Source of the DNA: Pseudomonas fluorescens
Lineage (GTDB): Bacteria > Pseudomonadota > Gammaproteobacteria > Pseudomonadales > Pseudomonadaceae
Length of the DNA: 64,000 nt
Reading direction: 5' to 3'
Assembly (NCBI RefSeq): GCF_001623525.1
Contig: NZ_CP015225.1
Location: 248,001 to 312,000, forward strand
The position numbers were made by a program, and so were the translations under genes. The first letter of the stretch is position 1. Each line of letters starts with the position of its first letter. A model generated the notes under the pieces. That model worked only from the letters and a program-made list of their open reading frames with translations. It ran no database searches and had not been told where the DNA came from. Below are positions 1 to 64,000 of this stretch, piece by piece.

Positions 1-1611
1 GGGATGGTAAAAAATCCGGTGGCAGAACACGGTCTTGCCGTCGGTCAGGTAGGGTGGGCCGAGTGAGTGAAAATGCTCCGCCGCTTCCGGGGAAAAACGT
101 TCGGGTACCTCCGTGTCTGCGTTATGGAATGGGATCAGATACAAGCCGTTGGCATCGCCGCAAAGATGCGTGTCCAGCAATTTGAAACTCGCTGCGTCCA
201 GCCCGTTGATCACGCGTCCATGGAAATACACCTGGTCGCCTAGCTCAAAACCGAGACCGATGGCCTGTAGCGCCAGCGTTTCCGTGTGCGTTTGTGCGGC
301 TTCAGGCCGTGCCTGCAAGCGGTGCCACCAATACCCTTCCAACTGCGGATGGGCTTCGAAGTAAGGTGCCCACGCCTCTTGCATGGTCGCATCGATGATG
401 CCGCCAGAGCCCAGCGGGCCGTGCTTGTCACCGACCAGCACGGGCGAATAATCCTGGTCATGGCGATAGAGCTGGGTCACGACGAAGCTTTCCACGTCGA
501 CATCGAGGCGTTTCTGGCGCCTGTAGACGTGTTGGTGATCACGGTAATAATCGAACCCCAAATGACGAAAACTCGGGCCATGGGCATCGCGAAGGCGGGT
601 CCCGGCGGCGTAGACGTACTGGTCGTCCACGGCAAAATACTCATCCTCGTATTCGCTGGCGCTGACCATGCGACCGCCGTCATCGAACGCTGGCTGCCAG
701 CACTGGAGCAGGTGGAAGTCGCCCACGTAGCGCATGGTTTTTCCGGTCAGGTAATAGGCGCGTTGCTTGTCCTTGGCGTAGCGTTCGTTAAGTACGGTGA
801 AGGTCGCCAGGTCGGCATTGTCGATGCGGTAGAAGTACTCATAGGAAATGCTCGAACCTTGCTGCGCTTGCACGATGATCGACTGCCCATCGGTGCCCCA
901 GCGTTGGGCGAGCATCTGGAAGTTGTCCGGGTTGGCGACCGGCAGCGGCGTGCCGTCCTTCTGGTGCAGTGGCTTGAAGCCCCTATAGACTTGATCGTCG
1001 ATCACTCGATAGGACGAGTGGTTGCAATACCGCACCCGCGCCGTGGCGCTAGCGATAATGTGCCCCTGCAAAAAGAGATGCGCACCGTCGCAGAACAGGG
1101 CGGACGCTGAAGTCACCGTGGCTGGGGACGAGGCCAGCAGGGCCAGCCTGTCGGGTCGCGCCTCGTGGATTTGGGTGATCGCGTACTCGCCGAACCAATA
1201 GGCACCGGTTGCGTCACGCCAGTACTGGTGACCGAGGCTTTCCAGGCCGTTGTCGAAGCGAAACGGCAGGGCCAGCAGCGCGTGGTAGCCGTGGCGCTCC
1301 CGGTAGGCCGGAAGCAGGTAGTAATCACGCAGGGCGCCGCGCAAGACCCAAGGGTTGCGTCGATGCCGCCAAACCGGCTGACCGGCCAGCAAGGGTGAGG
1401 GCGGATAGTGCCCGGCGCTGGCACATTGTGCTAACTCGCCGGGTGGTGCGCCTTGAGGGTTGAGCATGATGTACACATCAGGCACTTGCCCATCGCCCAG
1501 CAGCACACCGTCCATGAATGCGAAGCCTTGATGCCATTCAAGGTTCAGCGGTTCCCAGTCGGCAATAGCAGTCTCTATGTCTGTCATGTCATTGCGATCT
1601 GCACGTTTCAT
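1..1611 (-). CDS. DKNYW-repeat family protein, N-terminal part (C-terminus outside window)
   Basis: The minus strand is open without a stop from an ATG at 1611 to the window edge (537 codons), so the 3' end is missing. From about residue 190 on, the protein has repeated units of the form D-x-x-x-V-Y-x-x-x-x-x-(dx)-x-S/T-F-x-x-L, for example YAKDKQRAYYLTGKTMRYVG, which is the pattern of the DKNYW family. These proteins are of unknown function and often large. No signal peptide or membrane helix is visible at the N-terminus. The start lacks a clear ribosome binding site, and an ATG eight codons inside (about 1587) is an alternative. The gene is divergent from the toxin-antitoxin pair and sits only about 100 bases from its antitoxin gene. 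Confidence 0.72.
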   Translation of the reverse strand, partial: MKRADRNDMTDIETAIADWEPLNLEWHQGFAFMDGVLLGDGQVPDVYIMLNPQGAPPGELAQCASAGHYPPSPLLAGQPVWRHRRNPWVLRGALRDYYLLPAYRERHGYHALLALPFRFDNGLESLGHQYWRDATGAYWFGEYAITQIHEARPDRLALLASSPATVTSASALFCDGAHLFLQGHIIASATARVRYCNHSSYRVIDDQVYRGFKPLHQKDGTPLPVANPDNFQMLAQRWGTDGQSIIVQAQQGSSISYEYFYRIDNADLATFTVLNERYAKDKQRAYYLTGKTMRYVGDFHLLQCWQPAFDDGGRMVSASEYEDEYFAVDDQYVYAAGTRLRDAHGPSFRHLGFDYYRDHQHVYRRQKRLDVDVESFVVTQLYRHDQDYSPVLVGDKHGPLGSGGIIDATMQEAWAPYFEAHPQLEGYWWHRLQARPEAAQTHTETLALQAIGLGFELGDQVYFHGRVINGLDAASFKLLDTHLCGDANGLYLIPFHNADTEVPERFSPEAAEHFHSLGPPYLTDGKTVFCHRIFYHP

Positions 1612-1673
1612 GGTTGGCCAAAGACGACAAGTTTCACTCGAGTTCGACCCCTGGCGAGGCTGGCCCAAGAGTG

Positions 1674-1697
1674 TATACTTTGGCAAATTTTGTCAAA
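1674..1697 (+). promoter_or_regulatory. Promoter and operator of the ParDE-type module
   Basis: A -10-like TATACT (1674-1679) runs directly into two 9-bp palindromes of the form TTTGnCAAA, at 1679-1687 and 1689-1697, spaced 10 bp apart (one helical turn). The antitoxin ATG follows at 1712. Ribbon-helix-helix antitoxins bind such tandem short palindromes over their own promoter, so this is the likely autoregulatory operator. No good -35 box is visible. Confidence 0.5.
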
Positions 1698-1711
1698 AAA
1701 CAGGCAAAGTC

Positions 1712-1948
1712 ATGAGTACCATGAACATCTCCCTGCCGGACGCTCTCAAATCATTCATAGATGATCAGGTTAGCCAGAGAGGCTACAGCACCAGTAGCGA
1801 ATATGTGCGGGAGCTGATTCGCAAGGATCAGGATCGGCAGCACCTGCGTGGCTTGATACTGGCCGGGGCGGAGTCTGCTCCCACTGCTCCTGTGAATGGC
1901 GACTACTTCGAATCCCTTCGGGCCAAGGTGCGCAAGGCGAGAGGATGA
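1712..1948 (+). CDS. parD: ParD-like type II antitoxin (ribbon-helix-helix)
   Basis: A 78-residue protein beginning MSTMNISLPDALKSFIDDQV has the beta-strand plus two-helix pattern of CopG/ParD ribbon-helix-helix DNA-binding proteins (strand at residues 4-9, helices at 10-22 and 28-40). A flexible acidic/basic C-terminal tail follows and would wrap the toxin. The ATG at 1712 gives the family length; upstream in-frame ATGs would add residues unrelated to the family. The stop overlaps the toxin start by 4 bp (ATGA), so the two are translationally coupled. It is expected to neutralise the downstream ParE-like toxin and repress the promoter at 1674-1697. Confidence 0.88.
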   Translation: MSTMNISLPDALKSFIDDQVSQRGYSTSSEYVRELIRKDQDRQHLRGLILAGAESAPTAPVNGDYFESLRAKVRKARG

Positions 1949-2262
1949 AGGCGAAGCCCGTCATTGCGCGAGCTCTTGCCAGCCAGGATGTAGAGGACGC
2001 CATCAACTATTACCTAGGCGAGCAGGCAGAGCAGGCGGCACTCAATTTCATCGACGCCTTGGAAAACGCCTATATGCACATCAGCCGCCATCCGGCATCG
2101 GGTATGTCCAGGTACGCCCATGAGCTGGATGTCCCCGGATTACTCTGCTGGCCGCTGAAACGTTATCCCTATCTGGTGTTCTACGTGGAGTGCAACGAAC
2201 ACATTGACGTATGGCGAGTTCTACACGCCATGCGGGACATTCCTGAATGGATGTCATCATGA
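1945..2262 (+). CDS. parE: ParE/RelE-fold type II toxin
   Basis: This 105-residue protein matches the RelE/ParE plasmid-stabilisation toxin pattern. It has an N-terminal helix pair (DVEDAINYYLGEQAEQAALNF), a middle HPASGMSRYAHELDVPG segment, and C-terminal strands with WPLKRYPYLVFYVE and the family-typical IDVWRVLHAMRDIP ending. ParE toxins poison DNA gyrase, but the RelE fold also includes mRNA interferases, so the target is inferred from the ParD-type partner only. It overlaps the antitoxin by 4 bp and is followed by a strong terminator at 2293, making a self-contained two-gene cassette. Confidence 0.88.
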   Translation: MKAKPVIARALASQDVEDAINYYLGEQAEQAALNFIDALENAYMHISRHPASGMSRYAHELDVPGLLCWPLKRYPYLVFYVECNEHIDVWRVLHAMRDIPEWMSS

Positions 2263-2292
2263 ATCAAGCGAACCCGTTGGCCACAATGACGT

Positions 2293-2321
2293 AGCCCAAT
2301 CTGCAAAGATTGGGCTTTTTT
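2293..2321 (+). terminator. Rho-independent terminator after parDE
   Basis: A perfect 10-bp stem AGCCCAATCT / AGATTGGGCT with a GCAA loop is followed by six T residues on the plus strand. It ends the toxin-antitoxin transcript 30 bp after the parE stop. A run of A is not present on the other side, so it acts mainly rightward. Confidence 0.85.
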
Positions 2322-2368
2322 ACGCCTGAAAATAGGGACCACCAAACCAAAGATCCCCGCTGCCACAC

Positions 2369-2455
2369 TCAGAAAATGAATTTGAACAGCGCAATCACCA
2401 CGATCAGGCCAATCAGGAAAATGATACCTACGGTGCCGCCAAGGAATTTCAACAT
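2369..2455 (-). CDS. Small 28-residue single-pass membrane protein
   Basis: A minus-strand ORF from ATG 2455 to TGA 2369 encodes M-L-K-F-L-G-G-T followed by about 16 uninterrupted hydrophobic residues (V-G-I-I-F-L-I-G-L-I-V-V-I-A-L-F), then KFIF. The whole peptide is one membrane helix with lysines at both ends. Peptides of this kind are conserved but often unannotated in bacteria. The ribosome binding site is weak (GAG about 8 bases upstream). Function is unknown. It lies alone between the toxin-antitoxin terminator and the gene at 2537-2800, in the same direction as the latter. Confidence 0.5.
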   Translation of the reverse strand: MLKFLGGTVGIIFLIGLIVVIALFKFIF

Positions 2456-2536
2456 AAGGACGCTCTCATCGGATGGGCTTAATCGTCTAGACCGCCACCG
2501 ATAGCGCTCGTTTCGTCGAATATTCATGGGTGATGA

Positions 2537-2800
2537 TCAATGGACCGCAAAGGACCTTGGCACCGGCACATGCTCGAATTTGGAAATGGTCTTGATCCAG
2601 TAGCGGCGATAGTCCGTCTGGTCCGGCGCCAGCGGCTTGTGGCTGGACCATGGGTGTTTCTCCTTCAGGCTGGCGCGGTACGCTTCCCATTCTTTCTGCT
2701 CGGCCACTTCCCGGGCTTTGCTCCGGTCATCGAACCAGCCCAGAACGTAAGCTTCGCCCTGGTCCGTGCCGTGCGCTATCAGCAAATAAATCTCTGTCAT
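2537..2800 (-). CDS. Hypothetical protein, 87 residues
   Basis: The ORF starts at ATG 2800 preceded by an AGG-type ribosome binding site. The protein is soluble, mixed alpha/beta and rich in charged and aromatic residues (MTEIYLLIAHGTDQGEAYVL at the start, SKAREVAEQKEWEAYR in the middle). The first strand plus a helix containing A-x-E-V-A-E-x-x-x-W looks like a small single-domain protein reporting on a paired partner, but I do not recognise a family. There is no signal peptide or membrane segment. Confidence 0.6.
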   Translation of the reverse strand: MTEIYLLIAHGTDQGEAYVLGWFDDRSKAREVAEQKEWEAYRASLKEKHPWSSHKPLAPDQTDYRRYWIKTISKFEHVPVPRSFAVH

Positions 2801-2860
2801 GACTGACCTACCGTTCTGTCCTGCGCCCCAGTTGCGGGGTCTTATCCTGGGTATCGGCCG

Positions 2861-3967
2861 TTATTGGCCGTTTTTGAGATTGATCGCAGAAAAACGCTGA
2901 GCCCAACGGTGCGCCTGACGAAATTGATGAACAGTCGAGCGGTCGCTTGGGCTGGCGAGTGCTTCGACGGCGGTTTTGCGCAAATCGCTGTCTTCATCCA
3001 CGATCCAGACCCCCGGTTCTCGGTCGCGCAGGGCCATTTCACCGAAGCGAGTGGAGATGACGGGCAGGCCGAGGGCGCGGTACTCGTAGTATTTGATCGG
3101 GTCGACCGAGGCGGTCAGGCGGTTGAGCTTGAACGGGATCAAGCCCACCGAAAACGTTGTCATGGCTGCGATTGCACCGGCATGGGAGCACTCGGGGAGC
3201 AGCTCGATGTTGGCGGGCAATACGCAAGGCGGTGGTGTGAAGAGGGGGCCGATCAGCCGGATCTGGTTTCCAGGATTGGCCTGCGCCAGCGCGATGACCA
3301 GCTCCCAATCGAACCAACGCCCCAGCGTGCCAACGTAGCCGAGTACCTGCTGTTTGACACCGAAGTCCAGGCTTTCGACCGGCGCCAGGGCATGCATGTC
3401 ACAGGCATTGAGGGCCAGTTCTACCTGGTCGGTCATGCCCAGGAGTCTGTCGCGAAGCGGGCTGGAGGACGCCAGTACTGTGCCCACCTGTCCAATGAGC
3501 TGCGCCTGGCGACGCTCCATGGACCTGCGTGACAGGCCCTGATAAAAGGCCGGGAAATCATCCATGGCATCGTAGACGGCACGGCTGCCAGGGATGAGGG
3601 CGAGCAGTTGCAGGGCCAGTTCGGAAGGTTTTCCGACACAGATCATGCAGGGCCCTTTTGCGGAAAATGCCGCAGCCTCTTTGAACAGGTTGCGCCACAG
3701 TCGCTTTAGGAGCAACGCCGAGCCCGGAATGGGCTCGATGGGTAAGCTCCGGGGTTTGCAGATCTGCAACCAGGGTGGAACGGCGACGCTTTGCTGATCG
3801 GCAACAGGCGGTTTGCGCTTGAAATCGTTCAGCGTGGGTAAACGCGTCGGGTACGGATCGATCCAGAGTACTGGCGCCCCGGTCTGGTTGTGATACCCGT
3901 TGACGAAGTGATGGGGGCGCTGGCTGAAGCTGGCCCATGGCACCGGGGACAGGTAGATCATGCGCAT
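2861..3967 (-). CDS. GT4-like glycosyltransferase (family 1 fold), last gene of glycan operon
   Basis: A 368-residue protein resembles GT-B glycosyltransferases that begin with a W-x-x-x-x-Q-R-P-x-H segment (SFSQRPHHF, residues 13-21). A YDAMDDF motif follows at 132-138, and the C-terminal nucleotide-sugar motif VDPIKYYEYRALGLPVIST lies near 287-305. The same three motifs occur in the N-terminal halves of the glycosyltransferases at 12782-15229 and 19760-21946, so the cluster holds three related domains. It is a cytoplasmic enzyme expected to add one sugar to a lipid-linked glycan. Its start overlaps the end of wecB by 10 bp; a second ATG two codons downstream is possible. Donor and acceptor are unknown. 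Confidence 0.85.
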   Translation of the reverse strand: MRMIYLSPVPWASFSQRPHHFVNGYHNQTGAPVLWIDPYPTRLPTLNDFKRKPPVADQQSVAVPPWLQICKPRSLPIEPIPGSALLLKRLWRNLFKEAAAFSAKGPCMICVGKPSELALQLLALIPGSRAVYDAMDDFPAFYQGLSRRSMERRQAQLIGQVGTVLASSSPLRDRLLGMTDQVELALNACDMHALAPVESLDFGVKQQVLGYVGTLGRWFDWELVIALAQANPGNQIRLIGPLFTPPPCVLPANIELLPECSHAGAIAAMTTFSVGLIPFKLNRLTASVDPIKYYEYRALGLPVISTRFGEMALRDREPGVWIVDEDSDLRKTAVEALASPSDRSTVHQFRQAHRWAQRFSAINLKNGQ

Positions 3968-5067
3968 GACTGGAAGTACTGCCTGAGAGCGTCGACGATG
4001 CGCGCGGCGGCCTTGCCGTCACCATAGGGGGAAACCCCACGTGCCATGCGCTGGTAAGCCTGTGGGTCATCGAGCAGACGCTGTGCCTGTTCGACGATGG
4101 TGTCCCGGTTGACGCCCACCAGCTTGACCACGCCGAGCTCGACGGCCTCCGGGCGTTCGGTTTCCTCCCGCAATACCAGCACGGGTTTGCCCAGGGCCGG
4201 GGCTTCTTCCTGCACGCCCCCGGAGTCACTGATGATCAGGTAAGAACGCTTCATTGCCGCGATAAACGGTGCGTAATCCAGCGGTGCGCAGAGGAGAATG
4301 TTCGGCGTCTGGCCGAGCAATCGGTGCGCGACATCCTTGACGTTCGGGTTGGGATGGACCGGGTAGAGGATCTGGATGCCTGGGTTGCGCTCGGCCAGGT
4401 CCTTGAGGGCCTGGCAGATATCCTGGAACGGTTCGCCGAAGTTTTCCCGCCGATGGGCGGTCACCAGCACCAGGCGTTTGTTGGCGTCCAGTGGGATAGT
4501 CAAGGCGGAGTCTTGTGCGGCTGTCATCAACAAGGCATCGATCACGGTATTGCCAGTCAGGGTGATATCCCTGGCGGCGACACCCTCGCGCAGCAAGTTG
4601 TCCACGGCCTGCTGGGTAGGCGCGAAATGCCAGCGAGCCAGTTTGCCGGCGATCACCCGGTTGGCTTCTTCGGGGAACGGATTGCCTAGGTCCCCGGTAC
4701 GCAGGCCGGCTTCAACATGGCCAAAGGGAATCCGCAGGTGGAAACACGCCAGTGCGGCGCACATGACCGTGGTCGTGTCGCCTTGAGCCAGTACGACGTC
4801 CGGTTTCTCGGCTTGCAGTACCCCGTCGAGTTCAAGCAGCAAGCGTGAGGTCAGCACCGTCAATGACTGGTTGGGGCGCATGATGTCCAGGTCCAGATCG
4901 GCGGTGATTGCGAAGCCCTCAAGCACCTGGTCCAGCAAGCCTCGGTGCTGGGCGGTGGCGAGCACCCGACAAACGATATTGTCTTGGGCCTGGAGCGCCT
5001 TGATCACAGGGGCCATTTTGATGGCCTCCGGACGCGTACCGACGATGCAGAGTACCTTGCGTGTCAT
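3958..5067 (-). CDS. wecB: UDP-N-acetylglucosamine 2-epimerase (non-hydrolysing)
   Basis: The 369-residue protein starts at ATG 5067, overlapping the upstream stop by 4 bp (ATGA). A longer upstream reading is out of frame with real coding and was rejected. The N-terminus VLCIVGTRPEAIKMAPV, the HRRENFGE motif near residue 210 and SDSGGVQEEAP near 290 are hallmarks of WecB/MnaA. The enzyme interconverts UDP-GlcNAc and UDP-ManNAc in the cytoplasm, supplying ManNAc or ManNAcA for surface glycans. Its place inside the operon suggests a ManNAc-derived residue in the product or a dedicated donor supply. Length is normal for the family. Confidence 0.93.
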   Translation of the reverse strand: MTRKVLCIVGTRPEAIKMAPVIKALQAQDNIVCRVLATAQHRGLLDQVLEGFAITADLDLDIMRPNQSLTVLTSRLLLELDGVLQAEKPDVVLAQGDTTTVMCAALACFHLRIPFGHVEAGLRTGDLGNPFPEEANRVIAGKLARWHFAPTQQAVDNLLREGVAARDITLTGNTVIDALLMTAAQDSALTIPLDANKRLVLVTAHRRENFGEPFQDICQALKDLAERNPGIQILYPVHPNPNVKDVAHRLLGQTPNILLCAPLDYAPFIAAMKRSYLIISDSGGVQEEAPALGKPVLVLREETERPEAVELGVVKLVGVNRDTIVEQAQRLLDDPQAYQRMARGVSPYGDGKAAARIVDALRQYFQSCA

Positions 5068-6668
5068 GCCTTGTGATTTCCTATCGTTGTTACGAGTGAA
5101 CGGGCTATCCGGTCCGCGTTGGCCATGAGAGTCAGCGTGTGGGATTTCTCGGTCAGGCTGGGCAGGCAGGCGCCGTCGACAATATGCACGCCGCCAAGGC
5201 CCGCGATTTCGCCGAGGCGATCGGTTTGCCCGATCCTGGGCGCCGAGTGCATGGGCAGGGTGCCCGCATAATGGATATCCGCCCCCGGCCTGCCGACCGT
5301 GAAGCTCATGGGCATCAATAGTGCGCCCATTTTCCAATAGATCCGCCGCAGCTTTGCTTCGGCGGTCTTCATGAGGCCGGGAAGCTCCGGATGCTCGTGG
5401 CCGTTGATGCTCAACGAACCGTCAGGGCGCAAGACCGCCGTGTTGTGAGACAAGTGCCCGGGCAGGAAGATATTCCCGACGACGCAGGCGCTGAGCAGGT
5501 TTTTTAGCAGTTCGATGCTGTAGCGTTTGCTCATGGGGATCCGGCTGACAAACTCGGTCATCGGCAAGCCCGTGGTGCTGAACGTCGAACCGAAAGCAGT
5601 GGTACTGGCCGTCAGCGCCAGGACGAACGATAACTGGCCCAGGCCAAATGTCGACACCCTTGGGGTGCCGAGCATTTTTGGCAGCCACAGCAGGAAGGCG
5701 GCCGTCGGCGATGACAGCAGCGGGATCGGGGACGAATGGTTCAGGCCCTTGAGGGCGAGCCGGGTCGTGGCCAGGGTGCCCGTTGCCAGCAGCAGGCGCG
5801 TACCGCAGAAGCGCCGGGCGCAGCGATGATCGGTGATCGCCCATGCACCGTCCAGTTTCTGCAGATCCTCCACGAGGAAGTCCTGGACGTGCTGGAACCC
5901 AGGGTATTGCTTGAGTTTTTGCAGCTCTTGCGAGGCGCTATACAAGGCCTGGTTCTGACAGCCCCACAAGCAGTTTCCAGACAGGTCGCAGGCCTTGCGC
6001 TCGTCCAGCGGTTGGCTCAAGACGGCGACCCTGGAGCGGCCAAGGCGAAACCCCTGTTCGGGAAACGCCGATCGGCGCCGGGTGTATTGATCGAGCAGGC
6101 GCTGGTGCAGTGTGTCCAATGGCAGGGGCGGTTGCGACCACTCATCGAGACCGAAGTAGCTTGAGAGATCATCGTCGATCCGGCCACTGATACCGATCCG
6201 GCGAGTTACCGTTTCATAGGACGCCTGCATCTCGGAGTAATCGATGGGCAGCCCGGCAAAGTCGCTGGCCCCGAGCGTTGCCACGCCGCAGCCCCAGGCA
6301 TTGGACAGGCCTCCGGTGGCCAGTGAACCGATGCCGATAAAGTTGTCGGTCTCGATGCGATTGCGGGCGCTGAACCCTTCGAAAACATGGGCGTGGGTCG
6401 GCGTCTTCAGCTTGGGCGATACCGCGTCCAGTTGGCTCAAGGCGTGGAAGTTTTCGCCGATCATCCATTTCCACTGATGCTCGTCGTTTGCCCTGGCGCT
6501 GAGAAATGGACGCGTCGGCGCTGTCACTGAGCCTGTATCGGCCTGGGCATCGACCATCAGGACTTTCAGGCCCGCCTTGACCAGCGGATAGGCTGCCGAA
6601 GTCCCGGCCGGACCGCTGCCGACAATGATCACATCAAATTCAGGCTTCACGGTGGGCTTCACTTCCAT
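5064..6668 (-). CDS. GMC-family FAD-dependent oxidoreductase
   Basis: The protein begins MEVKPTVKPEFDVIIVGSGP and has a Rossmann FAD-binding GSGPAG (residues 17-22). Other GMC-like features are an N-terminal GLSNAWGCGV segment, CDLSGNCLWGCQNQALYS with clustered cysteines, and a C-terminal GLGGVHIVDGACLPSL-T-x-x-N-A block that closes the FAD site. An ATG 18 bases upstream (6686) is an alternative start. It would oxidise an alcohol, perhaps a sugar hydroxyl, with FAD. It overlaps the upstream SDR by about 29 bp and wecB by 4 bp, so it is in the same transcript. A GMC enzyme is unusual inside a glycan operon; the substrate is unknown. Confidence 0.85.
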   Translation of the reverse strand: MEVKPTVKPEFDVIIVGSGPAGTSAAYPLVKAGLKVLMVDAQADTGSVTAPTRPFLSARANDEHQWKWMIGENFHALSQLDAVSPKLKTPTHAHVFEGFSARNRIETDNFIGIGSLATGGLSNAWGCGVATLGASDFAGLPIDYSEMQASYETVTRRIGISGRIDDDLSSYFGLDEWSQPPLPLDTLHQRLLDQYTRRRSAFPEQGFRLGRSRVAVLSQPLDERKACDLSGNCLWGCQNQALYSASQELQKLKQYPGFQHVQDFLVEDLQKLDGAWAITDHRCARRFCGTRLLLATGTLATTRLALKGLNHSSPIPLLSSPTAAFLLWLPKMLGTPRVSTFGLGQLSFVLALTASTTAFGSTFSTTGLPMTEFVSRIPMSKRYSIELLKNLLSACVVGNIFLPGHLSHNTAVLRPDGSLSINGHEHPELPGLMKTAEAKLRRIYWKMGALLMPMSFTVGRPGADIHYAGTLPMHSAPRIGQTDRLGEIAGLGGVHIVDGACLPSLTEKSHTLTLMANADRIARSLVTTIGNHKA

Positions 6669-7926
6669 GCAACAGTTGGCGGGCAAAGGGGCGGCCTAAC
6701 AGCGCCGCTATCTTCCACGCCAGCGCTTTGACCGAGGTGAGTCCCAGCGCAACCAGCGTGGCGACCAGGCTGCGCGGCTGTTGGGCGCCGAGAAACACTT
6801 GCGCGCCCTGGGGGCAGGCTTCGGCTATACCGAGTGCAACCTGCAGGCGCCAGGACAGTTCCTGGCCGCCGGGCTTGTGCAGGACACCGGGATTGTCCAG
6901 AAGCGCCAGGAGTATCGGCCAGCGCATCAGCAAGGGTGAATGAATGATGGGTCGGGTTTTACCCGCACGTTCCAATGCCCTGGCGTAACGATTGACCAGG
7001 TTTTTTTGCGGCGGGCGTTTGAGCAGGTAGTGCAGGAGGATTGCGGCTTCTTGCAGAAGTCCGCGACGTTGCCCATGGCCGGAGCGATGCATGCCGTAGG
7101 CAAGGGGGCGCAACTGGATGCCGAGTTTTTGCAGGGACTGCGCGCTGTCCATGGGCGGCAGGTGGATGAGGGAAAAAATCCGCGCCAGGCCCCATTTCGC
7201 GCTCAAGGAGCGTCCGAGTGACAGGCGCAATAGCCTGAGCAATGCCACCGGCAGAGGGACTGGCAGGCGAGCGGCACGCACCCGGTGCGCGGCAATCGAC
7301 ATCAGGAAGCTGCCAAAGGCAATCGGCTGCACGGCGCCCAGATTGAAGATCTCGGCGTGAAGGTCATCCCGCTCGACGACCGCTAAGATCGAGGCTGCCA
7401 AGTCGTCGACATGAATAGGTTGCACGCCAGGCGCCGGCATCAGGATCGGAACGAACGGGCTGCGGCGCACCAACCCTGACAACACGCCAAAGAGCCCGCG
7501 TTCGGGGCCACCATACACTTGGCCAGGACGGATCACGGTGCCCCCGGCGGCCAGCACGTGCTGCTCGATACGCCACTTTGTCCGGCCATAAACGCCAGGG
7601 GCCGTGGCCATGGCGGTTTGACTGGAGATGAAGATGAACCTGGCCGAGCCTTGTTGGGCACAACGGATCAGTGCCTCGGCCGCCTTGACTTCGTCGTCCG
7701 CGTTGGTGGGAGATGTCGATGTGTCGGCCGCCAAATGGATCAACACCTGGGTGCCCGCCGGGCATTCGGGCGCCAGGCCCTGCAGGTCATAAGGGAGCCA
7801 GGTATAGGTGGCGGGACATGGCTGGCGCGTGGCGCAAATGACCTCGTGTCCGCTGGCCGCCGCGAGGGCTGACAAGCGTTGTCCGATGTAGCCTGTTGCG
7901 CCGGTAATCAGTAGCTTCATCGTCAT
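6640..7926 (-). CDS. NAD(P)-dependent epimerase/dehydratase (extended SDR) with extra C-terminal region
   Basis: This 428-residue protein has the nucleotide-binding GATGYIG motif at residues 9-15, HLAADTS in the middle, and the catalytic pair Y113-x-x-x-K117 (YGRTK). A substrate region VIRPGQVYGGPERGLF follows. The SDR fold ends near residue 290. The last roughly 130 residues, rich in leucine, arginine and alanine, are not part of the usual fold and may contact membrane or a partner protein. The start overlaps the GtrA stop by 4 bp (ATGA). With the GMC enzyme that follows, it could form an oxidation/reduction pair that changes a sugar stereocentre; this is inference. Confidence 0.85.
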   Translation of the reverse strand: MTMKLLITGATGYIGQRLSALAAASGHEVICATRQPCPATYTWLPYDLQGLAPECPAGTQVLIHLAADTSTSPTNADDEVKAAEALIRCAQQGSARFIFISSQTAMATAPGVYGRTKWRIEQHVLAAGGTVIRPGQVYGGPERGLFGVLSGLVRRSPFVPILMPAPGVQPIHVDDLAASILAVVERDDLHAEIFNLGAVQPIAFGSFLMSIAAHRVRAARLPVPLPVALLRLLRLSLGRSLSAKWGLARIFSLIHLPPMDSAQSLQKLGIQLRPLAYGMHRSGHGQRRGLLQEAAILLHYLLKRPPQKNLVNRYARALERAGKTRPIIHSPLLMRWPILLALLDNPGVLHKPGGQELSWRLQVALGIAEACPQGAQVFLGAQQPRSLVATLVALGLTSVKALAWKIAALLGRPFARQLLHGSEAHREA

Positions 7927-8330
7927 GCGCCTTCGGCGCGGTCAGTGGGAACAGGCGGGTGCGCAGCGCAATGGAACACGAACAGTTTGCTGATCCAGTA
8001 AGTCAGCACCACGCAGGCCACATCGGAGACAAATTTCACCAGGGCAGGGCTGTTGACGAAGTACAGCCCCACGCTGAACAGCGCCGAAGCGAGCGGAATA
8101 TTGATGGCAAGCAACGAGAAATAGCGCACCGCTTGAACCTTGCTGCTGCCGCCGGTCGACTGGAACGTGAAGTGCCGATGCAAAAAGAACGCGAACACAC
8201 CGGCGACGCCTTTACCGGCGATGTTGGCCAGGACGGGTTGATCGTTGAACAAGGCCATCAATAGCAAGAAAGTCCCCATGTCCAGCGCATAGGCCACGAG
8301 TTGGATGATGCCGTACCTGATAAAGGTCAA
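7923..8330 (-). CDS. GtrA-like flippase-type membrane protein
   Basis: A 135-residue protein with four predicted membrane segments matches the GtrA family. It starts with IRYGIIQLVAYALDMGTFLLL, has the conserved NIAGKGVAGVFAFFLHRHFTF stretch, and ends with VLTYWISKLFVF. GtrA proteins are thought to move polyprenyl-phosphate-linked sugars across the inner membrane. Both junctions are 4-bp ATGA overlaps, with the methyltransferase upstream and the SDR downstream. Together with the GT2 at 9106-10128 and the membrane protein at 10141-12549 it completes a classical three-part Gtr-like module. Confidence 0.92.
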   Translation of the reverse strand: MTFIRYGIIQLVAYALDMGTFLLLMALFNDQPVLANIAGKGVAGVFAFFLHRHFTFQSTGGSSKVQAVRYFSLLAINIPLASALFSVGLYFVNSPALVKFVSDVACVVLTYWISKLFVFHCAAHPPVPTDRAEGA

Positions 8331-9118
8331 GACTTCCTCCGGATGACCACGATGTGGTGCAGCGCCAATACCCGTCTCAACGGATACAACAGTTTTTCAA
8401 CGACCTTGAGCACAGAGATCAGCGCGTCGGGCAGCAACTGGCGAAAGTTCAAGCCGCCGGAAGTCAGGTAGCGCAGATAGTTGCCGCAGATTTCCTGGTG
8501 GACGATTTCCAGGCCCGGGTGCTTGCGCTCGAACGCCTGCCTGTCGCGAACGAAGACGATGTAGCTGAGGGCTTGGTTGGCACCGTTCATGGGCCCGGTC
8601 GACGGGGTTTCCCAAGATGGGAAGTGCATGTCGAAGCCTTCGGATTTGAACAGGCGCTTATAGAGAAAAGCGGCAAAGGGGCCGTGGAAGGGTTCGATCA
8701 AAATGGCGCCGCCGCCAATCTTGAGGGTTCTTTCCAGCTCCGTGAAGAAGCGATCGGGATGAGGGAAGTGGTGAAAACAGTTCTGAGCGTAAAAGGCCCT
8801 GACCGAGTGATCGTCCAGGCTCATTGCCTCGGCATTGAGCGCCATGTCCAGTTGCTCGGTGGCGACAATGTCCGTCGCCAATACTTCAGGGTATGAGTGA
8901 CGCATGGGGGCGATGCCTGCCCCCAATTCCACCTCAAGACCTTCGACCTTGAAATAGTGGTCCGCCAGGCGATGAAACGCATGGTGGAACTCCACGAAGA
9001 CTTCCCGAAGCATCCGCTTGCGCTCAAGCACTTTGCCGTGAAGTTCCAGGCGTTCGCTGCCATCGACATCCAATGCCTTGAGCGACGGGTCCGATAAAAA
9101 ATCTCTCAGCGCTTTAAT
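8327..9118 (-). CDS. Class I SAM-dependent methyltransferase, probable ATT start
   Basis: The protein has the SAM motif I-like VELGAGIAPMRHSYPEVLATDI, an acidic DHSVRAFYAQNCFHHFPHP motif II/III region, and GGGAILIEPF after it. This is the layout of UbiE/COQ5-like methyltransferases. No ATG stands at a sensible N-terminus. In-frame candidates are ATT 9118 with GGAAG seven bases upstream, CTG 9109, and TTG 9073 with no clear site. The frame is open to a TAA just upstream of the ATT, and the residues from there (IKALRDFLSDPSLKALDVDG) read as good protein, so I chose ATT (263 residues). It overlaps the upstream GT2 by 13 bp and GtrA by 4 bp. It may methylate a glycan or lipid carrier intermediate. 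Confidence 0.8.
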   Translation of the reverse strand: MKALRDFLSDPSLKALDVDGSERLELHGKVLERKRMLREVFVEFHHAFHRLADHYFKVEGLEVELGAGIAPMRHSYPEVLATDIVATEQLDMALNAEAMSLDDHSVRAFYAQNCFHHFPHPDRFFTELERTLKIGGGAILIEPFHGPFAAFLYKRLFKSEGFDMHFPSWETPSTGPMNGANQALSYIVFVRDRQAFERKHPGLEIVHQEICGNYLRYLTSGGLNFRQLLPDALISVLKVVEKLLYPLRRVLALHHIVVIRRKS

Positions 9119-10128
9119 GAGTTTTCTTCCCGCAATGACGTTGCTTTAACACGCCTGGATTGCCGTGGCCGGCTGGGCACCGAGGCGATGTCGTAACCGA
9201 GGAACGCCATGATCAGCTGCAACCCCATGAGCATGGGCAGTGCACTGAGCATCACCGTGCCGGCGGGAGTCGCGATGCCATTCTGCGCCGATTCATACCA
9301 GTGATAACTGCCGAAGAAGACGCCGAACAAGAACATGACAATCCCGATCGGCAGCTCGATCGAGGCCAGGGACATGTCGCGAAGATAATAGTTGTAGAGC
9401 ACACGCTTGGTGAAATTGCGCAGGTGTTTGAACAGGAATTCACCGACGATTTTCGAGATATTGAGGTGACTGACCTCATCGCCGTATCGGGCTTCCATCG
9501 GAATATCCACCACGACGGCACGCACGGTGTTCAAGCGGAACAGAATGTCGGTCTCGAAAAAGTAGCGTTGGCTGACCTTGTCCAGGGGTAAAAGCCTGGC
9601 GACGTCGCGGTGAATCGCCGTGTAGCCGTTGGTGGGGTCGAACAGATCCCAATAACCCGTCGACAGTTTGGCCATCAGCGACAACACGGCGTTGCCGAAA
9701 AGGCGGATGCGTGGCATCGATTGGATCTCTTCCAGATCGAAAAACCGATTGCCCTTGGTGTAGTCGGCTTCTCCCGCCAGGATCGGCTCGATGAACAGCG
9801 GGATCAGGGTCGGGTCCATCTGGCCGTCCCCATCGACTTTGACGATGATACTCGCACCGTCGGCGAGGGCGGCTCGATAGCCGGTCATGACCGCACCGCC
9901 CACGCCTTGGTTGACCTCATGGGGCAGCACCTTGACCCGGGGGTCGTGACAGGAAGCCAGGACATGCCCGCCGGAGCCGTCCGGGCAGGCATCGTCGATG
10001 ACGTAGATGCGCCAGACCTCCGGCCCTATGGCCGCTATGACGGCGTCTATATGAGCGGTAACCCGATAGCTGGGGATGACGACGGCGACGCGTTGCTCGT
10101 CCGTGAAAAGCGCTGTTTTTGAGTTCAT
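9106..10128 (-). CDS. GT2 polyprenyl-phosphate-sugar synthase-like glycosyltransferase
   Basis: A 340-residue GT-A protein has VAVVIPSYRV at the N-terminus, YVIDDACPDGSGG near 42-54, and the metal-binding DGD at residues 99-101 (VKVDGDGQMDP). Two membrane helices near the C-terminus (LPIGIVMFLFGVFFG and VMLSALPMLMGLQLIMAFLG) match DPM1/GtrB-type enzymes. These transfer a sugar from a nucleotide donor to undecaprenyl phosphate at the inner face of the inner membrane. It lies 12 bp downstream of the large membrane protein gene and overlaps the methyltransferase. With GtrA it forms the usual synthase-flippase pair; the sugar cannot be told from sequence. Confidence 0.9.
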   Translation of the reverse strand: MNSKTALFTDEQRVAVVIPSYRVTAHIDAVIAAIGPEVWRIYVIDDACPDGSGGHVLASCHDPRVKVLPHEVNQGVGGAVMTGYRAALADGASIIVKVDGDGQMDPTLIPLFIEPILAGEADYTKGNRFFDLEEIQSMPRIRLFGNAVLSLMAKLSTGYWDLFDPTNGYTAIHRDVARLLPLDKVSQRYFFETDILFRLNTVRAVVVDIPMEARYGDEVSHLNISKIVGEFLFKHLRNFTKRVLYNYYLRDMSLASIELPIGIVMFLFGVFFGSYHWYESAQNGIATPAGTVMLSALPMLMGLQLIMAFLGYDIASVPSRPRQSRRVKATSLREENSLKR

Positions 10129-10140
10129 CGATATCGCCCA

Positions 10141-12549
10141 CTATTGCCTGAATGAAAGTGACTTGAACTCCAGGGGAGTGTCGGTATGCCCGGATGCATA
10201 AATGATCACGGACGCGGCATTCGCAGGGGCGACGACGCTCATCTCATGGGTCTCCCATTGCGTGGTGCAGTCAAACGTTTCGATGCTGGTGGTAATGAAG
10301 TTGCCTTGGTCGTCCATCCAATTGGCCTGGATTCTTCCGGCGGTGACCGTCGTTGCGCAACGTGCGGAAACGCTGTTGATGTACGTCAGCCCCGGCGTCA
10401 CTTCGACCCGCTGTGTGGCCGGTGTCTTGACGTTGACGGTCAGGATCTTGCGCGACGCGTCATAGGTCGAGGGTGACGTCAGGCTCCAGCCCTCGAGGCT
10501 GGACAGCTCTGGGTTGAGCAGGTGTTCGTAGTGCGTGTCATTGAGTTTGCGCAGTTCCATGTCACCCAGTCTGGCATACGACGTGGACACCGTGAGCAGC
10601 CGATCGAGTGGCGCCTGGTGAAGGGACTTGAGGTCGATCACCAGCCAGCTCACCTGGCGCCGGCGCAAGCGCTGGGCAAGTTCTGATGGCGAGGTCGCCG
10701 CGTCGAACTCGTTTTTCCATTTCAGGTTGTACCACGACGCGTAAAGGGCATCGCCATGCAAACCCGCCATCAAGGGCGACGCAAAGACCGCCACGGGCTG
10801 ATGTCCGGTATTCAAGGCGTTGACGGTGTCGACCATTTTTCGAATGGGCAGGCGTTCCAATAGATAGGCATCCCGACCTGCTGTGCTCAAGAGTGCAGAG
10901 GGTTTGATGTCGCCATAGTAAGTCGCGGCCTGGATGAAACGGGTATTGGTCAGGACCAGCACGGCACCGGCGATGATGGCGAGGCCGCGCGGGAAGATCC
11001 TGGTGTCGGAAAAGGGCAGGGCCAGGATCACTGAGAACAGCGCGAAGGAGGGGAACACATAACGCAGGTAGGCCGTTGAGTGGAACGTCATGAACATCGC
11101 GCCGGCGCCGACCAGGAGGATGCACAGGGCTTTTTTGTTGCCGCTCAACAGCACGGAGACGGCAGCCGTGGGCAGCAGCAGCCATTGAAAACCTGCTGCG
11201 CCAACCCGCCCCTCGATGAACTGAGGCGATTTGAAGACCATTCGATACAGGGTGTCCCAGGTCACCCCGGTACCGAAAGTGGCCGGTGGTTCGAAGTTGA
11301 TGTTCGGCCAGAGCGGCGAATGGAAAATGGCATTGAAAAACGGGAACACTGGGTTGCCGGTCAAGTACCCGGCAGAGACGTAAGGGGTAGCACCGGCCAG
11401 TATCAGGGCGACACTGCCCAGCAGGAACGTCTTGACGATCCCGTGGACGGCCCAGGCCTTGTAGTGCAGCAAGAGGATCGCCAGCAGGACCGGCAGGACG
11501 CTCAGGGTCACGGCCTTGGTCGCCATGGCGAAGCCCAGCAGGAGGCCCGCCAGGAGCAATTGCGACAGGCGCTCCCTGGGCTCCGGCGTAGCGCTTGAGA
11601 CCTTCAGGATCGCCAGCGTCCCGGCCATCATGAAGGCGGTCCACGCCGATTCGATGTGCAGGCTGCTGCTTTCAGCGAAGGCGAGGGGCGTTGACAGAAA
11701 GATCAGGCTGGCCCAGCGGGCGCTTGTGGCGGAGCCTCCGGCCCAGAGGGTCATGTTGCGGATTTGCCACGCCAGCAGCAGGGTGAACGCGCTGTTGCTC
11801 AGGCGCGAGGCTGTTTCACCGGCCAGCATATAGACAATGCTGTAGATCCAGTCGGCCAGCATGGGCATGACCGCCCACACATAGGTGCTGGCGTCGAACG
11901 TCCATTGATGCTGTTGGGCCAGGTGTGACGGGACAAAGAGGTGCATGGCCAATGCGTCGTGCCCGACCTCCGGCATGAAGGCGACCAACACATAGAGGCA
12001 GGCGAAGCTGCAGATCAGTACGTCGAGCCCCGTCTGGAGGGGTGTTTGCGCTGAGCGGTCGGCCCGGATTTGCCGCAACAGTTCACGGCCTATCGAGGTG
12101 ATGTGTCTACGCCCCAATACAAGCGGCAACAACAGCAGCGCGCCATACAGCCAGGGGTAGTTGATCGGCAAGTAGGCCGCCAGGCCTGTCAGCGTGCCGA
12201 ACGTACCGGCTCCCACCAGCAGGTGGACGCTCCAGTCGTCCAAGGTTTCTTGCCTGAGCATCCAACTGCCGAGCACGGTCGAAGACAGTGCGAACACCGC
12301 GACGACCATCACCGGCCAAATCTGTGCGCAGGCAATGGACAGGCACGCCAGCAAACCCAGGCAAAGAATGATCGGTGGCTTGCGAGTGAAGACGGTGAGG
12401 GCGGCCAGCCCTGCCAGTGACAGCAATATCGTCCGGGTGCCGCTGTTCATGGACGCCAGTTCAAGCGTCGAAAAACCGTATGCGCCGACCACCGCACTCG
12501 CCAGCAAAACCAACAACACCACTGCGTATTTCAGGCTGAATCTGGGCAA
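10141..12549 (-). CDS. Large polytopic membrane protein, GT-C-like, with C-terminal beta-sandwich domain
   Basis: The real coding part begins around a TTG at 12549 (about 802 residues). The open frame continues upstream to 13017, but that part lies over a REP repeat and the next gene. The protein has more than ten hydrophobic helices, starting FSLKYAVVLLVLLASAVVGA, and a periplasmic acidic segment FMPEVGHDALAMHLFVPSHL typical of GT-C enzymes that use polyprenyl-phosphate sugars. The last roughly 130 residues are soluble and read like a carbohydrate-binding beta-sandwich (NPELSSLEGWSLTSPSTYDA through IIYASGH). It likely transfers the sugar made by the GT2 and GtrA pair on the periplasmic side. 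The exact start is uncertain. Confidence 0.8.
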   Translation of the reverse strand: MPRFSLKYAVVLLVLLASAVVGAYGFSTLELASMNSGTRTILLSLAGLAALTVFTRKPPIILCLGLLACLSIACAQIWPVMVVAVFALSSTVLGSWMLRQETLDDWSVHLLVGAGTFGTLTGLAAYLPINYPWLYGALLLLPLVLGRRHITSIGRELLRQIRADRSAQTPLQTGLDVLICSFACLYVLVAFMPEVGHDALAMHLFVPSHLAQQHQWTFDASTYVWAVMPMLADWIYSIVYMLAGETASRLSNSAFTLLLAWQIRNMTLWAGGSATSARWASLIFLSTPLAFAESSSLHIESAWTAFMMAGTLAILKVSSATPEPRERLSQLLLAGLLLGFAMATKAVTLSVLPVLLAILLLHYKAWAVHGIVKTFLLGSVALILAGATPYVSAGYLTGNPVFPFFNAIFHSPLWPNINFEPPATFGTGVTWDTLYRMVFKSPQFIEGRVGAAGFQWLLLPTAAVSVLLSGNKKALCILLVGAGAMFMTFHSTAYLRYVFPSFALFSVILALPFSDTRIFPRGLAIIAGAVLVLTNTRFIQAATYYGDIKPSALLSTAGRDAYLLERLPIRKMVDTVNALNTGHQPVAVFASPLMAGLHGDALYASWYNLKWKNEFDAATSPSELAQRLRRRQVSWLVIDLKSLHQAPLDRLLTVSTSYARLGDMELRKLNDTHYEHLLNPELSSLEGWSLTSPSTYDASRKILTVNVKTPATQRVEVTPGLTYINSVSARCATTVTAGRIQANWMDDQGNFITTSIETFDCTTQWETHEMSVVAPANAASVIIYASGHTDTPLEFKSLSFRQ

Positions 12550-12598
12550 AATATCGTCTCGGCTAAAGGGGCAACGCTGTCCATTAAGGCAAACCAAG

Positions 12599-12736
12599 AT
12601 CCGTGGCGAGGGAGCTTGCTCCCGCTGGGCTGCATAGCAGCCCCAAAAGGCAGGATGCGACCAACCTGACACGCTGCGGAGGCTGGGTTCAGGGCCGCTT
12701 CGCAGCCCAGCGGGAGCAAGCTCCCTCGCCACGGAT
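12599..12736. repeat. REP doublet: 35-bp perfect inverted repeat inside the glycan operon
   Basis: The arms at 12599-12633 and 12702-12736 are perfect inverted copies of 35 bp, carrying the core GGGAGCTTGCTCCC, separated by 68 bp. This is the organisation of Pseudomonas REP doublets. It fills the 232-bp gap between the 12782-15229 glycosyltransferase and the membrane protein and would form a large hairpin in the operon mRNA. No gene is seen in the gap. Confidence 0.85.
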
Positions 12737-12781
12737 TCATCGGCTCCCTTGAATAAATGGCATTGCCTGCAAAGGGGCTGC

Positions 12782-15229
12782 TTATACGTCTCGGTACGTG
12801 TGCGGGACCCAGGATCCCCACTTGCTTTCGTAGATCGCCCGGTTCTTTTCGAAAAGTGCCTGTTTTTTCCTTGCGCCCAAGGTGTTGAACGAGGCGGACA
12901 GGTGGTGGTGCACGAAAACGTCTTCGGCACACGCCGCGCGCATGCCACGACGCTGCACGCGACGGCAGTAATCGTCATCCTCGAAGAACCCCAGGCCATA
13001 CTCTTCGCACAGGCCACCGATTTGCTCGTAGGTCGAGCGCGGGAACATCACGCAGAAAAAGGCCAGGGTGTTGATTTCGAACCACTCGCCCATACGGGCG
13101 CGGCTCATCTGCGCGGCTTCGGCGGGCATGTCTTCGATCCGGCCATAGCGGGTGCTGACTTTGGCCTCGTTGCCGATGTTGTTGGTGATCGGGCCGATGA
13201 TGCCGATTTCCTTGTGGTCCTGCAGATGGCGGATCAAGCCTTTGATCCAGCCGGCGGTGACGACCGTGTCGTTGTTCAGGATGACCAGATAGTCGCCACT
13301 GGCCGCTGCGAGGCCCTGGTTGTTGCCGGCGGCGAAGCCCTTGTTGTCCGGGTTGAGGATGACGATCCGGTCCGGATGTCCCTTGGCCCAGGCGGTGAGG
13401 TAGGCCGGGGTCTGGTCGCTGGAGTGGTTGTCGACGACGATGATTTCAAGGTTCGGGTATTGGCTCTGGGTCAACAGGCTGTCGAGGCAGGCCTTGGTCA
13501 GTTCGAGGTTGTTGTAGGTCAGCACCACGACGCTGACTTTGGGCTGGGGCAATGCCGCGATGGCATCGCGCAGGCTGGCGGCCCGGTGCTGCCAGGTCTG
13601 GCCTCGGGCGAACGATTGACGAGCCTCCAATGTGGCGCTGGCCTCCGGCAGTGCTCCCAGGACAGCGCGCAGGGTCGAGATGAACTCAGTCGGCTCTTCA
13701 ACCGCCCAGACCAGTTTGCCGAACTGGCTCAACTCCGGCAGTTTCACCGACACCACCGGTTTGCCCGCGCTCAGGTATTCATAGACCTTGACCGGGTTGG
13801 TGGCGAGGGTCAACGGCATGACCTTGAACGGTAGCAGGCAAACGTCCATGGCGTGGAGGTAGTAAGGCAGGGCGGTATACGGGACTTCACCTTCCAGGAT
13901 CACATTCGGGCAGGCCTTGAAGTGTTTTTTTGCCTGGACGATATCACTGCCGATCAACAGAATCAGGTGCTGCGGGAAGGATTGGGCGACCCGCTTGACC
14001 AGGTCCAGGTCGAACCATTCGGCAATAACGCCGTAGTAACCAATGATCTTTCTGTTGGCAGGGTCCCGGTAGACCCTGTCGGGACGTCGGCTGAAGAAAC
14101 TGAACTCGCAGGCGTTGCGGATCACCTCGACGTTGCGGTTTTCCCGCTTGCCGTGTTGTTCGATCCAGTCGGATGTCGCCACCAGCAGATCGGCCCTGCG
14201 CATCAGGGCGATTTCCAGGTCGAGCAGTTCCTGGGCAACGTTGCCGAAACCTTCGTGATGATCCATGCAGTCATAGACCAGGGTGGCGTTGGGGACACGC
14301 CTTGCCAGCGGAAACCAGTAGGCGTGCTGGACAATGCAATCCGCGGCATCGACGTTCGCCGCTTCCAGGAGCATGGCCAGGCCTTCGCACAACTGGCGGA
14401 TCACGGCCGCTGACGGCGGTGCATGATAGATGGCCGGTGCACCGCGTACCTTGAAACGGATCTGGAACAGCCGGTGGGAGCCTTCCAAAGGTTCTGCTTG
14501 GAAGCCGGGGGCCTCGTCGTCGATGAAATTGTTCGAGATATAAAAAGTCGTTTGTCCGGCCCGGGCCAATTCCTTGGCCAGGTTTTGCGGGCGTTGGATG
14601 CGAAAGTGCCAGTCAATCACGCCGAACATCAGGATCATGGGCTGCCCGAGGCTGGACGGTACGGCAACGTTTACGGGCGGTGGCAGAGTTTGCAGCGCAA
14701 AACCAGCGTCTGGCGATGATTCGCCTGGTGTTGCCTTGCCGGGTTTCAGCCAATTTCGAAGCCGACGCGCCAGTTTGCTTTTCTGCTGTGCGGTGAGGGG
14801 CAACCAGGCGTAGACCCGGCGCGATAATTTATACAATTGCTTGCGTATCGAATAACGCAGCGGTGCACGTTCGATGGCGTTGCCCCAGTCGGAAAGCTTG
14901 AACAACTCGGCTTGCTTGGCCGCCAGTTGGGCACGCAAATCCACCGCCCAATCGGAAAACACGACAGCCTCTTTTTCCTTTGTCTGGATTAATGCCTCGG
15001 CGTCCTTGAGGCGCTGTTCGGCCAGCCGCAGTCGCTCACGCAGCCGCCCGGTCTTGCCTTCTTGAAGTGACAGGCGGGTGCGAAGCGCTTTTGAATCGAG
15101 GTTCAGTTGTTTGATAAGCCGATCTCGATTCTCGATTTCCTTGACCAACTGCAAGGCTTCAATGGATCTGGATTGTGTTGAGCGAGTCAGTTTGTCAATG
15201 CAATCAACGAGACGGTTGATCTGGTCCAT
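12782..15229 (-). CDS. Multidomain glycosyltransferase: coiled coil, GT4-like domain, GT2 domain
   Basis: About 815 residues from ATG 15229; a TTG at 15298 would add 23. Residues 1-100 form a coiled coil (IEALQLVKEIENRDRLIKQL, then repeated E/K/L heptads). A GT-B domain of the same family as the 2861-3967 gene follows, with FGVIDWHFRIQRPQNLA, LVYDCMDHHEGFGN and NPVKVYEYLSAGKPVVS. The C-terminal third is a GT2 domain with VSVVVLTYNNLELTKACLDS, the LNNDTVV motif and GFFEDDDYCRRVQRRG. Two active domains in one chain suggest it adds two sugars in sequence, or polymerises, in the cytoplasm. It is second in the leftward operon, 146 bp after the ABC permease. Confidence 0.88.
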   Translation of the reverse strand: MDQINRLVDCIDKLTRSTQSRSIEALQLVKEIENRDRLIKQLNLDSKALRTRLSLQEGKTGRLRERLRLAEQRLKDAEALIQTKEKEAVVFSDWAVDLRAQLAAKQAELFKLSDWGNAIERAPLRYSIRKQLYKLSRRVYAWLPLTAQQKSKLARRLRNWLKPGKATPGESSPDAGFALQTLPPPVNVAVPSSLGQPMILMFGVIDWHFRIQRPQNLAKELARAGQTTFYISNNFIDDEAPGFQAEPLEGSHRLFQIRFKVRGAPAIYHAPPSAAVIRQLCEGLAMLLEAANVDAADCIVQHAYWFPLARRVPNATLVYDCMDHHEGFGNVAQELLDLEIALMRRADLLVATSDWIEQHGKRENRNVEVIRNACEFSFFSRRPDRVYRDPANRKIIGYYGVIAEWFDLDLVKRVAQSFPQHLILLIGSDIVQAKKHFKACPNVILEGEVPYTALPYYLHAMDVCLLPFKVMPLTLATNPVKVYEYLSAGKPVVSVKLPELSQFGKLVWAVEEPTEFISTLRAVLGALPEASATLEARQSFARGQTWQHRAASLRDAIAALPQPKVSVVVLTYNNLELTKACLDSLLTQSQYPNLEIIVVDNHSSDQTPAYLTAWAKGHPDRIVILNPDNKGFAAGNNQGLAAASGDYLVILNNDTVVTAGWIKGLIRHLQDHKEIGIIGPITNNIGNEAKVSTRYGRIEDMPAEAAQMSRARMGEWFEINTLAFFCVMFPRSTYEQIGGLCEEYGLGFFEDDDYCRRVQRRGMRAACAEDVFVHHHLSASFNTLGARKKQALFEKNRAIYESKWGSWVPHTYRDV

Positions 15230-15375
15230 GCGGTTTTCTGGTCCTTTGGTCAATACGGCAACGCATACTCGGTCTTTCAGGATCGATGTTGGCTTCAATC
15301 AACAGACAGGCCCTGGCTCCAGCCGTGCATGAATCATCATAGCGGCTGCTGGACGGGGCGCCACGCCAACAAGCG

Positions 15376-16194
15376 TCATATGACGTCGGCAAAGCCTTTG
15401 CGTGTCCGCTGGAACCAGGCGAACCCTGAGCAGGCAATCAGTACGGAGGTCGCCGAATAAGCGGCCAGTTGCCCCCATTGTGGCGCCTTGCCCCAAAACA
15501 GGACATCGCGAACCATTTCCACCGGCAGTGTCAGGGGATTTGCCTGCAGGGCGACCTGGTAGCTTTGGGGCAGGGTCGAGAGTGGATAGAAAATCGGTGA
15601 GAGAAACAGCATCGCCGTGATGATAATGCCGATGAACTGGCCGATATCGCGCAGGTAGACGCTTATCGAGGCGAGAAACCAGGAGATTCCCAGCGTCAGC
15701 AGCACCAATGGGAACAGCACCACCGGTAGCAGAAGCGCGGTTACCGGAGGGGTACCGAACAGGACGATATAGAACACCAGCCAGGCCAGGACGCTGACCG
15801 CCATGTGGAACAGTGCTGCGCCGAGCGACACCAGGGGCAGGGTTTCCAGTGGAAACACGATCTTCTTGACGTAGTTGGTATTGGCCAGCACCAGGCCTGG
15901 CGCACGGTTCACGCATTCGGAAAACAGGTTGAAGACCAGCAGGCCCGCGAACAGCACCAAGGCGAATTCGCTCTTGGATTCACCGCCCCCAGACCAGCGG
16001 GCCTTGAAAACGACACTGAACACGAATGTGTAGACCACCAGCATGAAAACCGGCGTGAAGAACGACCATAGAATACCGAGCATCGAGCCTTTGTAGCGAC
16101 CGATGACTTCCCTGCGGATCAACACGTAGATCAAGATTCGATTGATCAGGACACTCTTGAGCATGGCAACGGGGGACGTGCTGAACGACTGCAT
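15376..16194 (-). CDS. ABC-2 type polysaccharide export permease (Wzm-like)
   Basis: The chosen start MQSFSTSPVAMLKSVLINRI (ATG 16194) gives 272 residues; an upstream in-frame ATG (16269) would add an unlikely basic leader. The protein has six hydrophobic helices and the family signature LIRREVIGRYKGSMLGILWSFFTPVFML at residues 25-52. It ends with the NPLTLPVEMVRDVLFWG block common to Wzm/KpsM/TagG permeases. It should export a lipid-linked glycan across the inner membrane with the ATPase encoded divergently at 16376. It heads the leftward operon; splitting permease and ATPase across a divergent promoter is uncommon. Confidence 0.93.
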   Translation of the reverse strand: MQSFSTSPVAMLKSVLINRILIYVLIRREVIGRYKGSMLGILWSFFTPVFMLVVYTFVFSVVFKARWSGGGESKSEFALVLFAGLLVFNLFSECVNRAPGLVLANTNYVKKIVFPLETLPLVSLGAALFHMAVSVLAWLVFYIVLFGTPPVTALLLPVVLFPLVLLTLGISWFLASISVYLRDIGQFIGIIITAMLFLSPIFYPLSTLPQSYQVALQANPLTLPVEMVRDVLFWGKAPQWGQLAAYSATSVLIACSGFAWFQRTRKGFADVI

Positions 16195-16375
16195 CGGAGC
16201 TTGATCCTCAAGACAATAGCGGAAGCTCCTTGAGCGCATCCTCATGGAGTAGGCCCAGTGTAGATTCATTCGAAGTTTTTTATCCCATCTGTGCTTAACT
16301 CATCCGCAGCATCCAGCGAAGGACTGATTCAGTAACGCCGCAATAATGGCCGTGATTCATGGAAGGGTTTTGCCG

Positions 16376-19099
16376 ATGTCGTTTGAAGTGGCCATCCGCG
16401 CCGAAAACCTGAGCAAGTGTTATCAGATTTACGATGCCCCCAAGGACCGCCTGTTGCAGATGCTGGTGCGCGGCAGGAAGCGTTTCTATCGCGAGTTCTG
16501 GGCCCTGGACGATGTTTCCCTGACCATCGCAAGGGGGGAGACCGTCGGTATCATCGGCCGTAATGGCAGTGGCAAATCCACCTTGTTGCAATTGATCTGC
16601 GGAACGTTGATGCCGACCCGGGGCAGTGTCCAGGGGCAGGGTCGGATTGCGGCGTTGCTCGAGCTGGGGTCTGGTTTCAATCCGGAGTTCACCGGCCGGG
16701 AAAACGTCTATGTGAATGCGGCGGTGCTGGGCTTGAGTCGCTCGGAAATCGACGCTCGCTTCGATGACATCCTCGCTTTTGCCAATATCGGCGACTTTAT
16801 CGACCAGCCCACCAAAATCTATTCCAGCGGGATGCTGGTGCGGCTGGCCTTCGCCGTTTCGGTCTGTGTCGAGCCCGAGATCCTGATCGTCGATGAGGCC
16901 CTTTCCGTCGGCGATGCCTCGTTTCAATTCAAATGCCTGAATCGGCTGGAAGAACTGGCTGCCAAAGGCACGACCCTGCTGTTCGTCTCCCATGACATGA
17001 GCATGGTCAAGCGCTTTTGCCATCGGGTCATCTATCTGCGCGCAGGCCGGGTCGTTGCCAGTGGTTCGCCCGATGAAATGGCCGAGCTGCATTTGCTCGA
17101 CATGCGCGACGAGCAACGCCGCTGGGCCAGTGGCGGGGTCATACCGGTGACGCGCAAGTCCTTCATGGGCGGGCAGGAGGGGATGGCCTTTGGGACCGAA
17201 GAGGGGCACATCAGCGCTGCCTGCTTCACCAACACCCAGCAGCTCTCCTCCAGTTACCTGTATGGCGACGACATCGAGATTCGTGTCGAGGCGTTGCTGC
17301 ATGAGTCGATCACTCAACCCAACATCAGCTTCACCATCCAGGAAGCCAGGCTGCTGGTGATCGGCGGGGGGAACTTCGCACTGCAAGCAGGCCCGGCCGA
17401 GAATGGCTGGCGGCGCGCGGCGATCACGGTGCGCTTCCCGGCCAACCTCGCCGAGGGGCGCTATCATGTCACGCTCAAGCTGTTGCACGGCGCGACGGAA
17501 GACACCTCGCAACTGATCGAGAAACAGGTGGCGCCCTTGGCGTTCGACATGTTGCCGAACCACAAGCATTTTCTGGGCATGGTTGACCTGGGGTTGCAGA
17601 GGATCGACCCTGGACCAGTCGAGTCGCTTGCCAAGGCCTGCGGGACTCAAGGAGAGAAGGTCTTGACGCAACACCTGGACGAGCGCACGTGGCAGGTCGC
17701 TATATTCGGAACCTTTGATGTAGAAAACTACGGTGATCTGCTGTTTCCGATCATTGCCGAGGCGGAATTGGTCCGGCGCTTGGGTTCAGTCAACCTGCAT
17801 CGTTTTTCCTATCACGGAAAAAATCGACCTGAATGGCCCTATGCGGTGACGTCTTTGACGCAGTTGCCTCATGTAGCGGCCAGCCTGGATGGCGTTTTGA
17901 TCGGCGGGGGCTTCCTGATCCGGTTCGATAAAGTCGTTGCCCACGGCTATGGTCCGACAACCGCCAATATCCATCACCCCACCGGTTACTGGTTGACCCC
18001 TGCGCTTATCGCGCAGCAGCACGGGGTTCCGGTCATATGGAATGCCCCCGGGATGCATTGCAACAGTATTCCCGACTGGGCCAGGCCGTTGTTGACGATG
18101 GCCCTTGAGCAAAGCCAGTACGTGCGCGTCCGTGATGCGCTGTCGCGCGATGCCCTCGGTGCACTCACCCCGCAGGCCGAGATCGAAGTGCTGCCCGATA
18201 CCGCGTTCGGCTTGCCCCGCCTGATCGATGAGCAGCAGCCTTCCGTCGAGTTCGTTCGCCTGCGTGAGCAGGCCGGGTTGACGGGGCCCTACATCGTGAT
18301 CCACGCCATTCATGTGGTGGAATCTTTTGTAAAACTGTTCGAAGACCACGCCGAGGCGTTCCAGGGCTATCAGTTTTTGGTGGTGCCGATAGGCCCTGTC
18401 CTGGGGGACGATCCGTCGGTCATTGCCGGGCGCTTGCCTGGGGCCGTCACCTTGTCGTTCTGGCCGGAACCGTTGCTGATGGCGGAAATTCTCAGCCAGG
18501 CCCAAGCGGTGATCGGCCATAGTTACCACCTGGCAATCACCGCCCTGGCGTTTGGCGTCCCGGTGTTTTGCTCGGCGGACCTGACCACGGGCAAATACAC
18601 GGCGTTGGCTGGGTTCGACACACTCCACGCATTGCCGGATGTGGCGACGGTCGATCCGCAATGGTTTCTCGCGCGGGTGGGCAAGACCCGCCCATCGCCC
18701 GCGGCGCTTGCGGCGGCAGATCGGTTGGTCGAGCATTGGGACCGGGTCGCGGCGATCATTCGCCAGGGCAAAACGTCGTCCCAGCCGGTGTTGGGCGCTT
18801 TTCTACAGCATCTGCCCAATCTGCTTGAAAGCGCAGCCCAGGGTCGCGACCCATTGCCGGCTGAATGTCCGGCAAGCCCCGTCGTGGCGGAGCCTGAGGT
18901 CATCGAACCGACGCCGGAGCCGGCAACACAGGCGCTCGCCCAGCAGCAACGGATTGCCCAACTCAGTCAGCAACTGGCCCTCAGTGATGCCAGGATGCTT
19001 GAGTTGCAGAACTCCAATTCATTCCGAATGACCGCGCCACTGCGTTCCATTGCCCGTGGTATCAGAAACCTGACAGCGAACAAGAACAGACAATGCTAG
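16376..19099 (+). CDS. Wzt-like ABC ATPase fused to a polysaccharide pyruvyl transferase domain
   Basis: The start at ATG 16376 has GGAAGG nine bases upstream (907 residues). Residues 1-250 are an ABC ATPase with Walker A GRNGSGKST (61-69), YSSGMLVRLAF signature (149-159), Walker B ILIVDEAL (169-176) and H206. Residues about 270-400 are a Wzt-type carbohydrate-recognition sandwich. Residues about 440-790 match polysaccharide pyruvyl transferases (AIFGTFDVENYGDLLFP, LIGGGFLIRFD, GHSYHLAITALAFGVPVF). The last 60 residues are a coiled coil ending SNSFRMTAPLRSIAR, a tail usually seen on glycosyltransferases. It would power glycan export, recognise the chain end, and possibly cap it with a pyruvyl ketal. 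It overlaps the next gene by 7 bp. Confidence 0.9.
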   Translation: MSFEVAIRAENLSKCYQIYDAPKDRLLQMLVRGRKRFYREFWALDDVSLTIARGETVGIIGRNGSGKSTLLQLICGTLMPTRGSVQGQGRIAALLELGSGFNPEFTGRENVYVNAAVLGLSRSEIDARFDDILAFANIGDFIDQPTKIYSSGMLVRLAFAVSVCVEPEILIVDEALSVGDASFQFKCLNRLEELAAKGTTLLFVSHDMSMVKRFCHRVIYLRAGRVVASGSPDEMAELHLLDMRDEQRRWASGGVIPVTRKSFMGGQEGMAFGTEEGHISAACFTNTQQLSSSYLYGDDIEIRVEALLHESITQPNISFTIQEARLLVIGGGNFALQAGPAENGWRRAAITVRFPANLAEGRYHVTLKLLHGATEDTSQLIEKQVAPLAFDMLPNHKHFLGMVDLGLQRIDPGPVESLAKACGTQGEKVLTQHLDERTWQVAIFGTFDVENYGDLLFPIIAEAELVRRLGSVNLHRFSYHGKNRPEWPYAVTSLTQLPHVAASLDGVLIGGGFLIRFDKVVAHGYGPTTANIHHPTGYWLTPALIAQQHGVPVIWNAPGMHCNSIPDWARPLLTMALEQSQYVRVRDALSRDALGALTPQAEIEVLPDTAFGLPRLIDEQQPSVEFVRLREQAGLTGPYIVIHAIHVVESFVKLFEDHAEAFQGYQFLVVPIGPVLGDDPSVIAGRLPGAVTLSFWPEPLLMAEILSQAQAVIGHSYHLAITALAFGVPVFCSADLTTGKYTALAGFDTLHALPDVATVDPQWFLARVGKTRPSPAALAAADRLVEHWDRVAAIIRQGKTSSQPVLGAFLQHLPNLLESAAQGRDPLPAECPASPVVAEPEVIEPTPEPATQALAQQQRIAQLSQQLALSDARMLELQNSNSFRMTAPLRSIARGIRNLTANKNRQC

Positions 19100-19779
19100 A
19101 TCTCTCTCGTCTCACGCCAGCGGCGCTAAAGTCTCACCCGTTCTCATGGGCTGAAATTGGCAGTCTGTATTCGGCCGGGGATGCCGCTGCGTTGGCGGCA
19201 ACCTTCCCCCATGATCACTTCAAGACGGTGAGTGGCTATGGGGGTGAAAAAAACTATGACTATGAGGCACGCGCCCTGGTAGACATGGGCAGCCATACCA
19301 TCGCTTTCCCCGAAGAACTGAGCGAGGCGTGGTTGAGGCTGGCGCAGGATCTTGGCTCGGCCGGCTATCGAGAGGCCATGTCGGAGCTGACCGGGGTTGA
19401 TCTGCGCAGCGTGCCGATGGAGGTCAACGTTTTTCATTACGGTCCTGGCGCGAGCCTGGGGGCCCATCCAGACCTGCCCGATAAACTGGTCACCCATATC
19501 CTGTATTTCAATGAGTCCTGGGACCGCAACGACGGCGGGTGCCTGAACATCTTGCACCGTAACGATCCCACTGCCGTGGCGGCCGAGATCGAGCCCCTGG
19601 TGGGCAACTCGGCGATCCTGGTACGTTCGGATAACTCCTGGCATGCTGTCACGCCCGTGGTGAGCGGCTGTCATTCCTCCCGCCGCAGCCTGACGGCAAC
19701 GTTCTACCGACCGGGGTCCCTCAGTTCCATGTGGCCACCGGGCGACAGCACTCCACTGCATGGATACCCACGTGCTTAA
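19093..19779 (+). CDS. 2-oxoglutarate/Fe(II)-dependent oxygenase
   Basis: This 228-residue protein has the jelly-roll iron motif H125-x-D127 (LGAHPDLPDK) and H184 (NSWHAVTPV), with R197 or R198 (SSRRSLTATFYRP) placed to bind 2-oxoglutarate. That is the complete set for the prolyl-4-hydroxylase-like 2OG-Fe(II) superfamily. It hydroxylates or otherwise oxidises an unknown substrate in the cytoplasm; in glycan clusters such enzymes are thought to modify sugar or chain ends. It overlaps the ABC ATPase gene by 7 bp and the next glycosyltransferase by 20 bp, so all three are one transcript. Confidence 0.85.
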   Translation: MLDLSRLTPAALKSHPFSWAEIGSLYSAGDAAALAATFPHDHFKTVSGYGGEKNYDYEARALVDMGSHTIAFPEELSEAWLRLAQDLGSAGYREAMSELTGVDLRSVPMEVNVFHYGPGASLGAHPDLPDKLVTHILYFNESWDRNDGGCLNILHRNDPTAVAAEIEPLVGNSAILVRSDNSWHAVTPVVSGCHSSRRSLTATFYRPGSLSSMWPPGDSTPLHGYPRA

Positions 19780-21946
19780 GCTCGACAGCACCTTGATTGA
19801 CCGCGACGCCGCCTTGGCTCAAAGAGATGCGGCCATCAATGAGCGCGATATTGCCTTGGCAAAAGTCGACTTCCTGCAAAACACCCGTTCGTGGCGTTTC
19901 ACTCGCCCCTTGCGCTCGCTGTTCCGATGGATGCGTTATGGGTTTGCCGCTACCCAGGAGTTCCCCGACACGGCCGCTGCAATCGTCTACCCGGCCGCAC
20001 CGGAACCGTTGCCGAACGTTGAGGTGGAGGCTGATTTTGACACGAAGGGACGCCTGGATATTCTCTGCTTCGCCAACATCGATTGGGCCGCACGCTTCCA
20101 GCGACCGCAGCAGTTGATGAGTCAGTTTGCGAGCAATGGTTATCGGGTGTTTTATATCGTCCCCGCCCGTGTGCCGGAACAGGCACAGCTCTATGGATTG
20201 ACATCGGTGGCGCCCAATGTCTTTGAAGTGGTCCTGCAGCGCGAGGCGCAAGAGGCGTATTACGAAAAAATAGTGACGCCTGAAAATCATCAGGCGTTGC
20301 TGCGTGCCCTGGCTGCATTGGTCGCCGACATGCAGATCAGAACCGCCCTCTCGGTGGTGCATATCGCTTACTGGAGCCCCGTGGCACTCAGCCTGCGAGC
20401 CATGCATGGCTGGCGTATTCTCTATGACTGCATGGATGACTGGGATGGTTTTCCGAACATCGGCGAACAGCTGCTGAGCGAGGAAAAGACCCTGGTTGCC
20501 CAGGCGGATCTGGTGACCGTTTCCGCCGCGTTGCTTTACCACAAGTGGTGCGCCCATAACCCACGCTGCGTGCTGGTGCGAAACGCGGTGGATTTCGCTT
20601 TTTTTCGGCAGCACTGCTTTACCAATGATGTGCTGAACGGGCTTGTCGGGCCTGTCATTGGTTACTACGGTGCCCTGGCGCAATGGCTCGATTTTCCTTT
20701 GCTGGCGGCGTTGGCGGACAGGCGGCCAGAGTGGAACTTCGTCCTGGTGGGGGATATTTTTGTCGACGATCTGGCGGGCCTTGAGCGCAAGCCCAATGTC
20801 CAGTTGTTGGGCCGCAAGCCTTATTCGCAGATGCCGCTTTACCTGGATCATTTCGATGCCTGCCTGATTCCCTTCAGGCTCTACAACGTGACGCATGCGG
20901 TCGATCCGGTGAAGTTCTACGAGTACATCAGCGCAGGCAAGCCGGTGATCTCCACGCCTTTGACGGAGATGAGCATTTACAAAGACCTGCTGTACTTCGC
21001 CACCGGGGTCGATGAGTTCATCGAGCAGATCGAGCGTGCCTTGGCCGAGCGCGACCTGGCCCTGTACAAGCGGCGCGTGGAGCTCGCCCGAGCGAACGAC
21101 TGGAAGGATCGATTCAATAGCATGCAACTTGCTATCGTCGGGCTGTACGAGAAAGTCTCCATCGTGCTCGTGACATACAACAACCTCAACCTGACGATTC
21201 AATGTGTAAACAGCATTCTGAGAAATACCACCTGGCCCAATTACCAGCTCATTGTCGTCGACAACGGCTCGGAGGATGGTACGGGCGATTATCTTGAGCG
21301 CCTGCGCCAAGAGGTGCCGACCGCGAAGGTCATCCTCAACCCCGACAACCGAGGCTTCGCTGCGGCCAATAACCAGGGCTTGCGAGAAGCCGACGGTGAC
21401 ATCCTGCTGTTGCTCAATAACGACACGGTAGTGCCTGGCGGCTGGCTGGATCCGCTGGTCAGGCATTTGAGAGAGCCGAGTATCGGCTTGGTCGGACCGG
21501 TCACGAATGCGGTAGGTAACGAAGCGAAAATCGCGATTTCCTACACCGACATTCAACAGATGCAAGATTTTGCAGACCGCTACACCGAAGCCCGCAAGGG
21601 ACAGACGTTCGACATCTCGATGCTGGCGATGTTTTGTGTCGCCTTTCGCCGCAGCATCCTCGAAGAGGTGGGTTATCTGGATGAAGCATTCGGCATCGGC
21701 ATGTTCGAGGACGACGACTACAGTCGTCGCGTACAGGCGGCCGGCTACCGGACGGTCTGCGCCGAAGACGCGTTTATCCATCATTACGGGCAGGCGTCGT
21801 TCAGGAAGCTGATCGCCAGTGGTGAGTACCAGGCGCTCTGGGACAAAAACCAGGCGTACTTCGAAAGCAAATGGGGGGCGTGGCAGGCCCATGTTCATCG
21901 TGACGAGCCTGGCGGGGAAACGGGGGAGAAGGCTGGGTCGCAATAA
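19760..21946 (+). CDS. Multidomain glycosyltransferase (GT4-like plus GT2), paralogue of the 12782-15229 protein
   Basis: A 728-residue protein has the same order as its paralogue: a short coiled coil (DRDAALAQRDAAINERDIAL), the SWRFTRPLRSLFRWMR tail-like motif, then a GT-B domain (CFANIDWAARFQRPQQLMSQ, LYDCMDDWDGFPN, VDPVKFYEYISAGKPVIST) to about residue 470. A GT2 domain follows (VSIVLVTYNNLNLTIQC, LLNNDTVVPGGW, GMFEDDDYSRRVQAAG). It is expected to act at the inner face of the inner membrane during glycan assembly. It ends the rightward operon and converges on the SDR gene at 21995. The internal coiled-coil/GT-B/GT2 plan being repeated on both arms of the locus points to duplication within the cluster. 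Confidence 0.88.
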   Translation: MDTHVLKLDSTLIDRDAALAQRDAAINERDIALAKVDFLQNTRSWRFTRPLRSLFRWMRYGFAATQEFPDTAAAIVYPAAPEPLPNVEVEADFDTKGRLDILCFANIDWAARFQRPQQLMSQFASNGYRVFYIVPARVPEQAQLYGLTSVAPNVFEVVLQREAQEAYYEKIVTPENHQALLRALAALVADMQIRTALSVVHIAYWSPVALSLRAMHGWRILYDCMDDWDGFPNIGEQLLSEEKTLVAQADLVTVSAALLYHKWCAHNPRCVLVRNAVDFAFFRQHCFTNDVLNGLVGPVIGYYGALAQWLDFPLLAALADRRPEWNFVLVGDIFVDDLAGLERKPNVQLLGRKPYSQMPLYLDHFDACLIPFRLYNVTHAVDPVKFYEYISAGKPVISTPLTEMSIYKDLLYFATGVDEFIEQIERALAERDLALYKRRVELARANDWKDRFNSMQLAIVGLYEKVSIVLVTYNNLNLTIQCVNSILRNTTWPNYQLIVVDNGSEDGTGDYLERLRQEVPTAKVILNPDNRGFAAANNQGLREADGDILLLLNNDTVVPGGWLDPLVRHLREPSIGLVGPVTNAVGNEAKIAISYTDIQQMQDFADRYTEARKGQTFDISMLAMFCVAFRRSILEEVGYLDEAFGIGMFEDDDYSRRVQAAGYRTVCAEDAFIHHYGQASFRKLIASGEYQALWDKNQAYFESKWGAWQAHVHRDEPGGETGEKAGSQ

Positions 21947-21994
21947 GGCCGGCACCGACACATCCAACATCATCGCCACCATGCCAAGGCTGTT

Positions 21995-22876
21995 TCAGCG
22001 CCCAGGCAAATCTTCATCCATCAGATGAAACGCCCGGGGAGCAAAACCAAGCCAGTCACTGGCGTGCGAATGGTCGAACACCAGGTCCTGGTTCATCCGC
22101 CCCACCAGGGCGCTTGAAAGATGTCGGTAACGTGGCAGGCAGCGCAAAATCGAAACGCCCACGCTGAGTGCCTTGGCGGGAAGGGGCAGCGTTCGCTCCG
22201 GGCGTCCCATGGCCTGGAAGATTCGCCGCACCATCGTGTGATACGGCAAGACTTCCCCTCCTGAGAGGTTGTAGCCGCCACTGGGCAGGCCAGGTGTACT
22301 CATGGCGGACAGACACGCCTGGATCACGTCATCCCCATGCACTGGCTGGCGCAAGCCGGTACCGCCACCGATAAGCGGGAAAAATCCGAAGCGTTGAATG
22401 AAACGTGCTATTTCCGAGATGTTCTTGTCGCGGCCAAAGCCATAGATCAGGGTCGGTCGCAGGATCACCCATTCGATTTGCCGTTCGATCGCCCACTGCT
22501 CGAGTTGTTCTTCTGCACAGATCAAGCGTTGCGCCACGTCGCGCTCCCGAGCGTCAGGCGATGCGTGCTTGGCAAAGCGGCTCGTGGAGGAGAGCACGAC
22601 AACGCGTTTGACGTGGGTGCTGGCAAGGCGCTCCAGGTAGTCGGGCAGCACCCAGAGGGGGGCGAATGACAGGAACGTGTCCAGCGCCAATCCGTGCCAG
22701 TCGTCAGCCTTTCGCCACGTCACACCGGGACAGGACACCGTGGGCAGGCTTCGAGTGAAGGCGCTCGTCAGGTGGCCGGTTTGTGCCAGCAATGGCAGGG
22801 CACGCTTGCCCAGGAGGCTGGAGCCGCCCAATATTCCTATCCGCAATTGAGCGCTCTTATCGTAGGTTCCATGCAT
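21995..22876 (-). CDS. NAD(P)-dependent SDR epimerase/dehydratase
   Basis: A 293-residue protein starts MHGTYDKSAQLRIGILGGSS with a glycine-rich nucleotide site GILGGSSLLGKRALP. It has the VVVLSSTSRFAKHAS strand region and VILRPTLIYGFGRDKNI, typical of atypical/extended SDRs of the NAD-dependent epimerase group. The usual YxxxK is not obvious, so it may be an atypical or non-catalytic member. Its start overlaps the GT2 gene upstream by 20 bp, making a two-gene leftward unit. The role is probably supply or tailoring of a sugar precursor. Confidence 0.8.
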   Translation of the reverse strand: MHGTYDKSAQLRIGILGGSSLLGKRALPLLAQTGHLTSAFTRSLPTVSCPGVTWRKADDWHGLALDTFLSFAPLWVLPDYLERLASTHVKRVVVLSSTSRFAKHASPDARERDVAQRLICAEEQLEQWAIERQIEWVILRPTLIYGFGRDKNISEIARFIQRFGFFPLIGGGTGLRQPVHGDDVIQACLSAMSTPGLPSGGYNLSGGEVLPYHTMVRRIFQAMGRPERTLPLPAKALSVGVSILRCLPRYRHLSSALVGRMNQDLVFDHSHASDWLGFAPRAFHLMDEDLPGR

Positions 22877-23807
22877 TTCTAAACCGGGTGGTGGCGTGGC
22901 GAAGGACCACCAGGCCGAATCGAAACCAGACCCCGATCACCACGCTGATCCACAGGACGGTAGGGTACTTGCGGCGAAAGAACTTGCGATAGAAACGCAG
23001 GAATCCCAAGTGTTTGTGCCATTCGACGAAATAGGGACGATGACGACTGCAACCACCGAATACATGCATCACCCGGGCATCAGGTACGAACAGTACGCGC
23101 CAGCCGGCCTGATGGAAGCGCATGCACCAGTCCAGGTCTTCGCAATGAAGGAAATAGTCTTCGTCCCATAAGCCGACACTCTCGATCGCTTCGCGCTTGA
23201 CCAGCATGCACGCCCCGGAGATGGCCTCAACGACAACGGGCGTGCCGGGTAGCGGCTCCTTGTGCAATAAAAAATCGGATAACAGCGATGGGAAAAGTAC
23301 TGAGAGCCGCGAAAGTCCGAAGGCCCGCATGAAGGCACGCCTGGGCGTGGGGAATACCCGGCGCCCACCGGCTTGCTCGCTGCCGTCCGGGTTGCACAGG
23401 AACCCTCCGACCATGCCGATCTCCGGCGCGCTGCGCAGCGCCAGTAGCAAGTGGTCTATGGCATCGGCGGCCAGCACGGTGTCGGGGTTCAAGAAAAACA
23501 AGTTGGGGGCCGCTGACAGGCGGGCACCTTGGTTGCACGCCACGGCGAAGCCGAGGTTGGCGGCATTGCGTACGATTTGAAGCGAGTTGCCGGCAGCATG
23601 GGTTCGCTCCACCAGCATCAGGCTATCGTCGTGGGAGTCGTTATCCACCACGATCACTCGGGAAGCGCCGGCGGCAAATGCCGACCCTACACACGCCAGC
23701 AAAAGCTTGCCAGCGTTGTAATTGACGATGATCACATCACACTCGCCACGCAGAGATGATGTGGCCCATTCATCCATAGCGAGCAGTTCCACTGCTTCCA
23801 ACTTCAT
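22857..23807 (-). CDS. GT2 rhamnosyltransferase-like glycosyltransferase
   Basis: The GT-A fold is visible from VIIVNYNAGKLLLACV, through VIVVDNDSHDDSL, LFFLNPDTVLA (DXD-like) and ISGACMLVKREAIESVGLWD, to DYFLHCEDLDWCMRFHQAGW. This is the pattern of WbbL-type rhamnosyltransferases using dTDP-L-rhamnose. The C-terminus carries one hydrophobic stretch (TVLWISVVIGVWFRFGLVVL) that may anchor it to the membrane. I chose ATG 23807 (316 residues); ATG 23777 is nearly as good and a TTG at 23846 is less likely. It is the first gene of a two-gene unit with the SDR. Confidence 0.87.
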   Translation of the reverse strand: MKLEAVELLAMDEWATSSLRGECDVIIVNYNAGKLLLACVGSAFAAGASRVIVVDNDSHDDSLMLVERTHAAGNSLQIVRNAANLGFAVACNQGARLSAAPNLFFLNPDTVLAADAIDHLLLALRSAPEIGMVGGFLCNPDGSEQAGGRRVFPTPRRAFMRAFGLSRLSVLFPSLLSDFLLHKEPLPGTPVVVEAISGACMLVKREAIESVGLWDEDYFLHCEDLDWCMRFHQAGWRVLFVPDARVMHVFGGCSRHRPYFVEWHKHLGFLRFYRKFFRRKYPTVLWISVVIGVWFRFGLVVLRHATTRFRNAWNLR

Positions 23808-23908
23808 CACTCCATTGCTCAAACCTGGATACGTATGGGGTCGCAACTACTCAGGTCTGTATCAAAGATAGCAGGTCCGTGCCCTGCGACCAGTTCCGGC
23901 CAGCGCTT

Positions 23909-26275
23909 TCAGAACGTTTGCCCCAAGGAAAACTGGAATACCTGCGTATCAGCGTTATCCGGCGTTCGGACCGGAAAGGCGACGTTGGCGCTCAACGGGC
24001 CCAGCGGGCTATACCACGTCACCCCGACTCCCACCGAGCTGGCCATCTGGCTGAGGTCGACCCCATCGCATCCCTGGGTGGTGCTCAGGTAGCACTTGTC
24101 GGAATAGACGCTGCCAACGTCCCAGAACACCGAGGTACGCAGTGATTTGTTGTCTTTGATGAAGGGCAGTGGGAACAGGTACTCCACGCCGCCGGTGATG
24201 AGTATGTTGCCGCCCAGTGACTCGGTGTCCCGGTCGGAGTAGTAGGCTTGGCCGGCGCTGGCATAGGTGCCGGTGGCCGGCGTGTTGCGCGGGCCGAGGG
24301 TACCGCTTTCAAAGCCGCGCACCGAGCCTTCGCCACCGGCGGTGTAGTTTTCATAGAACGGCAGGCCGTCGGTCGAACCGTAGCTATTGCCGTAGCCGAG
24401 TTTGGTGTGTAAACGCAGCGAGGTGGCGTCGGTGACCGGCAGGAAGGCCTGCCCGGTGTAGTCGATCTTGTAGAAGCTCAGATCACTGCCAGGCACCGTC
24501 GCCATCAGGTTAAGGCTTTGCGAATGCCCCCGAGTGGCCAGCACGCCTTTGTTCAGGGTTGATTCTGACCAGCCGAGATTAGCCTTGAAGTTGGTGAAGT
24601 CCTTGCCTTCACGCTCGATGAAATCGTAGATCTCATCGGCGCTGTAGGTCCCCGGTTCGATGCTGTCATGTTGCACCGTCACGCCGAAATTCAACCGTGA
24701 GGTTTCATTGATCGGGTAGCCGAGGGAGGTGCCGGCGCCGTAGCTATTGATGGAATAGTACGAATAATCGTCATCGTAATATTCGTTGTAGTCAGTGGCG
24801 TTGTAGAACAGGTTGTAACCCAGGCTCACGCCGTCTGGCGTGAAGTAGGGGTCGGTAAAGCCGATGTTGTACTTGCTTTGGTAGGACGAGCGGGTCAGGC
24901 CCAGGCTGGCGGAGTTGCCGGTGCCGAGAAAGTTGTTCTGGGTGATCGAGCCGCCAAGGATCAGGCCGGCGCTTTGCGAGAAGCCGACGCTGGCGCTGAT
25001 CGAGCCGGAAGCCTGCTCTTCGACGCTGTAGTTCACATCGACCTGGTCATCGACACCGGGCACTGCCGGGGTCTCGACGTTGACTTCCTTGAAGAAACCC
25101 AGGCGCTCCAGGCGGGTCTTGGACTGGTCGATCAGGTAGGTCGAGGCCCAGCCACCTTCCATCTGGCGCATTTCACGGCGCAGCACTTCGTCCTCGGACT
25201 TGGTGTTGCCACGGAAGTTGATGCGGTTGACGTAGGCGCGCTTGCCCGGGTCCACGGCGAAGGTGATGTCGACGGTATGGTCTTCATCATGCGGCTGCGG
25301 CACACCGTTGACGTTGGCGAAGGTGTAGCCCTCGTTACCCAGACGGCGGGTGATCAGCTCGGAGGTGGTGGTCATCAGCTTGCGCGAGAACACCTGGCCC
25401 TTCTGCACCAAGAGCAGCGACTTGACCTGGTCTTCAGGCACTTTCAGGTCGCCGCTGAGCTTGACGTCACGAACGGTGTATTTCTCGCCTTCGTTGACGT
25501 TGACGGTAATGTAGACGTGCTTCTTGTCCGGGGTGATGGACACCTGGGTCGAGGCGATGTCCATGTTGATGTAGCCGCGGTCCAGGTAGTAGGAACGCAG
25601 GCGCTCCAGGTCACCGGAGAGTTTTTCACGGGCGTACTTGTCGTCGTTCTTGAAGAACGACAGCCAGTTGGTGGTCTTGAGTTCGAACAGGTCGATCAGG
25701 TCTTCGTCAGGGAAAACCGTGTTGCCCACCACGTTGATGTGCTGGATGGCTGCCACGGTGCCTTCGTTGATGTTGACCTTCAGGCCGACGCGGTTGCGCG
25801 GTTGCGGCACCACTTCGGTGTCGACGGTGGCCGAGTAGCGACCCTGGGCAACGTACTGGCGTTGCAGTTCGTTACGTACACCTTCGAGGGTGGCACGCTG
25901 GAAGATCTCGCCTTCGGCCAGGCCGGATTGCTTGAGGCCTTTCATCAGGTCTTCAGTGGAGATCGCCTTGTTGCCTTCGATCTCGATACTGGCGACCGAC
26001 GGGCGCTCGACAACGGTGATGACCAGCACATCACCGTCGTGTCCCAGTTGAATGTCCTGGAAAAAACCGGTCTTGAACAGCGCACGCGTGGACTCCACCA
26101 GGCGCCGCTCATCCGCGTTATCACCGACGTTCAACGGCAAGGCACCGAAGACACTGCCAGCGGAAACGCGCTGGAGGCCGTTGATACGAATATCGGAAAT
26201 CTTGAAGCCTTGGGCGTGGGCAAGTGTGACATTGAGCAGCAGTGCAGCCGAGCAGAGCAGGCGCGAAAAATTCAT
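23909..26275 (-). CDS. bamA: BamA-family outer-membrane assembly protein (possible second copy)
   Basis: The start MNFSRLLCSAALLLNVTLAH is a signal peptide with cleavage after AHA; upstream in-frame ATGs would bury it. The mature part has five POTRA domains (about residues 22-420) and a C-terminal 16-strand barrel ending VFQFSLGQTF with terminal Phe, as BAM substrates and BamA itself do (788 residues, family about 790-800). BamA folds and inserts outer-membrane barrels. The usual bamA context (rseP before, skp/lpxD after) is absent; here it sits between glycan genes and a two-component system. This suggests an additional paralogue beside the housekeeping gene. It is divergent from the response regulator at 26501. 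Confidence 0.93.
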   Translation of the reverse strand: MNFSRLLCSAALLLNVTLAHAQGFKISDIRINGLQRVSAGSVFGALPLNVGDNADERRLVESTRALFKTGFFQDIQLGHDGDVLVITVVERPSVASIEIEGNKAISTEDLMKGLKQSGLAEGEIFQRATLEGVRNELQRQYVAQGRYSATVDTEVVPQPRNRVGLKVNINEGTVAAIQHINVVGNTVFPDEDLIDLFELKTTNWLSFFKNDDKYAREKLSGDLERLRSYYLDRGYINMDIASTQVSITPDKKHVYITVNVNEGEKYTVRDVKLSGDLKVPEDQVKSLLLVQKGQVFSRKLMTTTSELITRRLGNEGYTFANVNGVPQPHDEDHTVDITFAVDPGKRAYVNRINFRGNTKSEDEVLRREMRQMEGGWASTYLIDQSKTRLERLGFFKEVNVETPAVPGVDDQVDVNYSVEEQASGSISASVGFSQSAGLILGGSITQNNFLGTGNSASLGLTRSSYQSKYNIGFTDPYFTPDGVSLGYNLFYNATDYNEYYDDDYSYYSINSYGAGTSLGYPINETSRLNFGVTVQHDSIEPGTYSADEIYDFIEREGKDFTNFKANLGWSESTLNKGVLATRGHSQSLNLMATVPGSDLSFYKIDYTGQAFLPVTDATSLRLHTKLGYGNSYGSTDGLPFYENYTAGGEGSVRGFESGTLGPRNTPATGTYASAGQAYYSDRDTESLGGNILITGGVEYLFPLPFIKDNKSLRTSVFWDVGSVYSDKCYLSTTQGCDGVDLSQMASSVGVGVTWYSPLGPLSANVAFPVRTPDNADTQVFQFSLGQTF

Positions 26276-26500
26276 CAAGATCTTATCCAGGACACATCGA
26301 CAGGTGGTGTAGGTGGACGCGGATATCTCACCGCAAGACGAGACACCGCGGGAGCGAGCGGGCTGGTGGCGAGCAAGCATAAAAGTTCGCTGCGTTTGGT
26401 GCGGTTAACCCAATGTCAAGTTAGGTAAAGGTTGGCCTGCGGCGATGACGGTGCGCGGCACACGGGCGATAATGGGCCGACACCTACTCAAGAGCGCCCC

Positions 26501-27184
26501 ATGATCTCTGTATTGCTAGTCGACGATGACCAGGAACTGACGGGAATGCTCAGCCAATACCTGGAGCGCGAAGGCTTTGAGGCGACTGCCGTGCACACGG
26601 GGGAGGAAGGCGAGGTGCAAGCGCTGTCCGGTCGCTATAGCATCGTGGTGCTGGACGTGATGCTGCCGCGGTTGTCGGGTATCGAGGTGCTCAGGCGCAT
26701 TCGGGCCGTGAGCCAGGTGCCGGTGGTGTTGCTGACAGCTCGTGGCGACAACATCGACAAGATCACCGGCCTGGAGCTGGGCGCCGATGACTATGTGCCC
26801 AAGCCCAGTTCGCCGGGGGAGCTGGTGGCGCGTTTGCGGGCGATCATGCGCCGGGTGCAGCCAGCGGATCGGCCATCCAGCGAAGTGATCAGGACCGGGC
26901 CGCTGGTCCTGTGGCCCGGCAAGCGCCAGGCGCTCTGGCAGGGGCGCGAGCTGGGGGTGACCAGCACCGAGTTCAGTTTGCTCGAGGAACTGGCCCGCTG
27001 TGCCGGGCAAGTGGTGAGCAAACAGAACCTGTCGCTCAATGCCCTGGGTTGTCCCTTGACTCGCTATGACCGGCGCATCGATGTGCACATCAGCAGCATT
27101 CGCCACAAGCTGGGACCGCGCCCCGATGCCAAGGCCTGGATCCAGAGCGTGCGGGGCCTCGGTTACCTGTTGATCGTCGAATGA
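26501..27184 (+). CDS. OmpR-family response regulator (CpxR-like)
   Basis: ATG 26501 gives 227 residues; the longer reading from 26432 adds 23 unrelated residues. The receiver domain has the acidic pair in LLVDDDQEL, phospho-acceptor D52 (IVVLDVMLPRLSG), T79 and K101 (DDYVPKPSSP). A winged-helix output domain with SVRGLGYLL at its end follows. It overlaps the sensor kinase by 4 bp. CpxR-type regulators respond to envelope stress; its divergent position from the bamA-like gene makes that gene a plausible target. Confidence 0.92.
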   Translation: MISVLLVDDDQELTGMLSQYLEREGFEATAVHTGEEGEVQALSGRYSIVVLDVMLPRLSGIEVLRRIRAVSQVPVVLLTARGDNIDKITGLELGADDYVPKPSSPGELVARLRAIMRRVQPADRPSSEVIRTGPLVLWPGKRQALWQGRELGVTSTEFSLLEELARCAGQVVSKQNLSLNALGCPLTRYDRRIDVHISSIRHKLGPRPDAKAWIQSVRGLGYLLIVE

Positions 27185-28443
27185 TGAAGCCCAGCCGGCT
27201 GTTCTGGAAACTGTTCCTGGCGTTCTGGCTCGCCACCAGTTTGACGTTTCTGGTCGGGTTGGGCCTCTTGGTCATGGGCAGTTCCAGGCCGGGTGATCCT
27301 CATCTGGAAACGGTCCTTGCTACAGAAGAGCAGCTATTGCGACAGTTTGGCATCGAGTCGGGCCGGCAACTGCTGGCGGTGTGGGAACACCCGGATGACC
27401 AGGCCGTTGGCGTCTATGACAGCGCAGGTCAGCTGTTGGCCGGCACGCCAGTGCCGCAACCGGCCTACGAGCGATCGATCATCGGCAAGGACGGCATCGT
27501 GCTGTCGCTCAAGTCATCCCATCCCCTGGACAAAAAAGGCGACAGAGGGCCGAGTCACTGGACGCCGTTGATCATCGGTACGGTCATGAGTGCGCTGTTC
27601 AGCGGTTACATGGCGTTCTACCTGGCATGGCCGCTGGCCTATCTTCGACGCGCCATGAGTGACGTGGCCCAGGGGCGCTTCGAGACCCGGGTCAAGCCGA
27701 TCATGGGGGAGCGACGTGATGAGATCGTCGATCTGGCCGAAGACTGCGACCGAATGGCCAACCAGTTGAAGCTGTTGGTAGACGCCCAGCAACACTTGCT
27801 GCACGACATCTCCCACGAATTGCGCTCACCGCTGACCCGCATGCAAGCGGCCATCGGGCTGCTGCAGCAAGATCCAGCTCGCCTGGAAATGGTGGAACGC
27901 ATCGACCGTGAGTCGGTGCGCATGGACACGCTGATCGAGGCGTTGTTGACCCTGGCACGCCTGCAGGGGCGACCGGAGAGTATCGAGCGCGAACCAATCG
28001 ATGTGGTCGAGTTGCTGTCGGTGATCGTCGAGGACGCCCGATTCGAAGCGCAAATGAAAGGCTGCCAGGTCACCTTGCAGGCGTGCCCGGCGTTTGTCAG
28101 TCGGGTCAGCGGTGAGCTGTTGTATCGGTGTTTCGAGAACGTCATTCGAAACGCGGTGCGTCATACCCGGCCAAACACCACGGTGATGGTCGTGGCGAAG
28201 GTCAATGGCGTCGCAGATGGCTTGACGGTGCAGATCAGCGATCAGGGCGCGGGTGTTGAACATTCGCGACTACAGAGCATCTTCAACCCGTTCGAACGTG
28301 GCTTGAACGAAGTCAGTGCCGGTTTCGGCCTGGGCCTGGCCATTGCCTCAAGGTCCGTGGAAATACACGGTGGCACCATCCTGGCGCGCAACGAGCCGTC
28401 CGGTGGGCTGACGGTGGAAATCAGCTTGCCTCGTAGGGGGTGA
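27181..28443 (+). CDS. Sensor histidine kinase (CpxA-like)
   Basis: A 420-residue inner-membrane kinase has a first helix at residues 12-32, a short periplasmic sensor of about 95 residues, and a second helix at 128-150. HAMP comes next, then the H-box with H212 (HDISHELRSPLTR), the N-box NVIRNAVRHT and the G-boxes DQGAGV and GFGLGLAIA. The small periplasmic domain resembles CpxA more than nutrient sensors. Start ATGATG with a 4-bp overlap places it in one operon with its regulator. Confidence 0.92.
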   Translation: MMKPSRLFWKLFLAFWLATSLTFLVGLGLLVMGSSRPGDPHLETVLATEEQLLRQFGIESGRQLLAVWEHPDDQAVGVYDSAGQLLAGTPVPQPAYERSIIGKDGIVLSLKSSHPLDKKGDRGPSHWTPLIIGTVMSALFSGYMAFYLAWPLAYLRRAMSDVAQGRFETRVKPIMGERRDEIVDLAEDCDRMANQLKLLVDAQQHLLHDISHELRSPLTRMQAAIGLLQQDPARLEMVERIDRESVRMDTLIEALLTLARLQGRPESIEREPIDVVELLSVIVEDARFEAQMKGCQVTLQACPAFVSRVSGELLYRCFENVIRNAVRHTRPNTTVMVVAKVNGVADGLTVQISDQGAGVEHSRLQSIFNPFERGLNEVSAGFGLGLAIASRSVEIHGGTILARNEPSGGLTVEISLPRRG

Positions 28444-28550
28444 TCTTTACACGATATTACATTGGCTTGACGGCCCTGTACGCCCCGCCTCAGTAGACTT
28501 TGCGCTCAAACTTACTCAGCGTTTGCTGGTGTTTCAGCGTGGAGGTGCTC

Positions 28551-29000
28551 ATGTTTCTGGTTCATAAGAAGGGTTTCGTTCCCGGCAAGAGAATGGTCGA
28601 CGGTCTGGTGCCTTATGACTTCTTCTGCGAAGACAATCCGAGCCTTAACCTGTTTGTCTTCACCGGTTCCGCCACCCCGGGCAAGGTGGTCGAGGAACAG
28701 ACACTCTGGGGATTTACCCGTCTTGAGCGTTTTGAAGCACTGAGCGGCACCCTGGTGTCGAACAAAAAGCAGAAGGGCTGGTTCCAGAAAGTCAATGTAC
28801 TCACCGGCCCGGCCCAGAACGGCACGCAAGGCGTGAAGTTCCAGCGGGTGCTGAAAATCATCAAGCACACCGATGCATCGAGCCGGATCGCCAGCAAGGC
28901 CGACTACGAGATCCAGACAGACGAAGGCGACACCTACTTCACTCGTCGGCCTGCTGGGGGTGACAGGGCGCAAACCGTTATCTATTCGGCAGAACAATAA
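28551..29000 (+). CDS. Hypothetical protein, 149 residues
   Basis: ATG 28551 follows an excellent GGAGG site seven bases upstream, so the 17 residues of the longer frame are not used. The protein is soluble and beta-rich (LNLFVFTGSATPGKVVEEQT, LWGFTRLERFEALSGTL, VKFQRVLKIIKHTD) with a lysine-rich middle. I do not recognise a family. It stands alone between the CpxRA-like pair and the BaeSR-like pair, transcribed toward the latter; 107 bp separate it from the kinase stop. Confidence 0.75.
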   Translation: MFLVHKKGFVPGKRMVDGLVPYDFFCEDNPSLNLFVFTGSATPGKVVEEQTLWGFTRLERFEALSGTLVSNKKQKGWFQKVNVLTGPAQNGTQGVKFQRVLKIIKHTDASSRIASKADYEIQTDEGDTYFTRRPAGGDRAQTVIYSAEQ

Positions 29001-29021
29001 GCTCGATTTCAACGCGACGCT

Positions 29022-29705
29022 TCAGGATTCGCCGAGCTGAAACCGATAACCCACGCCATACAACGACTCGATCGGCTGCTCTCCTGGGCAAGCCTGTTCG
29101 AGCTTGCGCCGCAGATTACGGATATGGCTATCGACGGTGCGATCAGTGACCACCCGATGATCGGAATAGATCCGGTCGAGCAATTGATCCCGGGAAAACA
29201 CCCGCCCCGGGGACTGGGCCAGTGTACTGAGCAGGCGCAGTTCCAAGGGCGTCAGGTCCAGGGCGATGCCATCGAGTGACGCCTGGTAGCGGTCTTCGTC
29301 AATCAGCAGCCGGGCTGGCGCGGTGACGAGAAGTCGTGGGCTGCGCCGCAGGATCGCCTTGACCCTGGCTACCACTTCACGCGGGCTGAAGGGTTTGCAG
29401 ATGTAATCGTCGGCCCCCAGGTCCAACCCGAGCAGGCGATCGACTTCCTCCACGCGGGCGGTGATCATGATGATCGGCACGGCGCTGAAGCTGCGCAGCT
29501 CCTGGCACACTTGCAGGCCGTCGCGCCCCGGCAGCATCAGGTCGAGCAGGATCAACCGCGGCTCGCTGGCCCGTACCGCTGGCACCACTTGAAGGCCATT
29601 GTCCAGGCACTGGGTTGCATAGCCGGCGGCGATCAGGTAGTCGCGCATCAATGCGGCCAGCTTGGGTTCGTCTTCGACGATCAGGATCGGGCTGTCATGG
29701 GTCAT
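29022..29705 (-). CDS. OmpR-family response regulator (BaeR-like)
   Basis: ATG 29705, two bases after the kinase stop, gives 227 residues; the longer frame to 30161 is a shadow over the kinase. The receiver has [11 protein letters not shown]55 ([11 protein letters not shown]), T82 and K104 ([10 protein letters not shown]), followed by a winged helix ending [11 protein letters not shown]. BaeR-type regulators activate RND efflux genes, which fits the divergent efflux operon at 31239. It is cotranscribed with the kinase. Confidence 0.92.
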
Positions 29706-29707
29706 GT

Positions 29708-31093
29708 TCAGGCATTCCGTGGCAGGCGCAGGGTCAGCCAAAGGCCGCCCAACGGCGAGTGCTCGGCGCTGAGGCTGCCGCCATGGGCCAGGGCGATGCT
29801 GTGACAGATGGCCAGTCCCAGGCCGGCGCCGCCACTGGCGCGATTGCGTGAGGTTTCGCCGCGGTAAAAACGCTCGAACAGTCGCGGCAGTTGAACCGCA
29901 TCGACCCCGGGGCCAGAGTCGAGAAAATCGATGCGTACGACGTCGTCCTCGCTGGCCGCACGAATGCGCAGCACGCCACCCTCGTCGGTATAACGCACCG
30001 CGTTTTCCAGCAGATTGCCGAACAGTTGCTGCAGGCGCTTGGGGTCGGCTTCGACCTGCAGCGGCGTTGTCGGCAATTCCAGCTCCAAACGCAGATGCCG
30101 GGCATTGCAGCGCTCCTGGAACATCGCCACGCACCCGTCCAGCAGTTCGTTGAGATCGCATTCGCCCTTGCGGTAAGTCAGCGCGCCGACATCGGCCAGG
30201 GACAGTTCGTACAGATCGTCCACCAGTTTGCTGAGCATGCCGACTTCGCCTTGCAGCGATTTCATCGAGGACGAGTCGAGGGTGCGCACGCCGTCTTCGA
30301 TGGCTTCCAGCTCGCCGCGCAATACCGACAACGGGGTGCGCAGTTCGTGGGACACATCGGCCATGAACTCCCGGCGCATTTTTTCGTTGCGTTCCAGGGT
30401 ATACGCCAACTGGTTGAAGTCTCGGGCCAACTGACCGACTTCGTCATTGGAGGCCACCGACACGCGGTTGCTGTATTCCCCGGCGGCCAACCGGTGCGTG
30501 GCGGCGGCCACTCGCTTGACCGGGTCAAGCAGGGTACGGGCGATCCACCAGGCAATCAGCATCGCCAACAGCAACGAGAGCACACCCACGGCCAGGCTGG
30601 TGCGCACCAGATACTGACGAAAGCGTTCACCGCCAGCCTCGGTCACGTTCTGGAACGGCGTCACCGCCAGCCAGCCGACGGTTTTGCCAGCGACCTCGAT
30701 CGGGCGCATCAGGGCGTCGTTGGCAATCGCCGAGTAGCCCATGACCAACTGTTTCTGCTGATCCAGCAGAGCGATGCGAAACACCGCGCCAGTCAGGTCG
30801 GACATCGGCATGGGTGGGTGCTCTGGGTGGGTGGTGTTTTCGCCCGGTTCCGGACGCAGGAGCTCGAACCAGCGATCCGGCTGGTTGCGCAGGAATTCCC
30901 AGTCGCCTTCGCGCTCGTAGGCGCTGGCCAGGCGCGGCAGTACCGGCGTCATGCGCACCAGGGCCTGTTCGTTGAGGTAGTCCAGAAAGCCTTTGCCGAA
31001 GCTCCAGCCGTTGGCCACCCCCATGCTCAGGATGACGAACAGCACGCTGGCCAGTACGGCAATAAACAGCTTGGTGGAGATGCTCAGTTTCAT
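29708..31093 (-). CDS. Sensor histidine kinase (BaeS-like)
   Basis: ATG 31093 ([20 protein letters not shown]) gives 461 residues with a first membrane helix at 7-29, a periplasmic sensor to about 160, and a second helix at 165-188. HAMP comes next, then H249 ([20 protein letters not shown]), the N-box [14 protein letters not shown], and G-boxes DSGPGV and GAGLGLAIC. The [10 protein letters not shown] extension after the H-box is characteristic of BaeS. It faces the efflux operon across a 145-bp divergent intergenic region. Confidence 0.92.
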
Positions 31094-31238
31094 GGGCTCG
31101 GGCAGTTCGATGAATGGCCCGACCATTTAGGCCTTGGTGCGATGAAGATTCAAGGGCGGCGGACAATCTTCAATTTTCCTGCACATTTGCCTCGCAGTAT
31201 GGCGCCTGGCTTGAACCATCCGTCTTGCAGAGGCATTT

Positions 31239-32432
31239 ATGTCGACCAAATTATTCGCCAAATCCCTGGTGACCGCCGCCATCCTGGTGTGCTTGATCGT
31301 TTTGTTCATGTTGGGCGGTTGCTCCGGCGAGTCGGCACCCACGCCCGAACCGCCCAAGGTCTCGGTGATCACCGTGCAGCCGCAAAGTCAGGCGCTGACC
31401 ACTGAGCTGGCCGGACGCACCCAGGCGTTCATGGTCGCCGAGATACGCCCGCAGGTCGGCGGTATCGTCCAGCAGCGGTTGTTTGTCGAAGGGGCCGAGG
31501 TCAAGGCCGGACAGGCGCTGTATCAACTGGATGCTTCTTCTTACAAGGCCGCATTGGCTGAGGCCCAGGCGAACCTCGCCAAGGCACGCGCCACCTTGAA
31601 GTCGGCCCAGGCCACGGCCAAGCGTGACGCCCAGTTGGTAAAGATCGATGCCATCAGCCAGCAGGACAACGAGGATGCCCAGGCCAACCTGATGACCGCC
31701 GAAGCGGAAGTGCAGGTGGCCCAGGCCGATGTCGACACTGCACGCATCAACCTGGCGTATACCCGCATCAGTTCCCCCGTCAGTGGGCGCGTCGAAACCT
31801 CGACGGTCACGCCCGGCGCGCTGGTGGTGGCCAACCAGGACAGCGCACTGACCACCGTGCAGCAGTTGGACCCGATGTATGTAGACGTCACCCAGTCGAC
31901 CACCGAACTGTTGCGGCTCAAGCGCGACTTGGCCAGCGGTGTGCTACAGAGCAATGGTGAAGGTGAAGCGCGGATCCGCCTCAAGCTCGATGACGGCAGC
32001 ACCTATGCCCATGAAGGTCGCTTGAAGTTCAGTGGGGTCAGCGTCAATGAGGGCACGGGCACGGTGACCCTGCGGGCGCAAATTGCCAACCCGGACCGCC
32101 TGTTGCTGCCGGGCATGTACGTGCGGGCGGTGCTGGAGCAGGCGCGGGATGACAAGGCCATCCTGATTCCACAGAAGGCGGTGACCCGCAGTGCCAGCGG
32201 TGCGACTTCGGTGCTGGTGGTGGTCGACGGCAAAGTCGAGCAGCGCATGCTGACCATCGACCGCGCCGTGGATAACCAGTGGTGGGTCACGGCGGGGCTG
32301 AACGCGGGAGACCAGGTGATTGTCGAGGGTGGGCAGAAGGTCCGGGTCGGTGAAACCGTCGTGGCACAGAATACCGGTACCCGCAGCCGTACGCAGAAAG
32401 CGACGCCTGTTGCCATCGCGCAGGAGGGCTGA
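31239..32432 (+). CDS. RND efflux periplasmic adaptor lipoprotein (MexA/AcrA family)
   Basis: A 397-residue protein with a lipoprotein signal (FMLGGC, acylated Cys at residue 28) has the membrane-fusion layout: lipoyl half ([20 protein letters not shown]), alpha-hairpin coiled coil rich in Ala/Gln/Lys, and beta-barrel ([20 protein letters not shown]). It links the inner-membrane pump to the outer-membrane channel in the periplasm. Two bases separate its stop from the pump gene. The divergent BaeSR-like pair is the likely regulator. Confidence 0.93.
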
Positions 32433-32434
32433 AC

Positions 32435-35400
32435 ATGGCGCGCTTCTTTATCGACCGACCGATTTTCGCCTGGGTCATCGCCATCGTCATCATGCTCGCT
32501 GGCGCCTTGTCCATCAGCCAGTTGCCCCTGGAACAGTACCCGGACATCGCGCCGCCGACGGTGCGCATTTCCGCGACCTACACCGGCGCCTCGGCCAAGA
32601 CCGTGGAAGACTCGGTGACCCAGGTCATCGAACAGCAAATGAAGGGCCTGGACAACCTGACCTACATGTCGGCCTCCAGCAGCTCGGACGGCAGCGCCAG
32701 CATCAGCCTGACCTTCACCGCCGGCACCAACCCGGACGTGGCCCAGATGCAGGTGCAGAACAAGCTGCAACAGGCCGAGTCGAGGTTGCCGCAGTCGGTG
32801 CAAAGCGAGGGGCTGACCGTGACCAAGGGCGGTTCGGACTTCCTGATGATTGCCGCCCTGGCCTCCGACAATCCGAGCGTCACCGGCACGCAGATCGGCG
32901 ATTACATTTCCAGCACCTTGCTCGATTCCATCAGCCGCATCGACGGTGTCGGCGATGTGCAGACATTGGGGTCCGGCTATGCCATGCGCATCTGGCTGGA
33001 CCCGGCCCTGCTGGAAAAATACGCGCTGATGCCTTCGGATGTCAGCACGGCCCTGGAGGCGCAGAACACCGAGGTTTCTGCCGGTCAACTCGGCGCCATG
33101 CCGGCGGTGAAAGGTCAGCAGTTGAACGCCACCATCAGCGCCCGCAGCAAGCTGCAAACCGTCGAGGAGTTTCGCAATGTGGTGGTCAAGTCCACCAGTG
33201 ACGGTGCGGTGGTGCTGCTGGGGGATGTGGCGCGGGTCGAATTGGGCAGTGAAAGCTACGATGTCAGCTCTGCTCTCAACGGCAAACCCGCTGCCGCCAT
33301 GGGCGTCCAGCTCGCCGCCGGGGCCAACGCCCTGAACGTGGGCGAGGCGGTGAAGGCCAAGCTCAAGGAGCTGGAGGCGTTCTATCCGACGGAGCTGCAA
33401 CTCAAGAACGTGATTGCCTACGACACCACGCCCTTTGTCAGCCTGTCCATCGAAGAAGTGGTCAAGTCACTGGGCGAGGCTATTGTCCTGGTGGTGCTGA
33501 TCATGTTCCTTTTCCTGCAGAACCTGCGTGCCACGTTGATCCCCGCGATCACGGTGCCGGTGGTGCTGCTGGGGACATTCGGCGTGCTGGCGCTGTTCGG
33601 TTATTCGATCAATACCCTGACCATGTTCGCCATGGTCCTGGCCATCGGCCTGTTGGTGGACGACGCGATTGTGGTGGTGGAGAACGTCGAGCGGGTAATG
33701 GGCGAGCAGGGGCTCTCGGCCCTGGACGCCACGCGCCAGTCGATGGATGAAATCACCAGCGCCCTGGTCGGCATCGCCCTGGTGCTCAGTGCGGTGTTCA
33801 TTCCCATGGCGTTTTTTGGCGGCTCCACAGGCGTTATCTACCGGCAGTTTTCGGTCACCATCGTCTCGGCCATGGTGCTCTCGGTACTCGTCGCCATGAC
33901 GCTGACGCCGGCATTGTGCGCGACCTTGCTCAAGCCGTCCGATGGTCAGGGTCATGGCGCTCAACGTGGATTCTTCGGCTGGTTCAACCGCACGTTCGAG
34001 CGTGCTGCCGAGGCCTATAAACGTCAGGTGGGGGGCATTTTGCAGCGCGGGCGCGTTGGCTGGCTGGTGTATGGGCTGGTGCTGCTGCTGATGGCCGTCG
34101 GATATTTCAGCCTGCCGACTTCGTTCCTGCCTGACGAAGACCAAGGCATTCTCATGGCCCAGGTGCAGCTACCCGTCGGGGCCACGGACAGCCGCACGCA
34201 AGCGGTGGTCAAGCAGTTCGAAAGCTACCTGCTCGAACAGCCGGAAGTCGAAGCACTGATCAGCATTTCCGGCCTGGGCATGAACGGCAACAGCCAGAAC
34301 AGCGCCCGTGCCTTTATCCGGCTCAAGGACTGGAGCGAGCGCACGGGGGCGGGGCAGGATGCGGCGTCCTTCGCCCAGCGCGCGACTATGGCGCTGTCGA
34401 GCATCGGCGATGCCAATGTGTTCGTCATGCAACCGCCGGCCGTGCGCGGCCTGGGGCAGACGTCCGGCTTCGACCTGCAACTCAAGGACCTCGCCGGCCT
34501 GGGGCATGACACGCTGGTGGCGGCACGGGAAAAACTCATCGAGCTGGCCAACCAGGACCCTCGCTTGCTCGGGGTACGCAGCAATGGCCTGGACGACGCA
34601 CCGCAGCTCAAGGTCAGCATCGATGATCGCAAGGCCGGGGCCTTGAGCCTGAGCACCAGCGACATCAACACCACGCTGTCCACGGCGTTGGGCGGCACTT
34701 ATGTCAATGACTTCCTCAACCAGGGGCGGGTGAAAAAGGTCTACGTCCAGGGTGAGGCTGCGGCGCGGATGCAGGCGGCTGACCTGGAGCACTGGTTCGT
34801 GCGCAACAGCAACGATGAAATGGTGCCGTTTTCTTCGTTCGCCAGCAGTTCCTGGAGCTACGGCTCGCCGTTGCTGGAGCGCTACAACGGCAACGCCTCG
34901 CTGGAGGTGGTTGGCGATCCGGCGCCCGGCGTCAGTTCCGGGGACGCCATGGATGCGGTGCAAGCGCTGGTCAAACAATTGCCGGAGGGTATCGGCTACG
35001 AGTGGACGGGGCAGTCCTATCAGTTGCGCCTTTCCGGTTCGCAGGCGCCGTTGCTGTACGGGATTTCGGTGCTGTTCGTATTCCTCTGCCTCGCTGCGCT
35101 CTATGAGAGTTGGTCGGTGCCTTTCTCGGTGATGCTGGTGGTGCCGCTGGGGGTGGTGGGTGCGGTGCTGGCCACGCGTGTCAGTGGCTTGAGCAACGAC
35201 GTGTACTTTCAGGTCGGGCTGTTGACCACCGTGGGATTGGCCGCCAAGAACGCCATTCTGATCGTCGAGTTCGCCAAGCACCTGCAAGAGCAGGGCAACA
35301 GCTTGCGCGAGGCGACATTGATCGCTGTGCGCCAACGCCTGCGGCCGATTCTCATGACGTCCCTGGCCTTCATGTTCGGCGTATTGCCCCTGGCCCTGAG

Positions 35401-35581
35401 TAGCGGTGCCGGTTCCGCCGGACGTCAGGCCATTGGTACCGGTGTGCTGGGCGGCATGTTGTCCGCCACGGTGTTGGGGATCTTCTTCGTTCCTTTGTTT
35501 TTTGTGCAGATTCGCCGACGTTTCGGTCGCGTTTCCACGGTTTCGACCTCTGTTCCATCCGCCCAGTCAGGTGACGCATGA
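32435..35581 (+). CDS. RND multidrug efflux permease, HAE1 family (MexB/AcrB-like)
   Basis: The 1048-residue protein starts [20 protein letters not shown], as HAE1 pumps do. It has twelve membrane helices, two large periplasmic loops, the proton-relay aspartates in [18 protein letters not shown], and a lysine in helix 10 ([17 protein letters not shown]). Length is normal. It exports hydrophobic or amphiphilic drugs or solvents using the proton gradient. It is between the adaptor and the channel; its stop overlaps the channel start by 4 bp. Substrates cannot be told; it resembles MexB-like more than MexD-like pumps. Confidence 0.95.
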
Positions 35582-36975
35582 TCAAATTTCGCTGGCCATT
35601 GCTGGCCATCCTCACGCTGTTCGGTGGCTGCATGAATCTGGCGCCGCAGTATGAACGCCCTGAGGCGCCAGTCTCCGAGCAATGGCTGCCGGCTGCCAGC
35701 ACGCCCAAGGGCGAGGTGAGTGCCGACATCGAGTGGCAGAATTTTTTCACCGACAGCCGCCTGGCGCGCTTGCAGTCCCTGGCGCTGAGCAACAACCGCG
35801 ACCTGCGCCTGGCGGTCCTGAACGTTGAAAAGGCCCAGGCGCAATACCGCATCCAGCGCGCCGAGTCCTTGCCTTCGATCGATGCGAGTGTCAGTGGCAC
35901 TCACAGTCGCACGCCCGGCTCGTTGTCCAACACGGGCTCGGCGGCCACCACCCATGACTACAGTGCGCAACTGGGGTTGAGCAGCTATGAAGTGGATCTG
36001 TTCGGACGGGTGCAGAACCTTCAGGACGAAGCCCTGGAGGACTATCTGTCCTTGACCGAAACCCGACGCAGCACGCAGATCAGCCTGGTGGCCGAAGTGG
36101 CGACGGCCTGGCTGACCCTGGCGGCCGACAACGAGCGTCTGCACTTGGCCCAGGAGACCTTGCGCAGCCAGCAGGCGACCTACGAACTGACTCAACGCAG
36201 CCACGCCCTGGGCGGCTCCTCCGGTCTGTCCGTGGCCCAGGCGCAAACTACCGTGGAGTCGGCGCGGGTCGACGCAGCGGCGTATGAAAGCCAGATCCTG
36301 CAGGATCGCAACGCCCTGCGGCTGCTGGTGGGCAGCGACATTCCCGAAGAATTGTTGCCGGGTGCTTACCTGGAATCGGCCGCGGCGCTGGTGCAGGTGC
36401 CGGCAGAGCTGCCTTCCAGCCTGTTGCAACGACGCCCCGATGTGCTGGCCGCCGAGCACACGCTCAAGTCGGCCAATATCGACATCGGTGCCGCCCGTGC
36501 GGCGTTCTTTCCCAGCATCAGCCTGACGGCCAATGCCGGTTCCTCAAGCTCGGCCCTGTCCGGCCTGTTCAAGTCCGGCAGTGGCGCCTGGACGTTTGCC
36601 CCGAGCATCAGCCTGCCGATCTTCGATGCCGGCAGTAACCGCGCGACGCTGGACTCGGCCAAGACCGAGCGCGAGATCCAGGTGCAGACCTACCAGCAAA
36701 CACTGCAGAGCGCCTTCAAGGAAGTGGCCGATGCCCTGGCGGAGCGCAGCACGCTGGATCGCCGTATCGAGGCCCAACAGGCGTTGACTGACGCCAGCCG
36801 CAAGAGCTTCGAACTCTCCGACGCTTTGTACCGTGGTGGTTCGCAAAGCTATCTCGAAGCCCTCGACGCCCAGCGCTCTCTGTACAGCGCGCAGCAGGAC
36901 CTGATCACCTTGCGCCTGACCGAGCAGAGCAACCGTGTGACGTTGTACAAGGTGATGGGCGGCGGCTGGAATTAA
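35578..36975 (+). CDS. Outer-membrane efflux lipoprotein (OprM/NodT family)
   Basis: The 465-residue protein has a lipobox LFGGC (Cys 18), then the [16 protein letters not shown] start common to OprM-type channels. Two tandem OEP repeats of long helices and strands follow ([21 protein letters not shown] and its second copy), with [19 protein letters not shown] in the first. It forms the trimeric exit duct of the pump. It is the last gene of the operon; REP-like repeats follow within 45 bp. Confidence 0.93.
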
Positions 36976-37016
36976 GGAGTGCTCTGGGAGGAGTACCTGT
37001 GAGAGCCAAGCCCCCT

Positions 37017-37108
37017 TGTGGGAGCCGAGCTTGCTCGCGATAGCGTCAGCAGATTCACCATCCCTGCCAACTGACTCACCGCCATCGCGAGCAAGCTCAG
37101 TTCCCACA
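37017..37108. repeat. REP-like imperfect inverted repeat after efflux operon
   Basis: Arms at 37017-37041 and 37084-37108 share the ATCGCGAGCAAGCTC core in opposite orientation with a few mismatches. They lie between the convergent efflux operon and the AraC-type regulator and probably act as an intergenic REP doublet. Confidence 0.7.
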
Positions 37109-37150
37109 GGAGATTTGTGGTGAACAGCGAATCCATGCCTCCCCGAACCG

Positions 37151-37185
37151 CCCTGTGGCAGTGAGCAGGCTCAGCTCCCACAGGG
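37151..37185. repeat. Degenerate REP half-element
   Basis: CCCTGTGG at 37151-37158 pairs with CCACAGGG near 37178-37185 around a GAGCAGGCTC core. It looks like a decayed third copy next to the REP doublet at 37017-37108. No gene is seen between 36976 and 37217. Confidence 0.5.
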
Positions 37186-37217
37186 GATATGGTGAACCCA
37201 GATGAATTGGACCAGGC

Positions 37218-38216
37218 TCAAGCCGCCGTCGATTTTTCCCGGCTGTCACTCGCGGTGTCGCGGAACAGCCGGGGCGACATGCCGAACGTCGATTTGAAAT
37301 GCCGGCTGAAGTGGGAGCTGCTGCCATAGCCCCAGGCGTAGGCGATCTCGGTGAGCGAGCGGTGGGCATGTTCCCGGTTGCGCAGGTCTTCGGCACAACG
37401 TGACAGGCGCCGCTGCCAGATGTATTCGCTGACACTGCACCCCAGTTCATCCTGGAAGGCGCGGTGCAGGCTGCGGACCGAGCACTGTTCGGCGTTGGCG
37501 ATGCGTTCGATGGTCAGGTCGCGGTCGGCCAGGTGGCGTTCGATGTACGCCTTGAGGCGGTTCTGCTTGAAGAAGCGGAAGTCGTGTTCGAGTTGCTTTT
37601 CTTCCTGTTTGTTCTTCAGCGCGTTATCCAGCAGCCCGGTGATGCTGTCACCGATCAGCCCGGCCGAATGGTTGTTCAGCAAGGGGTACTGATTGTAGGC
37701 ATCGCTGATCAGGTGCATGAGCATCCGCCCCAGTCCATTGCGACCGTTAAGGTGCATGTCGCCGGTTTGCGCCACCTGCCCGGATGCCCCTTGGAACAGC
37801 AGGATGAAATGTTCGCAACCTTGCGTGCTGGTCACATTGAAAGGTTTGCCGCAGTCCACCAGGAGCATTTCGTCAGGGGCCAGCACGCTGCTTTGCCGGC
37901 CCTGCTCGAAATGACTGACGCCAGCCACCTGCATGATCAACATGCGCGGCGTATCGAGGGCGTCGACCGCCTTGCTCAGGTGGCGCGAATATCGATGGGC
38001 GCTGGCGGTCATTCGACAGAAACGCAGCTGGCCCAGGTCCCCGTACTCCAGCCGACCCTGGAAATTGCTGTCATGCAACGGGTCGATGAACGTCGATTCC
38101 AGCCGTTTTATATAGTCCGGCGTACGCCCCAGGTGATCGCTCATGAACTCTTTCCATTTCATCAGGCGATCGGAGCGAACAACCTGATCGGTGGACACGC
38201 AGGCTAAATGGTTCAT
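37218..38216 (-). CDS. AraC/XylS-family transcriptional regulator
   Basis: A 332-residue regulator has an N-terminal AraC-binding-like domain (about 40-200) and a C-terminal double helix-turn-helix. The second domain holds IERIANAEQCSVRSLHRAFQ and SLTEIAYAWGYGSSSHFSRH, followed by FKSTFGMSPRLFRDT. This is the XylS/FeaR-like type that often activates aromatic or amine catabolic genes. It lies downstream of, and in the same direction as, the aldehyde dehydrogenase gene, so it may be the last gene of the catabolic operon or separately expressed from the 88-bp gap. Candidate effectors are aromatic aldehydes or acids. Confidence 0.9.
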   Translation of the reverse strand: MNHLACVSTDQVVRSDRLMKWKEFMSDHLGRTPDYIKRLESTFIDPLHDSNFQGRLEYGDLGQLRFCRMTASAHRYSRHLSKAVDALDTPRMLIMQVAGVSHFEQGRQSSVLAPDEMLLVDCGKPFNVTSTQGCEHFILLFQGASGQVAQTGDMHLNGRNGLGRMLMHLISDAYNQYPLLNNHSAGLIGDSITGLLDNALKNKQEEKQLEHDFRFFKQNRLKAYIERHLADRDLTIERIANAEQCSVRSLHRAFQDELGCSVSEYIWQRRLSRCAEDLRNREHAHRSLTEIAYAWGYGSSSHFSRHFKSTFGMSPRLFRDTASDSREKSTAA

Positions 38217-38246
38217 TTTTCGCCTCTATTTATTATTGTTTTCTGA

Positions 38247-38280
38247 CGGATCGGGCAAAGGGGTCGATTTGCCCGATCCG
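38247..38280. terminator. Strong hairpin between aldehyde dehydrogenase and AraC genes
   Basis: A perfect 13-bp stem (CGGATCGGGCAAA and its complement) with an 8-base loop lies between the two genes. Neither side has a clear T-tract, so it may terminate weakly, slow ribonucleases, or be a binding site rather than a simple Rho-independent terminator. Confidence 0.45.
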
Positions 38281-38304
38281 GGCCTGATCAAGGGGGTCAC
38301 AGAC

Positions 38305-39783
38305 TCAGAACGGGTAGTGATGGCCTCCGGGCTGCCAGGTCACCCAATGGGCACGGGTAAACTCATCCAGGGCATAGTGACCGTTGAAGCGACCGAGGCC
38401 GGAATTTTTTTCACCACCGAACGGGGCATTGGGTTGGTCATCGACGGTGATGTCGTTGATATGGGTCATGCCCGCCACAATGCCACGGGCGAAGTTCAAG
38501 CCACGGGCCATGTCCCGGGTGAACACGGCGCTGGACAGGCCATACTCGCTGGCGTTCGCCAACGCCAATGCATGGGTTTCGTTTTCTGCGACCAGCAGCG
38601 GCAGCAGGGGGCCGAACGTTTCATCGCGGGCCAGTTCCTGATCGGCTCCTACTTCGCCGAACACATGGGCAGGCAGCACCAGCCCGGATGCGGGGCCGCC
38701 GCAAAGCTGCTTGAGGCCGGCACTCCGGGCGCCGTCGAGCTTACGCAGCAGGCCATCGAGCTGGCTCTGATTGACCACTGGCCCGATCACCGTGTCGGCC
38801 TTGGTCGGATCACCCGTCTTGAGGTTGCGCACGCGCTCCGCCACCAGCGACGCGAAATCGGCATACAGCGAGCGGTCGACAATCACTCGGTTGACGCTCA
38901 TGCAGATCTGGCCCTGGTGCAGGAAACGCCCGACCACCGCAGCGTGCGCCGCAACGTCAATGTCGGCGTCATCCAGCACCACCAGCGGCGCGTTGCCGCC
39001 CAGTTCCAGGGCCACGCGCTTGATGTGTTTGCCACCGGTGGCAATACGGCCGACATTGCGTCCCACATCCGTCGAACCGGTGAAGGAAATCAGGCTCGGC
39101 ACCGGGTGCTCGACAAAGGCATCGCCGATTTCCGAGCCTGCGCCGACCACCACGTTGAGCGAGCCCTCGGGGAAGCCGGCCTCTTCGAACAGGTGGGCAA
39201 TCAGCAGGCCGCCGGTCACCGCTGTGTCGCTGGCGGGCTTGAGCACGATCGTGTTGCCCAGGGCGAGTGCCGGCACCACCGAGCGCATGCTCAGGTACAG
39301 CGGGAAATTCCATGGACTGATCACACCCACCACACCCAAGGGTTCACGGAAGACAAAGCTCTGTTCGCCGGGCTTGTAGCTGGTCAGGATCCGACCTTCG
39401 ACCTGCATCGGCATCGTCGTGCATTCGCGCACCAGGTTCAGCGTGAACTGCCATTCCATGCTCGCCTTGATCCGGGTGCTGCCGGACTCGTGGATCAGCC
39501 AGTCGATGATTTCTTCGCGGCGGTTCTGGATGACCTGGGCGAGCTTTTCAAGTTGTGCGCCGCGCTGGGTGGGGTGCAGTTGTGCCCACGCTGCCTGTGC
39601 CTTTTGCGCCGCCTGATAGGCGTCGTCGAGATCGGCAATCGAGGCCAGGGGCATCTCCAGCAGTTGTTCGCCGTTGAAGGGGTTGCGGTCGTCCAGGCGG
39701 CGTGCGGAGCGTCCTGCACGCCAGGTGCCGTTGATGTATTGGTCGCCGTTGATGGCGTAGGGCGCGAGCGGTTGAGTCGTCAT
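38305..39783 (-). CDS. NAD(P)-dependent aldehyde dehydrogenase (benzaldehyde/vanillin-type)
   Basis: The 492-residue enzyme has N159 ([10 protein letters not shown]), the NAD-site GSTDVGR, general base E260 ([19 protein letters not shown]) and nucleophile C294 ([11 protein letters not shown]), so all catalytic residues are present. It ends in [13 protein letters not shown]. It oxidises an aldehyde to the acid in the cytoplasm. The sequence style resembles aromatic aldehyde dehydrogenases, which fits the nearby carotenoid-oxygenase-type enzyme that releases aromatic aldehydes. It is 74 bp downstream of the extradiol dioxygenase gene on the same strand. Confidence 0.92.
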
Positions 39784-39857
39784 GGTCTTTTACCTTTGGA
39801 GGCAGGTGGTCGCCTCGTTTAGAAATCAAGGGGGCAAACGCCGATGGGGAAAACTGC

Positions 39858-40706
39858 TCAGCTCCTGATCCAGGCGCGGCCCCAGGAATTGAGTGTGTAT
39901 TCCTCCTGTGCCCAGACACCGGGCTGGCGGTTGGCATCGGTGACTTCCAGCTCAGCCGAGAACTCCAGGCGGTTGCGATCGGCATCGACCACCATGAAGA
40001 ACAGGTTGTTGCCCGGCCCATGTCGGCCGGGCCCGAAGAAAATGGTGATGCGCTCCTTGGCGAAGCGATCACCCCAGTCGCGGATGTCATTCCATTCGTT
40101 GGTTTCGTAACAGTGGTGATCCCACTCGTTTTTCGAACCGCGGAAAAACGCCAAGGTGTGGTGCTCGTCGTCCGAGCGCAGGAAGCACGTCATCAGTTGG
40201 CCGGTCTGCTCATCCACGACATTGTCCGAAACAGTGAAGCCCACCGTGTTGACGTAGAAATCGATCATGGCTTCCAGCTCCGTGGTCTGGAACACCACGT
40301 GTTGCAAGCGGCCGGGCATGCCTTGGCCCGAGGCCTGGAGAGCGGGCTGAGCGACGCCAAATATCGTTTGCCGGCCCTGGGGATCACGGATCAGGAAAGC
40401 CCCCGTTTCGAGCAGCGGCGAGTCGAGCTCTTCGATGACGCAACCGTTGCCGAGCAGGCGAACCCGCAGTGTTTGCAGGCGAGGCTGACTGCCCAGGTCG
40501 AACGCTGCCGCGAGCAGGCCGCTGTGGTCGGCGGGAGACACGAGCATGGCGCGTTGCGGGCCGCTGAGCATCCAGCTGCCATCGGCTTGCGCCTGGCTGT
40601 CCATGTCCAGCATCCGTCGATAGAAATCGATTTGCCGTTGCGCGTCCTTGCTCGCCAGGTGCAGGTAGCACAGGCGTGCAGGTGTGGAAGTCTGGAGTGT
40701 TTGCAT
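39858..40706 (-). CDS. VOC-family extradiol (meta-cleavage) dioxygenase
   Basis: ATG 40706 follows AGAGGTGG and gives 282 residues; the longer frame to 40919 is a shadow over the hydroxylase. Two VOC modules are visible. In the second, H136 (RLQHVVFQ), H197 or H198 (EWDHHCYET) and E248 (RNRLEFSAE) are spaced like the iron ligands of BphC-type catechol dioxygenases, and H183 (DEHHTLAFF) matches the catalytic histidine position. It should open a catechol-like ring next to the hydroxyls. Gene order (hydroxylase, then this) supports ring cleavage of the hydroxylated product. Confidence 0.88.
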   Translation of the reverse strand: MQTLQTSTPARLCYLHLASKDAQRQIDFYRRMLDMDSQAQADGSWMLSGPQRAMLVSPADHSGLLAAAFDLGSQPRLQTLRVRLLGNGCVIEELDSPLLETGAFLIRDPQGRQTIFGVAQPALQASGQGMPGRLQHVVFQTTELEAMIDFYVNTVGFTVSDNVVDEQTGQLMTCFLRSDDEHHTLAFFRGSKNEWDHHCYETNEWNDIRDWGDRFAKERITIFFGPGRHGPGNNLFFMVVDADRNRLEFSAELEVTDANRQPGVWAQEEYTLNSWGRAWIRS

Positions 40707-40728
40707 AACCACCTCTGTGCTTGAAGGT

Positions 40729-42375
40729 TTAATGAAAGACGGGCGCGATGCTCGGCTCGATTGCGCTGCTGTGGGCCTCGGCGATGCCGAACAGCGACTG
40801 CAACGATTCGGCGGCCCGGATTTCGGTGGCCTTGTCGAAAATCGCGGCGATATAGCGATCCGGGCGCAGCAACAGGAACGGGTGCGAATCGCCCAGCAGG
40901 GTTTTGAGCTGGCCTTCACGGTCCTGGAGCACCGTGCAGCCGGGGATCGACGGCATGGCCTGGACGGACGCGGGCAGGATCAGGATGCGCCTGGCTTCAA
41001 GGTGGCTCCAGAGGCCATGCTTGAGTTCATCGATACGTTGGCGGGTCGGGTCGCCGTATTGAATCAAGGCGAAGCCGGCGCCGATGGCGTCATCGAGCAG
41101 GCGTTCCTGGTCGTGGGCGTCGGTGAGCATCGGTTGCGGGAACATGTGTCCGCAGGACAACGTGCCTGCTTGTCCCTCGGTCAGCACCAGGCCCCGGGTG
41201 AAACGGGGTTTGGGCTTGAAGCGCATTTGCAGGAAATAATCGCGCAACGGCGGCAACAGGCCGATCAAGGCGAATGCGCCACTGATCAGGCGAGCGCGCA
41301 GGACGGTGGCCGGTGCCATGACCACGCCGAGGTTCAAGGCCAACTTGATCAATGCCCACGCATGATCACGACGCTCGCTTTCGTAGGACAGCAGTGCGCT
41401 TTCCGCCATTTTTCCCTTCAACACGCCGACCAGCTTCCAGCCCAGGTTGTGGGCATCGCGAACGCCGCTGTTCATGCCTTGCCCGGCATAGGGCGGGGTC
41501 AGGTGAGCGGCGTCGCCGGCGAGAAACACCCGCTGCACCTGCCACCGCTCGGCGACCCGGGCATGGAAGGTGTAGACCGTCTTGCGCACGATGGAAACCG
41601 GCGCGTCACTCTTGAAGGGGCGCAGCAATGCTTGCAGGCAGGTTTCGTCGAGCACCTGTTCGTCCGTTTCATCGGGTTTGAGCAGGAACTCGAATCGGCG
41701 CGTACGGTGAGGGCCGGGCACTTCCACTACCGGGCGCCTGGCGTCGCAATACACGCGGGTCTGCCAGAAGGGGTCGTCGTCCTGGTCAGTATCGACCACC
41801 AGCCAGCGCGAGGAGAAGCTCGAGCCGACCATCTCGATCCCAAGTTGCTTGCGCACCGGGCTACGGCCACCGTCGCAGGCCACCAGGTAAGCTGCGTGGA
41901 CTTCCATCAGTTGCCCTTCGGCGTCACGCACCAGCGCGCATACGCCGTGTGGGTCCTGGGTGAATTCCACCAGCTCGTGGCTGAACCGAGCCGTCAGGCT
42001 GGCAAAACGTTCGAGGCCTCGCCTGAGGGTGTTTTCAAACAGCGGTTGGCGAAACGCGTTGCGCTTGGGGAAGCCATACAGCTTGCCGGTCGGCTCGACC
42101 TTGCCGAAGCAGCGACCGCCGGGCCGGGTGAAGTAATGCACGCCGTAGCCGGGCACGACATCACGCAGCACAGCAGCATCGAGCCCGATGGCCTGCATGG
42201 TGCGCAAGGACTCGTCATCGATTGAAACCGCCCGCGGCTCGGTCACGGTGCCCGGCTTGCGATCGATGATCAGGGTGTCCACATCGGCTTGGCCGAGCAG
42301 GTTGGCCAGGGTCAGCCCGGTAGGGCCGGCACCGATGATCAGGACCTGGGTGTTGATGCGTTTGAGGGTTGTCAT
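40729..42375 (-). CDS. FAD-dependent aromatic hydroxylase (MhpA-like)
   Basis: The 548-residue flavoprotein monooxygenase has the FAD fingerprint GAGPTG (residues 15-20), the second FAD/NADPH motif near 165-180 (LVACDGGRSPVRKQLGI) and the GD motif FLAGDAAHLTPPYAGQGMNS. A thioredoxin-like C-terminal domain follows, as in MhpA. Enzymes of this group add a hydroxyl to phenolic rings to give a catechol or trihydroxy ring, consuming NAD(P)H and O2. It is followed 22 bp later by the extradiol dioxygenase, the usual pairing. Confidence 0.9.
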   Translation of the reverse strand: MTTLKRINTQVLIIGAGPTGLTLANLLGQADVDTLIIDRKPGTVTEPRAVSIDDESLRTMQAIGLDAAVLRDVVPGYGVHYFTRPGGRCFGKVEPTGKLYGFPKRNAFRQPLFENTLRRGLERFASLTARFSHELVEFTQDPHGVCALVRDAEGQLMEVHAAYLVACDGGRSPVRKQLGIEMVGSSFSSRWLVVDTDQDDDPFWQTRVYCDARRPVVEVPGPHRTRRFEFLLKPDETDEQVLDETCLQALLRPFKSDAPVSIVRKTVYTFHARVAERWQVQRVFLAGDAAHLTPPYAGQGMNSGVRDAHNLGWKLVGVLKGKMAESALLSYESERRDHAWALIKLALNLGVVMAPATVLRARLISGAFALIGLLPPLRDYFLQMRFKPKPRFTRGLVLTEGQAGTLSCGHMFPQPMLTDAHDQERLLDDAIGAGFALIQYGDPTRQRIDELKHGLWSHLEARRILILPASVQAMPSIPGCTVLQDREGQLKTLLGDSHPFLLLRPDRYIAAIFDKATEIRAAESLQSLFGIAEAHSSAIEPSIAPVFH

Positions 42376-42396
42376 TGTTATTCCCTTCCGGATGGC

Positions 42397-43218
42397 TCAG
42401 CCCAGTGGCTTGGCGCGGTTGGCGAGCGCAGCCATGCGTTGCGACAGTTCCTGCGCCAGGGCAAGGATCTGTTGCCCTTGTGTCTCTTCCTGGGCGCTGT
42501 CGCGTTCTCGTACCGGGCGCACGCAACTGATGCTGCCGACGACCTTGCCATCGCCGTCGAAGATCGGCGCGGCCAGGCCATAGACGCCCGCGTCGACTTC
42601 ACCTGCGCTGGCCACATAGCCTTGGCGACGCAGTTGCTGCAACGAGCGACGAAACGCTTCCCAGGTCTGGCCAAGTTGACTGGCGCGCACTTCATCGGGG
42701 TGATCGAGGAACAGTTGGCTGTGTTGGCGCGAGGTCATGTTGGCGAGGATCGCCTTGGACGTCGCTCCCAGGAACAAGGGCCTGGGTGAACCACGGGAGT
42801 AGCTGACCTCACTGAACAGGTCCCCGTGCTGGTGAATGCACACAACCTGATCCTTGAACAGCCGGCAGATCAGCCACACCTGATGTTCGCTCCACTGCGG
42901 GAAGCTGGGCTCAAGCGATTGTGCTGCGCGTACGAGGGGGTCGCTCAGGCGCAACTGGCGGTCCCAGGTAATGATTCGCGCGCCCAGGGCATAACGGCCG
43001 GCTTCGACCTGGAACAACAGGTTGGCCTCGGCCAATTCGCGCACGTAGCGGTAGATCGTCGAACGGGTAAAACCCAGGGCGCCGCCCATGTCGTCCACCG
43101 CCCAGATCGGGCTCTGTTCGGTGAACAGGTCGAGTACCCGCAACATGCGCTCCAGGCTCGAGCCTTTGCTGTCGCCATCCGGCTCGGGCAGGGCGTCAGG
43201 GGTGTGTAGGTTTTCCAT
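42397..43218 (-). CDS. IclR-family transcriptional regulator
   Basis: ATG 43218 gives 273 residues; the longer frame adds 28 arginine-rich shadow residues. The N-terminal winged helix (SSLERMLRVLDLFTEQSPIW, GFTRSTIYRYVRELAEANLL) and the C-terminal effector domain (GATSKAILANM, GEVDAGVYGLAAPIFDGDGKVVGSISCV) are clear. IclR proteins often control aromatic degradation genes. It sits inside the catabolic operon, two bases after the FAH-type gene, and is the obvious ligand of the operator at 44127-44173, giving autoregulation. Confidence 0.92.
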   Translation of the reverse strand: MENLHTPDALPEPDGDSKGSSLERMLRVLDLFTEQSPIWAVDDMGGALGFTRSTIYRYVRELAEANLLFQVEAGRYALGARIITWDRQLRLSDPLVRAAQSLEPSFPQWSEHQVWLICRLFKDQVVCIHQHGDLFSEVSYSRGSPRPLFLGATSKAILANMTSRQHSQLFLDHPDEVRASQLGQTWEAFRRSLQQLRRQGYVASAGEVDAGVYGLAAPIFDGDGKVVGSISCVRPVRERDSAQEETQGQQILALAQELSQRMAALANRAKPLG

Positions 43219-43220
43219 GC

Positions 43221-44072
43221 TTATTGCTCGTCCACGATGCTGTTGCGCAGGGTGCCGATTCGAGCGATCTCGATCTCGACTTCGTCGCCTGGTTTCATCC
43301 ACACCGGCGGCTCGCGGAACGCCCCGACGCCGCCAGTGGTGCCAGTGACAATCACATCGCCGGGGGCCAGTTCGGTGAAGGTGGAACAGTATTCGATCAG
43401 CTGGCGCACATCGAAAATCATGTCGCTGGTGCGGGTGTGCTGCATCACTTCGCCATTCAGGCGGGTGGTCAATTCCAGGTCCTGCGGGTCGCCGATCTCG
43501 TCGCCGGTCACCAGCCAGGGGCCGAACCCACCGGTGTTCGGGAAGTTCTTGCCGGGGACGAACTGAATGGTGTGCTTCTGCCAGTCGCGGACACTGCCGT
43601 CGTTGTAGCAGGCATAACCGGCGACGTAGTCCAGCGCGTCGGCGTGTTTGACGTGACGGGCCGCTTTACCGATCACCACCGCCAGCTCGCCCTCGAAATC
43701 AAGTTTGTGGGACGCGGTCGGGCGAACGATGGGTTGCAGGTGGGCGGTCTGGCTGTCGGCGAAGCGGGTAAAGATCATCGGATAGGTCGGCATTTCCCGA
43801 CCGGTTTCGCGCACGTGGGTGGCGTAGTTGATGCCGATGCACAGCACTTTGCCCGGGTTCGGGATCACCGGCAGGAACGTCACGTCAGCCAAGGGGATAC
43901 GCGGCAGGCGTGCCAGGCGCGCAGGGCTCAGTTCGTTCAGGCGGTTGTGGCCGATGGCCTGCTTGAGATCGCTGCCAAGGGTTGGCTTGAGCGATTCCAG
44001 GTCGATGACTTGATCACCTTCGACCACACCGTAGCTACTACGGCCTTGGACAATAAAGCTTGCGAGTTTCAT
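43221..44072 (-). CDS. Fumarylacetoacetate hydrolase-family protein
   Basis: ATG 44072 has AGGA eight bases upstream and gives 283 residues. The metal site residues E127, E129 (LDFEGELAVVIGK) and D158 (YNDGSVRDWQ) are in place, with KVLCIGINYATHVRETG before and GDVIVTGTTGGVGAFREPP after. Members hydrolyse or decarboxylate ring-fission products, such as acylpyruvates or 2-hydroxydienoates. As first gene of the operon it would process the product of the extradiol dioxygenase. The exact reaction (hydrolase or hydratase) is not decided by sequence. Confidence 0.92.
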   Translation of the reverse strand: MKLASFIVQGRSSYGVVEGDQVIDLESLKPTLGSDLKQAIGHNRLNELSPARLARLPRIPLADVTFLPVIPNPGKVLCIGINYATHVRETGREMPTYPMIFTRFADSQTAHLQPIVRPTASHKLDFEGELAVVIGKAARHVKHADALDYVAGYACYNDGSVRDWQKHTIQFVPGKNFPNTGGFGPWLVTGDEIGDPQDLELTTRLNGEVMQHTRTSDMIFDVRQLIEYCSTFTELAPGDVIVTGTTGGVGAFREPPVWMKPGDEVEIEIARIGTLRNSIVDEQ

Positions 44073-44109
44073 GGCGGTTCCTGGAGAGAGGGAGGGTGCA
44101 ATGAGGGTT

Positions 44110-44173
44110 AATCTAGTCTTGCTATAAAATCCTGTAAAGTAGGATTTATACAAAAATCCTAAAATATGGAATT
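44110..44173 (-). promoter_or_regulatory. Promoter of the aromatic operon with tandem IclR-type operator
   Basis: On the minus strand a -35 TTTACA (44138-44133) and a -10 TAGATT (44115-44110) are 17 bp apart, 38 bp upstream of the FAH-type start. The palindrome AAATCCT-N7-AGGATTT (44127-44147) covers the -35 box, and an imperfect second copy, AAATCCT-N7-GGAATTT (44154-44173), lies just upstream. Two sites one to two turns apart suit a dimer-of-dimers IclR regulator such as the one encoded at 42397. Confidence 0.6.
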
Positions 44174-44286
44174 TATGTATTTTTGGCGAGGCTGTACCTT
44201 TGGCGGACCTGGGGAGCAGAGGGAGGGGAGGCAGGCATCCACCGCAGATGGCAGGGGCCGCGAGAGGTGCGCAAAGGCTCTGAACG

Positions 44287-44376
44287 TGTGGGAGCGAGCT
44301 TGCTCGCGATGAGGCCAGCCAAGTTCAATACTCATGTAACTGAACCGCCGCCATCGCGAGCAAGCTCGCTCCCACA
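44287..44376. repeat. REP doublet between FAH-type and carotenoid oxygenase genes
   Basis: The 25-bp arms at 44287-44311 and 44352-44376 are perfect inverted copies with the core GAGCGAGCTTGCTCGCGATG, spaced by 40 bp. It separates the meta-cleavage operon from the gene set that starts upstream at 48131. The remaining 44174-44286 and 44377-44417 hold no visible gene. Confidence 0.85.
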
Positions 44377-44417
44377 GGGATTGTGCTTAATTGACGGGCA
44401 TCAGGGCCCGATGCCAA

Positions 44418-45866
44418 TCAATCGCTTGGTGCCCAGCAGCCATGCAGCGACATGCGCATCCGGAAGGGAATCCTGATCCGGGCAATGGGGCCGCTAGCCA
44501 TGTCACGGGTGTCCAGCACTACCAGTTCACTGCGCCCTTCGGCAATGAGGTTGAGCAGGGCAACCACGTAGCCATCGGCTTCCTCCGCATCCGCCGAGCG
44601 CGGTATGAAGATGGGTTCCTGGAAGCATCCGCTGTCGCCGGGAAACCAGGCGTCGGTGCGGCCTGTCTGCAGGTCCAGGTGCGCCAGCAGGTTGAAGAAC
44701 TGGAAGGGTATTGGCCCATTCGCCGGGTTGTAGGGGCGCTCAGGATCGAAGGCGAGCAGGAACCCATGCCGGTATTTCCGACCGATGTAGCGATCATCAC
44801 ACCGTGGAAACTCGCAGGGATATTCCGTCAGTGGCTGCGGTTGAACGTCCTCCTGCGCGCCATTCAGGTCGAAGGTCCAGCGCATCAGGCTGGCGGCCAG
44901 GGTTTCAGGCGGTGGTACGTAGCCGTCGGCCTGGGGAAAGAAGTAGAAGATATTTCCGCCGGTGACCGGCATGTCCACATACACCTTGCCGTCCTCATCG
45001 AACGCATTGAGCGTATGCCCCTGGAAACCGTCCTTGGGCCCCTTGAACCAACGCACATCTTGCCCACGGCCGTTGCGCGGCACGATGGCGAACAGCTGGG
45101 GCAGGTCGGGTTGCCACTGAAAATGTGGCCCGCCGTTTTTCATGCGTTCGACGTCCACCGTCAACGGAATCAACGGGAACACGACGTAGCGTTCGGTCAC
45201 CGCGAAATCATGCACCATCGCCGCATAAGGCGCCTGGAACCAGATCTCGTGCAGCAGCTTTCCGTCCGGCGAGATTTCGAAATAGGCCAGGTCGGGCGTG
45301 CCGTCGCCTTTGGCCTCATAACTGCAGGCCAGCAGGTTGCCTGTCACCGGATCGAGCTTGGGGTGGGCAGTGAACGTCGCGGCTTTGATCTGCCCGTCAA
45401 AGCTCCATTCGCCGAGGGTCTCCAGGGTTTCGAGGTCCATCGCCCAAGGCAGGGCATCTTCCTTGAGCGCCAACAGGACGCCGTTGTGAGGGATAACGGT
45501 GGTGTTGGCGGTGGTGTTGTTTTTCGCCGCGAGAGGGTCATTGGTGTAGACGTTTCGATAGACGCCGTTGAGCGAACGCCCTTCACGGCGCTGGGCCAGC
45601 AGGCGATCGGTTTTCACGTAGCGGCGTCGCATCGAGACTTTGCCATTGGCAAAGTTGAAGCGGCTAACCACGCCGTCGCCGTTGAAAAAAATGTCGTTAC
45701 CCAGCATGGGGGGGTACTGCGGGTCTGGCGCCACCTGAAAAAAAGTCCCACAGATCGACGCGGGCAGGATGCCTTCGATCTCAAGATCGAACACCTCTGC
45801 TTCCACGCGGCTGGGCGTGTAGAGAGCGCCGGAAAATTCAGGGGTTTGAGGGAATGGAATACTCAT
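44418..45866 (-). CDS. Carotenoid oxygenase family, lignostilbene-dioxygenase-like
   Basis: The 482-residue enzyme has the four iron histidines of the seven-bladed propeller family: H168 (TFTAHPK), H219 (AAMVHDFAV), H284 (FQGHTLNAF) and H475 (SLHGCW). From memory of lignostilbene dioxygenases, a Phe, Tyr and Lys near positions 60, 101 and 134 bind the 4-hydroxyphenyl group; here F61, Y103 and K135 occupy those places. It would cleave the central double bond of a hydroxystilbene or similar phenylpropenoid to aromatic aldehydes in the cytoplasm. Isoeugenol-type activity is an alternative. It is 35 bp downstream of the MFS gene. Confidence 0.9.
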   Translation of the reverse strand: MSIPFPQTPEFSGALYTPSRVEAEVFDLEIEGILPASICGTFFQVAPDPQYPPMLGNDIFFNGDGVVSRFNFANGKVSMRRRYVKTDRLLAQRREGRSLNGVYRNVYTNDPLAAKNNTTANTTVIPHNGVLLALKEDALPWAMDLETLETLGEWSFDGQIKAATFTAHPKLDPVTGNLLACSYEAKGDGTPDLAYFEISPDGKLLHEIWFQAPYAAMVHDFAVTERYVVFPLIPLTVDVERMKNGGPHFQWQPDLPQLFAIVPRNGRGQDVRWFKGPKDGFQGHTLNAFDEDGKVYVDMPVTGGNIFYFFPQADGYVPPPETLAASLMRWTFDLNGAQEDVQPQPLTEYPCEFPRCDDRYIGRKYRHGFLLAFDPERPYNPANGPIPFQFFNLLAHLDLQTGRTDAWFPGDSGCFQEPIFIPRSADAEEADGYVVALLNLIAEGRSELVVLDTRDMASGPIARIRIPFRMRMSLHGCWAPSD

Positions 45867-45901
45867 CGGGCAATCTCGTCAATGTGCGTGTTCGTTCATG
45901 T

Positions 45902-47083
45902 TCAGGCCGATTGCGGGGACATTGCCGGCCCGGAGGGCTTCACGCCGCGGCGAAAGCGTGCAACGACCAGGCACGAGATCACCAAGGCTAGCAGATAGGC
46001 TGAGGCGGCCAGCCATCCGACCGCGCGCAAGTGTCCCTCACCCACGACCAGTGCGGCGCCAAACGGGCCGAGTCCCTGGCCGATGAAAATCGCAGCGTTA
46101 CCCAGGCCTGCCAGTCGGCCGGAAGGGTCCAGTTCCGCCGCCATGGAAAGTAGGTACGGCAGGCTGAAAAACCAGACCATATGGATCAGGCAGGCCGTGG
46201 TGATAAAGGCAACGGGGCTGGTGCCATAGACCATGATCAAGGTCGCCAGCAATGCTGTACCGAAGCTCAACAGTTGCGGAAACAGTAGGCCCAGGCGTCG
46301 TCCGATCAGCCCGGCCAGCCCGGCGCCAAGGGCACCGGCAAGGATGCTGCCGCCGAGGATGCCGCCAATCTGCTGGGGCTCCAGGCCGATACTCCTGCCG
46401 ATGCGTTCCTGGTACACCCACAGGGCGGAGTGGCCGAAGAACAGCAGGGCAAACAGCAGGATCAACAGCATGGCGGTGAGACCGAATGGCTGGATCGAGC
46501 CATTGGCCGCGCGATGGGCGTCCGGGTAGCGCTTGGGCACTCTCCAGCAACCCAGCGCCGCGAGCACGCTGGTGATCGCCAACAGGGAAAACGCGCCATT
46601 CACGCCAAATGCTTGAAGGACCAGCGGCATGGAGGTCACCAGCAGCATGCCCCACAGCAGGTTGCCGATGTTGATGATCGCGAAAGTCGCGTCCTTGGAC
46701 GTGCGCAGCGCTGCGGTGGCATAGACAACCGCCATGACCGCGCCGCCGCTGGCGCCGCAGATCATCCTGGAAATGACCAGTCCGGCCTGGCTGTGCAGTT
46801 GTGTGCTGGCCAGGTTACCCAATGCCAGGATCAACAAGGCCACCAGGGCGAAGCGACGGCGGTCGACGCTCGCCATGAACAGGGCGCAGACCCCGCAAGC
46901 GATGGCCATCGCCATGAGTTCAGCGGCGAAAAGAGCGCCGATTGCATTGAGTGGCAGGCCGAGTTGGTCGATCAAGGCACCGCCCAGGATCGGCTGGATC
47001 TGTAGCGTCCCCAGGGAAATGACCATCATCAGGCAGATGGCGCCCAGTGATTTTTTGCTGTCGATGGAGTCGAGTGCGTTCAT
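45902..47083 (-). CDS. MFS transporter
   Basis: A 393-residue protein with about twelve hydrophobic helices begins after an N-terminal cytoplasmic stretch (MNALDSIDSKKSLGAICLMM). Arg-rich loop DRRRFALVALLILALGNLAS after helix 2 and the LIGRRLGLLFPQL loop mid-protein fit the MFS inter-helix motifs. It probably imports the aromatic substrate or exports a product. Genes for a Phenol_MetA-type outer-membrane protein upstream and the lignostilbene-type dioxygenase downstream lie on the same strand with gaps of 55 and 35 bp. Confidence 0.88.
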   Translation of the reverse strand: MNALDSIDSKKSLGAICLMMVISLGTLQIQPILGGALIDQLGLPLNAIGALFAAELMAMAIACGVCALFMASVDRRRFALVALLILALGNLASTQLHSQAGLVISRMICGASGGAVMAVVYATAALRTSKDATFAIINIGNLLWGMLLVTSMPLVLQAFGVNGAFSLLAITSVLAALGCWRVPKRYPDAHRAANGSIQPFGLTAMLLILLFALLFFGHSALWVYQERIGRSIGLEPQQIGGILGGSILAGALGAGLAGLIGRRLGLLFPQLLSFGTALLATLIMVYGTSPVAFITTACLIHMVWFFSLPYLLSMAAELDPSGRLAGLGNAAIFIGQGLGPFGAALVVGEGHLRAVGWLAASAYLLALVISCLVVARFRRGVKPSGPAMSPQSA

Positions 47084-47138
47084 GAAGCATCACCTCAGGT
47101 CAAGAGCCCGCTCATGCGTGAGCCGGCCTACACGTCAA

Positions 47139-48131
47139 TCAGAACTTGTGGACGTAGCGAACCTGCACCTGGTAATCCGCTCGGGAGCGATTCTCGACGC
47201 CGGTTTCTTTATAGGTGTTGAGCCAGAAGGCTTTGTCTTCGGTGATTTTCCAGAACAGGCCTGGGCCAAAGCCGAGCACCTTTTCCCGGGAGTCGGTCAG
47301 GGTGTTGCCGTTGACCTTGTCATCCGAAATCTGCCGGAAGTAGTAGCCGTTGATGCCGACCGAGACCTTCGGGAACACTTCGTACGAGGCGGTGAAGTTG
47401 GCCCACGCCGACTGTCCTGACTGGGTGTCGCGCACCGCTTGCCCTTCAAAGAACTGCTGCGAACTGCTCGCCGGATCGTCGTTCTTGAAGTTGTACAGAT
47501 AGTTCAGTCTCCAGCTCACTTCCCAACGGGGGGCCGGCATCCAGGTCGCTGCCCAGTAGGGGTTCAGGGAGAAGTGGTTGGAGCCAGGGTTCAGGTCTTT
47601 GTCTTTGTCGTACTTGCCCGTTGGCAGGATGGTGTCGAAGGCCATGCGCTGGACGAAAACCGGCCGGCCGCTGGCGTCGACGATCGGATCGAACTGGACC
47701 TGGGGCCCGACCGTGACATCGCCCAGGCCGGTAGCGTTGTCCTTGAGCTTGGCACCGTTGTCGCCGAAGTCGCCGTCCAGGGACACGACGGGAACCAGCA
47801 GGCTCCAACCCAGGTGTGCCCCTCCCGCGAAAGTGTCGGGTGAGTAGTAGCTCAGTTGATTGATCATCGTGATGACGTTGATTTTTGGGTCATCGAAGGC
47901 GCCGTTTTTCTTGCCGCCGTTGGTCCTGATGCTGCTGGCGGTGCTGAACTTCAAGTAGGTCTGGTGAGTCAGCCCGGGTGGCCCCGCAAACCCGTCGTAG
48001 AAGCTGGTGCCGCCCAGGTTGATACCGCTGGGTTGGCTTACGGAAGGTGGTGGAGGGCCATCGGCTGCATGGGCGGCAAATGACGCGAAGCTGAGTGCCA
48101 GGCACGCTGGCAGGGATTTGGTCAGGCTCAT
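47139..48131 (-). CDS. Phenol_MetA-type outer-membrane transport protein
   Basis: A 330-residue protein has a signal peptide (MSLTKSLPACLALSFASFAA-HA), then amphipathic beta strands ending in YQVQVRYVHKF with terminal Phe, as outer-membrane barrels do. Blocks such as GDVTVGPQVQFDP and DTILPTGKYDKDKDLNPGSN match the Phenol_MetA_deg/SphA-like family found beside aromatic degradation genes. It likely lets a hydrophobic aromatic compound cross the outer membrane. It is the first gene of the unit with the MFS and dioxygenase genes. Confidence 0.87.
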   Translation of the reverse strand: MSLTKSLPACLALSFASFAAHAADGPPPPSVSQPSGINLGGTSFYDGFAGPPGLTHQTYLKFSTASSIRTNGGKKNGAFDDPKINVITMINQLSYYSPDTFAGGAHLGWSLLVPVVSLDGDFGDNGAKLKDNATGLGDVTVGPQVQFDPIVDASGRPVFVQRMAFDTILPTGKYDKDKDLNPGSNHFSLNPYWAATWMPAPRWEVSWRLNYLYNFKNDDPASSSQQFFEGQAVRDTQSGQSAWANFTASYEVFPKVSVGINGYYFRQISDDKVNGNTLTDSREKVLGFGPGLFWKITEDKAFWLNTYKETGVENRSRADYQVQVRYVHKF

Positions 48132-48275
48132 TGAAGTGGCTCTATTCTTGGAATTGTGAGCGGGGGAATGTCCCCTGGCACTTCGACTTTAAGTCCCGGT
48201 GGTGGGTGATGCTTGAGCGCAACGGCCAGAGTTGACTGGGAGCGCCATGAACCGGGAGAAACCCGAGCGAGTTGC

Positions 48276-48896
48276 TCAGCCGCCAGCGCCAACGGCGCGC
48301 CAGGCCGCCTCGGCCAGCTGCTGCCGGTAGAGCTCAGGGCTGCGTTTGACGCGGGCCGAGAGCCAGGCGCGGCAATAGCTCTCCGCCGAACCGATGATCA
48401 ATGACGGAATCAGCTCAAAAGGCAAGTCCTGCAAATCCTGTTGGTGGGCAGGGTCGCTGAACCATTGCTTGAGCGCGGCGTTCCTGGCGGCATTCGCTTC
48501 GGCGAGCCGCTCGTTGAAGCTGCTGCGTGCGACCGCAAAGCGAGCCTGGTATTGGAACCGCGCCCAATCGGGTTGGCTGACCACCCAATCCACGTAGCTG
48601 AACACCAAGGCGTGGACCCATTCCCTGGTCGACGTGACAGCGCTGAGGTAGCTGTCCCTGAGCTGTGCCTGGTCATCCAGGGCGGTCATGTACAACGCCG
48701 CGACCAAACCTTCCTTGTTATCGAAATGGTGATAGATAGCCCCCACGCTCATCTGGCTTTCGGCCCGGATGATGTCGATGGTGGTCGCTTCTATGCCCTG
48801 TTGATTAAACAGCGCCAGGGCACATCGCAGGATATGCCGCTTGGACTCGGCACGGCGCCCTGGGTAGCAGCGCTCGAGAAGATCGACAGGTTCCAT
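48276..48896 (-). CDS. TetR-family transcriptional regulator
   Basis: ATG 48896 (MEPVDLLERCYPGRRAESKR) gives 206 residues; ATG 48923 is an alternative, and longer readings are shadows. The DNA-binding domain has RHILRCALALFNQQGIEATT and MSVGAIYHHFDNKEGLVAAL, the usual helix-turn-helix of TetR proteins, then an all-helical ligand domain. It is divergent from the hot-dog gene and should bind the 35-bp palindrome at 48973. It may also control the 48131-44418 unit, whose first gene starts 144 bp after its stop. Confidence 0.92.
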   Translation of the reverse strand: MEPVDLLERCYPGRRAESKRHILRCALALFNQQGIEATTIDIIRAESQMSVGAIYHHFDNKEGLVAALYMTALDDQAQLRDSYLSAVTSTREWVHALVFSYVDWVVSQPDWARFQYQARFAVARSSFNERLAEANAARNAALKQWFSDPAHQQDLQDLPFELIPSLIIGSAESYCRAWLSARVKRSPELYRQQLAEAAWRAVGAGG

Positions 48897-48972
48897 TTTT
48901 CGGCCCAGGCAAAAAGGGGCCATGGTAATTGAAACGACGGCTAGGCACGAGCGATTGACAGGGTGGACATTT

Positions 48973-49007
48973 ACAGAATATTGTTCTGTAACAGAGCAAT
49001 ATTCTGT
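48973..49007. promoter_or_regulatory. 35-bp near-perfect palindromic operator, TetR/hot-dog intergenic
   Basis: Outer arms ACAGAATATTG and CAATATTCTGT are perfect 11-bp inverted copies around a 13-bp centre that itself contains CTGTaACAG. Only a few central positions break full symmetry. Additional TTCTGT copies follow to 49024. This lies between TetR (start 48896) and the divergent gene (start 49060) and is the likely TetR operator for both. Confidence 0.7.
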
Positions 49008-49059
49008 AATTGAGTGATGTTCTGTCCATGACTTCAATCCACCTGACCAGAGATCCCCC

Positions 49060-49500
49060 ATGAGCCAGACTCTCAGCATGTACCAAAGCGTTGGCCCGTC
49101 CGCCTTCAGCAATATGGCCTGCCAGATGGCACCGTACTTCGGCACCATCAACCCGGAAATTTCGGTGTTGGCCCCCGGCCGCAGTGAGGTGAAGGTGCCG
49201 TTCCGCAAGGAAATCACCAATCACCTGGCGTCCGTTCACGCGATCGCGTTGTGTAACGCGGCAGAACTGGCGGGCGGCATGATGACCGAGGTGTCCATCC
49301 CTGGCGGGGCTCGTTGGATTCCCAAAGGCATGACTGTCGAATACCTGGCCAAGGCCAAGACGTCCATCCACGCGATTGCCGACGGCAGCGACATCGACTG
49401 GCAGACTTCGGGTGACAAGATTGTTCCGGTCGAAATCTTCGATGAGGCAGGGGTGAAGGTCTTTACGGCGCGCATCACCATGAATGTGAAAGTCGGCTAG
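49060..49500 (+). CDS. Hot-dog fold protein, DUF4442/PaaI-like thioesterase
   Basis: This 146-residue protein follows the single hot-dog plan: an N-terminal helix, FRKEITNHLASVHAIALCNA (long central helix beginning at N-H), AGGMMTEVSIP, WIPKGMTVEYLAKAK and final strands VKVFTARITMNVKVG. The pattern matches DUF4442 proteins thought to hydrolyse acyl-CoA thioesters. It is divergent from the TetR gene and shares its operator, suggesting induction by an aromatic or fatty acyl signal. Substrate unknown. Confidence 0.88.
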   Translation: MSQTLSMYQSVGPSAFSNMACQMAPYFGTINPEISVLAPGRSEVKVPFRKEITNHLASVHAIALCNAAELAGGMMTEVSIPGGARWIPKGMTVEYLAKAKTSIHAIADGSDIDWQTSGDKIVPVEIFDEAGVKVFTARITMNVKVG

Positions 49501-49639
49501 GTCGCCTGGCCCATCAAGCGTCGACCGTCTCCGCCATCAGTCGCTGGCGCAAGCGGTTGACGCTCGAGGCAAGGCTAAAGATCAAGGACCAGGTCAGAGG
49601 TGGGCTTGCTGCAGCACAGCAAACGCAGGCCTTTGTCGA

Positions 49640-50422
49640 TGGTCGGATACGGAAATCGCTGTAAAGCTGGCGGATACGGCATTGCGCGACCACTTGACGC
49701 AACCGGTCAAGTTGGTGCTCGCCGATATTGGTATCCAGTTCCAGGCCTTGGCCAACGGCAATATCGACCTGATCCCGATGGTCTGGCTGCCGAGCACCCA
49801 CAAGGCGTTCTATGACAAATACCAGGACAAGCTCGAAGACCTCGGCGTGCTGTATGAAGGTCGGATCGGCATGGCGGTGCCAACGTCCATTCCCACCAGC
49901 GAGATCGCCAGTGTCGAGGATCTGAATAAACCAGAAGTGCGGGAGAAACTCGGCGGCAAGATCCTGACTTCGGAAGTGGGCAATGGCCAATACAAGCTCA
50001 CGGAAAAGGCCATCCAGGAATATAAGCTCGATGGTTACAAGATGGTCGCTTCTTCAGAGTCCGGGATGTTGAGCGAGCTGGATCGAAACCTCAAACGTGA
50101 CAAATGGTCGTTGATCAACGCTTGGAGCCCACACTGGATGTTTGCCAAGTGGCCGCTGCGCTACCTGGATGATCCGAAGCAGATTTTCGGTGGTGCCGAG
50201 CAAATCCATGCGGTTGCTCGCAAAGGTTTCAGCGCCGAGCATCCTGATGTCGCCCGGTTCTTCGCCAACTTCAAGATCCCCAAGGCTGATCTTGAGAAGT
50301 TGATGTCGACCGCCCGTGACAGTTCGGCAGACAAAGTCGTTGCCGAGTACTACGCCGCCAACAAGCCTCGCTTCGAGGCCATGTTTGGCAGTCAGACCGC
50401 CTCGGCGACCGGCAGCCAGTAA
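49640..50422 (+). pseudogene. Truncated glycine-betaine-type ABC substrate-binding protein
   Basis: From WSDTEIAVKLADTALRDHL on, the frame encodes the OpuAC/ProX fold: VLADIGIQFQALANGNIDLI, PMVWLPSTHKAFYDKYQDKL, a second-lobe SESGMLSELDRNLKRDKW with the AWSPHWMFAKWPLRYL Trp-rich ligand region, and an intact C-terminus. No ATG, signal peptide or ribosome site lies upstream in frame to 49500; only a TTG at 49682 could start it, which would give a leaderless partial protein. It is read here as a gene that lost its promoter and leader. Ligands of such proteins are glycine betaine, choline, carnitine or DMSP. Confidence 0.8.
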
Positions 50423-50608
50423 TCGCCGCGGTTTTCCGATAGGTGTTTGCAGTTCGGTGCCCTTGACGCAAAGTGAAGAGCGTCGGCTGTCATCGATTCC
50501 GTTCGGGCTACCCTTGGAACATGCTGGGACCCCCTTCCGGTGCCGCTGAGGTACGTTGAGCAGCCTGTCATTTTTTCTGCGTCTGACTCAGGAATGGGAT
50601 TGAACACG

Positions 50609-51253
50609 ATGATTACCCGTCGCGAGCCTTTGTCGTTGGATCCGGCTGTCACCCGCAGCGCGCAGTGGCTTCGGCGATCGCTGCATGAAATCCTCTCGAA
50701 CCACCTGGGGGACGGTACATCCGAGGCGACACAAGCACATGCCGCCGCCCTGGGCGCGGCCGAGTGGACCCTCAAGAAACCGCCGGCAACGCCCCGCGCG
50801 TTACCGGCAGTCCTGGCGCCCTATTTGGCCCAGGCATTCGACGCTGCACCGAATGCCCCCGAGCACCTGTCAGGGGTGTTGGAGGCGTTGAGCGCACTGG
50901 TGCCCCATGTTCCCTGGATCAATCGTCAGGCCCAGGCCGGCCAGGACGATCGGTTCGTGGAGCGGCATCGCCATGGGATGGTCACCGGTCCAGGGGGATT
51001 GTTCGACTGTCCCGGCATGACCCTGGGGTTGGCCCTCATGGCGCCTGAAACCTGTTATCCGTTCCACCAGCATCCTCCGGCTGAGTTCTATCTGGTGTTG
51101 TCCCCAGGCGATTGGTATCGCGAGGACGTAGGCTGGTGGACGCCCGGGGCAGGGGGCATTGTCATAAACCCACCGTCTTGCACCCATGCGATGAGATCAA
51201 CGCAAGCGCCACTCCTGGCGCTGTGGGGGTTGCTCCATGAGCCCTGCGCTTGA
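50609..51253 (+). CDS. Cupin-fold dimethylsulfoniopropionate lyase family protein (DddQ/DddL-like)
   Basis: ATG 50609 has GGGA nine bases upstream (214 residues); ATG 50594 is an alternative. The C-terminal cupin holds Y150, H153, H155, E159 and Y161 in CYPFHQHPPAEFYLVL, then H193 in PPSCTHAMRS. The spacing Y-x2-H-x-H-x3-E-x-Y, with a last His 32 residues on, equals the metal and catalytic set I recall for DddQ (Y120, H123, H125, E129, Y131, H163). The enzyme would split DMSP into dimethyl sulfide and acrylate. An N-terminal helical half fits the family. It lies just after a betaine-type binding-protein remnant; activity on other betaine-like substrates is possible. Confidence 0.8.
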   Translation: MITRREPLSLDPAVTRSAQWLRRSLHEILSNHLGDGTSEATQAHAAALGAAEWTLKKPPATPRALPAVLAPYLAQAFDAAPNAPEHLSGVLEALSALVPHVPWINRQAQAGQDDRFVERHRHGMVTGPGGLFDCPGMTLGLALMAPETCYPFHQHPPAEFYLVLSPGDWYREDVGWWTPGAGGIVINPPSCTHAMRSTQAPLLALWGLLHEPCA

Positions 51254-51338
51254 GGTGAAGGGTTCGAAGACTACCGTCGCGCCGCTCGTCATGGTGCGTT
51301 ACTGGGTATTCCTGGCATCACGTTTTCTGACTTGCCTG

Positions 51339-51415
51339 GACCAGACCCCATGGACTGTTGTGGGGCGTGCATGGTGATTGCCGGTGGCCTGTATGCGATC
51401 AAGGCGAAAGGCTAA
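51339..51415 (+). pseudogene. C-terminal remnant of a DMT/EamA-type transporter, frameshifted
   Basis: Reading DQTPWTVVG in one frame and, after a one-base shift near 51362, GACMVIAGGLYAIKAKG-stop in the next gives the last helix of an EamA-family permease. The rest of the gene is missing. It is a decayed fragment about 85 bp after the DMSP-lyase stop. Confidence 0.5.
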
Positions 51416-51517
51416 GTGACTTGTTTAATCTTATGCCATGTAGGAATAAGCATGATTAAATATATTCCTTGTCCGTATTAGTCACCGTGCTAGATTGTTC
51501 CCACCGGACAGCCGGAT

Positions 51518-51757
51518 ATGTTCAACCTAATCGATGGTACGACTATGTCCGGTGTCCGAATCTTTCCAATCAGCCTCGAGGCTTTGTCCTATGACCAAGT
51601 CTGTGGAGCGATTTCTCATTCCGGCAATACCCACATCAGTCCTGAAACCTTCATTGCCGTTCCATTCGTGACCGGCAAACCGCTTCCTTGCCAGGCCAAC
51701 AGCGAAGCCTGCAGTGCAATCAGCGAAGGCTTGGCGTTTCTGCTCTACGCCATGTGA
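51518..51757 (+). CDS. Hypothetical protein, 79 residues
   Basis: An ORF from ATG 51518 (alternative ATG 51545) encodes a small protein, SGVRIFPISLEALSYDQVCG through SEGLAFLLYAM, with three cysteines and no membrane segment. No family is recognised and neither start has a clear ribosome site. It lies between decayed fragments and the desaturase operon, so it may itself be a remnant or an orphan. The stretches 51416-51517 and 51758-51886 show no gene. Confidence 0.35.
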   Translation: MFNLIDGTTMSGVRIFPISLEALSYDQVCGAISHSGNTHISPETFIAVPFVTGKPLPCQANSEACSAISEGLAFLLYAM

Positions 51758-51886
51758 CGCAGCGCTGTCGGCATTTCCATACCGTAACGTCAGTCAGTCA
51801 TCTCCAGGTAATACCCGTCCCGGGTGGTCGCTTGAAGTGTGAGTGAGTGGGCGTCTGTTCAGCGCAGCCTATCGCGACTTACCACC

Positions 51887-52831
51887 ATGCCAAATTATTT
51901 GGATGAAGCTCATCGAGCCGAAATCGTTAAGCTCGGCAGAACCTTGACCAGCCGGACTGAATGGCCCACCTGGCTTTTACTGGTCGGCTTTTATCTGGCC
52001 TGGGCTTTTATTGTTTTTCATGGGCAGGCACTTGGCCAACTCATCAGCATTGTCCTGTTGGTTCCACTGGTCGTGCTCTGGATGTCGATTCAGCATGAAC
52101 TGATCCACGGTCATCCCACCCGATGGCCCATGATGAACAAAGCCTTGGGATTCCTGCCGTTTGCCGTGTGGTATCCCTACGATATCTATCGGGACACGCA
52201 TCTGGCCCATCACAACGATGAAGTGCTGACTGTGCCTGGACAAGATCCAGAAAGTCGCTACGTCACCCGCATGTCCTGGGTGCAATCACCCCGTTATATG
52301 AAGGCCTTGTTGTGGGTGAACAAGACCTTGGGCGGGCGCCTGATCATCGGCGCGCCGTTGGCATTGATGACCCTTGCAAGTACCGCGCTCGGAGGGTTGT
52401 TGCATTCGGAACGAAGCAATTGGCGGATGTGGCTCATTCATCTCCTGAGCGTTGGGGTGTTGCTGGGATTGGTTGAACAGTACAGCGCCATCAGCGCACT
52501 CCAATACCTCTTGCTTGTGGCACTTCCAGCATTGTCCATTTCAATGGTCAGGTCGTTTTACGAGCATCGACCGTCAACGCTGCCAGAACACCGTACGGTG
52601 ATCAATGAATCCTCAGGGATTTTGAGTTGGCTCTTTCTTAACCTCAATCTTCACTTGGTTCATCACGATCTTCCCGGTTTGCCCTGGTTTTATTTGCCCC
52701 GGGTGTATAGAGCCAGGCGTGAACAATGGATCGCGCGAAACAATGGCTATGTCATTCATGGCTACTTCCAGTTATTGCAGAGGCATCTGATCAATCCCGT
52801 GGATTGTCCTCGCCATCCTGCCAGGCACTAA
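51887..52831 (+). CDS. Membrane di-iron fatty acid desaturase/hydroxylase family protein (MocD-like)
   Basis: The chosen ATG 51887 gives 314 residues; a GTG at 51839 is possible. The three histidine boxes of membrane desaturases are intact: H70-ELIHGH (70-76), THLAHHNDE (H105, H108, H109) and LHLVHHDLPG near 254-260. Four membrane segments flank them. Such enzymes use a di-iron site and O2 to desaturate or hydroxylate; relatives also act on small molecules in catabolic operons (MocD of rhizopine use). Only 30 bp separate it from the OpuC-type ATPase, so it is probably part of the importer operon and may hydroxylate the imported compound. That role is inference. Confidence 0.85.
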   Translation: MPNYLDEAHRAEIVKLGRTLTSRTEWPTWLLLVGFYLAWAFIVFHGQALGQLISIVLLVPLVVLWMSIQHELIHGHPTRWPMMNKALGFLPFAVWYPYDIYRDTHLAHHNDEVLTVPGQDPESRYVTRMSWVQSPRYMKALLWVNKTLGGRLIIGAPLALMTLASTALGGLLHSERSNWRMWLIHLLSVGVLLGLVEQYSAISALQYLLLVALPALSISMVRSFYEHRPSTLPEHRTVINESSGILSWLFLNLNLHLVHHDLPGLPWFYLPRVYRARREQWIARNNGYVIHGYFQLLQRHLINPVDCPRHPARH

Positions 52832-52861
52832 AAATACTCAAGCTAATCTGGGCGTCGGAAA

Positions 52862-53893
52862 ATGATACGTTTTGAAGCCATCAAGAAAACTCATAAAGGC
52901 AGCCCGCGAATGGCCGTGAGCGATTTAACGCTTCATGTCCGGGAGGGGGAGATCTGCGTATTTGTCGGGCCAAGTGGGTGTGGCAAAACGACCATTTTGC
53001 GAATGATCAATAGACTGGACACCCAGGACAGTGGCCGCATCAGTGTCAATGGAGTGGCGACCGATGAGCTTGACGTCGTGACGCTTCGCCGTGGCATCGG
53101 TTTCATGATGCAAAGCTCAGCCTTATTTCCTCATCAAACTGTTGCAGAAAATATTGGCGCGGTTCCGCGGCTCTTGGGTTGGAGCAAGCATAAGATCCGC
53201 CAGCGCGTGAGCGAGCTCATTTCCCTGGTCGGGCTTCAGCCGGAATTTCTGGACAGGTACCCTAATCAACTGTCGGGCGGGCAGCAAAGTCGTGTTGCCT
53301 TGGCGAGGGCATTGGCCTCGGACCCACCGGTTGTATTGATGGACGAACCCTTTGCCGCGCTTGATCCGGTGATCCGCGAGCGACTGCAGGACGAACTGGT
53401 TGCGCTGCAGAGGCGTTTGCATAAAACCATTATCCTGGTGACCCATGACATGGAAGAGGCCATCAAGATTGGTGACCGGATCGCCATCTTCGAGGGCGAA
53501 GGAAAGCTTGCTCAGTTCGATACACCTCACAATATCCTTGCCCATCCTGCCAGCGAGTTTGTGAAGAACTTCATCGGCAAGGATCCGCTGTTGAAAAGAC
53601 TGTCGCTGATGAAGGTTTCTGATCTTCCTGTGGATGAAGTTAATTGCGAATTCAAACTTCTGCTGGACGATAAGTCCAATCCGCTGAAGTGGGTCAGTGA
53701 ATCCGACTTGCCTGTCCCTGAACTTACCACGGTGTCGAATAATGATTCGTTGCATCATGCACTGGTTAAAATTCTAACGGCTCCGCTCGGTGTGGTTGTT
53801 CGAGTGGACGAGGCGGGTGGTTACGAAGGTTGCCTGTCGATTGCCAGCTTTCACAGCGCACTCAATGAGCGCCGCTTTGGAAGTGCGCAATGA
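52862..53893 (+). CDS. Quaternary-amine ABC importer ATPase (OpuCA/ProV-like)
   Basis: The 343-residue ATPase has Walker A GPSGCGKTT near 38-46, the LSGGQQSRVALARAL signature, Walker B VVLMDEPFAALDPV and H-loop THDMEEA. A C-terminal part in the position of the CBS pair (about 255-340) follows, as in osmoprotectant importers. It powers import of glycine betaine, choline, carnitine or related compounds. The stop overlaps the permease by 4 bp. Start ATG 52862 has only a weak site, and coupling to the desaturase is by proximity. Confidence 0.92.
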   Translation: MIRFEAIKKTHKGSPRMAVSDLTLHVREGEICVFVGPSGCGKTTILRMINRLDTQDSGRISVNGVATDELDVVTLRRGIGFMMQSSALFPHQTVAENIGAVPRLLGWSKHKIRQRVSELISLVGLQPEFLDRYPNQLSGGQQSRVALARALASDPPVVLMDEPFAALDPVIRERLQDELVALQRRLHKTIILVTHDMEEAIKIGDRIAIFEGEGKLAQFDTPHNILAHPASEFVKNFIGKDPLLKRLSLMKVSDLPVDEVNCEFKLLLDDKSNPLKWVSESDLPVPELTTVSNNDSLHHALVKILTAPLGVVVRVDEAGGYEGCLSIASFHSALNERRFGSAQ

Positions 53894-54519
53894 TTGACTG
53901 GTCCTGGATCGTTGAAAACTGGCAGCAGATAGGCCAGCTGTTATTTGATCATATTCAGCTGGTGACCTTCGGCCTGTTTATAGGAATGTTGTTAGCGGGC
54001 GCAATGGTGCTCTTGACGTTATGGAAGCCAGGGTTGGCGCAGCCCATGATTTATATCAGCGGAATACTTTTTACCATTCCCTCCCTGGCACTGTTCATTT
54101 TGATAATGCCCTTTACCGGTTTGTCCAAGACGACGGCGGTGATTGGTTTGAGCCTGTATGCCTTGCTGATTGTGTTACAGAACACTCTGGCGGGCCTTGC
54201 GAGCAACCCCCCGGACGTGCTGGAAGAAGCCCGTGCGCTAGGGTACACGCGCATGCAGAGATTCCTGGGAGTTGAACTTCCCCTGGCGTTGCCTTCGTTA
54301 TTGGCAGGGCTGCGAACGACCGCAGTGACATTGGTAGGGCTGGTGACGGTTACTGCGTTAATTGGTCAAGGCGGATTGGGGCAGCTGTTCATTACCGGGT
54401 TGGCTCAAAGTTTCACTACGCCTGTGGCGGTCAGTTTGGTTCTTACGGTGATGTTGGCGTTATGTTTTGATTTTCTGTTTTATTCAATCAATAAATGGCT
54501 GGTCCCTTGGGTGCGCTAA
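53890..54519 (+). CDS. OpuC-type ABC importer permease 1
   Basis: The 209-residue protein has five to six helices and the BPD transport loop EEARALGYTRMQRFLGVELPLALPSLLAGLR that docks on the ATPase. It follows the ATPase with an ATGA overlap and runs into the second permease through a TAATG overlap, as in opuCB/opuCD arrangements. The short length is normal for OpuC-type half permeases. Third-position A/T content looks higher here than in neighbouring regions. Confidence 0.92.
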   Translation: MIDWSWIVENWQQIGQLLFDHIQLVTFGLFIGMLLAGAMVLLTLWKPGLAQPMIYISGILFTIPSLALFILIMPFTGLSKTTAVIGLSLYALLIVLQNTLAGLASNPPDVLEEARALGYTRMQRFLGVELPLALPSLLAGLRTTAVTLVGLVTVTALIGQGGLGQLFITGLAQSFTTPVAVSLVLTVMLALCFDFLFYSINKWLVPWVR

Positions 54520-55202
54520 TGAATAGGATCGCAGATGTCTACCTCTGGTTTTCTCTTCCTGAACACTGGTTGGGCGAAGACGGAATACTGACTCGGCTGG
54601 CAGAGCATATTTATTATGTGTCTTTGAGCCTGGCTATTGCTTGTGCGATAGCGTTGCCGCTCGGCGTACTCATGGCTAACTACCGCAAAGGCGCGCAGGT
54701 GGCGATCGGGCTGTTCAATATTGGGCGAGCATTGCCTTCCCTGGGTATTGTGATACTTGCAATCATGCTCATTGGCTATGAAACCAGCACGGTGATTATC
54801 GCCTTGGTCACCATGAGCATCCCGCCGATATTGACCAATACCTATGTTGGCATCGATCAGGTGGATTCGTCTCTGAAGCATGCTGCCAAATCGATGGGGA
54901 TGCGCAGATGGCAGATGTTTATCCAGCTGGAATTACCGTTGGCTTTTCCACTGATCTTTTCTGGATTCCGATCAGCCCTGGTGCAACTTATTGCCACGGC
55001 CACCATTGCCGCCTATGCAGGGTTCGGCGGGCTGGGCAGGTTTCTCATTGACGGGCTGGGTCGAAATGACATCCCTCAAATCATTGGCGGCGCACTGGTG
55101 GTGTCGGCACTTGCGATTGTCAGCGAGTGGGTTTGTTCAATGATCGAAACACTCATGGTTCGAAAATGGCGAGCGGGGGATGTTGAACTGAGCGCTACAT
55201 GA
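54519..55202 (+). CDS. OpuC-type ABC importer permease 2
   Basis: ATG 54519 overlaps the previous stop by one base (TAATG) and gives 227 residues; the frame from 54495 adds eight residues out of context. Helices flank the docking loop LKHAAKSMGMRRWQMFIQLELPLAFPLIFSGFR. The pair of unlike permeases forms the heteromeric channel of the importer. Fifty bases separate it from the binding-protein start. Confidence 0.92.
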   Translation: MNRIADVYLWFSLPEHWLGEDGILTRLAEHIYYVSLSLAIACAIALPLGVLMANYRKGAQVAIGLFNIGRALPSLGIVILAIMLIGYETSTVIIALVTMSIPPILTNTYVGIDQVDSSLKHAAKSMGMRRWQMFIQLELPLAFPLIFSGFRSALVQLIATATIAAYAGFGGLGRFLIDGLGRNDIPQIIGGALVVSALAIVSEWVCSMIETLMVRKWRAGDVELSAT

Positions 55203-55251
55203 TCAGGGGCATTTGAAAGTGCGTATTAATTCTGCAGAGGTGCAAATCCAA

Positions 55252-56157
55252 ATGAAAAACAAACAACGTTCGAAGGCTCGTTCAGCGCACTCGGTTTCAT
55301 TGTTGCTGGGGTTAGGCTTGCTGGTGGGCAGCGCATTTGCCAGTGCCCAGTCCATCACCATAGGCGGGGCCAATTTTTCCGAGCAGACGATTCTCGCGAA
55401 CATCTATGCGTCAGCTTTGAAAAAGGAAGGGATTGAGGTCAAGACCCGGCTCAATCTGGGGAACCGCCAGATCATCGCCAAGGCGCTGGAAAACGGGGAT
55501 ATCGACGTTGTACCCGAGTACATAGGATCACTGTTGAGTTTCTATGACGACAAGAGCGCCCTGACCAGCCAAAAGGAGATCGTCAGCGCCTTGCAACAGA
55601 AGTTGCCAGCGGGCCTCCAGTTGCTTGAGCCTTCGGCCGCGGGCTCTATTACCGCTTGGGCCGTCACCAGGAAAACCGCAGAAAAGTACAACTTGCACAG
55701 CTTGTCCGACCTGGCGCCTGTCTCAGGCGATCTCACGCTGGGCGGGCCTCCCGAAGTCACCACTGCTGCATTAGGCCTGCCCGGGTTGAAGGCGGTCTAC
55801 GGCATCAACTTCAAGAGCGTCAAATCGCTGGACATGGGCGGGCCCTTGTCGCGGCTGGCGCTGAACTCAGGCGCTATCGACGTCGCCACGGTGGTCTCCA
55901 CGCAAGGCATCCTGGCGAAAGAACCTTGGGTAGTGCTCGAGGACGACAAGCATCAACAGCCCCTGCAAAACATTACGCCACTGGGACGCAAGGCGTTGCT
56001 AACCCCAGAAGTCACCAAAGTGCTCAACGAGGTCTCTGCAAAACTGACCGATGACGACCTCAAGCAACTCAATCGCCTGGTTGATATCGATCACAAGGAT
56101 CCCGCAAAAGTCGCGGCGCAGTGGGTCGCTGAAAATACCGTCAAGGCGGCCAACTGA
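55252..56157 (+). CDS. OpuC-type substrate-binding protein for quaternary ammonium or sulfonium compounds
   Basis: ATG 55252 follows AGGTG nine bases upstream (301 residues); GTG or other starts near 55213 are less likely. A basic N-terminus and hydrophobic core (SVSLLLGLGLLVGSAFA-SA) form a signal peptide. The mature start ITIGGANFSEQTILANIYAS and LENGDIDVVPEYIGSLLSFY are diagnostic of the OpuBC/OpuCC/OsmX family. It binds the ligand in the periplasm and delivers it to the two permeases. Unlike the truncated protein at 49640 it is intact, so this importer should be functional. Confidence 0.92.
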   Translation: MKNKQRSKARSAHSVSLLLGLGLLVGSAFASAQSITIGGANFSEQTILANIYASALKKEGIEVKTRLNLGNRQIIAKALENGDIDVVPEYIGSLLSFYDDKSALTSQKEIVSALQQKLPAGLQLLEPSAAGSITAWAVTRKTAEKYNLHSLSDLAPVSGDLTLGGPPEVTTAALGLPGLKAVYGINFKSVKSLDMGGPLSRLALNSGAIDVATVVSTQGILAKEPWVVLEDDKHQQPLQNITPLGRKALLTPEVTKVLNEVSAKLTDDDLKQLNRLVDIDHKDPAKVAAQWVAENTVKAAN

Positions 56158-56193
56158 ACATGAATGCGATGTGGGTAAGGTCGCGGAGGCGTT

Positions 56194-57522
56194 ATGTCCA
56201 ATAAAAGCATGATTTTGAATTTGTTCTTTTTTAATCCCCAAGGGGATCATCGTTTTTCTTGGCGCCACCCGCTGTCACCGACCAAGGAAATATTGACGCT
56301 GGGGTACTACGTAAAACTGGTGCAGGCGGCCGAGGCGGCGAAGTTCGATGCGGTGTTTGTCGCGGACCACGTCGCGGTCTGGGACTCCGTCGCCAGTGGG
56401 TTGAGGCACTATGCCAACGCCCGCCTTGAACCGATTACGCTCTTGTCCGCATTGGCGGCTGTCACCGAACACATCGGGCTGATGGGCACCGCTTCAACGT
56501 CCTATAACGAGCCCTTCAACCTCGCGCGATATTTTGCTTCGCTGGACTACCTCAGCACAGGGCGAGCCAGCTGGAATATCGTGACGTCCTGGTTGGAAGA
56601 AGAGGCTTCGAATTTCGGATTGTCAGGCGTGACGAAGCACGGCGATCGTTATCGGCGGGCCGAGGAGTTCATTCATGTCGTCAAGCAGCTTTGGGACTCC
56701 TGGGAGGAGGGGGCCCTTGAGTTTGACAAGGACAGCGGCGATTTTGCCGACCCGTCCAAGATTCACCCGATCCATCACGAAGGAGCTCATTTCAACGTGC
56801 GTGGGCCGCTGAACGTGCCGCGTCCACCGCAAGGACATCCGGTCCTTGCCCAGGCGGGGTCTTCTGAAGCGGGCAAGGATCTGGCCGCCGCCCATGCGGA
56901 CGTGCATTTCTGTTTCATCAATACGGTCGAGGAGGGACTGGCGTATAGGGCCGATTTGAATCGCCGACTCGAGTTGAAGGGGCGGCATTCCAGTGATCTG
57001 AAAATCATTACCGGTGTGCTTCCGGTGGTTCTGGAGGATGAGACTGAGGAGGAGCGACGTCGGCAACTGGAGGACAGCCTCATTATCGATGCCGTGGCGA
57101 TTGATCTGGTCTCCAGCTACACCCGTCTTGATCTGACAGGCCTGTCGCCGGACAGCCCGCTACCCGCCTTGCCGGATGAGTCTGAGTTCGATGGCATTCG
57201 AACCGAGCTGGCCTTGCTCAAGAAATACGACACCTCGTTGTCCATCCGCGAGATAGGGCGCCGGTTGGTCAAGAGTTCCAGTACCTGGCTGCTGATCGGA
57301 ACGGCGGAGCATATTGCCGAGAAGCTTTCAGCGTTGTACGAGTCGAATGCCGTCGATGGCTACAACCTCATGTTTCCGTTTTTGCCCACGGACTTCGAAA
57401 CATTTACCCGTGGCGTGGTGCCTTTGCTGCAAGCCAGAGGGGTGTTCCGCCAGGAATATGAACCCGGGACCCTGAGGGATCGCTTGGGTTTGAAGATGCC
57501 TGCCAACCGCTTCCTGCTGTGA
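56194..57522 (+). CDS. LLM-class flavin-dependent monooxygenase (NtaA/SnaA/DszA family)
   Basis: GGAGGC precedes ATG 56194 (442 residues). The TIM-barrel monooxygenase pattern is clear: YYVKLVQAAEAAKFDAVFVAD, LEPITLLSALAAVTEHIGLM, DYLSTGRASWNIVTSW, and HPVLAQAGSSEAGKDLAAAH. This subgroup, with reduced flavin from a partner reductase, oxidises nitrilotriacetate, EDTA, dibenzothiophene sulfone and dimethyl sulfide. In this context it could oxidise the imported compound or a DMS-like product; that is inference. No flavin reductase gene is seen nearby. It lies 36 bp after the binding-protein gene. Confidence 0.9.
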   Translation: MSNKSMILNLFFFNPQGDHRFSWRHPLSPTKEILTLGYYVKLVQAAEAAKFDAVFVADHVAVWDSVASGLRHYANARLEPITLLSALAAVTEHIGLMGTASTSYNEPFNLARYFASLDYLSTGRASWNIVTSWLEEEASNFGLSGVTKHGDRYRRAEEFIHVVKQLWDSWEEGALEFDKDSGDFADPSKIHPIHHEGAHFNVRGPLNVPRPPQGHPVLAQAGSSEAGKDLAAAHADVHFCFINTVEEGLAYRADLNRRLELKGRHSSDLKIITGVLPVVLEDETEEERRRQLEDSLIIDAVAIDLVSSYTRLDLTGLSPDSPLPALPDESEFDGIRTELALLKKYDTSLSIREIGRRLVKSSSTWLLIGTAEHIAEKLSALYESNAVDGYNLMFPFLPTDFETFTRGVVPLLQARGVFRQEYEPGTLRDRLGLKMPANRFLL

Positions 57523-57559
57523 TCAGCGTCAATCACAATCCTCTGAATGGATTTTTCAT

Positions 57560-58342
57560 ATGACCAGCGATCTATCCATGTACCTCGCTCCCGCCAGGGT
57601 TTTACAGGCCCAGGACGCCTGGCTCCAGCGCATCCTGGAGATTCTGGGGGAGCGCCGTGAGCAAAAGCAGATCGTTGATCCCGTGTCCCATTGGCTTTCC
57701 CCCGATCTGTTGTTATCCCAGACCTGCGGCTATCCATTGGTCACGTCATTGCGGGGAAAGGTGAGGCTGATTGGGCGTCCGAGCTATGAGCTCGCTCATG
57801 GCTCGGGGGGTGAGCATTGCAGTTTGCTGCTGTGTAGAGCTGATTCGCCCGTGACTGATCTGGCGGATTTGCAGGGCAGCCATGGACTGATCAACGCCCG
57901 GGATTCCAACTCTGGAATGAATTTATTGCGTCACACGTTGGCTGGGATCAGCGACCGCGGTTTTTTCTCGAAACTCACCTTTACCGGATCCCACAGGGAG
58001 AGCATGCGCAGACTGAAAAAGGGCGAGGGCGATTTGGCTTCCATCGACAGTGTCACCTACGACTATCTGGCGAGAGACCACAGTGACGAGATCGAAGGCC
58101 TCAGGATCCTGGCGCGAAGTGTGCGCAGTCCCTGCCTGCCCTACATAACGTCGATTCGTAGAACGGCGACGCAAGCGGACTCTATCAGGCGCGCAATGAA
58201 CGAAGCCCTGAGCCAGCTTCCTGAGATTTCCCGTGACCTGGCGATCAGGGAAGTCCTGCCGGCCAGTGAGGCTGACTATGAGTGTCTTCTGGAGTATGAG
58301 CGCAGTGCGGCCAATCGCGGTTTTTCGTTTGTATCATCCTGA
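57560..58342 (+). CDS. Leaderless PhnD/periplasmic-binding-protein-like protein
   Basis: The 260-residue protein resembles PhnD-type binding folds (QTCGYPLVTSLRGKVRLIGRP, LQGSHGLINARDSNSGMNLL, GDLASIDSVTYDYLARDH). It has no signal peptide or lipobox, so it should be cytoplasmic. Such proteins can sense or sequester a ligand instead of serving transport; no partner permease is adjacent. It is 37 bp after the monooxygenase in the same direction and ends the operon. Its start lacks a strong ribosome site. Confidence 0.8.
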   Translation: MTSDLSMYLAPARVLQAQDAWLQRILEILGERREQKQIVDPVSHWLSPDLLLSQTCGYPLVTSLRGKVRLIGRPSYELAHGSGGEHCSLLLCRADSPVTDLADLQGSHGLINARDSNSGMNLLRHTLAGISDRGFFSKLTFTGSHRESMRRLKKGEGDLASIDSVTYDYLARDHSDEIEGLRILARSVRSPCLPYITSIRRTATQADSIRRAMNEALSQLPEISRDLAIREVLPASEADYECLLEYERSAANRGFSFVSS

Positions 58343-58344
58343 GC

Positions 58345-58366
58345 GGCGAGCCGTCCCTGGCTCGCC
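58345..58366. terminator. Hairpin between convergent operon end and chemoreceptor gene
   Basis: An 8-bp perfect GC-rich stem (GGCGAGCC / GGCTCGCC) with a six-base loop begins three bases after the 58342 stop and ends 13 bases before the chemoreceptor stop. No T-tract follows on either strand, so termination efficiency is uncertain. Confidence 0.45.
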
Positions 58367-58378
58367 ACCTCAAACAGG

Positions 58379-60322
58379 CTAGAACCTGAAGCGCCCAACC
58401 AAGCCCTTGAGCTGCCCGGAAATATCCGTCAGACGCCCCGAGCCGGTCTGCGCCGAGTGGGCGAATTCCTCGACCAACTGGGCATCGGCATGGATCTGCG
58501 CGATGTGCCGGTTGATGTCTTCGGCCACCTGGTGCTGTTCCTCTGCCGCCGTGGCGATCTGCGTATTCTGGTCGCGAATCGAGTCCACCGAGTTGCGGAT
58601 CTTGTCGAAACTGTCGCGGGCCTGTTGGATGCGTTCCACGCTGGTTTGCGACACCTGCAGGCTGCTTTGCATCTGCTGGGTGACTTCCTGGGTGCGACGA
58701 GCAAGGTTACCCAGCAGGCTGTCGATCTCGCCGGTGGAATCGGCGGTACGCCTTGCCAGCGCCCGGACTTCGTCAGCCACTACGGCGAACCCGCGACCTT
58801 GATCGCCGGCCCGCGCGGCTTCGATGGCGGCGTTGAGGGCCAACAGGTTGGTCTGTTCGGCGATCGAGCGAATGGTGTCGAGGATGGTGTTGATGTTCTT
58901 GCTGTCTTGTTCCAGCGCCTGCATGGTCTGGGTCGACTTTTGCAGGTCGTCGCTCAGTTTCATCACGCTGCCGGTGGCTTCGCCGATGTGATGCTGGCCG
59001 TCGTGCACGTCACGATAGCCTTCGTCCGCACTGGAGGCGGCCTGGCTGCAAGAGCGGGCCACTTCGTTGGCGGTGGCGACCATTTCGTTGAACGCGGTGC
59101 TCACCAGTTCCACGGCCTGGCGCTGGCGCCCGGCAGCGTCGTTCATGTTCTGGGCCACGTGGCTGGTATCGGCTGCGGCGGTTTGCAGGTCGGAAGAGGC
59201 GCTGCCGATGCGCTGCATCAGTTGCGCGATCATGCCCAGGAACTGGTTGAACCAGCCCGCCAGGGTGGCCGTTTCGTCCTTGCCTTGTACGGTGAGCTTG
59301 CGGGTGAGGTCGCCTTCACCTTCGGCGATTTCCTGCAGGCCATTGGCAACACCGCGAATCGGCCGCACGATGACGCTGGCGAAACTGGCGCCCACCAAAG
59401 CGAACACCACGGCCAGTACGGCGGCAATGGCGGCGATCAGCCAAGTCAGGCTCGAAGCCTCGGCCATCACTTCATCGCGCTTGATCAGGCCGATGAAGCG
59501 CCAGCCCAACCCTTTGGAGCTGACCACGTTGGCCATGTAGGGCACGCCGTCGATTTCGATCTGGGTCACGCCATCGCTGCTTTTGGCCAGCTCGGCATAG
59601 TTGGGCCCAAGGTCGGCCAACGGCTTGAAGTTGTGCTTGGCATCGGCAGGGTCCACCAGGACGTTGCCGTTGGCTTCCACCAGCATCAGGTAGCCGCTTT
59701 CACCCAGCTTGATGTTCTTGACCAGTTCGGTGAGCTGCTTGAGCGACACGTCCAGGCCGACCACGCCGATAGGTTTGCCACTGGCGTCGGCGACGGTGTG
59801 TACGGTGCCAATCAGCGATACGTCGTCCGGCGCCCAATAATAGGCGTCCGTGCGTACGTTGGTGCCCGGTGCGGCCATCGCGGCCTTGTACCATGGACGT
59901 ACGCGCGGGTCGTAGTTGGCCATTTTGGGATCGTCCGGCCAACTGGCATAGCCGCCGTCCTCCATGCCCACGGAAAGGTAGGCGGTGGTGGGGTGGCTCT
60001 TGGCGAATCTCTCGAAGATATCCAGAAGCTGCTGGTTGATCTCGGGGAATGGCTGTTGTGCGGCGTCGGCACCGGCGTAGCTTTTCAGCCCTTTGGCCGC
60101 GATGACCCGGGGGTCCTTGGCGAAGAATTCGACGTTCTGGCTGATGCCATCGAAAAACTGCTTCATGCCGTTGTCGATCTGGCGAATCTCACGACCACTG
60201 CTGTCCAGGAAGTTGGCTTTTGCGGCGTCGCGCAGGTTCAGCACGACAAGCACCGCCACCAGGATAACTGGAAGGCAGGCGATGGCCGCGAACGCCCATG
60301 TCAGCTTCTGTTTGATATTCAT
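58379..60322 (-). CDS. Methyl-accepting chemotaxis protein with dCache sensor
   Basis: A 647-residue receptor has a membrane helix at 7-30, a periplasmic dCache_1-type domain (about 35-280, including [22 protein letters not shown] and [20 protein letters not shown]), a second helix near 290-315 and HAMP. The signalling tip follows with [39 protein letters not shown]. The dCache motif Y-x(n)-D-V-S resembles receptors for amino acids or quaternary amines. No tethering pentapeptide is visible at the C-terminus. Given its place beside a betaine-type importer, its ligand may be the same compound. Confidence 0.93.
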
Positions 60323-60615
60323 GACTTCTCCCGCGGAATATTTTAAGTGTTGGAGCGGCGGAAACAGCAGTGGTTGGCGTTGCGAGTCTCTGGAAGGGAA
60401 AAGCGCCCATGCCTACTGACAGTGTATCGACCAAAGTCGTAGGCACTTGAGGCTTTCCATTATGGCGCGGACCGACCGGTAGACGGCGCAGGCGCGATTG
60501 CAGCCGGCTTGACTAGTCTGGAAGATAGCGTGGTTTGCTCTGCGCCTTCGCCCTGCGGCTCAAGGCCCCCACGTGCAGCCAATCATCATCGTCTTTGATG
60601 TATTAACGAGGCCCT

Positions 60616-61659
60616 ATGCCAAGCGCATTCGAGAGCGTACTCAAAAACAAGAACATGGCTTATCGACCGCTCGGATCAGCGCCCGCCAGCCAGGTGCCGA
60701 TCCGCGTCGCGTTTGTATTGATGGATAATTTCTCGATGATGTCCTTCACCGGTGCGGTGGACGCGCTGGTGACCGCCAATCTGATGAGCGACATGCCCCT
60801 CTATGAAGTGCTGACGGTGGGGGTTTCAGGTGGGCAAGTCACGAGCGACCTGGGCATTGTCATCTCGACCGACATCGAACTGGCGCAGATGCCGGAAAAC
60901 CAGGACGTGCTGATTGTCGCCGGGGGCTTTCGCGTGAAGTTGCAAGGCCATCCCTTGCTGCGGCGCAAGCTGCGTGCCAACGCGGCGTCTGGGACGATAC
61001 TGGGAGGACTGTGGAACGGCGTCTTCTTTGTGGCCGATGCCAATCTGCTGGACGGTTTCGAATGCGCTGTCCACCCGGAAAGCCGCGCCATGATGGCGGA
61101 GGTGTTTCCCCATGTGAAGGTGTCCAGCCGGGCCTATGTCGTTGATCGGGAGCGGGTCAGTTGCGCGGGGGCCAACAGTTCGCTGCGCATGATGCTCCAA
61201 TTGATTCGCCAGACGGGCGGGGCGGCGCTCGTGGGCGCTATCGAGGAAATTCTTCGTTGTGACGAGTCTGGCGATGATGCGACGGACTTGCCTCCGGTCT
61301 TCGTCGAAACCGACCCGACGTTGCCGGAAAGCCTCAAGCTGGCCCTGGAACTGATGTGGCAAAACGTAGAAGAGCCGTTGACCATCGATGAGCTGGCGGC
61401 GTGCGTCAAGATTTCCAAGCGGCAGTTGGAGCGGCGGTTCTGCAGTTTTCTCGGTGCGACGCCCACACGCTATTACCTGGAACTGCGCTTGACGCGTGCC
61501 CGCCAGCTCATCCAGCAAACCAATCGATCCGTGACCGAAATCGCCGTGGCGACGGGCTTCGTCAGCTCCCCGCACTTCCAGCGTCGTTTCCGGGATTTTT
61601 TTGGTGTGCCGCCTGGTAGCTATCGCTCGAAATCGGAGCGCAAACAAACCGTGCGATGA
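60616..61659 (+). CDS. GATase1-like AraC-family regulator (GbdR/CdhR type)
   Basis: The 347-residue protein has an N-terminal DJ-1/PfpI-like domain (about 28-205: VAFVLMDNFSMMSFTGAVDA, DVLIVAGGFRVKL) that senses ligand without catalysis. The C-terminal AraC double helix-turn-helix contains MTIDELAACVKISKRQLERR-like and VTEIAVATGFVSSPHFQRRF segments. Proteins of this architecture in Pseudomonas (GbdR, CdhR, SouR) activate glycine betaine, carnitine and sarcosine genes. It is divergent from the chemoreceptor across 293 bp with no other gene and is the likely activator of the 51.9-58.3 kb operon. Confidence 0.9.
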   Translation: MPSAFESVLKNKNMAYRPLGSAPASQVPIRVAFVLMDNFSMMSFTGAVDALVTANLMSDMPLYEVLTVGVSGGQVTSDLGIVISTDIELAQMPENQDVLIVAGGFRVKLQGHPLLRRKLRANAASGTILGGLWNGVFFVADANLLDGFECAVHPESRAMMAEVFPHVKVSSRAYVVDRERVSCAGANSSLRMMLQLIRQTGGAALVGAIEEILRCDESGDDATDLPPVFVETDPTLPESLKLALELMWQNVEEPLTIDELAACVKISKRQLERRFCSFLGATPTRYYLELRLTRARQLIQQTNRSVTEIAVATGFVSSPHFQRRFRDFFGVPPGSYRSKSERKQTVR

Positions 61660-61727
61660 AGGCGCAGGCTGATCAGAGAGGAGTTTTCAGGGGGCGAGGG
61701 CGTTGCCGCGCCGTAGCGCGGGGGCTA

Positions 61728-61752
61728 TGTGGGGGCAAGCTTTACTCCCACA
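61728..61752. repeat. Degenerate REP-like element
   Basis: TGTGGG at 61728-61733 pairs with CCCACA at 61747-61752 around a GCAAGC core, between the convergent regulator and the periplasmic hypothetical gene. It may end both transcripts. Confidence 0.5.
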
Positions 61753-61776
61753 CAGTTCCTGCGTGACGAATACAAG

Positions 61777-62190
61777 TCAGGTGTTATCGTCTGTTTGTTT
61801 TTCGGTGGGCAGGTCTTCAGTTTGTGGCGCGGCTTTCGAAGCGGTCAAGGAGGTGTCGTTGCACAGCACTTTTCCGACTTCGTCGGCTATCGAGCCATCG
61901 ATGATTCGCCCTTCCATCTGGTCGAACTGAGCTTTTTCCACCCCTGAAAGACTGTTGTACATCCCCATGTGTCGAACATTGCGGTTGGCGCAGTCGAGTT
62001 CAAGCTTCGTGTAGTTGGTGAAGTAAGTGCCCGATCTTTGTACGGTGGCCTGGATGGCTGAACCGCTGTCGACAAACGAAACGATGGAGTACACGGCATC
62101 CGAATCATCGTAGATGTACTTGATGTTCTGGACGTCCGCAGCCGCATTGCACGCAATAGAGAGTAACGCGAGGGATATAACGGTTTTCAT
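61777..62190 (-). CDS. Periplasmic hypothetical protein, 137 residues
   Basis: ATG 62190 with GGAAG six bases upstream starts MKTVISLALLSIACNAAADV, a clear signal peptide cleaved after AAA. The mature part has VQNIKYIYDDSDAVYSIVSF, a TKLELDCANRNVRHM block with two cysteines (also KVLCNDTSL) that could form a disulfide, and an acidic, Thr-rich tail. The pattern resembles small surface-adhesin-like domains, but the family is not certain. Upstream in-frame residues to 62385 are not used. Confidence 0.75.
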   Translation of the reverse strand: MKTVISLALLSIACNAAADVQNIKYIYDDSDAVYSIVSFVDSGSAIQATVQRSGTYFTNYTKLELDCANRNVRHMGMYNSLSGVEKAQFDQMEGRIIDGSIADEVGKVLCNDTSLTASKAAPQTEDLPTEKQTDDNT

Positions 62191-62526
62191 GCTTTCTTCC
62201 GTGAATAAGCAAGCCAGGAGAATTGATAGCAAAGTGAAATTATTTTGCCTTGGCGCGCGCATGGGGTCAATTTGTGTTGGAAGCATGCGGCGACCATTGG
62301 TCAGAAACGAAACTATTTTGGGAACTTTATAGGTCGGCCTGGCTCGTGGCAACAGGCGAACGCATTCCGAGGTGGCCCGGTGCATCTTGCCTAATGCGCG
62401 ATCCCTCCATTATCAAAGCCTGGATTATTCAGGTCGCCTGACTTTTTTTAGATGTTTTTCGCCTGAAATACGTCATTGATCATGGATTCAGGACTTTCGA
62501 ATCTTTCTTAGCGTTATACGCAAGAT
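62191..62526. other. Intergenic stretch without visible gene
   Basis: This AT-richer 336-bp stretch lies upstream of the periplasmic protein gene and holds its promoter by position. No convincing ORF, RNA gene or repeat was seen apart from the REP element that follows at 62527. Confidence 0.5.
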
Positions 62527-62562
62527 AACCCTTGTGGGAGCTGGCTCGCTCCCACAAGGGTT
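62527..62562. repeat. REP-like hairpin after pirin gene
   Basis: A perfect 15-bp stem (AACCCTTGTGGGAGC and its complement) with a TGGCTC loop lies 12 bp beyond the pirin stop. It probably functions as a terminator or mRNA-stabilising element of the pirin transcript. Confidence 0.8.
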
Positions 62563-62574
62563 CATGGGGTTGCT

Positions 62575-63297
62575 TCAGGGCATCTGTGGCAGTTCCTGAG
62601 GCCGCAGATCGAACACCAGCACTTCGGCATCCTTGCCGTTGCTCAAGGTCAGGATTTGCTCCTCGCGCACCCGCACGCCATCACCTTCCTGCAGTGGTAG
62701 GCCATTGAGCTCGACAGCGCCTCGTGCCACGTGCACGTAGGCATAGCGTTCCGGCGCCAGGGTCAGGGTGGCGCTTTGCTCACCATCGAACAGTCCGGCG
62801 TAGACCCGTGCATCCTGGCGCACCTGGAGCGAGCCGTCGGTGCCGTCCGGGGAGATGATCAATTGCAGGCGACCGCGTTTCTGCTCGCTGCTGAAATGCT
62901 CCTGTTGATAGCGTGGCGTGGCGCCACTGACGTTGGGCACGATCCAGATCTGCAGGAAGTGCACCGGCTCGTCCGCACTGTGGTTGAACTCGCTGTGGGC
63001 CACGCCGCTGCCGGCGCTCATCAACTGCACGTCACCGGGGCGGATGACCGAGCCTGTGCCCAGGGTGTCCTTGTGTTCCAGGGCCCCTTCAAGCACGTAG
63101 GAAAAGATCTCCATGTCCCGGTGGGGATGCTGGCCGAAACCCTTGGCGGCGGCGACCCGGTCATCGTTGATGACCAGCAGGTCGGAGAAGCCTTGTTCGT
63201 TGAGGTCGCGGTAGCTGGCGAACGAGAAGGTGTGGAACGAGGTCAGCCAGCCGTGGCGGGCAATGCCGCGGTCCGAAGCTTTGCGAAGGGTCAGCAT
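62575..63297 (-). CDS. Pirin family protein (YhhW-like)
   Basis: ATG 63297 has AGGAG eight bases upstream (240 residues). The N-terminal cupin holds the metal motif GQHPHRDMEIFSYVLEGALE (H57, H59) and MSAGSGVAHSEFNHS, the complete pirin pattern. Relatives such as YhhW show quercetin 2,3-dioxygenase activity, and others serve redox or metabolic roles. The protein is cytoplasmic. It is divergent from the GlxA-type regulator at 63545 across a 247-bp gap that includes a REP hairpin. Confidence 0.92.
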   Translation of the reverse strand: MLTLRKASDRGIARHGWLTSFHTFSFASYRDLNEQGFSDLLVINDDRVAAAKGFGQHPHRDMEIFSYVLEGALEHKDTLGTGSVIRPGDVQLMSAGSGVAHSEFNHSADEPVHFLQIWIVPNVSGATPRYQQEHFSSEQKRGRLQLIISPDGTDGSLQVRQDARVYAGLFDGEQSATLTLAPERYAYVHVARGAVELNGLPLQEGDGVRVREEQILTLSNGKDAEVLVFDLRPQELPQMP

Positions 63298-63475
63298 GGT
63301 CAATTCTCCTGATGTCTGTGGGCGACGACTGGGCCGTTCGCCGGGTTCAGAAGAAGATTAATGGTTATCCATATATTCAATAAGTGGGCAGAAAACGAAA
63401 GACTGTCCGTTACTGGTAGACAATCGAGAATGCCTACCGGCGGGTGCTTCGCTTCGACATAATGCTGACGAGAAA

Positions 63476-63505
63476 CCCTGTGGGAGCAAGCTCGCTCCCA
63501 CAGGG
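63476..63505. repeat. REP-like hairpin upstream of GlxA-type regulator
   Basis: A perfect 12-bp stem (CCCTGTGGGAGC and its complement) with an AAGCTC loop lies between the divergent pirin and regulator genes. It shares the core of the other REP elements of the window. Confidence 0.8.
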
Positions 63506-63544
63506 GGCATTTATAGTTTCTGGATTTTTTTGGCGTCTTTTTAA

Positions 63545-64000
63545 ATGAAAACCGTTGCAATGGTGCTGTTCCCGGATTTTTTGCTGCTCGACATGGCCGG
63601 GCCTCTGGAGGTGTTTTCCATCGCCAATCGTTACCTCGCAGCGGATCAGCGTTATCAATTGCTGACCCTGGGAACCGAGCGCGGGCCATTGCGGGCGTCC
63701 AACGGCGTGTCGGTGCAGGCCGATATCCATATCGACCAGGCATGGGCGGCCTATCACGTGTTGCTGGTACCGGGCGGGCCGGGGGCCTATAACGACCAGC
63801 ATCCGGGACTGCACACCTGGTTGCGGGCCGCGGCGCAACGGGCCACGCGCTACGGCTCCATCTGCACCGGGGCCTTTGTGCTCGGTGAGGCGGGCTTGCT
63901 CGACGGTTATCGCGTCACCACCCACTGGCATTACACCGAACGCCTGATCCAACGTTTCCCCAAGTCCCTGGTGGAAACCGACAAGATATTCCTGCAGGAC
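63545..64000 (+). CDS. GlxA-type regulator, N-terminal part (cut by window end)
   Basis: From ATG 63545 the frame is open to the edge (152 codons). The DJ-1/PfpI-like domain is plain: VAMVLFPDFLLLDMAGPLEV, LLVPGGPGAYND, and GSICTGAFVLGEAGLLDGYRVTTHW with the nucleophile-like Cys in position. The AraC helix-turn-helix part should follow outside. Such regulators often stand beside pirin or isonitrile hydratase genes. The ribosome site is weak. Confidence 0.85.
   Translation, partial: MKTVAMVLFPDFLLLDMAGPLEVFSIANRYLAADQRYQLLTLGTERGPLRASNGVSVQADIHIDQAWAAYHVLLVPGGPGAYNDQHPGLHTWLRAAAQRATRYGSICTGAFVLGEAGLLDGYRVTTHWHYTERLIQRFPKSLVETDKIFLQD

Follow-up and report, generated by a model that had tools for sequence, protein, structure and literature searches.

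A transferable gene unit in Pseudomonas fluorescens combining an OpuC-type importer with two predicted oxygenases

The window, a stretch of 64,000 nucleotides of Pseudomonas fluorescens DNA, contains an importer of the OpuC type next to genes for two different oxygenases and a leaderless protein of the PhnD family, raising the question of whether these genes work as one unit and, if so, on what kind of compound. Family scores of the Pfam and TIGRFAM type and the reading frames place all genes named in the initial annotation where it had put them. The features of the region are:

49060-49500, DUF4442 gene
49493-50422, truncated OpuAC binding-protein frame
51545..51757, forward strand, small open reading frame of 70 codons, starting upstream of DESAT with 129 bases between
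51887..52831, forward strand, DESAT, membrane di-iron oxygenase of the FA_desaturase superfamily (PF00487, histidine boxes)
52862..53893, forward strand, importer ATPase of OpuC/ProV type (family scores)
53890..54519, forward strand, importer permease 1 (PF00528)
54495..55202, forward strand, importer permease 2 (PF00528)
55252..56157, forward strand, importer binding protein of the OpuAC family (family score, residues compared with EgtUC)
56194..57522, forward strand, LLM, FMN-dependent monooxygenase of the NtaA/DmoA family (TIGR03860)
57560..58342, forward strand, PHND, PhnD-family protein without leader, AioX-like pocket (PF12974)
58379..60322, reverse strand, dCache chemoreceptor (dCache_1 and MCPsignal), a neighbour whose membership in the unit is not supported
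60616..61659, forward strand, GATase1-AraC regulator of GbdR/CdhR-like architecture (DJ-1_PfpI and HTH_18), a neighbour

The run from 51887 to 58342 is closely spaced, with successive gaps of 30, -4, -25, 49, 36, and 37 bases, bearing out the earlier view that it is laid out like one operon. The small open reading frame ahead of it is uninterrupted in the window as well as in each of the 10 related Pseudomonas loci compared, among which pairwise differences are most numerous at the third codon position (420/408/698 at positions 1/2/3); its codons 3-70 gave no Pfam match. Upstream of this frame lies a box, ATAAGCAT...ATTCCTTG, that is conserved in relatives. As a candidate sulfur-starvation promoter it was rejected, with one occurrence in the host genome at up to three mismatches, and this search confirmed no sulfur-regulation site for the module. 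A riboswitch was likewise rejected, with no Rfam match in the window; across the four sources searched, Rfam gave seven matches, all to tRNA or rRNA, in L019 and L062. Neither promoter-like sites (2 versus 4.5 by chance) nor terminator-like sites (8 versus 7.8) exceed expectation.

The seven-gene set of DESAT, four importer subunits, LLM, and PHND is complete in eight distinct Pseudomonas genomes (the window, L009, L010, L012, L013, L014, L028, and L058), in a further gammaproteobacterium (L114), and on plasmids of Klebsiella (L152), Erwinia (L154), and Agrobacterium (pTi, L157), the three plasmid versions sharing 54-64% identity with the window in LLM and 39-64% in the binding protein. The proposed linkage of desaturase and monooxygenase to the importer is thus seen again in Enterobacterales and Rhizobiaceae as well as in Pseudomonas, and the seven-gene block moves as a set between unrelated species. 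Its parts can nevertheless stand apart, since in L047 and L048 only a remnant of DESAT accompanies the importer and LLM, and L048 and L011 lack PHND. An LLM relative is present in 12 of the 40 DESAT loci of the genus set, and of the 20 loci counted beyond Pseudomonas (the first 20 of 40 phylum loci), 7 have PHND but no DESAT; these counts are not independent, because the locus sets overlap (L009=L057, L014=L059, L048=L169, L026=L079, L021=L081, L027=L092). The 40 genus loci and 10 plasmid stretches were picked by hand, the genus set so as to include outliers. Of 398 genomes in the phylum set, 7 contain a match (E<=1e-45) to a profile for binding proteins of the window type: in the host genome and G522 within the full module, in G083 adjoining LLM and a remnant of DESAT, in G497 and G550 adjoining a PHND, and in G294 and G594 within an importer without DESAT or PHND.

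The genes on either side of the unit had been read as part of a catabolic island, in which a betaine or sulfonium compound is imported and broken down with participation of the cupin, the chemoreceptor, and the GATase1-AraC regulator. The cupin is a member of the DMSP-lyase family by score (PF16867, 119.7 bits, cut-off 27), its activity being only predicted. In the truncated OpuAC frame no ATG, GTG, or TTG precedes 49682, so that both a start and a leader are missing. The 40-locus genus set contained no match passing the filter for the cupin, the truncated binding protein, or the DUF4442 gene; a place for the first two in the proposed island is not supported, and this result counts against the betaine reading. 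The product of 60616..61659 does combine a GATase1-like domain with an AraC helix-turn-helix, the architecture of GbdR and CdhR; it and the chemoreceptor adjoin the module only in L058, and their inclusion is likewise not sustained. In L014, a different chemoreceptor comes after PHND.

What the importer may carry can be approached through its binding protein. The gene set, comprising an OpuAC-family binding protein, an ATPase, and two permeases, is that of OpuC/EgtU importers, and the OpuAC family also includes HutXWV; the ATPase falls under the curated cut-off of every named family listed (25 of 191). The best solved relatives of the binding protein include an acetylcholine sensor, a nicotine sensor, and EgtUC, which would suit a betaine. 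At the EgtUC cage positions F293, Y341, Y419, and Y443, however, the window protein has Y, T, V, and Q. With one of four aromatics it lacks most of the cage, and for the window a ligand of quaternary ammonium or sulfonium type is therefore not indicated. The same four residues are found in the module binding proteins of L009, L013, L014, L058, L114, Klebsiella, and Erwinia, with D replacing T in L062 and Y, N, F, and Q in Agrobacterium; nine relatives retain one or two of the four aromatics. Because the window protein retains E375, which in EgtUC contacts imidazole, and has a tryptophan two residues beyond the Y341 position, a rearranged cage may exist.

Binding proteins of quaternary-ammonium type adjoin relatives of the DESAT-PHND pair: in all 34 SBPx proteins examined, 10 alignment columns are occupied by tryptophan, presumably forming a cage of the ChoX/ProX type, and SBPb has aromatic residues at all four cage positions in the six proteins compared. 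The pair also lies beside betaine-demethylation genes in L134, where a betaine-homocysteine methyltransferase exceeds its cut-off, and in L031 beside an apparent carnitine gene set, as we take its BKACE, dehydrogenase, and thioesterase genes to be when read together. Weighing these loci against the window's own cage, we consider betaine or sulfonium breakdown at this locus distinctly unlikely. The earlier reading is thus upheld for a linked unit of uptake and two oxygenases, which recurs as a set, and weakened for its ligand. In L166 and L167, the importer adjoins an aldehyde dehydrogenase and PALP- and OCD-family proteins, which points to yet another ligand. 'FecI', 'FecR', 'ALDH', and most neighbours outside the genus set were recognised by eye.

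In Pseudomonas, the core of the module is the DESAT-PHND pair. Among the matches listed for 249 Pseudomonas genomes, 96 have both genes, 1 has only DESAT, 3 have only PHND, and 149 have neither, counting full-length-type matches and leaving aside weaker ones, at about 36% identity or below, along with short fragments that were more similar (G006, G083:C18, G231, and the second piece in G236); the G236 DESAT is a split frame, and the G039 PHND match covers part of the query. In the 96 genomes, the two genes start under 2 kb apart in 86, at 4-6 kb in 5 (91 within 6 kb), and elsewhere in 5. Co-occurrence within Pseudomonas is near-perfect. No paper about the pair was apparent from titles and the beginnings of abstracts in the open-access literature searched.

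DESAT scores 106.1 against PF00487 (cut-off 29.7), and H70, H74, H76, H105, H108, H109, H227, H256, H259, and H260 are invariant across 29 aligned sequences, the histidine boxes of a membrane di-iron oxygenase; a sequence search of the PDB gave nothing at E<=1. Its relatives carry the automatic annotation "fatty acid desaturase," and this, with the Pfam name, would make DESAT an ordinary lipid desaturase with unrelated neighbours. That it nearly always occurs with PHND in Pseudomonas, mostly close by, and that in other orders it is repeatedly linked to the importer and LLM, argues otherwise, and we regard this explanation as very unlikely.

PHND has the family score and type II binding-protein fold of the PhnD/AioX group, and in a second look at the Foldseek matches with VIA-align, its predicted model resembles AioX and ArrX in fold. 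It aligns with five of seven AioX pocket residues (C106, S161, S163, H192, and D210), thus keeping the cysteine that in AioX links arsenite; the Y131 position is H (Y in some relatives), and Y88 is not clearly aligned. As a tyrosine is invariant at residue 8, there is no room for a leader. The periplasmic export of AioX is missing, and the neighbours that were typed include no sensor kinase such as adjoins AioX. PHND is a leaderless fold whose cleft contains Cys, His, and Asp, and it could conceivably act as an enzyme instead of a transporter component. Its relatives are annotated "PhnD/SsuA/transferrin family substrate-binding protein," and a more distant group (L137, L138, L140, and L148), which we excluded from the argument, lies by eye beside sensor-kinase-like and molybdoenzyme-like genes. 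The shared pocket, including the arsenite-linking position, could suggest an organoarsenical module in which the cysteine binds a trivalent arsenic product; such a pocket need not bind arsenic, however, and no arsenic gene was recognised among neighbours read by eye, making this most improbable.

DESAT and PHND might together form a new two-protein oxygenase system, with PHND holding or processing the DESAT product in the cytosol, perhaps as an enzyme, and with the pair re-used in several scavenging pathways, including a Pseudomonas ergothioneine pathway and the window version with its cage-poor importer. We put this forward as a doubtful, exploratory idea. In soil bacteria and bacteria associated with plants, this widespread, generically annotated pair probably oxidises small nutrients in a reaction not known to have been described.

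A role in an aerobic ergothioneine/hercynine pathway, in which the window variant would import a product without the tail (thiourocanate, for instance, or some other imidazole acid), draws on a lyase lacking the MIO motif. This ergothionase-like protein, whose best PDB match is the ergothionase 6s7j, occurs in 15 of the 249 Pseudomonas genomes at E<=1e-90, and in each of the 15 a DESAT on that contig starts 9.3-10.0 kb from the start of the lyase. L141 and L168 combine such a lyase with an OpuC-type importer, an OCD-family protein, and a distant PHND; in L168, hutG and hutI, both above cut-off, adjoin the set, and the binding protein keeps EgtUC K242, T275, T296, N339, Y341, E375, R379, Y419, and Y443. 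No DESAT is among the genes listed for L141 and L168, however, the Pseudomonas lyases read QRT where ergothionase has QKT, and the window binding protein has A and F in place of EgtU K242 and G244. The lyase was not found in the window or the rest of the host genome at E<=1e-90; the three lyase-like matches of the host lie outside the window, at loci with an intact ASG motif, and two of them overlap. On balance we find the proposal rather unlikely; if true, it would point to a way in which ergothioneine is broken down aerobically.

We favour, at a probability of roughly 50%, the reading that the unit 51545-58342 is a transferable module that scavenges a small organic sulfur or nitrogen compound through uptake and two-step oxidation. 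LLM scores 487.2 bits against TIGR03860 (cut-off 279.7), its nearest solved relatives being YtnJ (CmoJ) and MoxC; SsuD and NtaA are FMN monooxygenases that cleave a C-S or C-N bond, freeing sulfite or an amine. On Rhizobium plasmids (L151 and L160), genes annotated as belonging to the SfnB family of sulfur acquisition, PHND, and DESAT share one stretch, and in L160 SfnB and an NtaA-type LLM both exceed their cut-offs. The importer would take up a compact ligand, probably not a quaternary ammonium ion, which DESAT in the inner membrane may hydroxylate or oxidise at sulfur or nitrogen. Cytosolic PHND would bind the oxidised product through Cys56, Ser116/118, His145, and Asp163 and pass it on or process it, and LLM, supplied with reduced FMN by a general flavin reductase (the run 51545-58342 contains no flavin reductase gene), could then split a C-S or C-N bond and set free sulfite or an amine in the manner of SsuD or NtaA. 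We count the linkage, the SfnB context, and the likeness of LLM to YtnJ/MoxC in favour of the scavenging module; against it we count the L134 and L031 genes, which fit a betaine role better, the retained E375, the presence of LLM in 12 of 40 loci, the parts that stand apart, G294 and G594, the loci with PHND but no DESAT, and the search that confirmed no sulfur-regulation site.

Among known systems, an ergothioneine lyase is reportedly established in only a few microorganisms (PMC13405746). The 15 Pseudomonas genomes place an ergothionase-like lyase near the pair, whereas the window and its host genome have none. Unlike the AioX, ArxX, and ArrX sensor proteins, PHND is leaderless, has no typed sensor-kinase neighbour, and is linked to DESAT. 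The importer shares family and its set of ATPase, permeases, and binding protein with EgtU/OpuC systems but keeps one of four cage aromatics and replaces K242 and G244. Modules of the Ssu, Sfn, and Nta type resemble the window unit in pairing a dedicated importer with an FMN-dependent luciferase-like monooxygenase expected to free sulfite or an amine; the window unit differs in that its importer is of OpuC type and that a membrane di-iron oxygenase and PHND are added as partners.

Every gene listed in the initial annotation was recovered in the window (G000:C1:248001-312000), which forms part of a 6.9 Mb genome and has its nearest protein relatives in Pseudomonas. The operon-like arrangement proposed for 51887-58342 also holds, with gaps of 30, -4, -25, 49, 36, and 37 bases between successive genes.

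49493-50422: OpuAC betaine-binding frame, without start or leader, directly after a DUF4442 gene and adjoining an intact PF16867 cupin
50540-51253: that DMSP_lyase-family cupin (PF16867), outside the conserved module
51545-51757: 70-codon ORF, recognised through comparison with relatives, open in the window and in all 10 related loci compared
51887-52831: membrane di-iron oxygenase (DESAT)
55252-56157: OpuAC-family binding protein of an importer whose ATPase and two permeases are also encoded between DESAT and LLM
56194-57522: NtaA/DmoA-family FMN monooxygenase (LLM)
57560-58342: leaderless PhnD-like protein (PHND)

The gene order DESAT, ATPase, permease, permease, binding protein, LLM, PHND is repeated in close relatives (DESAT 78-83% identical), and the full set occurs in eight distinct genomes (the window, L009, L010, L012, L013, L014, L028, and L058). 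Three loci are incomplete: PHND is missing from L011, DESAT survives only as a remnant in L047, and L048 shows both defects; in the latter two, the importer and LLM persist although DESAT has shrunk. L062 carries DESAT, the importer, and PHND without LLM. Across the 40 loci obtained by scanning one genome per species for DESAT, profile searches matched DESAT in 39, PHND in 29, both in 28, and, at E<=1e-25 over 250 or more aligned residues, an LLM relative in 12, with the proviso that some of these loci are short contigs (e.g., L020 and L038) in which absences may reflect contig ends.

Among the flanking genes, the cupin, the truncated binding protein, DUF4442, and the GATase1-AraC gene have no match in the 40 loci (E<=1e-8, 30% coverage), and chemoreceptor matches there reach 29-32%. 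L058 has the chemoreceptor and the GATase1-AraC gene in common with the window; its upstream genes occur in other clusters. From these comparisons, all five are best treated as neighbours. The upstream betaine-binding frame, with neither start nor leader, looks like a 5'-truncated remnant.

The common part in Pseudomonas is the DESAT-PHND pair, around which the importer and extra enzymes vary. When each protein was searched in 249 Pseudomonas genomes, DESAT was found in 97, PHND in 99, and both in 96 (Fisher p ~2e-64, a value that ignores kinship); start-to-start distances are below 2 kb in 86 of these 96 and 4-6 kb in 5, and in 5 the partner lies elsewhere in the genome. The PHND profile matches 74 of 398 genomes across the phylum (E<=1e-15). 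DESAT is also present in 13 of the first 20 loci from the better PHND matches, and many of another 20 loci, outside that count, show PHND without DESAT. Given the 249-genome counts and these DESAT-free loci, the two proteins go together almost without exception in Pseudomonas but not universally. At L128, L144, L145, and L150, where no DESAT was seen, PHND relatives adjoin an ABC importer of amino-acid type; L144, L145 (family match), and L150 also have glutamine-synthetase-like genes.

The full module also extends beyond Pseudomonas. Plasmid records with PHND relatives number 135 (133 using another query), and the 10 stretches read contain PHND in 10, DESAT in 9, an LLM relative in 5, and the full set in 3. 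DESAT-PHND faces LLM, the binding protein, two permeases, and the ATPase in Klebsiella (L152) and Erwinia (L154), a layout repeated in gammaproteobacterial L114, and all seven genes run in a single direction on the Agrobacterium pTi plasmid (L157). In L152, L154, and L157, LLM is 54-64% identical to its counterpart in the window, and the binding protein 39-64%.

Elsewhere, the pair keeps varied company. Rhizobium plasmids L151 and L160 carry it alongside SfnB-family genes; in L160, SfnB (563 versus a cut-off of 431 bits) and an NtaA-type monooxygenase (538 versus 280) are confirmed. In L134, its neighbours include a betaine-homocysteine methyltransferase that exceeds its cut-off, plus MttB-like and DddP-like proteins that fall short of theirs; in L031, it accompanies BKACE together with a thioesterase and a 3-hydroxyacyl dehydrogenase; and L039, L043, and L045 contain LLM relatives of 35-37%. 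Since the associated gene sets include sulfur, amino-acid-betaine, and one-carbon types, a single substrate does not follow. At L015, L017, and L063, the stop of an ECF-sigma-like gene and the start of a gene for a betaine-type periplasmic binding protein overlap by 4 bases; other genomes have FecR-like and TonB-receptor genes between the two. Among the results listed for searches of one open-access library, no paper concerned the pair; word searches returned no "desaturase" or "phosphonate" in the main text of PMC12478193, on betaine demethylation, and no "desaturase" in PMC5908839.

Some of this company recalls ergothioneine metabolism. Pseudomonas L105 reads DESAT, PHND, FecI, FecR, TonB receptor, SBPx (a betaine-type binding protein), SsuA-like, OCD-family, and a lyase that lacks the MIO tripeptide and has ergothionase as its best solved match. 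Such a lyase occurs in 15 of 249 Pseudomonas genomes (E<=1e-90), in all 15 on the same contig as DESAT, 9,310-9,991 bases start to start. An MIO-less lyase, an importer of OpuC type, a distant PHND, and an OCD protein occur together in L141 and L168, with no DESAT among the genes listed; L168 has adjacent hutG and hutI, both above cut-off. At L156, PHND and DESAT accompany a gene annotated hutH, also without the ASG motif; because a GYLTH-type lyase also lies inside the L168 hut cluster, lyases of this type may simply be ordinary histidine lyases.

According to PMC9732360, EgtUC, a solved relative of the window's binding protein, holds trimethylammonium with F293, Y341, Y419, and Y443, the carboxylate via K242, T296, and R379, and the imidazole via E375 and T275; G244 is invariant in EgtU. 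In our alignment, the window protein has Y, T, V, Q at the cage, A, S, A at the carboxylate contacts, E and R at E375 and T275, and F at G244. With one of four cage aromatics kept, the import of a betaine or sulfonium compound suggested earlier loses ground, and the importer does not resemble one that takes up betaines, although the protein retains E375 and has a tryptophan two residues beyond the position of Y341. Seven more module proteins (L009, L013, L014, L058, L114, Klebsiella, and Erwinia) have identical cage residues; L062 has D at the Y341 position, and the Agrobacterium cage is Y, N, F, Q, with two aromatic positions.

A profile of seven window-type binding proteins matches 7 of 398 genomes (E<=1e-45): the window's own and G522 with the full module, G083 with importer, LLM, and a DESAT remnant, G497 (L141) and G550 (L168), where the protein adjoins a PHND, and G294 (L166) and G594 (L167), with neither DESAT nor PHND. 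The L166 and L167 importer has cage Y, D, F, Q and lies beside aldehyde-dehydrogenase-like, PALP-family, and OCD-like genes. As the L141 and L168 proteins have three and four aromatic cage positions, the profile also reaches betaine-type relatives. The L168 protein keeps nearly all EgtUC contacts, G244 excepted, and L168, with permeases and ATPase, is a candidate ergothioneine or hercynine cluster beside hut genes. An ergothioneine-related mechanism is unlikely for the window itself. The comparison strengthened the ergothioneine case for L168 and not for the window.

We instead favor, at a probability of about 0.5, a general mechanism by which the window genes would scavenge a compact sulfur or nitrogen compound, because the importer has lost most of the cage and LLM is present. 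OpuA-like importers can serve non-betaine ligands, and HutXWV is kin to OpuAC. PMC8871633 describes HutXWV as participating in histidine uptake. SBPb, a betaine-type binding protein at six loci with DESAT, has the cage Y, W, Y, Y, unlike the window protein.
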